Assembly: GCF_027859075.1 (NCBI RefSeq)
Contig: NZ_JAQIBL010000259.1
Span: 1-37,990, forward strand
Length of the DNA: 37,990 bases
Reading direction: 5' to 3'
From: Oceanispirochaeta sp.
Lineage (GTDB): Bacteria; Spirochaetota; Spirochaetia; DSM-2461
Shown here one piece after another: positions 1 to 37,990 of this stretch. A model generated the notes under the pieces. That model did not search any database and was not told the origin of the DNA. It saw only the letters and a list, made by a program, of their open reading frames with translations. The first letter of the stretch is position 1; each line of letters opens with the position of its first letter. Both the position numbers and the translations under genes were made by a program.

Positions 1-2
1 TA

Positions 3-75
3 TAGAGGCGAAGGGACTTGAACCCCTGACCGACCGGATATGAGCCGATTGCTCTACCAACTGAGCTACGCCTCC
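3..75 (-). tRNA. tRNA with CAU anticodon (elongator Met, or Ile2)
   Basis: The minus strand folds into a full cloverleaf: a 7-bp acceptor (GGAGGCG with CGCCTCT), D arm GCTC/GAGC, anticodon stem ATCGG/CCGGT around loop CTCATAT, and T arm AGGGG-TTCAAGT-CCCTT. Discriminator base is A and CCA is not encoded. The anticodon CAU means Met, or Ile if C34 is modified to lysidine. The anticodon stem lacks the three G:C pairs of an initiator, so it is not fMet. The first acceptor pair is G1:U72, which is slightly unusual. Elongator Met is favoured, but Ile2 cannot be excluded by eye. Confidence 0.9.
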
Positions 76-88
76 GTAACGCTTGCGT

Positions 89-118
89 AATATAACCTAT
101 TCACGGAAAATTTGTCAA
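89..118 (-). promoter_or_regulatory. sigma70-type promoter of the tRNA
   Basis: Reading the minus strand, a perfect -35 TTGACA (113-118) is followed by an 18-bp spacer and a -10 TATATT (89-94, 5 of 6 matches). The predicted start lies only a few bases upstream of the mature tRNA 5' end at 75, so the tRNA is probably transcribed on its own. Confidence 0.75.
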
Positions 119-157
119 CATCGACCCAAACTTTTTTTTATCAAAAGGTCCTCTGTA

Positions 158-3130
158 TTAAATCAGATTCAGCTCCTGGGCTTTGAGTACTATTTCGTTG
201 TTCCAGTAGTTCTTGCGGAAGAAGTTATGCTTCATCTGCTGGCTGTCAAAGCGGCCCGCCCGGGTCTGCAGGAGTTTGAAGGCGTGGCTTACCAGAGACT
301 CGTGGGGTTCACTCACCTTTATCCCGGTCTGCTCGATTACCTCGGCGGCATAGAGGAAGTAGTAATACCCGAAGGGCTGCTGATTATAGGCCCTATCCAT
401 GCGGCACAGAGGTGACAGCCCCTCCCAGGCCCGCTCGGGTTCACCGTTTAGGCCGATCAGAAGGAAGTAAAACCCCCGGGCCTGATCCAGCAGGACATCC
501 TCATAGAAGTCCTTGTCCGAAAGGCGGCCCTCGATCACACGGAAGCCGTCGAGCCAGCAGTCCATTTCATGGATAAACTGAGGTCTTTCATCGTATTGTT
601 TAAAGGCTTCTTCCAGATAGCTGATCCCGATCTTCTTATCCCCCGACAGGTAGGCTGCTTCGGCCTTGAAATAGGCGGTTTCCAGATTTGAAGACTGGCG
701 GGACAGAAGTTCGTCCGCTATTTTCTCACTGTGACCAAAACACAGGGATCTGGCCATCCAGGAGGTGATGACATGGGATTCTCTGGTCATTTTGTAGCGC
801 TTGGCCAGGCTGCGGCCCTGTTTCAATTCTTTAAAAGCCTCGGAGTAACGGCCCAGTTCAAAGAGAATTCTTCCCTTTAAAAAGAGCTGAAACATCTGGG
901 TTTCACGGTTCCGTTCTTTCTGAGCCAGGGGCATATGATTTTCAAGAGATCGGAGTGCGGAGGAGAGGTTTCCATAGAGGTAAGAGGAGAGGACCATCAG
1001 TTTACCGCTGATGAGTGAAGCCTCCCTGTCTCTCAACTGTTCACTGATGCGCTGGGCAATTTCAAAATAGTCCACCGAAGCCGAAAGTTTCCGCTGGCTG
1101 AGCATGGTGAGAGCCAGAGAGGTGTTGGCTCTAATCTCACCGTAGTGGTCACTGTTTTTCTGAAAGGCAAAAAGGCTCGCCTTGACGATGGTCTGAGCCA
1201 GTTCGGCGTCTCCGTTCTGTGCATGGTAATGAGCCTGCTGGAGGAGGAACTCTTCACTGCAGGCCCCCTGGGCTTCCATGAGAGAGAGGTAGCCCGCATT
1301 GATTTTTTCGGAGACCTCTTTCCTGGAATTTTGCAGGAGGGCACTTCTCAGGCGCCCGGCGTACTGAATGTTATGGAGTCCTTCCTGCTGAGTATGACTC
1401 AGGATGCGCTTATCAAAGAGTTTGGAATTCAGCAATTTTTCGGCCAGATAATTCTCCCTGATTTTCAACAGGTGATGGACAATGCGGTTCAGAATATCCA
1501 GACCAAAGTCGATGCTGCCCCGGTAGTTCAGGAAGTAAAAGAGACCGCTGAGAGAGCTGATCTGTCGGGCTTCCATTTCTCTACTGAGAAAGCGGGTAAA
1601 GTCTTCGGTCAATTCTTCCCGGTTAAAACCCTGAGTTTCTTCCAGAGCAGCCAGATTGATGGGGCGGCACCAGAGCCCTCCGGTGGAACCTAGAAAGCGA
1701 AGGTACCCCAGGTTTTCAAGACGTTTGAGGCGTTCTTCCACTTCGGGCAGTGAAACTCCCCTGGAGTGGAAAAAAATGAGAATTTGTTTTCGTGTCAGGA
1801 AAAAGCGTCCGGGCTGGCAGAGGGACAGTATTTCGATGGAGCATTTGTCCCGGTCAAAGAGATAGGCCTCGGCGGATGAAAGACCATCCCGGTAGTGCTG
1901 AATGCCCTCCAGGCGGTTCTGCAGAAAAAAGAAGAGGTTTATCAGGCGGGAGCCCTCGGATTTGTAGGCCTTCAACAGCTCATCGGGGCTCAGTTTCAGT
2001 TCGGGAAACACATCAGCCGCCTTGAGCCTGACATCCTGGTCAGACAGGGGAGAAATGGAGGCTCTCCGGTAGTTGCCCTCCAGCCCCTCGGGGAGGGGTT
2101 CCTTTGGATCCCCTGTGAGGATGAGAAATTTCTGCTGGGGAAAGGACTTTCTAAGGATGGCGATAAAGCGGCCGATCAGGGCTCTTGAATCCTCAGAAAA
2201 GAGTTCCGGATTTCGGATAATCAGGACAGGGGGTGTCGGATAGGTGTCCAGCTTTTTCAAACAGCCCTTCCAGTAGAGGAGAAAGGCATTGAAGAAATCA
2301 ATTTCCACCTGATCGTAGTAATGTATATACCAGTCAGCTCTGCAGATATTTTGCAGGAAAATCATCTCTTCCGGCCATTTCTTTTTATTTTCAATGCTGA
2401 GGTACTGCTCCACCTGAGGCAGAAAACTCTTGTTTATAAAATGACAAAGCGGGTACCAGGGGTCCCAGAAATCCTGGGCTGGTTCAATGAGGAGAAAATC
2501 TTCGATCAGATGATGCTGATCTTCCAGAACGGAACGCAGCACATCCAGGGTTTCTTCCTGATCATTGGATACCATCACCATCCCGGGAGACTCATCCTGA
2601 CGGTACAACCACTGGTTAATGTCGTTTTTCAAATCTGGAAGAAGGTCTTCCCGCTTTAAGAAGCGGTGATATCTTTTCTCGATGGAGAGCATCTTTTTCA
2701 CTTTAATGTTCACAGGGAAGAGCTGGGAATACTCCTCCCGCCTGGCGGGTTCAAGATAATCAGAAAATTGATTCTGTACCGAGTCTTCCATCCAGACACA
2801 ATTTTCAGTGGCAGTCGTCAATGAAAGACCGTGTAAATGTTGAACCAGATCGTCCTGTTGATGCCCGGCGGAGATGATGATACTGAAACCGCTTAAATGC
2901 TGCCTGTACTCGTCCAGAAGAACCTTAAGAGACTCTGCACATTCAAGAACATTGATGGCCGTCTCTCTGTAGAGTGCGGCAAACTGAAAGATATCTCCAT
3001 CCTCTTCCAGAGGGGAGCCTCCCTTCTCATTGATCAGGGCAGAGGCTCGTTTCTCCAGACCTTCCATCCTGGAAGGATAGAGTTGAATCAGCTGTTTTTT
3101 ATTTTCCAGTTTATAGTAAATGTAAAACAT
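158..3130 (-). CDS. degenerate nucleotidyl cyclase / STAND ATPase / TPR regulator-like protein
   Basis: A 990-residue protein with no signal peptide. Residues ~25-130 resemble the second half of a class III nucleotidyl cyclase fold (EEDGDIFQFA, then an Ala-rich helix, then FSIIISAG), but metal-binding and catalytic residues are not evident. Residues ~157-400 look like the AAA_16/STAND module that often follows such cyclases: FLKREDL sits where FVGREEL is usual. The P-loop position reads GMVMVSNDQEETLD and has no GxxxxGK[ST]; the Walker B-like strand PPVLIIRNPELFSEDS lacks the usual Asp. A winged-helix-like segment (~430-510) and many helical TPR-like repeats (~560-960) follow. A good ribosome site (AGGAAAAA) precedes the ATG. 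It diverges from the GHKL gene at 3176. Role unknown; a scaffold or sensor is an inference. Confidence 0.6.
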   Translation of the reverse strand: MFYIYYKLENKKQLIQLYPSRMEGLEKRASALINEKGGSPLEEDGDIFQFAALYRETAINVLECAESLKVLLDEYRQHLSGFSIIISAGHQQDDLVQHLHGLSLTTATENCVWMEDSVQNQFSDYLEPARREEYSQLFPVNIKVKKMLSIEKRYHRFLKREDLLPDLKNDINQWLYRQDESPGMVMVSNDQEETLDVLRSVLEDQHHLIEDFLLIEPAQDFWDPWYPLCHFINKSFLPQVEQYLSIENKKKWPEEMIFLQNICRADWYIHYYDQVEIDFFNAFLLYWKGCLKKLDTYPTPPVLIIRNPELFSEDSRALIGRFIAILRKSFPQQKFLILTGDPKEPLPEGLEGNYRRASISPLSDQDVRLKAADVFPELKLSPDELLKAYKSEGSRLINLFFFLQNRLEGIQHYRDGLSSAEAYLFDRDKCSIEILSLCQPGRFFLTRKQILIFFHSRGVSLPEVEERLKRLENLGYLRFLGSTGGLWCRPINLAALEETQGFNREELTEDFTRFLSREMEARQISSLSGLFYFLNYRGSIDFGLDILNRIVHHLLKIRENYLAEKLLNSKLFDKRILSHTQQEGLHNIQYAGRLRSALLQNSRKEVSEKINAGYLSLMEAQGACSEEFLLQQAHYHAQNGDAELAQTIVKASLFAFQKNSDHYGEIRANTSLALTMLSQRKLSASVDYFEIAQRISEQLRDREASLISGKLMVLSSYLYGNLSSALRSLENHMPLAQKERNRETQMFQLFLKGRILFELGRYSEAFKELKQGRSLAKRYKMTRESHVITSWMARSLCFGHSEKIADELLSRQSSNLETAYFKAEAAYLSGDKKIGISYLEEAFKQYDERPQFIHEMDCWLDGFRVIEGRLSDKDFYEDVLLDQARGFYFLLIGLNGEPERAWEGLSPLCRMDRAYNQQPFGYYYFLYAAEVIEQTGIKVSEPHESLVSHAFKLLQTRAGRFDSQQMKHNFFRKNYWNNEIVLKAQELNLI

Positions 3131-3164
3131 TTTTTCCTGTTAGTGATTTGGTGATGGTGTATTA

Positions 3165-3170
3165 TATAAT
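3165..3170 (+). promoter_or_regulatory. candidate -10 element in a divergent region
   Basis: TATAAT lies inside the perfect palindrome ATTATATAAT (3161-3170), so the same bases give a -10 hexamer on both strands, between the divergent genes starting at 3130 and 3176. On the plus strand it ends 5 bases before the ATG, which would make a leaderless mRNA. No convincing -35 is seen for either direction. Confidence 0.3.
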
Positions 3171-3175
3171 AAACC

Positions 3176-3697
3176 ATGGGATATATAAAACATAATGGAA
3201 AAAAATATAAATCTGTAATTCTTCGTGTTTCCCGATCTACTGATTTTTCTGTCCTTATGGAACAATTTAATAATATGGACTTCACTGGATTTGATGATAA
3301 TAAACTGGAGAACATACGGCACTCTCTTCTGGAACTCGTGAATAACTCCATCAGGGCGCACAAGGAACGGCAGGAAGACGCTGTGATAATTCTCCGGTTC
3401 ACCATGACCCCTCAAGAACTGATTATCATTCTACAGGACAAGGGAGGAGGCTTTGATAAGAAAAGTCTGCCCTATGATATTGATCTGGATGTCAATGAAA
3501 TTGATATCAATGACCAGTATTTTCTGGATTATAGAGAAAAGCATGGATATATCCGATTCGGAATGGGTCTTTTTATCACCAAAAAAGCCTTTGATACCTT
3601 TATTCTTAAATTTACGGCCTCCGACGGATCTTTGAATGATCGTTATGAAAAAGGAATATCCACGGGAACCTTCATTGAATTAAGGAGTCATATATGA
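3176..3697 (+). CDS. GHKL-type ATP-binding protein (RsbW/anti-sigma kinase-like)
   Basis: A 173-residue stand-alone HATPase_c domain. The N box is ELVNNSIRAH (E53, N56/N57), the G1 box is DKGGGFD (88-94), and the G2 box is GMGLFIT (129-135). There is no histidine-kinase DHp domain or receiver, so the best family match is the RsbW/SpoIIAB group of Ser/Thr kinases that phosphorylate STAS proteins or bind sigma factors. It overlaps the following PilZ gene by 4 bases (ATGA), so the two are translationally coupled. No Shine-Dalgarno is visible before the ATG at 3176. A STAS partner is encoded two genes downstream. Fold assignment is confident; its actual partner is inferred. Confidence 0.8.
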   Translation: MGYIKHNGKKYKSVILRVSRSTDFSVLMEQFNNMDFTGFDDNKLENIRHSLLELVNNSIRAHKERQEDAVIILRFTMTPQELIIILQDKGGGFDKKSLPYDIDLDVNEIDINDQYFLDYREKHGYIRFGMGLFITKKAFDTFILKFTASDGSLNDRYEKGISTGTFIELRSHI

Positions 3698-4041
3698 GCA
3701 TGAGTAAAGAAAGAACTGATCAGAGAAATCAGAGCTATGCAAAGGTTCTTCTGGATAACAGCCAGCCCGCTTATATCAGAGACATAAGCGCCCGGGGCTT
3801 CCGGGTCTATTCACCTGTCCCCCTCCCCTACAAAGAAGGCAGCACCATCACTTGTCTCATCATCCCGACAGACAGTGAGGGACAATCCTTTAAAATCAGT
3901 GGAGAGATTCGCTGGAACAAACTGGATGCCGAAGGTGAAGACATCATGGGCATTCTCATCAGCTCGTTTGAAGATAAAAAAGGAGAAAGCCTCTATCATT
4001 CATTGAATATGAGATTTTCAAAGAAAATTGGTTCTGTTTAA
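3694..4041 (+). CDS. PilZ-domain protein (probable c-di-GMP receptor)
   Basis: A 115-residue single-domain protein. Both c-di-GMP-binding signatures of PilZ are present: an N-terminal RxxxR (R7-TDQ-R11) and the D-x-S-x-x-G loop DISARGFRV about 20 residues later, followed by the usual beta strands (ISGEIRWNK, GEDIMGILI). c-di-GMP binding is therefore likely. It starts inside the stop codon of the upstream GHKL ATPase gene (ATGA at 3694), which suggests the two products act together, for instance as c-di-GMP input to a partner-switching kinase. That link is inference. Confidence 0.82.
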   Translation: MSMSKERTDQRNQSYAKVLLDNSQPAYIRDISARGFRVYSPVPLPYKEGSTITCLIIPTDSEGQSFKISGEIRWNKLDAEGEDIMGILISSFEDKKGESLYHSLNMRFSKKIGSV

Positions 4042-4064
4042 TAACTGCAGATGTTTTTCTTTGC

Positions 4065-4094
4065 TTGACGGATATTCACCCTTACCCGTAAAAT
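4065..4094 (+). promoter_or_regulatory. sigma70-type promoter of the STAS/GHKL pair
   Basis: TTGACG (4065-4070), an 18-bp spacer, then TAAAAT (4089-4094), in the 142-bp gap between the PilZ and STAS genes. It would give a leader of about 80 bases. Each hexamer matches consensus at 5 of 6 positions. Confidence 0.55.
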
Positions 4095-4183
4095 GGCATG
4101 ACTCACAGGTGGTAATTCTGAGGTCAGAAGTTTGATCAGAGAATGAACAACCCCCAGGTATAGCCCCCATAAGGAGAGACTGA

Positions 4184-4525
4184 TTGGAACTTAAAGTCAG
4201 GAAAAGCGGAATTGTTTACATCATCGATATTGAAGGTGAAATGGACCTCTATAATGCCTTTAAACTAAAAGAGTTGGTGGGAAAGATGCTGGAGAAGAGG
4301 ATTTCTTTTTTCATAGTGAATATGGAAAAGGTTGAATACATAGACTCCAGCGGCATCGGTGCCTTAATATTTGTCAGTTCGGCATTAAAGAAGAAAAGTG
4401 CCCGTCTTATGATTACATGCGTCCATGGCTCCGTAAAAAAAGTCATTGAACTAACAAAATTGACAGGCTATTTTCCCATGAGAGAGACCCTGAAAGAGGG
4501 GATTCTGGAACTTCAAAGAGGCTGA
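4184..4525 (+). CDS. STAS-domain anti-sigma factor antagonist (SpoIIAA/RsbV-like)
   Basis: A 113-residue single STAS domain. The conserved phosphoacceptor loop is intact as DSSGIG (54-59) within VEYIDSSGIGAL; by analogy with SpoIIAA, S56 is the expected phosphorylation site. The start is a TTG at 4184 placed just after a strong AAGGAGAG (4171-4178). The stop codon overlaps the ATG of the next gene, a GHKL ATPase, giving the classic STAS-kinase pair of a partner-switching module. In spirochaetes such modules may control phosphatases or cyclases rather than a sigma factor; no sigma gene is seen here. Confidence 0.88.
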   Translation: MELKVRKSGIVYIIDIEGEMDLYNAFKLKELVGKMLEKRISFFIVNMEKVEYIDSSGIGALIFVSSALKKKSARLMITCVHGSVKKVIELTKLTGYFPMRETLKEGILELQRG

Positions 4526-5067
4526 TGAATATGAAACAAATAGAGATAGATGAAAGCCATCCTCTGATGGATAAGGAAAATCTTTTTTATAAGGAGTTTC
4601 CCAGCGATTTCAGACAGATAAGGTATTTCACACTGCTCATCGTACAAAAGGCTCCACCCGAAATCAGGGAGATAAACCTTCTGGAACAGCAGATTTCCGA
4701 ACTGATCAAGAATGCCGTAAAACATGGGAACCTCCAAGATCCTGCAAAACTGGTAAAGGTATGGTACACCTTTTCAGAAGATCAGGCCCGAATCATCATC
4801 GAAGATGAAGGAGAGGGTTTTAATGCCATTCAGGAATGGAATGATTTCAATACAAAAAGGAACGACTGCCTGAATAAGGAAGACTATGAGGCATTGTCGG
4901 AATTCGTCTCCTACAGAACAGAGAAAAGCGATGACAATGATGGCGGGAATGCCATGTTCGCGGCTCTGGAATACTGGAACAAGGGTGTAGTATTCACTCA
5001 AAAAGCCAACTGTGTCGCCGTTGGAAAGACCTTCCCCCGCAAGAATATGGGCATACAGCTGGATTAA
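4525..5067 (+). CDS. GHKL-type ATP-binding protein (RsbW-like kinase), partner of the STAS protein
   Basis: A 180-residue HATPase_c protein. The N box is ISELIKNAVKHGN (N63), the G1 box DEGEGFN (94-100), and a Gly-rich lid sequence DDNDGGNAM begins near 136. Residues 104-135 form a longer insertion than in minimal RsbW. The ATG at 4525 overlaps the STAS stop (TGATG); a second ATG at 4531 has better spacing from AGAGG (4517-4521) and may be the true start. Expected activity is ATP-dependent phosphorylation of the STAS Ser. The gene ends tail to tail with the lipoprotein gene, the stops sharing bases at 5064-5067. Confidence 0.82.
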   Translation: MNMKQIEIDESHPLMDKENLFYKEFPSDFRQIRYFTLLIVQKAPPEIREINLLEQQISELIKNAVKHGNLQDPAKLVKVWYTFSEDQARIIIEDEGEGFNAIQEWNDFNTKRNDCLNKEDYEALSEFVSYRTEKSDDNDGGNAMFAALEYWNKGVVFTQKANCVAVGKTFPRKNMGIQLD

Positions 5068-5750
5068 TAATATCCCGGAACGTGAAGCTGGTCTCCTTCA
5101 CGGGGAACAGGGTCACCTGGCCAGTTCCTGATAGGCATCTCCCAGTCCTGAAGACTCCAGAGAGGGCCCTCTTTTTTCATATACATGACACCATCTATAA
5201 AGCCGCTTTCAGAAATCAGAGCCACCCGCAGCAGAGAATGCTCTCCCCTGAGTCTGAATGTTCCCAGGTAAAAACCCTCAATCTCTGGAGCGACCGGAAG
5301 AAACAGGACCAGCTCCTCCTGAAAGAGGGGGTGAGCATCCTCAGAAAGAAGTTCCCTGGCAATTCTGCCCTTCCGGTAGGTATTCAAAAATTCCCTCACC
5401 AGATAGTCGGCTTCTCTTTCTTCCAGAAGGGGTGACAGCGGGTCCACCGAAGCTCCGATGAGCAGACTTTCACTGAGAATATAGGCATGAGATTTTATCC
5501 TCTGGAGATGCAGAGGTCCTGTAAACTCAAGCTGCGGACCTGAAGGACTCTGGGTCTGCCTCTCTGATGTCTTTGAGTCCGAATCCTTCCCTTTGAGTGC
5601 AGTATCAGTCCGTTTCATGGTCAGTCCCGTATCAGAGGACTCCACAGGGACATCATTCGGCGGATCTCCATTCGCATCTTTCCTTTCCCTGGGAGTGCAG
5701 GAGGAGAGCAGAAAGAGGGTCAGGAACAGGAAGATGAATCTCATACTCAT
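5064..5750 (-). CDS. putative lipoprotein of unknown function
   Basis: The protein begins MSMRFIFLFLTLFLLSSC, a short type II signal peptide with lipobox LLSSC, so it should be lipidated and exported. A low-complexity polar linker rich in Asp/Ser/Thr follows (~17-65), then a globular domain of ~150 residues with no family I recognise. A longer version from a TTG at 5780 is possible but would place ten extra residues ahead of the signal peptide and has no ribosome site. It diverges from the HD phosphohydrolase gene. Confidence 0.65.
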   Translation of the reverse strand: MSMRFIFLFLTLFLLSSCTPRERKDANGDPPNDVPVESSDTGLTMKRTDTALKGKDSDSKTSERQTQSPSGPQLEFTGPLHLQRIKSHAYILSESLLIGASVDPLSPLLEEREADYLVREFLNTYRKGRIARELLSEDAHPLFQEELVLFLPVAPEIEGFYLGTFRLRGEHSLLRVALISESGFIDGVMYMKKEGPLWSLQDWEMPIRNWPGDPVPREGDQLHVPGYY

Positions 5751-5794
5751 CTTTTTAACAGAAAAAACCCCTGCCGTCAAAGACCTGTTTTATG

Positions 5795-5800
5795 TATACT
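5795..5800 (+). promoter_or_regulatory. candidate -10 element for the HD-protein gene
   Basis: TATACT ends 7 bases before the ATG at 5808, and no Shine-Dalgarno is present. If used, the transcript would be essentially leaderless. No clear -35 is seen. Confidence 0.28.
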
Positions 5801-5807
5801 TGTTTTT

Positions 5808-7079
5808 ATGAGAGAAGAAATCATACGTCATTTAAGTGAAGACTATACCGTTCCTGTGAGAGATCCTCTATGGAAACACATCTACCTGTCTCCGGGACTT
5901 CGAAAAATCATGTATCACCCGGAGTTTCAGAAACTGGGCCGTATCCGTCAGCTGGGACCTGCGTCCCTGGTCTATCCCGGTGCCACCCATACCCGATTAT
6001 GCCACTCCCTGGGAGTCTTCTACCTGTCAAGACGGATTCTGAAGACCATCCTCTTTGCCGAGGCCTGCCCGGCTCACCTGACTCTGAGGGGAGTCAAGGC
6101 CTTCCTCTGTGCATCCCTTCTCCATGACATCGGTCACTTTCCCCATGCCCACTCCTTTATGGAACTCTCCCTGGCGGATCATGAGATTCTCTCTGGGAAA
6201 ATCATCAAAGATTCGGGCATTTCCGAAATTATCAGGAATGAAATCGGAACCGATCCGGATCTGGTGGCGGCGATCATCGACAGCTCCATCCCGGCCGAAG
6301 GCAACAGGGAACTGATTTTTTTCAAGAATATTCTCAGCGGGGTACTGGACCCGGATAAGCTGGACTACCTGAACCGGGATGCCTATTTTTGCGGTGTTCC
6401 CTACGGAATGCAGGACATCGATTTTGTCATTTCCCAGATCCGCCCCACCGAGACAGGGATTGCTCTGACCCTCAAGGGTGTTTCGGCGGTTGAAAATATC
6501 CTTTTTTCCAAATATCTGATGTACAAGACGGTTTACTGGCACAGCGATGTGAGAATGTCCACGGCACTGGTGAAAAAGGCGGTTTTTCTGAGTCTCTCAG
6601 GGAAGCATATCAGGGCGGAAGACCTCTACGGCATGGATGATGATGAGTTTTTCAGAAGAATGACCGCCCTGCCCGAAGAACTGGCATCCCTGGTGAGGGA
6701 ATCGGAAACACCCCGGAATTACACAATCATCTCCCAGACTCCCTTTGATGAAACAAACAGGCTGCACCGGGATCTGATGGATATGGAGTTCAGACACGAA
6801 CATGAAAACAGACTGGCCGGACTTATAGAGGCCCAATATCCCGGGCTTCTACCGGAAAATCACCTGGTGGTGGATATTCCCTCTAAAATTTCATTTGAAG
6901 TGGATCTTCCCATCCTGGATAAGGGCGGAAAAAAACCCTACATAGGATCTGCCACCGTATTCAGCAGGCCCGTTGTGCAGGGTTTTACAGAAACCTTACG
7001 GCATATCAAGGTGATCGTTCCGGCACAGACTGCCGAAAAAATCCCCCATCTGGAGATTGATCCCTTTTCAATCACCTAA
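5808..7079 (+). CDS. HD-superfamily phosphohydrolase (dNTPase/YwfO/SAMHD1-like)
   Basis: A 423-residue protein. The metal site of the dGTPase/SAMHD1 branch is visible: H61/H66 in THTRLCHSLG, the HD doublet H106-D107 in LLHDIGHFPHAH, H125 in ADHEIL, and the distal Asp motif DPDKLDYLNRDAY with the following CGVPYG. The N-terminal sequence LGRIRQLGPASLVYPGATHTR is typical of this branch, not of (p)ppGpp hydrolases. The likely reaction is (d)NTP hydrolysis, but substrates of bacterial members vary and are often unknown. Spacing to the downstream convergent gene is 34 bases and holds a hairpin. Confidence 0.85.
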   Translation: MREEIIRHLSEDYTVPVRDPLWKHIYLSPGLRKIMYHPEFQKLGRIRQLGPASLVYPGATHTRLCHSLGVFYLSRRILKTILFAEACPAHLTLRGVKAFLCASLLHDIGHFPHAHSFMELSLADHEILSGKIIKDSGISEIIRNEIGTDPDLVAAIIDSSIPAEGNRELIFFKNILSGVLDPDKLDYLNRDAYFCGVPYGMQDIDFVISQIRPTETGIALTLKGVSAVENILFSKYLMYKTVYWHSDVRMSTALVKKAVFLSLSGKHIRAEDLYGMDDDEFFRRMTALPEELASLVRESETPRNYTIISQTPFDETNRLHRDLMDMEFRHEHENRLAGLIEAQYPGLLPENHLVVDIPSKISFEVDLPILDKGGKKPYIGSATVFSRPVVQGFTETLRHIKVIVPAQTAEKIPHLEIDPFSIT

Positions 7080-7081
7080 GG

Positions 7082-7108
7082 CAGTCCTGCCGGGGATGAG
7101 GCAGGCTG
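7082..7108. terminator. possible hairpin terminator between convergent genes
   Basis: CAGTCCTGCC pairs with GGCAGGCTG across an 8-9-base loop with one bulged T. On the plus strand it is followed by a weak T-rich run (ACTTTATTT). It sits between the HD gene and the end of the convergent membrane-protein gene. Confidence 0.4.
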
Positions 7109-7113
7109 GAACT

Positions 7114-8232
7114 TTATTTGAACAAATCTTCGATGTTATCTACCTTGAGGGCGAGGTTCGCCCCCTGCTCCATGTCGCTGTTTCGGGCCTTCAGGGGCAG
7201 ATACTCTTCGTTGTACTGTCGGGCCAGGCGGTAAACACCATCACTTTCATATTCATCGGGAATCAGTACTTCCAGATTATACGAACTGTCCGACATGCCT
7301 CTAAGCATGATGTTCACTGGATCGGTGACGGTGAGGGCAAAATGCGGACTGTAGGTCACCATCAGGATGATCAGCATCAGCAGAATCGACACAAAGATGA
7401 GAAGATTGTCTCCCGCCCCCCCGGCATGCAGGGGCTTAAGATTATAAAAGAGTTCAACCCCGCCGGACCGGATATAGCCGTAGTCGGAAGGACCATACCA
7501 TTTTTTATAAAAATCATTATCATACCGGGTATAGAGGGTTCCCTCACTGGTTCTGAGAATCAGGACTGACTCATACTCTTCGAACTCTTCTATCAAAGCC
7601 CTGTCTCCGACAGAGCCTGCCAGGCGGTCAGCCGTCTGAGCCATGACCCGGTGTTTCTCAATAAAATCCTTTTCCACATCCTTCACGGGGACGATGGCCA
7701 GGATAAAGGAGGCCGCCGTCATGGTCAAAACAAAACTGGAGACAACGGTGGTTATGATTTTGGTCACATGCCGCTGTGCCATGGGTGAGTTGACAAATTT
7801 AATCTTCTTAAAAACCTTCAGGAGCCTGAGAAGCCTGAGAATCCGGGCGATTCTGACGGTTTTAACTACCTTCAGGATATTCAGCATGCCCGCGGCACCC
7901 ACAAAGGCAGAGCCCTGCATCAGTGCCAGGACGGCTGGCCCGGAACTGAGCATCAGCAGAGGAAGTGAGGCGACCAGGTCGACCCAGCCTCTCTCACGGA
8001 TCATGTAATGCAGGGTATTCCCCTTTTTCAGGGAGGCAAAGTAACGCACCAGAAATTCCACAGAGAAAAAGAGGTCAAAGGCGAATCCAGTAAAGACAAG
8101 GGTCCGGCGAATATCCCAGGACCAGCCCAGAAAGACAGCCAGATCTTCGGTGAAGGTCTGAACAAGAACGAGAAAAATCACAAAGAGAATGATATTTTCA
8201 ATAGATTCCTTGAGCTTCATAGGGCTTACCAT
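7114..8232 (-). CDS. voltage-sensor-domain membrane protein without a pore
   Basis: A 372-residue protein. S1-S4 of a voltage-sensor domain are clear: S1 ~12-35, S2 ~44-66 (FDLFFSVEFLVRYF), S3 ~82-96 (WVDLVASLPLL), and S4 ~119-143 with a positive residue at exactly every third place: K121, K124, R127, R130, R133, R136, K139, K142. In place of the S5-pore-S6 module there is one TM segment (~157-181), an extracytoplasmic stretch of ~90 residues (182-274), a second TM (~276-296), and a cytoplasmic tail starting TVTDPVNIMLRGM, which resembles the first helix of a HAMP domain. No TVGYG-like or other selectivity filter is present. The start overlaps the upstream gene's end by 7 bases (alternative ATG at 8220). 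A voltage-sensing signal transducer is an inference. Confidence 0.75.
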   Translation of the reverse strand: MVSPMKLKESIENIILFVIFLVLVQTFTEDLAVFLGWSWDIRRTLVFTGFAFDLFFSVEFLVRYFASLKKGNTLHYMIRERGWVDLVASLPLLMLSSGPAVLALMQGSAFVGAAGMLNILKVVKTVRIARILRLLRLLKVFKKIKFVNSPMAQRHVTKIITTVVSSFVLTMTAASFILAIVPVKDVEKDFIEKHRVMAQTADRLAGSVGDRALIEEFEEYESVLILRTSEGTLYTRYDNDFYKKWYGPSDYGYIRSGGVELFYNLKPLHAGGAGDNLLIFVSILLMLIILMVTYSPHFALTVTDPVNIMLRGMSDSSYNLEVLIPDEYESDGVYRLARQYNEEYLPLKARNSDMEQGANLALKVDNIEDLFK

Positions 8233-9146
8233 CCATTTTCTGCGGATATGTTATAGAACTCGGTGAGCATGTCAAAATCATATCCATAGTATTTATAATT
8301 CCGTCTGGCTACGCTGAACCAGCTCTGATCGGAAGCGGCCGCTCCCCTGTCAATGGTCATCCCTTCTTTCATCTGAGAACAGCGGGAGCTGAAAATAGAG
8401 ATGATCCGGGCGGTGGTTTCCAATTTAGGATTGTCCTGAAAAGGAAGAACACAGTTGACCCCTCCCCGAATAATCGGCTCTGCTAATCCCGGAATAAGCT
8501 TGCTCAGCTGCCTGGTGATTTTTTCCGCATAAACAGGAGACAGGTTCTGATTGCTCCGCTGTGTGCCGGGTCCCCCGGGGGCAAAAAGAATGGTCAGGGG
8601 TTTGATGAACATGGTTGTCTTGAGCAGGTTATAGATCTCTTCCTGAGGCATCCGGAGCCTCTGGACCTTGGTGAGTTCAAAGTTGATGTACTTTTGTCTC
8701 TCATAGCCGAGCATCATATATCTCTTGAGGATGCCCGAGCTCAGGGCTGTCAGGGTTCCCGCCAGACTCTGCCGCCCGGCGGGGATGGTCAGGAGTTTTT
8801 TCAGCATGTCATAAAGCTGTCTTTTCACAGCATCTGAAGGAGGGGGAAGTTTCATAAAATTAATGTAGGCATAACTGGTCCTGTCAAAGATTTCTGATTC
8901 TATCTGCGGAAGAATTTCCCTGTTTGTGATATCATACAGGGTATCAGTCATTATTTTATAAATATCTTTCCAGGACCAACCGTTAAAGTAAGCAGGAGAA
9001 GTCAGTGTGGGTTTCAGTTTATCTTCATTAATAATGAAGAATTGCAACAGTTGATCCTCTCTCTGCAGTGCAGAAAATCCTCCCAGACTGGGGTTCTGCA
9101 TGAGTCTTTTGAGGAACTGTAGGGCTTTTGTTTTGTCATTATCCAT
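8226..9146 (-). CDS. conserved-looking protein of unknown function
   Basis: A 306-residue protein that appears cytosolic: no signal peptide and no TM segment. I do not recognise the family. It is largely helical, with an aromatic-rich C-terminal part (WFSVARRNYKYYGYDFDML) and a loop APGGPGTQRS near the middle that is not a P-loop. It overlaps the voltage-sensor gene by 7 bases and should be co-transcribed with it. It diverges from the large exported protein gene, with 89 bases between starts. Confidence 0.55.
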   Translation of the reverse strand: MDNDKTKALQFLKRLMQNPSLGGFSALQREDQLLQFFIINEDKLKPTLTSPAYFNGWSWKDIYKIMTDTLYDITNREILPQIESEIFDRTSYAYINFMKLPPPSDAVKRQLYDMLKKLLTIPAGRQSLAGTLTALSSGILKRYMMLGYERQKYINFELTKVQRLRMPQEEIYNLLKTTMFIKPLTILFAPGGPGTQRSNQNLSPVYAEKITRQLSKLIPGLAEPIIRGGVNCVLPFQDNPKLETTARIISIFSSRCSQMKEGMTIDRGAAASDQSWFSVARRNYKYYGYDFDMLTEFYNISAENGW

Positions 9147-9235
9147 ATTTTGCCAGCCAAATTGGGTTTTGCTTAATAATCGGTCAGATGAGGCATATTC
9201 TTGAAAATCCTCTTTCAGTTAATAATAGTACACAA

Positions 9236-12200
9236 ATGAAACAGAAAACATTTCTTTTTTTGATAACCATTTATTCCCTCCTCATTTCCAGCCTTATTCC
9301 CCTGTCGGCCCAGGAAACAGGGGATTCAGACAGTGATCCGAAGAAGACCTACCCCATGGCTTCCAATGAAGAGGGAGAAGCTCCGGAGCATATTTTTGAT
9401 CTGGATATAGGCGGTGTGGGCACGGATGTCTTCTGGGAAGGATACTGGCGTTACCGCCTGACCTACGGAACAGGTTACGAAATCAATCAGGGAGACTTTA
9501 TTTTCCCCCAGGCCTATCCGGGACTGCACCAGGGTCTGGAATTCTCCCAGGAACCCGACTTTTTCCTCTCGGTCCTGCTGTTGGATCACTACTTTATGGA
9601 AACCTCCTTCACCCAGGGATATGACAAAAACACCTATGCCATGGGCTATGTAGGTGATGATACAACCTCTCTCAAGGAAGTGAGAATCGGGAATGCCGGT
9701 ATCGGTATCGGGGAATATGAGGGCATTGACGTGTCCAGTCCCCAATACAATACTCCGGGAGTTATGGCCTCCTTTGAGACGGCCCGTTCCCGCCATGAGA
9801 TCATGATCCGTTACGATCCGACCGAACTGGAATCAAAGGACTTTATCGGGGAATACGAGATCGACGCCGAAACCCTGGAGCTTCCCGCCTTTCAGGAGGG
9901 GCAACACTTTATCCTTCCCAATAAAAACATTTCCTCCCTGATACTCTACCAGGAAAACTCCTCGGGGGAGCTCACTGGATCCGACGGCAGGCGCTACACC
10001 AGGCGGAACATCCCCTATAAGGCGGATCTGTCAGAAGGCTTTGTCACCCTTCAGGACCCCTCGGAAGGGAGAGTCCTCATCTACTACACCACAGGAGGCC
10101 ATCCCGTTGGTACTGCCGGGGCCATCGAAAATTTCATTATGTCCCCTGATTCACGGGGACGGCCGGACCCCGCGGGAGATCTGCTGCCCTTCGGCTGGGA
10201 TGAGACAAACCCCTACGACCTGGACAGCCTGGGAGACAAGGATTTCAGGGAAACCTCCCTGGTGACAATCGAGGGAAATGAGGCCCTCCTGGTTCATAAC
10301 AAGGGAGAGTTCAGCAACTTCCAGATGTACAACCGTTATCTTTTTTATACCAACCTTCCCAGCGAATCCTGGCGGACCATTATTTCCCTGGTCGATTCGG
10401 ACGGCCTGGCTGAATCTGACCTGGCCTATATTTTTCTGAGGGAAAAAGACGAGATGGACAGGCGGTTCCTCAGGGTGGTTCTGGAGAACACAGACAACCG
10501 GAGCGCCTACAACCGGATTCCCTTTGCCCCTGGCAATCCTGAGATATACGGCCCGGGAAGAGTCACCGAGGGAGAGGACCTGTCCAGGGAGCTTCTGATT
10601 GCCGTCAAGAAGGACAGCAATAACTACTATCTGGGAACCAACCTGATCAAGGGTTCGGTCAAGGTCTATGTCAACGGCATGGAAGACAAGTCTGTAGACG
10701 TGAATTATGAGACGGGAGAGATCTTTTTCGGCCGATATATCTTCCCCGAAGACAGGATTGAAGTAAGCTACAGGACCGAATCTGTGGGTCTGACCGGGGG
10801 GGACCTTTTTATCGCCCAGGGAAACAGACTCTTTTTAAACGACAGAATGACTCTGGAACTGGCCGAGTCCCTCCGATGGACCCTGCCGGAGAACCAGATG
10901 ACCCAGGAGGCGGGTGAAAGCCCCGGCCTGGTGGAGCTGGCGGGAACTCTGTTCTACGAGGCTGAAAATCTGGACATGATGGTCAACACCAGCCTGAACA
11001 TCTCCACTTCAGACACGGCGGGAAATCTGAGGGTCCTGGGCATGGAAGAGAATGGATATTCCTTTTCTGTCAGCCAGGACCAGGCCGTACCCTCCGAGCT
11101 GTCCCTGACTCCTGTTATGGTGAGCAGCCCCGTCGATCCGGACCCTCTGTATAGAAAAGAACTTCTCTACAGAGACTTTGAATCCTCCAACAATACCGGC
11201 CAGACCTATCTCAATGACTACTCCTGGTCGGGTGCATCGATAGACAGCAGCCGGGAGGGACCTTCTGTTGCCGCGGCTTCCGAGGATGACCCCTTCTCAT
11301 CCCGGGTTCTGGCCCTGACCTACGACCTGGGGAGAGAAGAATGGTCCGCCGGGGATTACCTGCCGGTGGACTCAGGGATAATCGACCTCTCAGGCTATTC
11401 GGAACTCAGCTTCTACCTCTACCGCCAGAACCTGGGGGAGGACAATCTGCAGCTGGAACTCCGGATCGGAGAGAATGGCGAGTCCAGTGACCTGGATGAC
11501 AACGGCAGCATAGACAGCGGAGACAGCCGCTTTGTGTATCAAAAAGATCTGACAGCCCAGATTCCCGCCCTTGCCCAGACCTGGAAGAAGGTGAGCATCC
11601 TCCTGACCGAGGCGGAGCGGAAAAAACTGAGCCGGGTCCGGTCTCTCCGCTTTATTTTAGGATCCTCCGATACCGGACGATCCGAGGGAGAACTCCTGAT
11701 AGGAGGACTCAGGGGAGAAGGCTCCCCCCTCCAGCTGTCCATCATAGGCGCAGGAGGAATACAAAAAGACGCGGAGAACCTGAGCGTCCGGGAGCGGTCC
11801 GACAGCGAACTGGCCCAGGAATTCCCCGAGGTTCAGACAATCTTTCACCCCGACAAGGAAGACCAGAAGGTACTGGAACTCCGATGGGGCACAGACAGTC
11901 AGGGCGGCGATCCTCTGGATGCGGAAGATTCCATCAGCGGAACCGCCTGGTTCAATAGTGTTCCCGTGACCGATTACGGCCAGGTCAGTCTCTACCTGAA
12001 GAATGACTCCATCCAGGGTACGGGCAGTTTTTCCCTCACTGACAGCCAGGGCCAGGGGATCATCCTGGAATATGAACCGGGTTCAAGGGAGTGGGAAAAG
12101 CTCACCATAGACCTGCAGAACGGGAGTGCCGCCTTTTCCGGAGATACGACGGTAAGCTCCCTGACCATCGATCAGGATACCGGTAATTTTTCCCGCTTCA

Positions 12201-13948
12201 ATATGACCCGCAGCGGTGTGCCCTCCGGGACCATGCAGCTGGATGAGATCCATTTTACAGAGCCCTCCTTCTCCACGGGAAGCAGTGTTGAAACTCAGCT
12301 GAACTACAGGAAACCCGGTGTACTGGCAAGCACGGCGCGTGGTTTTCCTCTGCTGGGAGACTTTGATGTGAGCAGCCACATCCTCTACAACACCCAGACC
12401 ACCGAGTCCTACTTCAACAGAGATGCTCATCGCCTGGAGAGTCAGATCTCCAGCGGTGTGGATGCCCTGAAAGTCCGCCTCCAGGGAAATCTGGAGGTCA
12501 TATGGACAGAGGAAGAGACCCTCTATTCGGGGGGACATCTGGTCCGTATTCCCTCTCAATCCCGGTTCGGATGGGTTTCAGACAGCTACTCCCGCTCCTT
12601 TTACCCGGGGAATGATACCATGGCCCGATCCAATGTACTCCACCTGACTCCTTTTCGGTTTATCACCCTGGAAGCAGAGGGGAGCAGCACGGCCTCCAGG
12701 GAGGAGATTACCCAGGGCTGGGGCGGATTTGCAAACATCAATCCGGGACCCGAGAGCAGTATCGGTCTGAGTCTGGATCTGTATCAGAGCTCCGACTGGG
12801 AGTCCGACTCCACCGACTATATCAATGACTGGTCCCGGGACTTCCAATACCTAGAGCCCTTGCGGGAAGGCATCAACAGCCGTGAAGGACTGAGCTCACT
12901 CACGGCCCGGCGCCAGCCCCTTCCCCTGGGAGTTCTCTGGGAAACCCGGCTGGAATACGGGGCCCTTCAACAGCTTGAATGGCAGCAGGAAAACCGCTGG
13001 TACTCCGACTTAGGATTCCCCGTCAAGATAGAATCTCCCACCCGGCCCTGGACCGTCACTCCCGGTTATCGGCGGGAACTGGTTCAGAAGGTCTATCCCG
13101 GGTCCAATGAAACCTTCGGTGAAGACCTGAACACTCTGTTCACGGTGACAGGAAGTCAGTTCCCCCTGGTCAACTTTATTCCCTTCTACGAAATTTTCGG
13201 GAATAATAATATGGGAGATTTTGAAAGGACTCTGACGATGACGGAAGATTCGGAGTACAAACCCCAGGCTTATATCGGCTTCACCCGCTTCTCAGGCTCT
13301 CATATCAGCGATCTCTTTGTCCCCTCGGGACTGGATTTTGCCGTGCAGAGGGAATACTACAAGAAACAGGACTCCCTCTATCTGGAGCACAACTGGTCCT
13401 TCCAGGTCCTTCAGTCGGCGATCAATCTCTTTGGTGACTGGGGACGGTATCCCTTCTTTGATTTCTACAACACAGATGAAATATCCAGTTCTCTCCAGCT
13501 CATCTTAGGCGGACGGGATCTGTGGACACCCCAGCCAGAGGAGATCGTCTATCAGAACTACCTGACAGTGATGGGAGAATCAGACTGGGAGATTGTCCTG
13601 GACAACAGGTACACAAAAAAATGGCTGGCCGATTATGTTCAGGATGACTTCCAACTGATTTTCCGCTGGTTTGAACCGGAACAGCCCTATTTCAACTTCC
13701 CCCTTATGGACTATCTGGTGATGAAGCCCACCCGGATGCAGCATGAAGAAAAACTCATGTTTACAGGCTACTTCGACCAGGATGACAGAGCGCAGACCAG
13801 TTATGACATCACTCTCCGGCACGAATCCAAACTGGTCATCACCGGCCTCGGGTCTCTCAAGGGCTGGATGGCCCTGGGACTGGGAGGAAAGAGAGAAGTC
13901 TTTAGGAACGGTTATGAATTGGGGCTGGAGCTGGAAATGAGTTTCTGA
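9236..13948 (+). CDS. giant exported protein, probably outer-membrane associated (SprA-like segments)
   Basis: 1570 residues from the ATG at 9236, chosen because it gives a clean Sec signal peptide (MKQKTFLFLITIYSLLIS...) with a likely cut after LSA at residue 25; the open frame reaches back to 9128. The mature part is rich in beta-strand-like repeats and aromatic residues. Segments such as VKVYVNGMEDKSVDVNYETG near residue 475, and one near 260-290, resemble repeats of the Bacteroidetes surface protein SprA. DLDDNGSIDSGD near 752 looks like a Ca2+-binding loop. The last ~250 residues alternate polar and aromatic positions and the protein ends in Phe (LEMSF), as outer-membrane barrels often do. 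mutL follows 12 bases later. Function unknown; the SprA link is tentative. Confidence 0.6.
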   Translation: MKQKTFLFLITIYSLLISSLIPLSAQETGDSDSDPKKTYPMASNEEGEAPEHIFDLDIGGVGTDVFWEGYWRYRLTYGTGYEINQGDFIFPQAYPGLHQGLEFSQEPDFFLSVLLLDHYFMETSFTQGYDKNTYAMGYVGDDTTSLKEVRIGNAGIGIGEYEGIDVSSPQYNTPGVMASFETARSRHEIMIRYDPTELESKDFIGEYEIDAETLELPAFQEGQHFILPNKNISSLILYQENSSGELTGSDGRRYTRRNIPYKADLSEGFVTLQDPSEGRVLIYYTTGGHPVGTAGAIENFIMSPDSRGRPDPAGDLLPFGWDETNPYDLDSLGDKDFRETSLVTIEGNEALLVHNKGEFSNFQMYNRYLFYTNLPSESWRTIISLVDSDGLAESDLAYIFLREKDEMDRRFLRVVLENTDNRSAYNRIPFAPGNPEIYGPGRVTEGEDLSRELLIAVKKDSNNYYLGTNLIKGSVKVYVNGMEDKSVDVNYETGEIFFGRYIFPEDRIEVSYRTESVGLTGGDLFIAQGNRLFLNDRMTLELAESLRWTLPENQMTQEAGESPGLVELAGTLFYEAENLDMMVNTSLNISTSDTAGNLRVLGMEENGYSFSVSQDQAVPSELSLTPVMVSSPVDPDPLYRKELLYRDFESSNNTGQTYLNDYSWSGASIDSSREGPSVAAASEDDPFSSRVLALTYDLGREEWSAGDYLPVDSGIIDLSGYSELSFYLYRQNLGEDNLQLELRIGENGESSDLDDNGSIDSGDSRFVYQKDLTAQIPALAQTWKKVSILLTEAERKKLSRVRSLRFILGSSDTGRSEGELLIGGLRGEGSPLQLSIIGAGGIQKDAENLSVRERSDSELAQEFPEVQTIFHPDKEDQKVLELRWGTDSQGGDPLDAEDSISGTAWFNSVPVTDYGQVSLYLKNDSIQGTGSFSLTDSQGQGIILEYEPGSREWEKLTIDLQNGSAAFSGDTTVSSLTIDQDTGNFSRFNMTRSGVPSGTMQLDEIHFTEPSFSTGSSVETQLNYRKPGVLASTARGFPLLGDFDVSSHILYNTQTTESYFNRDAHRLESQISSGVDALKVRLQGNLEVIWTEEETLYSGGHLVRIPSQSRFGWVSDSYSRSFYPGNDTMARSNVLHLTPFRFITLEAEGSSTASREEITQGWGGFANINPGPESSIGLSLDLYQSSDWESDSTDYINDWSRDFQYLEPLREGINSREGLSSLTARRQPLPLGVLWETRLEYGALQQLEWQQENRWYSDLGFPVKIESPTRPWTVTPGYRRELVQKVYPGSNETFGEDLNTLFTVTGSQFPLVNFIPFYEIFGNNNMGDFERTLTMTEDSEYKPQAYIGFTRFSGSHISDLFVPSGLDFAVQREYYKKQDSLYLEHNWSFQVLQSAINLFGDWGRYPFFDFYNTDEISSSLQLILGGRDLWTPQPEEIVYQNYLTVMGESDWEIVLDNRYTKKWLADYVQDDFQLIFRWFEPEQPYFNFPLMDYLVMKPTRMQHEEKLMFTGYFDQDDRAQTSYDITLRHESKLVITGLGSLKGWMALGLGGKREVFRNGYELGLELEMSF

Positions 13949-13960
13949 TATCTTGATACA

Positions 13961-15730
13961 ATGAATTCACAGGTCAGGATATTAAAAGAATCGGTCGCAC
14001 GCAAAATTGCCGCGGGAGAGGTCATCGATCGTCCCAACTCCATAGTCCGGGAGCTCATAGACAACGCCATAGACGCCGGATCATCCCGGATAGACCTGAC
14101 CCTGGAGGGTGGCGGGATTGACCGCATCCGTCTGGTAGATGACGGCCGGGGAATGAGCGCCGAAGATCTGAAGCTCTGCTGTCTGCCCCATGCCACCAGT
14201 AAAATCATCACAGAAGACGACCTTATGACCATCCGCAGCCTGGGATTTCGGGGAGAGGCCCTCTCCAGCATTGCCGCCAGCAGCCGGTTGGAGATCATAT
14301 CCTCCCGGGACGCGGAGAGCTGGAAGCTCAGTGTTCTGGACGGCAGAGTCACAGATCCTGTGCCCTGGAGGGGAGACAAAGGGACCATCGTGGATGCACA
14401 GGACCTGTTCTACTCCATCCCTGCCAGGCGAAAATTCCTCAAGCAGCCCGCCTCGGAAGGAACCCTCTGCCGCAAGACCTTTCTTGAAAAGGCTCTCCCC
14501 TTCCCGGAGATTCATTTTCAGCTGAGCATAAACGGCAAAGTCAGAACCGTCCTGCCCCCCTCCGATCTGAAGGGACGGGTATGCAGCGCCTACCCGGATG
14601 CCTGCCCTCCGGGGATGATGGTGGAAAGAAAAACGATCCTGGAGGGGGCGCAGATCACCATCATTGCCGGCCGCCCCGAATGGAACCGCTCGGACCGCCG
14701 ATTCATCCAGGTCTATGCCAACAACAGACGCATTGATGAATACGCCTTTGTCCAGGCCATGCAGTACGGCTACGATGAACTCCTCCCGGGAGGAGTTTTC
14801 CCTGTCTGCTTTGCCTTTTTAGAAGTAGACCCGGCCCTGGTGGATTTCAATATCCATCCGGCAAAAAGAGAGGCCCGTTTCCGGAATAAGGGAGCCCTTC
14901 ACCATGAGCTGGTAAATCTGGTTAAGGATTTTCTTCGGGAATTCCATCCCGTCTTCCCGGGAACAACCCTCCCGGAGGCTACACAGCAGGAATTAGGCGG
15001 CCCCTCTCCCGGGGTGGCGGCAAAACAGAGAACGAACTGGGACAGATCCATGCCCCAGCGCTCCTATCCGGCCACACCCGAGGCCCAGACACAGCGCTTT
15101 ACCGAGCTTGTCAGAGAGACGGCGCCCCTGCGGAGTCAGCTTCACCCCGGGGAGGTCCCCGGAGAGGCAGTCCATCCCGTGCCGGAAGGCGAGATCCGCT
15201 ATATGGGTCAGATCATGGGGGTGTTCCTCCTGGCTGAGGTGGGAGATTCTCTGTTTATTCTGGACCAGCATGCGGCCCATGAGAAAATGCTGTTTGAAAG
15301 GTATAAAAACGAACTGCCTCCCCGTCAGGATCAGCTCATTCCTTTTGAGTTTGAAGCCTCGGAAGAAGAGATCCGTTTTATGGAAGCCCACCGGCCGTTA
15401 TTTGAGGGTCTGGGCATATCCTTCGGTCCGGGACAGGTGGGAATGTGGGAAATCACCGCCCTTCCCCGGGCGGCTCTGTCCATGGAGAGTGAAATTGCAG
15501 ATTTCCTGAAATGCCGGAAAGGCAGTCCCGCAGAGCTTCAAAAGGAATTGTATGCCACCATGAGCTGCCGGAATGCCATCAAAGAGGGCGACCCCATCGA
15601 CCCGGGTGCCGCCATGAAACTCCTTGAAAACTCCCTGTCTCTGGAAAATCCCCGCTGCCCCCACGGACGGCTTCTCTGGTTCCGCCTGTCCAGGAATGAA
15701 CTCTACGGACTTGTGGGACGTCTGGTTTAG
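13961..15730 (+). CDS. mutL: DNA mismatch repair protein MutL (endonuclease type)
   Basis: A 589-residue protein. The N-terminal GHKL ATPase is complete: E31 and N35 in RELIDNAIDAG, DDGRGM, GFRGEAL, and the transducer motifs through NIHPAKREARF. After a linker (~335-400) the C-terminal domain carries the nicking-endonuclease motif DQHAAHEKMLFE (D435 onward; DQHA-x2-E-x4-E), followed by SCR (in TMSCRNAIKEG) and CPHGR. This predicts a strand-nicking MutL of the kind used where Dam/MutH are absent. MutS is not in the window. There is no visible ribosome site and only 12 bases separate it from the large exported protein gene, so coupling to that gene is possible. Confidence 0.96.
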   Translation: MNSQVRILKESVARKIAAGEVIDRPNSIVRELIDNAIDAGSSRIDLTLEGGGIDRIRLVDDGRGMSAEDLKLCCLPHATSKIITEDDLMTIRSLGFRGEALSSIAASSRLEIISSRDAESWKLSVLDGRVTDPVPWRGDKGTIVDAQDLFYSIPARRKFLKQPASEGTLCRKTFLEKALPFPEIHFQLSINGKVRTVLPPSDLKGRVCSAYPDACPPGMMVERKTILEGAQITIIAGRPEWNRSDRRFIQVYANNRRIDEYAFVQAMQYGYDELLPGGVFPVCFAFLEVDPALVDFNIHPAKREARFRNKGALHHELVNLVKDFLREFHPVFPGTTLPEATQQELGGPSPGVAAKQRTNWDRSMPQRSYPATPEAQTQRFTELVRETAPLRSQLHPGEVPGEAVHPVPEGEIRYMGQIMGVFLLAEVGDSLFILDQHAAHEKMLFERYKNELPPRQDQLIPFEFEASEEEIRFMEAHRPLFEGLGISFGPGQVGMWEITALPRAALSMESEIADFLKCRKGSPAELQKELYATMSCRNAIKEGDPIDPGAAMKLLENSLSLENPRCPHGRLLWFRLSRNELYGLVGRLV

Positions 15731-15738
15731 AAGGGCTG

Positions 15739-17823
15739 TCAGCGGATCAGCTGCTCCAGCTCGGCTTTGCCCGCATAGCCGGGATTCTTATTCAGCAAAG
15801 ACTTCACAGTAGAGGCAGCCTCCTCTTTCAGACCCAGTGAAAACTGCACATGCGCCAGCTTATCCCAGGCTTCCCAGTTGGCGGGGTTGAGTTTGATCAC
15901 CTGCTTCAGTGTGGTCAGGGCCTTTTCATTCTGCTGGTCATTCAGATAGGCTTTTGCCAGGTTAAAAAGGATTTCAGCATCCTGGGGAGCCAGTTTCAGA
16001 CCCTTCTGGTAACTATCGACAGCCTTCACAAAGTCTTCCATATGCAAAAAGACATTTCCCAGATTGTTATAAACCACGGAAGAACCCGGATCAAGACGCT
16101 CGGCCTCCTTCAGGAAGGTCAGGGCTGTCGTATAGTTCCCTTCTTTATCATAAATGACTCCCAGATTGATCCTGGGTTTCACATAGGAAGGATCAGCTGC
16201 AATGGCCTGTTTATACGATAGAATAGCCTGGTCGGCCAGGCCGAGGGCTTCCGAAATCTCTCCCATGGTGTAGATGTAGCGGCTGTTGGATGGATCAAGC
16301 CGGATGGCCTGGGCGGCGGAAGTCAAGGCGGAAGAAGGGTCTCCCTTAGCCTGATAGATCAAGGCGATATTCTGAAAGATATCCCCGTCAGCCGGGTCGA
16401 AACTGGAGGCCTTTTCATAGGCCGCGATGGCTGCATCATACTCTTTGTTGAAGTAATAGGCCGCTCCCAGACTCCTCAGATACTTGACTTCTCCCGGCTT
16501 CAGGTCCGAAGCTTTTTTAAAATAGCTGATACCGCCGCTGACAACTCCCTGAGAGAGGGACAGCTTACCTGCTTCCCAGTAGGACGCCGCATGGTCGGGA
16601 CGGAACTTGATACTGAGTTTCATGGAAGAGAGGGCATCCCCATCCCGGCCGAGTTTCAGGTTGGTCAGACCCATGGCAAAGTAGTTTCCCTCTACCGAAG
16701 GGTCAATGGATTCACATTTCTTGAATGAAACCAGGGCTTCAGAGAACTGTTCGGCCCGGTACTGGAGCTTTCCCATTTCGTAAAACAGCGAGGCATCCCG
16801 GCTGTTCAGGCCTGTGGCCTTCTTATAATAATCAATTCCTTCTCTCAGGTTTCCATCTTTTGCTGCAATATCACCCAGGGTCACAAGATTTTCCCAGTTG
16901 GACGGATCCAGCTGGATCGCCTTTTTCAGATTGTCCTTAGCCTTGCTGCGTACTGCCGATGAATCGGGGTTACCCTTGTACAGCGCCTGGCCTGCCAGGG
17001 TGTAACCCCGGGCATCCTGATTGTCCAGGGCGATGATGTCCTGCCCCTTTCCTTCGGCTTCAGCCCAGGATCCCCGCTTCAGCGCCGAAGTGCCCTCCTC
17101 AAAGAGGGTGTTTATCTTCTTTTCCTTTTCTTCCCGGGCCTTCCGTTCCGCCTCGGATTCGGCATCTTTCCGGGCCTGCTCCGCCTTGCGTTTCAGACTG
17201 GAGGCTCTGGTTGAAGAGGGGTCCAGCATCAGGGCCTGACGTGCCAGATCCACGGCCCCGTCAAAATCTTTATCTTCCAGGGCGGCTTCTCCCTGTTGTA
17301 CCAGGGATTCAACCTTCCTCTGAAGATCCTGTTCCTTCCTCTGTTCTTCCGCCCGCCTGGCTTCTTCCAGTTGTCTCTGGAGGCGCAGCTCCTGTTCACG
17401 GGCCAATATTTCAGCGGTTCTGTCTGCCCCGCCGTCCTGATTCTGAAGAGAGTTTCCCAGGTCATCCAGGCTGTTCCGGAGCTGCTGGTTCTGCTCTTCC
17501 AGCTGCTTCAGTTCCGCCAGCCTCTGCTGATCTTCATATTCCTTTTTAGCCTGAATAATTTTGTCCCGGAGCGTCCGGGCTTCCTGGTCAGCAGAATCTT
17601 CGATCAGCAGCCCATCCAGTAGATCCAGGGCCCGCTGAAACTCATGCTGATCAAGATAGTCCTGAGCCAGGACGATGATATTGTTTCTCTTAGAAGAACC
17701 GGGATCAATCTGCCCCTCTGTTCCGCCGGGGCTTTTCAGGACAAACCATGCAAGAAGTCCCATGAGAATTAAAAGGAGGACGGCGCCTCCGATAATTAAG
17801 GCTCTGCGTTTTTCGTCAAACAT
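15739..17823 (-). CDS. membrane-anchored coiled-coil TPR protein
   Basis: A 694-residue protein. One TM segment lies at ~8-29 (ALIIGGAVLLLILMGLLAWF); the rest is probably extracytoplasmic or membrane-proximal. A Glu/Arg/Gln-rich coiled coil covers ~95-170 and another ~215-240. From ~245 to the end there are about a dozen canonical TPRs, recognised by repeats such as PSNWENLVTLGDIAAKDGNL and consensus W/L-G-Y-A-P positions. A strong AGGAGATC precedes the ATG. It lies 15 bases after the TPR gene 17839-18636 and is surely in the same transcript. A scaffold role is typical for such proteins; the partner is unknown. Confidence 0.8.
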   Translation of the reverse strand: MFDEKRRALIIGGAVLLLILMGLLAWFVLKSPGGTEGQIDPGSSKRNNIIVLAQDYLDQHEFQRALDLLDGLLIEDSADQEARTLRDKIIQAKKEYEDQQRLAELKQLEEQNQQLRNSLDDLGNSLQNQDGGADRTAEILAREQELRLQRQLEEARRAEEQRKEQDLQRKVESLVQQGEAALEDKDFDGAVDLARQALMLDPSSTRASSLKRKAEQARKDAESEAERKAREEKEKKINTLFEEGTSALKRGSWAEAEGKGQDIIALDNQDARGYTLAGQALYKGNPDSSAVRSKAKDNLKKAIQLDPSNWENLVTLGDIAAKDGNLREGIDYYKKATGLNSRDASLFYEMGKLQYRAEQFSEALVSFKKCESIDPSVEGNYFAMGLTNLKLGRDGDALSSMKLSIKFRPDHAASYWEAGKLSLSQGVVSGGISYFKKASDLKPGEVKYLRSLGAAYYFNKEYDAAIAAYEKASSFDPADGDIFQNIALIYQAKGDPSSALTSAAQAIRLDPSNSRYIYTMGEISEALGLADQAILSYKQAIAADPSYVKPRINLGVIYDKEGNYTTALTFLKEAERLDPGSSVVYNNLGNVFLHMEDFVKAVDSYQKGLKLAPQDAEILFNLAKAYLNDQQNEKALTTLKQVIKLNPANWEAWDKLAHVQFSLGLKEEAASTVKSLLNKNPGYAGKAELEQLIR

Positions 17824-17838
17824 TTGATCTCCTATTCA

Positions 17839-18636
17839 TTAGTCATCAAGACCCGATTCTTCAAGATTTTCTTCCAGCTTTTCGCTGTCTGCGGCAATAC
17901 TATGAGTACTCTTACCTGATTTACTCAGGCTGTTGAGTATATCTTGAAGAAGAGCCTTCTGCCTGGCTTCTTCATCCAGACGTTTCTGCTCTTCCAGCAT
18001 TTTCTGTCTGGCGGCCTCTTCCTGGCGTTGCTTCTCATCCAGTTCCTTTTTCAACGCCAGCTCCTGCTCTTTCTTCACCCGCTCTTCTTCGGCAATTCTC
18101 TGAGCTTCCTTCTGATCCAGAGTCTGCCTGAGCAGGGCGATCATCTTCTCGATATCCGCCCTCTGGGCTGTCTCCGGATCTTCAATGAGATAATCAAGAT
18201 ACAGATCGATGGCCCTGTCATAAGCCGTGGTAGACACAGAAAGGTTCGCCAGATTTAAGAGAGAGTTGATCCGGTGTTCCCCCGGGAGCAGAAGGAGAGA
18301 CTCATATAAGAGGGAGGCTTCTTCGTAGCGCCGGGTATTAAAATACAGGTTAGCAAGATTGAAGGTCAGATCCTTATAAAAAGATCCCTTGATCTTCCTG
18401 CCTTTGATATAATAACTTTCCGCCCGGGACAGATCGCCCCGGTTCTGATACAGGACACCCAGGTAGAGGCAGGCACCGTCGCGCAGAGGATCCGCCTGAA
18501 GGGCTTTTTCCAGATTCATAAACGCCTGGTCTACCCGTCCTGCCCTGTAATCGTCCAGGCCCGTTTCATAGAAATCAGCCCCCTGAAGCAGGGAACAGAG
18601 AAGTATAAAAATGATTGTAAGGTATCCTTTGTTCAC
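17839..18636 (-). CDS. exported TPR protein with C-terminal coiled coil
   Basis: Start chosen at a GTG (18636) because GGAGGG lies 6 bases upstream and the product then opens with a signal sequence (VNKGYLTIIFILLCSLLQG, cleavage near GAD). The open frame extends back to 18723 without a better start. Residues ~25-165 hold TPRs (DDYRAGRVDQAFMNLEKAL). Residues ~175-235 are a highly charged Glu/Lys/Arg/Gln coiled coil resembling that of the next gene. It is co-transcribed with the 694-residue TPR protein downstream. Confidence 0.72.
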   Translation of the reverse strand: MNKGYLTIIFILLCSLLQGADFYETGLDDYRAGRVDQAFMNLEKALQADPLRDGACLYLGVLYQNRGDLSRAESYYIKGRKIKGSFYKDLTFNLANLYFNTRRYEEASLLYESLLLLPGEHRINSLLNLANLSVSTTAYDRAIDLYLDYLIEDPETAQRADIEKMIALLRQTLDQKEAQRIAEEERVKKEQELALKKELDEKQRQEEAARQKMLEEQKRLDEEARQKALLQDILNSLSKSGKSTHSIAADSEKLEENLEESGLDD

Positions 18637-18788
18637 CGTGACCCTCCGGCTTCCCTTTGGTTTGACAGATTCATAGAAACTGTTTAGATTATTAACATAC
18701 AGAAAAATTCCGTCCTTATCCATAGATTAAAGAAAGTTCCATGGAATGGTTTCCACATCCGGGAAGTGGATTTTTTTTTGGGGAGTTC

Positions 18789-20165
18789 ATGAGTATCATC
18801 ATCATACTTATTATTGTTTTCGGCACGGCAGTGTCAGTTTTTACTTTTTTTATTGTCAAATCTGTTTTAGCTCCCAAAAAGGTGGCTTCCCTGGCAGATC
18901 TGGTCAAGCAGAATAAGAATACACAAGCCATACGCACGGCCAAACATATCATCAGTAATGAACCCAGGAGCAGTGAGGCTCACTACCTTCTGGCAAAAGC
19001 CCTGGAACAGGACGGAAAGGCCGAACTGGCACTGATGGAAATGAAAACCGTCAGCCATATCAATGAGTTCAAGGGATACTGCAAGGAAAATGAGTTCCGT
19101 CCCCGTATCGCCGCCCTCTATCAGCAATTCAATTTCCCCGATGAGGCCCTCAAGGATTACCTTCTTCTGATCAAGTTGGAACCCTACAATGCAAATTACT
19201 ATTTTCAGGCAGGAGTCCTTTTTGAAAAACGAAAGAAAAACTCTCAGGCCGCCAATTACTATAAAAAGACCATAGATCTGGACCCCCGCAATTCGGAGGC
19301 TCATTTCAATCTGGGAACACTCCTGTACAAGGGCAAAAGATATAACGATGCCAAAATCATCCTGGCCAAGGCACTGAAGCTCAAACCGGATAATTACAAG
19401 GCTCATTTTTACCTGGGCCGCATGTATAAGGAAACCCAGAACTACACCAGCGCTATTCAGTCTTTCGAACAGGCTCAGAAGGACAGTGAATTCAAGATCA
19501 AGGCCCTGATTGAACGGGGAATTTGCTACATTGCCATCCAGAACTATGAGAAGGGGGCTACCGAGCTGGAACGGGCGGTGAAACTATCATTGGAAAAACC
19601 CGATGATTCCACCCTCTTTGCCCGGTACTATCTGGCCATGTGCCATGAAAAAAGAAGGGATATTGATAGAGCCATCGAGCAATGGGAAGCCATTTATAAT
19701 ACAAAGCAGTCTTTTAAGGATGTCGCCGAAAAACTGAGTCAATTCCAGGAGCTCCGTGAAAATGACAGTATGAAAGATTACCTGACCACTTCCAATCAGG
19801 AGTTCCTGAACCTCTGTACCAGATTGATGGAGGTCATGAATCTGAGCATTTCAGACCAGAACCTCACACCCATGGGATGTCAGATCATAGCCACCGAAAA
19901 AACAACGGGTCAATGGCGGAACACCAAAAAGATGCCTCATCTCATCCGTTTTTATAGAATTACCGACAGCATTGATCATCAACAGGTCAGGGAATTCCAT
20001 GAAGAAATTCAGAAACTGAAAGCCTCCAGGGGCATTATGATCACAAGCGCTCTTTTCACCAGGGCAGCCAAGGACTTCACTGAATCCAGACCTATTGAGC
20101 TGATTGAAAAAGGAAAGCTCCAGGAACTGCTGGACCGGGCAGAGAAAGTGATCCTTAAGAAATGA
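18789..20165 (+). CDS. membrane-anchored TPR protein
   Basis: The ATG at 18789 follows GGGGAG (18780-18785) and gives an N-terminal anchor MSIIIILIIVFGTAVSVFTF. An ATG at 18741 is in frame but has no ribosome site and would put a Pro/Gly-rich leader before the anchor. Of the 458 residues, ~45-330 carry TPRs, including near-consensus units (NSEAHFNLGTLLYKGKRYND). The C-terminal ~130 residues form a separate domain that I read as restriction-endonuclease-like/Mrr-like in strand order (GCQIIATEKT...KASRGIMITSALFT), only weakly supported. It diverges from the TPR pair at 15739-18636, and its stop overlaps the next gene's ATG by 4 bases. Confidence 0.75.
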   Translation: MSIIIILIIVFGTAVSVFTFFIVKSVLAPKKVASLADLVKQNKNTQAIRTAKHIISNEPRSSEAHYLLAKALEQDGKAELALMEMKTVSHINEFKGYCKENEFRPRIAALYQQFNFPDEALKDYLLLIKLEPYNANYYFQAGVLFEKRKKNSQAANYYKKTIDLDPRNSEAHFNLGTLLYKGKRYNDAKIILAKALKLKPDNYKAHFYLGRMYKETQNYTSAIQSFEQAQKDSEFKIKALIERGICYIAIQNYEKGATELERAVKLSLEKPDDSTLFARYYLAMCHEKRRDIDRAIEQWEAIYNTKQSFKDVAEKLSQFQELRENDSMKDYLTTSNQEFLNLCTRLMEVMNLSISDQNLTPMGCQIIATEKTTGQWRNTKKMPHLIRFYRITDSIDHQQVREFHEEIQKLKASRGIMITSALFTRAAKDFTESRPIELIEKGKLQELLDRAEKVILKK

Positions 20166-20860
20166 AAATACTCATTGTTGCTGACAATAAGGACCCCCTG
20201 GTCTACTCTCCCAATATAAAAAAACGCTTCGGCGATGTAGAAGTGATTCTGGGAGCAGGAGATCTGCCCATGGAATACTATGGATTCATTGTCAGCAGCC
20301 TGAACCGGCCCCTTTATTTTATCTTCGGAAATCATGACCTAAAGCACTATCAGGTGTTTAAAAAAGGAGAGCGTGCCATTCAAGTAGGGGGAGCAGGTGA
20401 CGACCCCACGTCTCTGCAGAACCTGTATAAAAACAGCTTTGGAGCCACCTATATTGGTGATAAAGTCGTCCGCCTTAAATCCAAGAAACTATTGATTGCC
20501 GGACTGGGAGGAAGCCTCCGTTACAACAAGGGAGTGAATCAATACACTGAGTTTCAAATGCGTTTGAAGATGCTGAAAATGGTCCCCCGCCTGTTGTGGA
20601 ACAAATGGCGCCATGGCCGATATCTTGATATTCTCCTCACCCATGCCGCTCCCAGAGGAATCCATGACAAGGAAGATCCCTGCCATCTGGGGTTTAAAAG
20701 TTTCTTATGGTTTATGGATAAGTATAAACCCCGTTACCTGCTTCATGGACATATACATCTCTATTCACTCAATGATAAGAGGGTTACCCAATACAAAGAA
20801 ACGACAGTGATAAACACATACGACCACTATTTATTGGATTATGAGGAAAATAATGGATAA
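20162..20860 (+). CDS. calcineurin-like metallophosphoesterase
   Basis: A 232-residue protein with most of the two-metal signature: GAGD (31-34), GNHD (56-59), LLTHAAP (H161) and HGHIH (195-199). The first motif, normally DxH, reads D8-N-K10, so the His metal ligand of motif I is replaced by Lys; D11 or another side chain could compensate. Substrate unknown; family members act on nucleotides, cyclic nucleotides, UDP-lipids or proteins. It is coupled to the upstream TPR gene (ATGA) and overlaps the downstream gene by 8 bases, forming a three-gene unit. Confidence 0.8.
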   Translation: MKILIVADNKDPLVYSPNIKKRFGDVEVILGAGDLPMEYYGFIVSSLNRPLYFIFGNHDLKHYQVFKKGERAIQVGGAGDDPTSLQNLYKNSFGATYIGDKVVRLKSKKLLIAGLGGSLRYNKGVNQYTEFQMRLKMLKMVPRLLWNKWRHGRYLDILLTHAAPRGIHDKEDPCHLGFKSFLWFMDKYKPRYLLHGHIHLYSLNDKRVTQYKETTVINTYDHYLLDYEENNG

Positions 20861-21767
20861 ACATATGATGAATTCCCAGGCTTCCTCGGACTTCAACAAG
20901 GCTAAGAGCAAAGCCATTTTCAATACAGTCATGAATATTCTCCGGCCTGAAAGAAGACAGCTTTTGTCTTTTTATGATGTTAAATCTCTGATCAAAACAA
21001 GTTCGGAAAGCTATAAAGGGATGCAGGCTGTCAAGATTGAGGATATTGCCGGCAGTGAAGGCCGATACAGTGACTTTAACAAAGCCTTTCTTCCTAAAAA
21101 AGAACATCTGAGGAAACGCTGGGAGAGCATCGACAAAGCCTATATGGGGGATGTAAACCTGCCGTCCATCATGCTCTATAAGATTGGGAGCATCTATTTT
21201 GTCCGTGACGGGAATCACAGGGTCTCTGTTGCCAAGGCACAGGGCATGTTTTCCATCGATGCAGAAGTGACTGAGCTGACAACCGAGGTAAAATTGAATT
21301 CGACCATGGATATGATGGATCTGAAACAATCGGTCATAGACTATGAACGGAACCTGATACTGAAACAGACCGATCTGGACGGAATTATCGAAGAAGGGAA
21401 TATCTTTTTCACTGCCCCGGGCCGGTATGAAGAGATGCTGCAGCATATAGTGGGACATAAATATTATATCAACATGGATCAGGAGGAGGAGATCCTTCTG
21501 TCTGTTGCCGCCCGGTCCTGGTATGAAAACCTCTACCTACCCATTGTGAAGGTGATCAGGGATGCCAGTCTCCTCTCACACTTTCCGGGACGGACAGAAG
21601 CGGATCTGTACATCTGGATAGTGAAACAGTGGCACTATCTGAAGGAAAAATACGGTCCCGAATATCCCCTGGAGGCAGCGGCGGCTAAATATACACAGGA
21701 ATTCGGTTACAGCTTCTTTAAGAATCCTCTGAAGTGGCTGAAACAGAAGCTTGATCCTGAAGAGTAG
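20853..21767 (+). CDS. ParB/Srx-fold-like protein of unknown function
   Basis: 304 residues from an ATG at 20853 preceded by GAGGAAA; a start at 20841 also exists. The recognisable motif is FVRDGNHRVSVAKAQG (DGNHR at ~119-123), the ParB/sulfiredoxin nucleotide-binding motif, with a preceding PSIMLYKIGSIYFV strand. The rest, ~180 to the end, is helical with conserved-looking Trp/Tyr (WYENLYLPIVKVIR) and does not look like the DNA-binding HTH of true ParB. This arrangement recalls DUF4032-type proteins, a tentative match. Its end overlaps the opposite-strand lipoprotein gene by 50 bases. Confidence 0.65.
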   Translation: MDKHMMNSQASSDFNKAKSKAIFNTVMNILRPERRQLLSFYDVKSLIKTSSESYKGMQAVKIEDIAGSEGRYSDFNKAFLPKKEHLRKRWESIDKAYMGDVNLPSIMLYKIGSIYFVRDGNHRVSVAKAQGMFSIDAEVTELTTEVKLNSTMDMMDLKQSVIDYERNLILKQTDLDGIIEEGNIFFTAPGRYEEMLQHIVGHKYYINMDQEEEILLSVAARSWYENLYLPIVKVIRDASLLSHFPGRTEADLYIWIVKQWHYLKEKYGPEYPLEAAAAKYTQEFGYSFFKNPLKWLKQKLDPEE

Positions 21768-22458
21768 TATCCTCCAGGAGCGGTTCAGCCTCCCGGATCA
21801 GATAAGGACCGGATTTCAGGCCGAATCCTCTCTCCTCATCCTGAAAATAAATCATAAACCAGCTGACAATCTGTTCCTCTTCGGCTTCCAGTAGTTCAGT
21901 CCTGGAGTAGAACCCCCCGGACCTGTATTTTTCTGAGACCAGTTCACCTCTCTCATTGTAAAACCAGAGAACCACAGGGTCATGGCCAGCCGCATCAATC
22001 CGTATAAAATTACCCTGAACCTGAGCCCTTGGAAATTCATAAACCCCGGGAGCGACTCCCGGATCATCGACCCGAAAGAGATGCTCTTCCCTCTGGCCGC
22101 TCCGGTCAATGACTAACAACCGGTAGTCTCCCCCCGGAAGCGGACCTCCCAGGGTCATACCATTGGCTCCGATCCAGGTTTCTCCGTCCTCTGTAAGGCT
22201 GACCCAGCTGTCAGGAGTCAGTTCCCAGGCCCAACCCTGATCATCCCGGCGGATAGAGATCTCACTGATATCCTCCACACCGTCTTCATCTTCCATCTGG
22301 GCAAAAAAATCCATTTCTGTATAGATTCCACCCCGGCCCTGATCGTAGGTATAGACAATCATCCACTCAGTGTTGAGGATTTTGGGAGGGCTGCCTGAGC
22401 AGGAGAGGAAAAGAAAAGAACTAACTGCCACCCATGCTGTCATTGCTGTGAATTTCAA
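21718..22458 (-). CDS. putative lipoprotein of unknown function
   Basis: A 246-residue protein starting at a TTG (22458) that overlaps the SelB-like gene's TGA (TTGA). The N-terminus, MKFTAMTAWVAVSSFLFLSC, is a lipoprotein signal peptide with lipobox LFLSC. The mature domain has a beta-rich look (GDYRLLVIDRSGQREEHLF, WFYNERGELVSEKY) resembling an Ig-like or sandwich fold. An internal ATG (22443) would remove the only Lys of the n-region, so TTG is preferred. Its last 50 bases run antisense to the end of the ParB-like gene. Confidence 0.65.
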   Translation of the reverse strand: MKFTAMTAWVAVSSFLFLSCSGSPPKILNTEWMIVYTYDQGRGGIYTEMDFFAQMEDEDGVEDISEISIRRDDQGWAWELTPDSWVSLTEDGETWIGANGMTLGGPLPGGDYRLLVIDRSGQREEHLFRVDDPGVAPGVYEFPRAQVQGNFIRIDAAGHDPVVLWFYNERGELVSEKYRSGGFYSRTELLEAEEEQIVSWFMIYFQDEERGFGLKSGPYLIREAEPLLEDTTLQDQASVSATSEDS

Positions 22459-23684
22459 GTTTCCCGACTCTCCGTCACCGCCTCGACAACGGTTCGTTTA
22501 TGATCTTCCGTGGTGAGAACCTTTCCATCTTCTTCAAGGACAGAGAGGACCAGGAGAAGACGGCTCCGGCTCAGATCCAGGAGGCCTTTCAGATCGGAAA
22601 GCTCGAAGGAAGTCCCCCGGGGAAGCAGTGTCAGGAAAGAATCAACCAGGCTCTGGAAGGCCTGTTGTTCTACGGCAAAGGTTTCAAAAACGCGGATAAG
22701 GCCCCGCTTTTCCATGGCATCCAGACGGCGGCCCAGTTTAAAGGTCTCTTTTAAAGGAATGCCTTCGGCTCCCGCCGCTTGCAGATTTTCGAGCCACATC
22801 CGGCTCATGGGGGACAGAAAGGCTCGATGATCATCGCACTGATTAAAAAGAGTTCCCCGGATTCTGATGATTTTATCCTCTCTGATGAGGAGATCACAGA
22901 TTTCCCGGCAGAGCCTCAGGGGAAGGCCCAGCAGGTCGGGCAATTCATCTTCGGCGATACCCTCTTCCGCCCTGCATCGTTTTTCCACAGTGGCAAGGGC
23001 TTTATCATAAACCCGGGACATCAAAACCCAGCCCCCCAGTTTGACAGAACCTTCAAACTTTTTCTCCATTAAATGGGGGGGAAGAACGATGGCACCCCGG
23101 ACACGGAGGTTCATCGAATAGACGGCATCCTCACCGGGAAAATTACTGATTTTATTCATACGGGCTTTCATATTTTTAAGCTCTTCCGTCGTCCAGGGTT
23201 CAGCCATCAGCAGAAGACACTCGCCCGACTGGCTGCCCTGACTGAGAGTATAAATCTGCCCGGGGATTTGCAGAAAGGGAATGCGGGAGCTCAGGATGAC
23301 GGTCTTGCTCCCTTCACTGCAGCTGACGGAATCCCGGCTTTTCAGGCCGGGAGTATCCCGAAGATGAAGAGAGAGGGAATCTCCGGCGGTGATTTTTTTC
23401 TTCCAGATGACCAGGGCTTTGCGGCCTTCCGAAGCACCCGTATCTTCGGAAATCAACTGATCGCCCCTGTTCAGCCTGGAACGGGAGAGACCTTTCAGCT
23501 CCAGAATCACATCTTTCCCTCCGGGAATAGAATGAACCTGTTTAAGACGAACCGTCTGCTTTCCGGGAAATAGGAGAAACCGCCCCGATTCGGGGGGATT
23601 GCCGATGACTGAGGCCTGAAGCGAGACCCCTTTTCCTTCTGTTTGAGGAGGGCTCAGAACCGTATAATGACTAATTTGTGACAA
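22455..23684 (-). CDS. SelB-like protein lacking the GTPase domain
   Basis: A 409-residue protein starting at TTG 23684 with GGAG 7 bases upstream. Residues ~17-80 match the EF-Tu/SelB domain II pattern (GRFLLFPGKQTVRLKQVHS then LELKGLSRSRLNRGDQL); ~88-165 match domain III (KKKITAGDSLSLHLRDTPG). From ~200 on there are winged-helix repeats, the last (~345-400; FELSDLKGLLDLSRSRLLLV, then LEEDGKV) strongly resembling the final SelB wing, which binds the SECIS hairpin (LGxxRKxAxxxLEYxDxxG in SelB). No G1-G4 GTPase motifs are present, and the 134 bases to the next upstream feature cannot hold the missing ~170 residues. It is either a remnant or a paralogue with a changed role. The lipoprotein gene follows with an overlap. 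Confidence 0.6.
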   Translation of the reverse strand: MSQISHYTVLSPPQTEGKGVSLQASVIGNPPESGRFLLFPGKQTVRLKQVHSIPGGKDVILELKGLSRSRLNRGDQLISEDTGASEGRKALVIWKKKITAGDSLSLHLRDTPGLKSRDSVSCSEGSKTVILSSRIPFLQIPGQIYTLSQGSQSGECLLLMAEPWTTEELKNMKARMNKISNFPGEDAVYSMNLRVRGAIVLPPHLMEKKFEGSVKLGGWVLMSRVYDKALATVEKRCRAEEGIAEDELPDLLGLPLRLCREICDLLIREDKIIRIRGTLFNQCDDHRAFLSPMSRMWLENLQAAGAEGIPLKETFKLGRRLDAMEKRGLIRVFETFAVEQQAFQSLVDSFLTLLPRGTSFELSDLKGLLDLSRSRLLLVLSVLEEDGKVLTTEDHKRTVVEAVTESRET

Positions 23685-23728
23685 TGAAAGTCTCCAGGTG
23701 AGTATTTTTTTCTCTTTTTATACCGGAA

Positions 23729-23747
23729 AGCATACAGAGTGTGTGCT
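23729..23747. promoter_or_regulatory. imperfect palindrome in the SelB-like/methyltransferase divergent region
   Basis: AGCATAC-5 bases-GTGTGCT (6 of 7 pairs) sits 8 bases upstream of a TATAAT (23756-23761) that could be the -10 for the methyltransferase gene. It could be an operator. The methyltransferase carries an N-terminal helix-turn-helix-like segment, so self-regulation is conceivable. The rest of the 23685-23848 gap shows no gene. Confidence 0.3.
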
Positions 23748-23848
23748 GGTCAGGCTATAATGAAGCCCTTGAAAAACTGATCCGGTAAGATCAATCATAT
23801 CATAACCTGCCGGGATTCGTGAATACAGGAATTGCACCAGAAGGAATT

Positions 23849-25714
23849 ATGACACTCCGGGAAAAAGCAGACAATCTGAACATCAGTCCCCATACACTGA
23901 GAAACTGGCAGAAAAGAAAGGAAGCCAGCGATACGGCTTCCAGAAATCTTGTCAGTCGGGCCAACAAACTCAACTCTTTCCGATTGACCCTGGCTGTGGA
24001 ACTCCTTCATAAGAAGGAGAACAAAGGAGCCCTTCAGGATATACGGGATATCCTCCTCTCACAGCCCCTCCAGATGGAGGGGCGGATACTTCTCTTTGCC
24101 CTTTACTATCTGAATTCCAAAAAGCTCCTCAGTTTCCCAACAAAACCATCATCCCGGGACTGCCTGGCAATGAGAATCAACCAGGCGGTCTGCGCCCCGG
24201 TGATGCAAAAAGAACTAACCATGCGGCTGAACCAGCTGTCAGAGAACGAGCAGAGGAGTCCCTTATCCCTGCCGGAATCATTCTCCCGCTGCTTCCATAA
24301 GAACCTGCTCAAAGAGACTGACCTCCCCGGACTGATATACCAAAGCATTCAGAATGAGGGTGCAAGATCCCGCCGGGGAGCCTGGTTTACCCCTGTGAAC
24401 ATCATCGATTCCATGATCAACCCCTATAAGAACCGGAAAAAAGGACTCTTTGATCCCTGCTGCGGGTCGGGACTCTTCCTCTGCCGTTTTGCAGAGATGA
24501 AGGGCAGCGCAGACTGTGTACGAGGCATGGACATGGACCCCCTCTCTGTCTTTCTGACCCGATTGAACCTGTTCACACGATTCCCTCTCTGGACCGCTTT
24601 TCAGAACATCCAGGAGGGTGACAGCCTGAAGGTTTCCAGCTGGTTCCTGGGAGCCCATGATCTTGTCGCCACGAATCCCCCCTGGGGGGCTCATATGGGA
24701 GAGGCCGATAAAAAAGAAATGCTTTTCCGCTATCCCGAAATACAATCAGGAGAATCGGCGTCCCTGTTCCTCAGACGCTGCAGCGATGAGCTTCCTCCCG
24801 GCGGAACAGCCTCCTTCCTGCTGCCGGAATCCCTGTTTTATGTAGAGATTCACAAAGACATCAGAACCTGGCTTTTAGAGAAGGCTCCTCCAGTGAAGAT
24901 CACCGACAGAGGAAAGTTGTTCAAGGGTGTGTATTCGGCGGTGGTCTCCTGCGATTTCAGCAAAGATAGCTCTCACAGGAAAGTGAGAGTCATTTCTGCC
25001 GGAGTAGAGACGAAAGGACGGGAGGGGGAAAAACAGCTCCTGAGCCGATACAAAAAAAACACATTAAAAATTATCAATTTTCAAAGCTCCCGGGAGGCCC
25101 AGGCCCTCATCCATAAAATCAAAAATGGACGAACCAGATCCCTCCCGGAGGACTGTCTCTGGCTTCTGGGTGTTGTCACGGGAGACAATGCACGTTTTAT
25201 TTCTGAAACGCCTCAGGGGGGGGCCATCCCCCTCCTCACGGGAAAAGAACTGGCCCCCTTCGGGCATAAACCTGTCTGCCGTTACCTGAAAACTGACGAT
25301 GGTCCCTATCAGCAGAACCGTCCCCTGGAAGAGTACGGCCGCCCCAAACTGGCCTACCGGTTCATCGGCTATAAACCGGTCTTCTCCCTGGACAGAGAGG
25401 GACTGATCACCCTGAACTCAGCCAATGGACTGATTCCTCCCCGGGAGGAGGACCTGGAGGAACTGGCCTTCTGGTATAACTCTTCCCTCTTTCGCTTCTT
25501 ATGGTTCAACCAGTACCGCTCGGTGAAGATGCTCCGGCATCATCTGGAACAGCTCCCCCTCCCCCAATGGAAAAAAATAGAGATAGAAGGAGTCCGGAAG
25601 CTTGTCAAAGAGGCGGAAAACCGGCAAGATGTCCAGTCTCTAATGGATGAAATGATTTTCAGGCATTTTAAACTTACCAACGAGGAAATAAAGATTGTCT
25701 TCAGTCAAATCTGA
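23849..25714 (+). CDS. TaqI/Eco57I-type N6-adenine DNA methyltransferase, apparently solitary
   Basis: The ATG at 23849 follows AAGGA; a GTG at 23819 has no ribosome site. From that ATG the protein is 621 residues. It opens with an HTH-like segment (MTLREKADNLNISPHTLRNW, MerR-like in style), then a helical region, motif X GAWFTP (~177), motif I FDPCCGSGLFL (~201-211), acidic GMDMDP, and motif IV NPPWG (~276-280), the NPPY class that methylates adenine. The C-terminal ~230 residues look like a TaqI-type specificity domain, ending with the family's typical helices (KLVKEAENRQDVQSLMDEMI). No PD-(D/E)xK nuclease is seen in the protein or next door. A run of eight G (25216-25223) lies in the reading frame. 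The end overlaps pth by 20 bases. Confidence 0.85.
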   Translation: MTLREKADNLNISPHTLRNWQKRKEASDTASRNLVSRANKLNSFRLTLAVELLHKKENKGALQDIRDILLSQPLQMEGRILLFALYYLNSKKLLSFPTKPSSRDCLAMRINQAVCAPVMQKELTMRLNQLSENEQRSPLSLPESFSRCFHKNLLKETDLPGLIYQSIQNEGARSRRGAWFTPVNIIDSMINPYKNRKKGLFDPCCGSGLFLCRFAEMKGSADCVRGMDMDPLSVFLTRLNLFTRFPLWTAFQNIQEGDSLKVSSWFLGAHDLVATNPPWGAHMGEADKKEMLFRYPEIQSGESASLFLRRCSDELPPGGTASFLLPESLFYVEIHKDIRTWLLEKAPPVKITDRGKLFKGVYSAVVSCDFSKDSSHRKVRVISAGVETKGREGEKQLLSRYKKNTLKIINFQSSREAQALIHKIKNGRTRSLPEDCLWLLGVVTGDNARFISETPQGGAIPLLTGKELAPFGHKPVCRYLKTDDGPYQQNRPLEEYGRPKLAYRFIGYKPVFSLDREGLITLNSANGLIPPREEDLEELAFWYNSSLFRFLWFNQYRSVKMLRHHLEQLPLPQWKKIEIEGVRKLVKEAENRQDVQSLMDEMIFRHFKLTNEEIKIVFSQI

Positions 25715-26291
25715 AATAAAACTCCTGGTCTTTGCAGGAAACCCGGGAACCCAGTACAGAGAAACCCGTCATAACGCCGGCTGGCTCTGTCTGGAGTCTC
25801 TTGAAAGGTCCGCCTCCATTGGATGGAGTGAGAAGTTTGTCAGCCGTATCGGTGATATCCGCCTTGAGGGGCGGCAAATCAGGATTCAGCAGCCTCTCAG
25901 CTTTATGAATAAAACGGGGGAACCCGTCCGGAAAGCCCTGGATTTTTTTAACCTGAAACCCGCGGAAATCCTAGTTATCCATGATGAACTGGAACTGCCT
26001 TTCGGAACCATACAGTTCAGATTCGGAGGAGGCCTGGGGGGTCACAATGGACTGAGGTCTCTCAAACAGCATCTGGGAACAGAAAATTTCTACAGACTCC
26101 GCTTCGGCATATCACGCCCCTCCCGGGGAGACGTCTCCTCCTGGGTTCTCTCCCGTTTTTCTTCCGAAGAGATGCCATTAATGGAGAATCTCAGCGATCG
26201 GACCCTCAAGGTTCTTGAAGAAATCCTCAAGGGTCACCACAATGCTCTGATAAACAAAAAAATGAATATACTGGAGGGTATGCCCTTATGA
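25695..26291 (+). CDS. pth: peptidyl-tRNA hydrolase
   Basis: A 198-residue protein. It releases peptides from prematurely dropped peptidyl-tRNA. Family motifs are complete: GNPGTQYRETRHNAGW with N16 and catalytic H26, FMNKTG (N72), VIHDELELPFG (D97), and GGHNGLRS (N118), then RFGISRP. The start is TTG at 25695, with GAGGAA (682-687 of that kilobase) 8 bases before; it lies inside the end of the methyltransferase gene. It overlaps mtnN by 4 bases (ATGA). Confidence 0.96.
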   Translation: MSSVKSEIKLLVFAGNPGTQYRETRHNAGWLCLESLERSASIGWSEKFVSRIGDIRLEGRQIRIQQPLSFMNKTGEPVRKALDFFNLKPAEILVIHDELELPFGTIQFRFGGGLGGHNGLRSLKQHLGTENFYRLRFGISRPSRGDVSSWVLSRFSSEEMPLMENLSDRTLKVLEEILKGHHNALINKKMNILEGMPL

Positions 26292-26998
26292 GTCATATCG
26301 AAGTCGGCATCATTGCCGCCATGAAAGAAGAAGCGACCGAATTGATCAGCCGCATAGAAGAAAGAAAAGAGGAAAAACGAGGCTCCCTCATCTATCATAC
26401 AGGCCTCCTGGACGGAAAGTCGGTCTGCCTGCTTCAATGCGGCATAGGAAAGGTCAATGCTGCTGTTGGTACGGCGATCATGATAAGTGAATGGTCTCCC
26501 GAATACATCCTCAATACCGGTTCAGCCGGCGGATTTCATCAAAACCTGACCATTGGAGACATTGTTCTTTCTGATGAGGTTCTGCACCATGATGTGGATG
26601 CACGGGTCTTTGGCTACAAAAACGGCCAGGTGCCCGGGATGCCGTCCTCCTACAAAGGAGACAGGGATCTTCTCAGCTGCGCTCTGGCACTCCAATGCGA
26701 AGATCCTTCGGTCCATCTGATCAGCGGTATCATTGCCTCGGGGGATTCATTTATATCCCAGGATGACCAGATAAGACGAATTCAAACGATCTTTCCCCAG
26801 GTTGCCGCCAGCGAAATGGAAGCCGCGGCCGTGGCTCAGACCTGCCATATCTTTGGTACCCCCTTCCTCATCATCCGATCCATTTCCGATGTGGTGGGAG
26901 ATAAGGATAATCACATGTCCTTCGATGAGTTTATGCCCATTGCGGCAAGGAATTCCATTGATATTGTGGGGAAAATCATCAAGACTTTTAGGAAGTGA
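26288..26998 (+). CDS. mtnN: 5'-methylthioadenosine/S-adenosylhomocysteine nucleosidase
   Basis: A 236-residue protein that hydrolyses SAH to adenine and S-ribosylhomocysteine, and MTA to adenine and methylthioribose. Motifs: GIIAAMKEEATEL (catalytic Glu at 14-15), NTGSAGGF (~76-83), SGDSFI (~151-156), SEMEAAAVAQ (E176, E178) and RSISDVVGD (D201, the general acid). It feeds luxS directly downstream (30-base gap), giving the two-step route to homocysteine and DPD. Its position four genes into a run headed by a DNA methyltransferase fits SAH detoxification. Confidence 0.95.
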   Translation: MSHIEVGIIAAMKEEATELISRIEERKEEKRGSLIYHTGLLDGKSVCLLQCGIGKVNAAVGTAIMISEWSPEYILNTGSAGGFHQNLTIGDIVLSDEVLHHDVDARVFGYKNGQVPGMPSSYKGDRDLLSCALALQCEDPSVHLISGIIASGDSFISQDDQIRRIQTIFPQVAASEMEAAAVAQTCHIFGTPFLIIRSISDVVGDKDNHMSFDEFMPIAARNSIDIVGKIIKTFRK

Positions 26999-27028
26999 AT
27001 CATAAAGTGAAGAACCGGGGAGAATAGA

Positions 27029-27505
27029 ATGGAAAAAATACCAAGTTTTAATATAGATCATATTAAGCTTCTCAGAGGAATCTATGTATCCAGAAAGGAC
27101 AAGGTGGGAGGTGATACGGTCACCACATTTGACATCAGGATAAAAGAACCCAATAGGGAACCCGTCATGGATAATGCCCCCCTCCATACCCTGGAGCATC
27201 TGGGGGCCACCTACCTTCGAAGCGATCCTGACTGGAAAGACCGGATCCTCTATTTCGGGCCCATGGGCTGCCGTACCGGCTGCTATCTCCTTCTCAAGGG
27301 AGACTTGGAATCAAAAGATATTGTAGAACTCATCAGAAAGATGTTTCGCTTTATTGCCGACTATAAAAATGAGATACCCGGGACTGTAGCCAGAGACTGT
27401 GGAAACTACCTTGATCATAACATGGACATGGCTGCCTGGGAGTCCCGTAAATTCCTTACGGAAGTCCTGGATGTCATTGAAGAAAGCAATCTGATTTACC
27501 CATAA
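27029..27505 (+). CDS. luxS: S-ribosylhomocysteine lyase LuxS
   Basis: A 158-residue protein. It splits S-ribosylhomocysteine to homocysteine and DPD, the precursor of autoinducer AI-2. The metal and catalytic residues are present: HTLEH (H53, E56, H57), GPMGCRTG (C81) and ARDCGNYLDHN (C124). The ribosome site is GGGGAG with correct spacing. It follows mtnN in the same transcript, so the methyl-cycle role is secure; signalling by AI-2 would also need export and a receptor, neither seen here. Confidence 0.97.
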   Translation: MEKIPSFNIDHIKLLRGIYVSRKDKVGGDTVTTFDIRIKEPNREPVMDNAPLHTLEHLGATYLRSDPDWKDRILYFGPMGCRTGCYLLLKGDLESKDIVELIRKMFRFIADYKNEIPGTVARDCGNYLDHNMDMAAWESRKFLTEVLDVIEESNLIYP

Positions 27506-27530
27506 AATAAAAAAACTAGGAGCCCTAATC

Positions 27531-28241
27531 ATGGCTGGAGCCCTGATATTTAACGATTACAAAGACTTTTGCCGGCAGGCAGCCGAACACATACAGGCTA
27601 TTTTAAATCTGGCCCTTATCCATGGACCCCGCTGTTCCATGGTGCTCTCGGGAGGCTTGACTCCCGAAGGGATTTACACCCACCTGGCAGAAAACTCCGA
27701 CGATTTTGACTGGAAGAAGGTCGATTTCTTTATCGGAGACGATCGCTGTGTGCCTGAAGATCACATTGACAGCAACTTCCGGATGATAAAACAGAGCTTT
27801 CTCGACAAGATTGAACACAGAGATTCTCAGGTTTTCACGATCAATCAAAGCCTCCCCCCCGAAGAGGGAGCCCGGGATTATCACCTCAGAATCAAGGAAT
27901 ACCTGGAAAATAACAGTGTCTTTGATCTGGTTATGCTGGGAATGGGTACCGACGGTCATACGGCTTCACTCTTCCCGGGATACCCGGAACAGTATGAGCG
28001 GGCCAGCCTGGTATTGGCCACACAAAAGGAAGCCCCTTTAAAACCCTTCCACCGCCGAATCACCATGACCGTTCCGACCCTCAACAGAAGCGATCATATC
28101 GTCTTCCTCATCCGGGGGGGGGATGATAAAATGGAAATCATGAACAAGGTGCTCTACCCCAAGGCGGGAGAACACAACAACTACCCGGTGGGACTGATCA
28201 AGCCGCAAAAAGGCAGAACCTACTGGTATTTTTCCCAATGA
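27531..28241 (+). CDS. pgl: 6-phosphogluconolactonase
   Basis: A 236-residue protein of the Pgl/DevB-type glucosamine-6-phosphate isomerase fold. It hydrolyses 6-phosphogluconolactone in the oxidative pentose phosphate pathway. Motifs: VLSGGLTPEGIY (~39-49), FIGDDRCVPEDHIDSNF, and LGMGTDGHTASLFPG. A clear AGGAG lies upstream. A nine-G tract (28114-28122) is in the coding sequence. It overlaps the CDF transporter gene by 4 bases. zwf and gnd are not in the window. Confidence 0.93.
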   Translation: MAGALIFNDYKDFCRQAAEHIQAILNLALIHGPRCSMVLSGGLTPEGIYTHLAENSDDFDWKKVDFFIGDDRCVPEDHIDSNFRMIKQSFLDKIEHRDSQVFTINQSLPPEEGARDYHLRIKEYLENNSVFDLVMLGMGTDGHTASLFPGYPEQYERASLVLATQKEAPLKPFHRRITMTVPTLNRSDHIVFLIRGGDDKMEIMNKVLYPKAGEHNNYPVGLIKPQKGRTYWYFSQ

Positions 28242-29161
28242 TAGACAATGTCAGAATCCAGATCATCCGCAGGAGCTCCTGGATCGGGATAGTCGGCAAT
28301 GGATTTCTGGCAGTCATAAAAGTAGTCATTGGTTTTCTATCGGGGTCCATCGCCGTTGTGGCGGACGGGATAGACTCCTCGGTAGATATTGTAACCTCAC
28401 TGATAACACTGTTCACGGCCAATATCATCAGCGAACCGCCTGATATTAAACACCCCTGGGGTCATGCCCGGGCCGAAACAATTGCCACCAAGTCCCTCTC
28501 ATTTTTTATATTTTTTGCAGGAGCCCAGCTCTTCATCTCGACCATTCGTCTTCTTTTTGAAGGGGGGCAGAGAGATCTGCCGGGCAAATGGGCAGTTCTG
28601 GCCGCAGGCATCTCCATTATTGGTAAAATAATTCTGGCTCTGAATAAATTCAACGCCGGAAAGAAGACAAATAGTTCCATGCTCATGGCCGATGCCAAAA
28701 ATATGCAGAATGATATTTATATCTCCCTGTCCGTGCTGATCGGCCTGGGAGGAACCTACTATTTCAGCATGCCCATGATAGACCGGCTCACTGGTCTGCT
28801 GATCAGCCTCTGGATCATGAAGAGTGCCTTTGTTTTGTTCATGGAAACCAATATAGAATTGATGGACAGCGTCTCAGATCATTCGGTATATGCCACCGTC
28901 TTCAAGGCTGCCACAGAAACCCCTGGGGTAGTCAATCCGCACCGCGCCAGAATCCGGAAGCTGAACAACCTGTATGATATTGATCTGGATATCGAAGTCT
29001 GCAGCTCCATCACAGTACTGAAAGCCCATAAAATTGCGGTACAGGTCGAGGAACGCATCAAAATAGCACTCCCAGAAATCTTTGATATCATGGTTCATGT
29101 TGAGCCCGAAGGAAATGTAGAATCGGATGAGCAGTTTGGCCTGACTCCCAAGGATCTCTGA
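28238..29161 (+). CDS. cation diffusion facilitator (CDF) family metal efflux protein
   Basis: A 307-residue protein with about six TM segments and a C-terminal ~90-residue cytoplasmic domain (DIDLDIEVCSSITVLKAHK). The TM2 metal-site residues are D46 and D50 (DSSVD, cf. DxxxD). The TM5 motif reads N155-MQN-D159, with Asn where Zn2+ transporters have His (HxxxD). This argues against simple Zn2+/Cd2+ specificity and towards Mn2+/Fe2+-type members, though specificity cannot be settled by eye. It starts inside the pgl stop. Confidence 0.88.
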   Translation: MIDNVRIQIIRRSSWIGIVGNGFLAVIKVVIGFLSGSIAVVADGIDSSVDIVTSLITLFTANIISEPPDIKHPWGHARAETIATKSLSFFIFFAGAQLFISTIRLLFEGGQRDLPGKWAVLAAGISIIGKIILALNKFNAGKKTNSSMLMADAKNMQNDIYISLSVLIGLGGTYYFSMPMIDRLTGLLISLWIMKSAFVLFMETNIELMDSVSDHSVYATVFKAATETPGVVNPHRARIRKLNNLYDIDLDIEVCSSITVLKAHKIAVQVEERIKIALPEIFDIMVHVEPEGNVESDEQFGLTPKDL

Positions 29162-29165
29162 TTCG

Positions 29166-29939
29166 GTGATACGCAGTGATAAATCAGGATTTATCCTGAA
29201 CAGCTGGCCCTCTCTGGACCGTCTGGGCCTGAAGGCAGGCACCGTGTCGGGTAAGAATATGGCCTTCCATGCCCCCCGGGGAGTCAATCCTGAAGAGATA
29301 CGGGAGAACCGCCGGCAACTGTCCCGGGAGCTTGATTTAGACCCGGAACAATGGATCTGTGCCGATCAGGTACACAGCTGCTCCTCTGTTCTGGTGGAGA
29401 TGAAGGACCGGGGCTACGGTGCCCTCACGGCTTCATCGGCCATACCCCTGACAGATGCTCTGATCCTGGGAGAAGCTAAACTCCAGGGAATGATCTTTAC
29501 CGCAGACTGTCTTCCCCTGATCCTTTACGACAGGGAAAAACAGATTGCCGCCCTGGTTCATGCTGGTTGGAAAGGAACGGCAGGAGGAATTGCCCCCCTG
29601 GTTCTGGAGAGGATGTGCTCTGAACTTGGATGCCGGAAAGAAGAAATCCTGGCGGTGGCAGGGCCTGCCATTCAAGACTGCTGCTATCAGATAGACCGTC
29701 CCGTATATGAGGGATTAACAAGGCCCTACCCGGAAACCCGGGGGGCCTTCAGTCCCGACGGCCCTGATCACTGGCGGCTGAGTCTGGAAAAGGCCGTATT
29801 TTATCAGCTGCAAGCCTGCGGATTGAAGGAAGACCAGTTGGAGGGCAGTAGTCTGTGCAGCTGCTGCGAAAAGGATCTGTTCTCCTGGCGCCGTGAGGGT
29901 CGGGAGAGCCGACGAATGGCTACATTCATCTGTACATAA
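29166..29939 (+). CDS. pgeF: PgeF/YfiH-family protein (laccase-domain purine nucleoside enzyme)
   Basis: A 257-residue protein with the Zn site of the DUF152/COG1496 family: ADQVHS, TADCLPL (Cys), HAGWKGT (His), and GPAIQDCCYQ. Family members are reported as purine nucleoside phosphorylase/adenosine deaminase-type enzymes and, as PgeF, correct misincorporated residues in peptidoglycan. The start is GTG 29166, with AAGGAT upstream. It is the last gene of the run and ends at a terminator. Adenine/adenosine handling would suit the mtnN context, but that is speculative. Confidence 0.88.
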   Translation: MIRSDKSGFILNSWPSLDRLGLKAGTVSGKNMAFHAPRGVNPEEIRENRRQLSRELDLDPEQWICADQVHSCSSVLVEMKDRGYGALTASSAIPLTDALILGEAKLQGMIFTADCLPLILYDREKQIAALVHAGWKGTAGGIAPLVLERMCSELGCRKEEILAVAGPAIQDCCYQIDRPVYEGLTRPYPETRGAFSPDGPDHWRLSLEKAVFYQLQACGLKEDQLEGSSLCSCCEKDLFSWRREGRESRRMATFICT

Positions 29940-29969
29940 AAAAAGAGACCGCCAGGGGTCTCTTTTTTT
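29938..29969. terminator. rho-independent terminator (bidirectional)
   Basis: AAAAAGAGACC pairs with GGTCTCTTTTT around the loop GCCAGG, followed by a T run. It immediately follows the pgeF stop. The A/T-flanked stem can also end transcription arriving from the minus-strand helicase gene (30010-31806), whose stop lies 40 bases away. Confidence 0.9.
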
Positions 29970-30009
29970 ATTCAAAAATAATTTTTCTTTCAGAAAAATT
30001 TTATTATTC

Positions 30010-31806
30010 TTATTTTTTACCAAACAGTTTGGACAGGATTCCTTTCTTTTTCTCTGGAGTTCTGGCCGCTGTCTGGGCAGGCTTGGCTGAGGGTCTGGCA
30101 GTATTGCTGGACTTGAGTGGATTAGGTTTCTGATTCCCCTGTCGCTGGGATGAAGGCTTAGAGCTTTTCTTCCGTCTGCTGCCGGCCTGAACGGATTTTG
30201 ATCCGCCCTTTCCAGATTTCATGGATGCACCATCGGCCTGAAAATCCTCACCGTATTTGGCTTTGTAGTAAGCTAATCGGTCTTCAATGCTGTTTTTACT
30301 GCTGACTCTTTCCATGGGTTGGCTGGCAGGAGCTCTGTTTTCGCCCCGATTGCGGGATCGGCTGTCCGTGGGTTTCTGACCCTTGTAGGCTGCTTTCCGC
30401 GGTCTGTTCCGGCTGGGACTCCGATTATCTCCACCCTGATGACTATTGGTCTTCTTGATTTCTTCATCCACGGCATCCATGGTTCCTGAGACGGCCATGA
30501 CGGCAGACTGAACCCGGGCGGCTCTGGCATCCAGAGGTCTTTTGTTTCCACCGCTGTATTTACGGCTGACACCTTTACTCTGGGGACGGCTTCTTCCGTC
30601 TCGGCGGCCCTGAAAATCACCGGGAGAACCGGCTCTCTTATCAAAGTGAAAGCGCATTCCTGCACTCTTATCTTCTTCCATCAGGTTTTCTTCTGCCCAG
30701 GAAACCGGAATTTTCTGACCCATAAGCTTTTCTATGGAAGGCAGTCCGTATACGAACTTTTCACAGGCAAGGGTAATTGCTTTACCCGACTTACCGGCAC
30801 GGGCAGTTCTTCCTATTCTATGCACATAGCTTTCTGCATCTGTGGGAACGTCATAATTGACAACCAGGGCCAGATTATCGATATGAAGCCCGCGGGCAGC
30901 CACATCAGTAGCCACAAGGAAGGGAGTTTTACCTTCTTTGGCTTCTTCTACAATCTTCAGTCTTTTTTTCTGGGGAAGGTCACCCATGAGACACTTGGCA
31001 TGGTATCCGTTATGCTCCAGGCGCTTGGCAACCTCATAAGTGGTATGTTTTGTATTGGCAAAAATGAGAGCCGTTTCGGGCTTGTCCCGTTTCATGATGC
31101 CTAGAAGAAGTTGCATCTTTTCATCGGCACTGACGTGATACAGCTCCTGTGTAATGGCCTCGACAGCCAACTGCTCCGGTTCAATTACAATTTCACCGGG
31201 ATCATTCATATATTCCCAGGCGAGGTTGCCCACTTTTGCATTTAAGGTGGCACTGAAAAGCATGGTTCGTCTTAAATCGGGTGCAGGCATTTTGCTTATA
31301 ATTTTTCTGAGATCAGGAAGAAAACCCATATCAAAGAGACGGTCTGCCTCATCGATGACCAGAATTCCCATCTCTGAAAATCTGATTTTCCCGGATTTGC
31401 TGAAATCGATCAGACGGCCCGGAGTTCCAATAAGAATGTCACATCCATCGGCAAGCAGATCTTCCTGTTCGTTGTATCCGACGCCGCCATAAAAGCTTCC
31501 CACTCTGAAGTCCAGGAACTCTCCCAGGATTTTGGCTTCTGTCTCAATCTGGACAACAAGTTCTCTGGTCGGGCAGATAATCAGGGCTTTCTGCCCCTTG
31601 AAATGCTTGTCTTCACTTAATAATTGAAAAATAGAAATTAGAAACGCTGCCGTTTTCCCTGTTCCTGTCTGGGACTGGGCAAATACATCTTTGTTCTCTA
31701 AAACAGTCTGGAACGTCTGTTCCTGTACGGGCATGCACTCTTTAAAGCCTGCCGCTTCAATACCCTTATGGATATTCTCATTAAATTCGAATTCGGTAAA
31801 TTTCAT
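30010..31806 (-). CDS. DEAD-box ATP-dependent RNA helicase with long basic tail
   Basis: A 598-residue protein. The Q motif region (FKECMPVQEQTF), motif I AQSQTGTGKT (43-52), Ia PTREL, Ib TPGR (128-131), II DEAD (152-155), III SAT (~184), VATDVAARGLHI and VI HRIGRTARAGK are all intact. The core ends near 370. Residues ~385-598 are a low-complexity, strongly basic Arg/Lys/Ser/Gly/Gln/Pro tail with RGG-like pieces, expected to bind RNA non-specifically, as in RhlE/CsdA/DeaD-type helicases. Which subfamily is uncertain. No strong ribosome site is visible. It is a single-gene unit with a shared terminator downstream. Confidence 0.93.
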   Translation of the reverse strand: MKFTEFEFNENIHKGIEAAGFKECMPVQEQTFQTVLENKDVFAQSQTGTGKTAAFLISIFQLLSEDKHFKGQKALIICPTRELVVQIETEAKILGEFLDFRVGSFYGGVGYNEQEDLLADGCDILIGTPGRLIDFSKSGKIRFSEMGILVIDEADRLFDMGFLPDLRKIISKMPAPDLRRTMLFSATLNAKVGNLAWEYMNDPGEIVIEPEQLAVEAITQELYHVSADEKMQLLLGIMKRDKPETALIFANTKHTTYEVAKRLEHNGYHAKCLMGDLPQKKRLKIVEEAKEGKTPFLVATDVAARGLHIDNLALVVNYDVPTDAESYVHRIGRTARAGKSGKAITLACEKFVYGLPSIEKLMGQKIPVSWAEENLMEEDKSAGMRFHFDKRAGSPGDFQGRRDGRSRPQSKGVSRKYSGGNKRPLDARAARVQSAVMAVSGTMDAVDEEIKKTNSHQGGDNRSPSRNRPRKAAYKGQKPTDSRSRNRGENRAPASQPMERVSSKNSIEDRLAYYKAKYGEDFQADGASMKSGKGGSKSVQAGSRRKKSSKPSSQRQGNQKPNPLKSSNTARPSAKPAQTAARTPEKKKGILSKLFGKK

Positions 31807-32086
31807 CTGAATTGTATCTCACACATTTTGTAGCATATTTTTTTAGTCCGGTCGGAATTATTCATCTCATTGGATAAGTTGTCTGCCTGAAAATCATAAT
31901 TCTTCAGAACATAAACCATTGATTCAGTAAATTCGTACAGGTACTGGGAACTCCACTTCCGGGAGATTCCTGTTCAATATAACCTCTTAATAAAAGCTTT
32001 TTAGGTTACAATCAGGATAAGTATATATTTTTTATATATAATTGTCGATATAGTAGTCATCCCCTTAAGGTCTTAATACAAAGAGA
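31807..32086. other. AT-rich intergenic region between divergent genes
   Basis: 280 bases between the helicase gene (minus) and the pseudo-phosphatase gene (plus). It contains an inverted pair AACCT...AGGTT (31981-32007) around an A/T core and a TATAAT at 32037-32042 that could serve the plus-strand gene. No convincing -35, riboswitch, or RNA gene was seen. Confidence 0.35.
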
Positions 32087-33724
32087 ATGAAAAAAAATAA
32101 TAAATTGCTTCTGTTCACACTATCCATATTCACCACCACAGCCTGCCGGATTCAAAGCTCTGGCGAGTATGAAGGCTTACTCAGTTCCGATCCTCTGACC
32201 CTGCTCTCACGGTTAAAAGTTGCAGATATTCTGGGAGACAACAGCCTCCTTTATCTGATATCAACGGTCGGTGGGGTTTTGTTTTTCATTCTGGGGATCA
32301 TCTTCTTTTTCCTTCATAGAAAAGATAAATCCTGGCTCTACCTGAGCCTCTCAGCCCTGGCCGGAGGAATCGTATACAGTCTGCCCCTCTGGGTCGGCAG
32401 GGTATCCCTTCCCCCGGAATTCTGGTCCCCTCTGATGGTCAGAACTTTTTTCCTCCTGATTTATTACTGGATGTATCGATCCTGGTGCCGGAAGGCCCTG
32501 TATCACAGAACGAAGGTCTGGGCGTCTGTTCTATCGTCAATTTTAGTTTCCCTGACACTGATAGCCGCACTCTTATCGGGTCATTTCCCAGGGATTTTAA
32601 CCCTTCAATGGCCTGTACCCCTCCTGGCCACGGCCCTGATCATGGATTCCCTCGTGAACAGCATTATGTCCTTTCAGCGCAAGGATGATCCCTCGGGGAT
32701 TGCCGGGATGATGACTCTTCCTCCCCTGGTCGGCGTAGCCCTCTGGTACTGGTTGAGCCGCGGATTCGGCGGACTTACGCCCTTCCTGAACAATGTATAC
32801 TATGCCCTTCCTTCAATCCTGATTCCCTGGCAGCTGATCCTGACTATCGGTCTCATCCAGAGCCGCTACAACAAGGAAGAAAAGCGCAATCTCATCCTCG
32901 CGAAAATGGTGGAAGACGAAGAGCTTCAGAAGGAGAAACTGGAAGAGATCATCGAGAATCTTGAAGCACAAAATGAAGAAAACACCCGGATACCCGATTA
33001 CAGCCTGGAATGTGCCAGACGTCTTCTGGGTCACAGGAATGAACTGTCCCCAAAGCTACCCTCTTCATGGACAGGGTCTCAGCGTCTGAGTTCAGAGAGT
33101 CCTCTCTGGCCGATTCTGGGAGTATGGAGCAGAGACAATACTCTCCTTTTTGCCGAAAACACAGGAAAGGAATCCCTTATTCCCCTCTTATACCTTCAGG
33201 AAATCTTTAAGAGCCTGAAGATGGAAAAACCTGCACAGATGTTCAAATCCATGAATGATAAAATGTGTTCACTCCCTCAAAACCTGGAATCCGGTCTTTC
33301 AGGTATTTATCTGTATTTTCTGGAAAATGAACTGATCTGCGGCACCGCCGGCAGTGTCAGGATCTATCTACAGAAGAAAGAAGGTAAAATCATACCTATT
33401 CAGGCTGAAGATAAACCGGTCACCTATAAAGAAGGGTTGGGAGTACGAGCCCAGACAAGAGAAGATGGCAAACCCTTCCGCCTGGTCCTGGAGAAGGGTG
33501 ATAGAATCGTGTTGGTCTCCTGCAGCCTGACCGACAGAGAACTGGATGTCTCTGGAGAACTCTACGGCCAGAAATCCCTTTACAGAGTTTTAAACAGCCA
33601 CATTACGGCCAACCCTGAAGACACGGTAAAGGCTATCCTGAAAGATTTTGATGATTTTGATCTGGGGAATCCCCTGGATAGACAGATTTTTGCTGGAGGT
33701 TTCCTCAAAAACTTAAGATCTTGA
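32087..33724 (+). CDS. membrane protein with degenerate SpoIIE/PP2C-like domain
   Basis: A 545-residue protein. The N-terminus MKKNNKLLLFTLSIFTTTAC has a lipobox-like TTTAC and may be lipidated. Seven or eight TM helices follow (~58-270), in the style of 7TM sensor modules. A coiled coil (EDEELQKEKLEEIIENLEAQ) spans ~275-310. The C-terminal ~200 residues follow the order of a SpoIIE phosphatase: SGIYLYFLENELICGTAGSV, LEKGDRIVLVSCSLTDRELD and a final LDRQIFAGGFLKN. The expected metal Asp residues (GDhhD, igDvxGHG, TDGxxE, DDxT) are missing or replaced. I read it as a pseudo-phosphatase or signal receiver. Partners unknown. Confidence 0.65.
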   Translation: MKKNNKLLLFTLSIFTTTACRIQSSGEYEGLLSSDPLTLLSRLKVADILGDNSLLYLISTVGGVLFFILGIIFFFLHRKDKSWLYLSLSALAGGIVYSLPLWVGRVSLPPEFWSPLMVRTFFLLIYYWMYRSWCRKALYHRTKVWASVLSSILVSLTLIAALLSGHFPGILTLQWPVPLLATALIMDSLVNSIMSFQRKDDPSGIAGMMTLPPLVGVALWYWLSRGFGGLTPFLNNVYYALPSILIPWQLILTIGLIQSRYNKEEKRNLILAKMVEDEELQKEKLEEIIENLEAQNEENTRIPDYSLECARRLLGHRNELSPKLPSSWTGSQRLSSESPLWPILGVWSRDNTLLFAENTGKESLIPLLYLQEIFKSLKMEKPAQMFKSMNDKMCSLPQNLESGLSGIYLYFLENELICGTAGSVRIYLQKKEGKIIPIQAEDKPVTYKEGLGVRAQTREDGKPFRLVLEKGDRIVLVSCSLTDRELDVSGELYGQKSLYRVLNSHITANPEDTVKAILKDFDDFDLGNPLDRQIFAGGFLKNLRS

Positions 33725-33794
33725 GAAACCATGCTTCCGCGGCACTCATTCGGCAATGCCCGCAAGCGGTCGCTGCCCTCATTTCATTTTCGAA

Positions 33795-35747
33795 TCAGAT
33801 ATTATGAGGACTCCACTTGTCATTCTTGACCATATCCACAACCAGGTTGAATCGCAGTTCCGATTGTATGAGCTCCACCCGGGCTACAATAGCGTCCTTA
33901 TCCAGTGCGCATTGTTTGATCAGCTGACCTCGGGTTGCCTGAGGCAGAAACTCCGAGGGGACACCCAGATTATAGTAGAGGATTTCCGAATGGTTCTCTA
34001 ATAGAAGCGCGGCGATTTCTTCCCCCATTCCACCAGCGGCGAGCCCCTCTTCGACAAACAATACCTGCTCATAGTTTTCCATCAGGTCAAGGAGAGCCTT
34101 TCTGTCCAGAGGACGGATAAAGCGCATATGATAAACATCACAGTTGATACCTTTTTCTTCTAAAATAAGCGCTGCAGAAACCAGCTCTTCCAGGAGTCCT
34201 CCCAGGGATATCATCAGAATAGTTGATTTTTTCCTTCTGCTGACAAGAACCCCTTTACCCGCTTCCAGGGGCAGATCCTGGGATTCTCCGGAAGAATAAG
34301 TCCCTCCCTTGGGATAGCGGATCAGAACCGGATGATTCGCGGCGAGAGCCCATTCCAAAGACATCTCCATTTCTCTGACGCTCAAGGGAGCCAGAAAGGA
34401 CAGTCCGGGAATATTCCGGAAGAGCAGAATATCGAAGATTCCCTGGTGAGTCTCACCGTCATCGCCCACGAGTCCGGAACGGTCCATACAGATCACCACA
34501 GGAAGTCCCGGAATGGCAATATCATGAATGAGCTGATCCACAGCCCTCTGCATAAAGGTTGAATAGATGGCAACAATCGGTTTCATGCCGGAAACAGCCA
34601 GACCCGCGGCAAAGGTCAGGGCATGAGGTTCTGCGATACCCACATCAAAAAATCGGCTGGGGAATTCCTCTTTAAAGGGGAGAAGACCCGTACCGGAGGC
34701 CATAGCCGCCGTGATGGCGACAATACGGTTATTCTTTTTGGCCTCGGTGAGGACGGAACATCCAAAGGCGGCTGTGGTGGTTACGATTTGAGGATAAGTC
34801 TTGAGGGAGGGGTCTACCTTTCCGGTTTCTATGGCAAAGGGACCGACACCATGAAAAGAAGAAGGATCTCCCTCAGCATGACTGTATCCCTTGCCTTTGG
34901 TTGTCAGAACATGAAGAAGTACGGGACCCTCAATATTCCGGACATGCTCGAGAACATCCGCCAGTTTCTCAATACTATGACCATTCACAGGGCCGACATA
35001 CTTGAAGCCCAGGTCAGTGAAAAGGGTCTCCTTGTAGACAATCCCTTTCACACCCCGTTTTAATCTGTAGACCCATCTCAGAAGGGACTTCCCGGCAAAG
35101 GGAATATGGGAAATTGTGAAATCCACAACGATCCTGAATTTACGATAACTTCCTGTCAGGGCCAACCGTGAGAGATAGGAGGAAATGGCCCCCACATTCC
35201 GGCCGATAGACATGGCATTGTCATTCAGTATGACTACAAGGTCTTTTTGAAGATGTCCTGTAAAGTTCAGTGCTTCCAGGGCCTGTCCGCCAGTCAAAGC
35301 ACCATCACCGATGATACAGAGAACCTTGTTCTTAAGATTCTGGAGCCGGTCTCCCGTCAACACACCCAATCCCGCAGAAATGGCGGTGGAGGCATGGCCT
35401 GTGTCAAAGATATCATGAGGATTCTCATCCCGCTTGGGAAAACCGCTGAGTCCTCCCTGCTGCCTGATGGTATGGAACAGATCGGCTCTTCCGGTGAGGA
35501 GTTTGTGGGTATAACACTGATGGCCCACATCCCAGATGAATTTATCACGGGGTGAGGAGTAAACCTTATGCAGGGCCAGAGTCAATTCGACCACACCCAG
35601 ATTAGAGGCCAGATGACCACCGTTTTTACTGACCGTACTTATGATGATGCTCCGAATCTCTTCTGCAAGAGTATAGAGCTGCTTTGAAGACAGGTTTTTT
35701 ATTTGATCCGGATGGTTAATGCCGGCTAGAATAGGATATTCCTTCAC
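33795..35747 (-). CDS. dxs: 1-deoxy-D-xylulose-5-phosphate synthase
   Basis: A 650-residue ThDP enzyme that makes DXP from pyruvate and glyceraldehyde-3-phosphate, first step of the MEP isoprenoid pathway. Visible: DVGHQCYTHKLLTGR, the ThDP motif GDGALTGGQALEALN with NDNAMSIG, GHSIEKL, the catalytic Glu region DVGIAEPHALTFAAGLA, and DRSGLVGDDGETHQG. Length is slightly above the usual ~620. It starts at GTG 35747 with GAGGTGAT just upstream. It is preceded by a terminator (35786-35820), so it may have its own promoter, which I could not identify. Confidence 0.95.
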   Translation of the reverse strand: MKEYPILAGINHPDQIKNLSSKQLYTLAEEIRSIIISTVSKNGGHLASNLGVVELTLALHKVYSSPRDKFIWDVGHQCYTHKLLTGRADLFHTIRQQGGLSGFPKRDENPHDIFDTGHASTAISAGLGVLTGDRLQNLKNKVLCIIGDGALTGGQALEALNFTGHLQKDLVVILNDNAMSIGRNVGAISSYLSRLALTGSYRKFRIVVDFTISHIPFAGKSLLRWVYRLKRGVKGIVYKETLFTDLGFKYVGPVNGHSIEKLADVLEHVRNIEGPVLLHVLTTKGKGYSHAEGDPSSFHGVGPFAIETGKVDPSLKTYPQIVTTTAAFGCSVLTEAKKNNRIVAITAAMASGTGLLPFKEEFPSRFFDVGIAEPHALTFAAGLAVSGMKPIVAIYSTFMQRAVDQLIHDIAIPGLPVVICMDRSGLVGDDGETHQGIFDILLFRNIPGLSFLAPLSVREMEMSLEWALAANHPVLIRYPKGGTYSSGESQDLPLEAGKGVLVSRRKKSTILMISLGGLLEELVSAALILEEKGINCDVYHMRFIRPLDRKALLDLMENYEQVLFVEEGLAAGGMGEEIAALLLENHSEILYYNLGVPSEFLPQATRGQLIKQCALDKDAIVARVELIQSELRFNLVVDMVKNDKWSPHNI

Positions 35748-35785
35748 ACATCACCTCAGGATGAAGTTTGCACCAAAGGGGCGCC

Positions 35786-35820
35786 AAAATAAAAGGCGGT
35801 ATTAAAAAATACCGCCCTTT
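35786..35820 (-). terminator. rho-independent terminator after the mS38-like gene
   Basis: On the minus strand GGCGGTATT pairs with AATACCGCC, flanked by A and T runs, and is followed by TTTTATTTT. It lies 18 bases after the stop of the small ribosomal-peptide gene and 39 bases before the dxs start. Confidence 0.85.
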
Positions 35821-35837
35821 CTCACAAGAAGTTCAAA

Positions 35838-35927
35838 CTATTTATGTTTATGTCTGTTCTTTCTCAACTTCTTTTTTCTTTTGTGAGTTGCGATTTTCTT
35901 TCTTTTACGTTTTCTACCACAGGGCAT
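35838..35927 (-). CDS. small basic ribosomal-type protein (AURKAIP1/COX24, mS38/bS22-like)
   Basis: A 29-residue peptide beginning MPCGRKRKRKKIATHKRKKK and ending in LRKNRHKHK; about two thirds of residues are Lys/Arg/His. It has a strong AAGGAG ribosome site 8 bases before the ATG and a terminator right after its stop, so it is a real gene. The pattern KRxKx(I/M)xxHKxKKxLRKxRxxxK is that of the AURKAIP1/COX24 (PF08213) family, small-subunit ribosomal proteins related to mitochondrial mS38 and mycobacterial bS22. It lies downstream of rpoZ and miaA in a translation-related minus-strand group. Confidence 0.85.
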   Translation of the reverse strand: MPCGRKRKRKKIATHKRKKKLRKNRHKHK

Positions 35928-36048
35928 TTTTCGTAATCTCCTTACTACTTTATGGTTCCATCCTGTCGGTTCATGCCCCACAGGTAATCTAAATTCTCAT
36001 CTCTGGCTGTACAGAGCTTAAATATTATGCCGTTTTCATCCTTTGAGG

Positions 36049-37032
36049 TCAAGACCCGGCAGTAGTAAAAACTTCAATCACTTTTCTGACATCTTCAGTC
36101 TGATCAGGGTGAAACCACTGCACTCCGGGAAGAGAGCTGAAAAATGTCATCTGCCGTTTGGCATAGCGCCTTGAATCCTTCTGAATACGGGCTTTAACAT
36201 CTCCCAGAGTCAGGCAGCCTTCTCTTAAAAAAGGAAAGAACTCGCTGTAACCTATTCCTTTCATACCCGGATCATCCTCACAGGCTCCCCGGGTTATCAG
36301 ATTTTTGACCTCTTCATAGAGACCCTGTTGAAACATGATCTCCACTCTTTCATTGATTCTCTCATACAGTTCCGCCCGGGGCCGCTCCAACCCCAGAAGG
36401 AGACAGGGAAGGTCATTCCTGGGTTTGCTTGCTGTTTTATATGTAGAAAGAGCTTGTCCTGTCCCCCGGAAGACCTCCAGAGCCCTGACAATGCGGGAGC
36501 GGTCCGCTGGATTCAAGCGCTCTGCCGTCTCGGGATCAACCAGGGCCAGCTGCATATGAAGAGCCTGAGGCCCCTTCTCTGACAGCTCGTCATTCAGGGT
36601 CTCCCTGAGTCCGGCCGGTATGGGCGGAATGGGGGGCAGTCCAAAAAGAAGATTTTTAAAATAAAAGGCGGTTCCACCTGAGAGAACAGGAAGTTTTCCC
36701 CTGTTATGAATACCCCGGATGCACTCTTCGGCCAGGCGCACAAAATCACCAGTGTTAAACTGTTCTGTATAATCCAGGATGTCTATAAGATGATGGGGGA
36801 TTCTTTTTAAGCTGGGGGGATCGGGTTTGGCACTGCCGATGTCCAGCAGGCGATACACCTGCATTGAATCGGCACTGATGATCTCGGCGGAATCGCCAAA
36901 CAACTCTTCCAGGAGATCCGTTTTCCCTACTGCCGTCGGTCCAAAGAGACAGACGACAGGAGGGAGAGTTTTATTTCTGGTATTCGTACTGAACTTTTTT
37001 GGAAATGATTTCTTCCAAGGCAGTAGAGACAA
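36049..37032 (-). CDS. miaA: tRNA dimethylallyltransferase
   Basis: Adds the dimethylallyl group to N6 of A37 in tRNAs that read UNN codons. Motifs: P-loop GPTAVGKT, SADSMQVYRLLDIGSAKP, PHHLIDILDYTEQFNTGDF, LSGGTAFYFKNLLFGLP, RALEVFRGTG and the C-terminal YAKRQMTFF. The start is hard: no ATG/GTG/TTG lies in frame between the rpoZ stop and the P-loop. I chose TTG 37032, preceded by AGAGGA at good spacing, which overlaps rpoZ by 62 bases; ATGs at 37059 and 37104 lack ribosome sites. The N-terminus then has about 20 extra residues before the P-loop. Its substrate, DMAPP, comes from the pathway that dxs begins. Confidence 0.9.
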   Translation of the reverse strand: MSLLPWKKSFPKKFSTNTRNKTLPPVVCLFGPTAVGKTDLLEELFGDSAEIISADSMQVYRLLDIGSAKPDPPSLKRIPHHLIDILDYTEQFNTGDFVRLAEECIRGIHNRGKLPVLSGGTAFYFKNLLFGLPPIPPIPAGLRETLNDELSEKGPQALHMQLALVDPETAERLNPADRSRIVRALEVFRGTGQALSTYKTASKPRNDLPCLLLGLERPRAELYERINERVEIMFQQGLYEEVKNLITRGACEDDPGMKGIGYSEFFPFLREGCLTLGDVKARIQKDSRRYAKRQMTFFSSLPGVQWFHPDQTEDVRKVIEVFTTAGS

Positions 37033-37180
37033 TTTTTCCTCTATTCTTATCCAGATCATCGCTACCGGCCATGCTGATCTGCTCAGCTCTGTGAATGGCC
37101 GCATTGGTTAACTCGTACATATTACCTTCGTGATTTACCAAGTCTCCGAGAGGGATAATTAATTCGCGATTAATGGGCAT
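36971..37180 (-). CDS. rpoZ: RNA polymerase omega subunit
   Basis: A 69-residue protein. The omega core is recognisable: PLGDLVNHEGNMYELTNAAI, then RAEQISM and NRGKIVSTALEEI. It assists folding of beta' and RNA polymerase assembly. The ATG at 37180 is preferred over the in-frame TTG at 37186 because AAGGA lies 6 bases upstream of the ATG. It is first gene of the unit with miaA, which overlaps its 3' end, and is driven by a good promoter at 37219-37247. Confidence 0.85.
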   Translation of the reverse strand: MPINRELIIPLGDLVNHEGNMYELTNAAIHRAEQISMAGSDDLDKNRGKIVSTALEEIISKKVQYEYQK

Positions 37181-37218
37181 TGACAATCCTTATCTTCAAA
37201 ATTTGAGATATCCCAAGA

Positions 37219-37247
37219 AGTATACTGACGCCGGTGCTCTTTGTAAA
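37219..37247 (-). promoter_or_regulatory. sigma70-type promoter of rpoZ-miaA
   Basis: On the minus strand TTTACA (37242-37247, 5/6), a 17-bp spacer, and TATACT (37219-37224, 5/6). The start would be near 37212, about 30 bases before the rpoZ ATG. Confidence 0.7.
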
Positions 37248-37307
37248 GACAAACTACTGTCCAAACTGATATATTGTCAGGAACTGAATGATGATCAGGA
37301 GGGACCA

Positions 37308-37990
37308 TTGCTGCGGCGATTCCGATTCTTCTATAAACTCTTTATTGCCTTCTTCCTGACCGGAGTAATACCAGTAGCTCTCCTCAGTACATCCTTTGCC
37401 CTCTTTTCGGGTGGTATTGTAACAGGTTCCTACAAACAGCAGGGCCACATTGCCATCAGGGGAATGTCAGAGGACCTCAATGCTCTCCTGCAAAAGTACC
37501 GCCACACAGTCTACTCACTCAGCAGTGATGATGAAATCATTGAGGCCATCCTGGAAGATAAGGTCCCGGAACGCTCAGATCTTCTGACACTCTATAAGAA
37601 GATTTACACAGCTCTCAGCGGTCATATTGATCATGCGTCCCTCCATGTCATCAGCCTGACAGGCTTTCCCTCCTTTTCCACCCATCAGATTCCAAAATCC
37701 TATCTGAATAGGGATGATGCCGCGGGCGGTTCATTCTCACTGGCCCGGAGTCAGCCGGAAAGATCATGGGCTGTTTTTAATAATTTTATCAATGAAAGGG
37801 GCAATATCGTCATGATGACCCTCATCAGGGCCATCCGGGATTCAGAGGGAAGCATCATCGGCTTTGTGGTGCTGGACATCAATAAACCCCATATAGCCCG
37901 GATGAGTGAAGAAAAGAATCAGGATGTTTTTTCGCAGATTCTGATTGTGGATACGAAGAGAAATCTTGTGAGTGATCTCAGGCACAGTGA
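37308..37990 (+). CDS. Cache-type membrane sensor, N-terminal part (runs off the window)
   Basis: At least 227 residues, truncated by the window edge. The start is TTG 37308 after AGGAGGG (37297-37303). The frame stays open upstream to an ATG at 37173, but that stretch overlaps the rpoZ promoter. The N-terminus LLRRFRFFYKLFIAFFLTGV is a membrane anchor with a cytoplasmic basic patch. An extracytoplasmic domain of dCache type follows, with the typical RAIRDSEGSIIGFVVLDIN strand pair. YesM/LytS-type histidine kinases and chemoreceptors begin this way; the output domain lies beyond the window, so the class is undetermined. Confidence 0.7.
   Translation, partial: MLRRFRFFYKLFIAFFLTGVIPVALLSTSFALFSGGIVTGSYKQQGHIAIRGMSEDLNALLQKYRHTVYSLSSDDEIIEAILEDKVPERSDLLTLYKKIYTALSGHIDHASLHVISLTGFPSFSTHQIPKSYLNRDDAAGGSFSLARSQPERSWAVFNNFINERGNIVMMTLIRAIRDSEGSIIGFVVLDINKPHIARMSEEKNQDVFSQILIVDTKRNLVSDLRHS

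Follow-up and report, generated by a model that had tools for sequence, protein, structure and literature searches.

A conserved SelB-related protein family without a G domain in the class Spirochaetia, with a putative GTP-independent role at the ribosome

We examined a gene on a contig of Oceanispirochaeta sp. (NZ_JAQIBL010000259.1) whose 37,990 nucleotides, the whole stretch of DNA analyzed, are referred to here as the window. The gene (22455..23684, minus strand) encodes a SelB-like protein without a G domain, here named SelB-deltaG. Inspection of the open reading frame places a TTG start codon at 23684 and a TGA stop codon at 22455, giving a protein of 409 aa, and a Shine-Dalgarno sequence (GGAG; 23692..23695, minus strand) that is recognizable in five of six congeners lies 7 nt 5' of the start. 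The divergent gene at 23819-25714 (plus strand) encodes a solitary N6-adenine DNA methyltransferase with a TaqI-type C-terminal domain. Only 134 bp separate it from SelB-deltaG, and therefore there is no space for a missed G domain 5' of SelB-deltaG, in agreement with what the first-pass annotation had claimed. Three genera of the family retain the methyltransferase at this position (30-60% identity), with no obvious nuclease partner adjoining it.

Downstream lies a lipoprotein gene (21718..22458, minus strand; lipobox LFLSC) whose TTG start overlaps the TGA stop of the SelB-deltaG gene. A single-sequence structure prediction of the lipoprotein was too poor for use (pLDDT 41.9). The lipoprotein gene is in turn followed by a convergent DUF4032-like gene (20841..21767, plus strand; Pfam match just under the cut-off), which neighbors it across the Spirochaetia and which we used as the anchor for a locus scan of genome contigs. 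The DUF4032-like protein carries a ParB-like DGNHRVSVA motif and is highly conserved across the Spirochaetia, Treponema included. One record that it matched, DYOB01000043.1 (L122), is titled Borreliella garinii and bears a sulfur-cave-like isolate name; because its DUF4032-like match groups with free-living Spirochaetales, the record is probably misnamed. Further along, the product of the gene at 18741-20165 (plus strand) combines TPR repeats with a membrane-like segment at its N terminus and a domain of the restriction-endonuclease-like type Mrr_cat (Pfam E=5e-11).

When searched singly, the SelB-deltaG sequence matched nothing in Pfam, NCBIfam or the PDB (the sole NCBIfam line, at E=0.18, is noise). 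It did not reach the cut-off of the curated SelB family, had no NCBIfam match to SelB, and is covered by no family model in either Pfam or NCBIfam. SelB was matched only by family profiles. A profile of 21 members, all from the taxonomic family of the window's genome (profile A1), matched the winged-helix part of Moorella SelB in the PDB (1lva, 2ply and 1wsu; E=6e-9 to 1.8e-8) and, at E=0.007, the EF-Sec structure 4zu9. Among 393 genomes of the phylum, the proteins best matched by this profile, apart from the G-less form itself, were SelBs of full length (about 570-650 aa; lowest E=1.9e-36), and the family profile reached E-values down to 4e-43 against full-length spirochete SelBs. With matches at 6e-9 in the PDB and to 4e-43 among the SelBs, the likeness is therefore beyond chance. 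The AlphaFold model of SelB-deltaG, with a mean pLDDT of 88.9, points the same way: the best Foldseek matches in the PDB were full-length SelB structures, namely ribosome-bound E. coli SelB (5lzb_z, 3.7e-15) and bacterial EF-Sec (4zu9, 5.7e-15), followed by EF-Tu proteins that align with its two barrels. Almost certainly, SelB-deltaG belongs to a conserved family of common ancestry with SelB in which the G domain is missing.

The protein starts directly with an EF-Tu-type barrel, domain II (residues 1-85; 23430..23684, minus strand), delimited by the strands of the AlphaFold model and by alignment to SelB and to the EF-Tu of the same genome. A second barrel, domain III (residues 86-165; 23190..23429, minus strand), is defined by the model and alignment; both boundaries are approximate. 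Four winged-helix domains, WH1-WH4, occupy residues 166-400 (22485..23189, minus strand), with approximate limits at 166-222, 223-285, 286-345 and 346-400. The presence of the two barrels is supported by the AlphaFold model, the Foldseek matches to 5lzb_z and 4zu9 and the alignment, and that of the winged helices by the profile match to 1lva/2uwm (E=6e-9), the model and Foldseek. A joint alignment with 18 spirochete SelBs spans domain II, domain III and WH1-WH4, and no G1-G4 motif was found by alignment in the SelB-deltaG reading frame or in 37 relatives, which span seven families. The domain order and the missing G motifs, both of which had been proposed from the letters of the sequence, are thus confirmed by profile, model, structural comparison and alignment. 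So is the more general proposal of a SelB paralog without a G domain that could act, at most, in a GTP-free manner.

Residues that line the aminoacyl pocket of SelB have been lost as well. Among them, an Asp present in 100% of spirochete SelBs is found in 7% of SelB-deltaG members, an Arg falls from 100% to 0 and a second Arg from 100% to 10%. From their spacing, and from the corresponding residues of M. maripaludis (PMC3037878), we take these positions to be D180, R181 and R236 of E. coli SelB. Their role in the pocket is known from the same paper. Judged by the alignment, the aminoacyl (Sec) pocket is gone. With neither a GTP site nor an aminoacyl pocket, SelB-deltaG therefore cannot act as an elongation factor.

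The last winged helix had been described as closely resembling the SECIS-binding wing of SelB, but this is true only of its fold and of one key arginine. R373 (22566..22568, minus strand), where the recognition helix of WH4 begins, is equivalent to SelB Arg606 (M. thermoacetica numbering, by alignment to 1lva) and is basic in 95% of members. However, the neighboring Lys (Lys607), present in 94% of SelBs, occurs in only 7% of members, and of the two wing arginines, both found in 100% of SelBs, one remains in 43% and the other in 30% of members. The net charge of the recognition helix and wing falls from +3.8 in SelB to 0.0 in SelB-deltaG. In one clade (f63; L208, L209 and L210) the proteins end right after the WH4 recognition helix and the wing is absent. 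Binding of a SECIS-like hairpin in the manner of SelB, also suggested in the first-pass annotation, is therefore unlikely.

The residues that have been retained lie elsewhere. Only three columns are basic in all 37 members, K18 (23631..23633), K48 (23541..23543) and K64 (23490..23495 together with the invariant G65), all on the minus strand and all in domain II. K48 is basic in SelB too. In EF-Tu from the same genome, the positions aligned with K18 and K64 are arginines, of the GRG and the LRG loop respectively; SelB is variable there, and the alignment is of low identity with gaps near K18. These are presumably the loops by which EF-Tu docks on the 30S shoulder. Domain 2 of EF-Tu touches the 30S shoulder, and the arrangement is very similar for SelB (PMC5311926).

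SelB-deltaG is widely conserved, as the first-pass annotation had thought worth looking for. It was found in 25 of 26 genomes of its own taxonomic family, nearly always in a single uninterrupted reading frame (about 400-435 aa); in three draft genomes it is in pieces, and one carrier has only a fragment. A wider profile of the family (A3) detected the same G-less form in six class families (f6, f62, f63, f66, f69 and f78), bringing the total to at least seven families of the class Spirochaetia, and in the phylum-wide sample of 393 genomes it is confined to this class. The form is thus not restricted to a single genome beside a frameshifted G domain. Members from different genera share only 20-25% identity. 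In four closely related pairs dN/dS was 0.08-0.20 (dS was saturated in two more distant pairs), and the sequences are under purifying selection. An unrooted tree with long branches, built from 37 sequences of the G-less form and 19 full SelBs, separates the two groups with support of 100/99, making a single origin of the G-less form likely. One genome, G434, a draft with 4% contamination, carries both types, with a full SelB encoded next to selA on contig C4 and the G-less form located on contig C13; their co-occurrence favors an old paralog rather than a recent truncation. A mobile origin was also considered and set aside, as tblastn searches of plasmid and phage records gave no match to SelB-deltaG.

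We also looked for the selenocysteine machinery in the genomes that carry SelB-deltaG. The genome of the window has no SelA, no SelB above the cut-off (matches of the SelB search end at EF-Tu, with 192.8 bits against a cut-off of 242.25) and no tRNA-Sec above the gathering score. Its best tRNA-Sec match, at 45 bits, falls short of the gathering score of 47; matches at this low level also occur in control genomes that lack Sec, whereas the true tRNA-Sec of five SelB-containing control spirochetes scored 58.7-71.4 bits. Among carriers of the G-less form the maximum was 48.7 bits, within the range of ordinary tRNAs in this search. SelA exceeded its cut-off in all five controls, but G434 was the sole case among about 40 carriers, and profile searches found no full SelB in the carriers tested other than G434. 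In another carrier (G023), 85 residues at the end of a contig give a partial, SelA-like match. The TIGR00475 model under-calls some spirochete SelBs: G270 (L081) has a genuine SelB adjoining selA and tRNA-Sec, yet this protein falls below the TIGR00475 cut-off and was not reported at E<=1e-70. Therefore, the absence of SelB from the carriers rests on the A1 and A3 profiles, selA and tRNA-Sec taken together. SelB-deltaG seems to occur, with very few exceptions, in bacteria that have given up selenocysteine, and to be an old translation factor with a new job.

The translational coupling to the lipoprotein gene noted in the first-pass annotation is real and widespread, but it is not universal. 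SelB-deltaG is usually the first gene of the pair, with overlapping stop and start codons in most lineages. In three f6 genomes, however, it has no lipoprotein neighbor, and its function is therefore not strictly dependent on the lipoprotein, which is a usual rather than an obligatory partner. An autoregulatory SECIS-like hairpin near the start or the gene junction was considered as well and rejected, since no covarying structure was present at either site in six congeners.

Like bacterial SelB (TIGR00475; 5lzb, 4zu9, 1lva/2uwm), SelB-deltaG carries domain II, domain III and four winged helices arranged in this order, by both sequence and fold, but it lacks the G domain and the aminoacyl pocket, seems to have lost most of the RNA-binding surface of WH4 and occurs for the most part where the genome has neither selA nor tRNA-Sec. 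The nearest described case is archaeal aSelBL (PDB 2ELF), which has no C-terminal domain but keeps the aminoacyl pocket and a degenerate form of the G domain (Atkinson 2011, PMC3037878). It too is a SelB-derived paralog whose GTPase activity is unlikely or lost and that occurs beyond selenocysteine users. SelB-deltaG is nevertheless its near mirror image, having lost the G domain and pocket and retained the C-terminal winged helices. In the translation-GTPase literature that we searched, SelB-derived proteins retain at least a degenerate G domain, and a search of the open-access literature turned up no publication that describes a SelB of the G-less kind. Tsr1 is an inactive structural mimic of translational GTPases (PMC4895721), and it offers a precedent for a relative of these enzymes acting on the small subunit without GTP-binding residues; however, it is a eukaryotic ribosome biogenesis factor and retains an inactive G-like domain, of which SelB-deltaG has none. 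A family that has no G domain and whose remaining body is under selection raises the question of what the non-GTPase part does on its own, and it is open to testing because many carriers hold a single intact copy. The distribution suggests an evolutionary route in which spirochetes lose selenocysteine and a SelB paralog survives in a new role.

The residues lost and retained are consistent with a protein that binds the small subunit or rRNA independently of GTP and re-uses its winged-helix arm. We propose that SelB-deltaG is a putative GTP-independent binder of the ribosome (30S) or rRNA, and give this reading a probability of about 0.35-0.4. The invariant basic K18 and K64-G65 would anchor domain II to the 30S shoulder, at the site used by the domain II of EF-Tu and SelB. 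As in SelB, the winged-helix arm would point to the side where mRNA enters, but its specificity would differ. The protein would deliver no tRNA and might instead occupy the ribosome constitutively or modulate it, for instance to damp translation or to protect subunits. A narrower version, which we regard as somewhat more doubtful, is that the SelB body has been re-used as a Spirochaetia-specific, GTP-free regulator or hibernation-like factor bound to the ribosome, the GTPase engine and the tRNA site having been discarded. Several points count against a role at the ribosome. K18 and K64 could serve another ligand or the fold, the tight linkage with an exported lipoprotein is left unexplained, and fast divergence is unusual for a binder of conserved rRNA.

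Fast divergence and the frequent linkage to an envelope lipoprotein would be accommodated if SelB-deltaG were a protein-protein scaffold, co-opted outside translation and nucleic acids to work with the lipoprotein and the envelope genes of the locus, and so would the degradation of all three SelB active sites (GTP, aminoacyl pocket and SECIS surface). We consider this unlikely. The three invariably basic positions of domain II point to a nucleic-acid ligand, SelB-deltaG itself has no signal peptide while the lipoprotein is an exported protein, and the f6 members keep SelB-deltaG without the lipoprotein. A slightly less probable alternative is a post-transcriptional or transcriptional regulator, in which the winged helices would bind an RNA hairpin (for example, in the coupled lipoprotein transcript) or DNA and the barrels would serve as a scaffold. 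Retention of WH1-4 and of a basic residue at R373, together with the stop/start overlap in most lineages, speaks for such a regulator, but the neutral WH4 surface with its missing Lys and wing arginines, the absent wing in f63, the lack of a covarying hairpin in the six congeners and the members without a lipoprotein neighbor do not.

A competitor or regulator of selenocysteine insertion, the role first suggested for this protein, now appears very improbable despite the SelB-derived winged helices and the presence of SelB-deltaG alongside full SelA and SelB in G434: about 39 of 40 carriers, the genome of the window among them, have no SelA over the cut-off, and those tested have neither a full SelB nor a tRNA-Sec score in the true range. 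A decaying SelB remnant or a frameshift or assembly artefact might be expected where the Sec machinery is missing, but intact reading frames in seven families, a single clade, the low dN/dS and the conserved start and synteny leave it next to no probability, and we rule out an origin as a pseudogene or by frameshift on the grounds of conservation and dN/dS. Equally improbable is a split SelB, with SelB-deltaG as one part and the G domain encoded at another site in the genome, as the SelB profile found only EF-Tu and other full-size translation-type GTPases, and no free-standing SelB G domain, in the 96% complete draft genome of the window, which also has no SelA or tRNA-Sec.

Finally, two loci of family f79 (L217:2389-2865, minus strand, and L218:2014-2442, plus strand) contain an open reading frame of 142-158 aa that resembles only WH3-WH4 of SelB-deltaG, either an even more reduced form or a remnant; in L217 it is located upstream of the lipoprotein gene.
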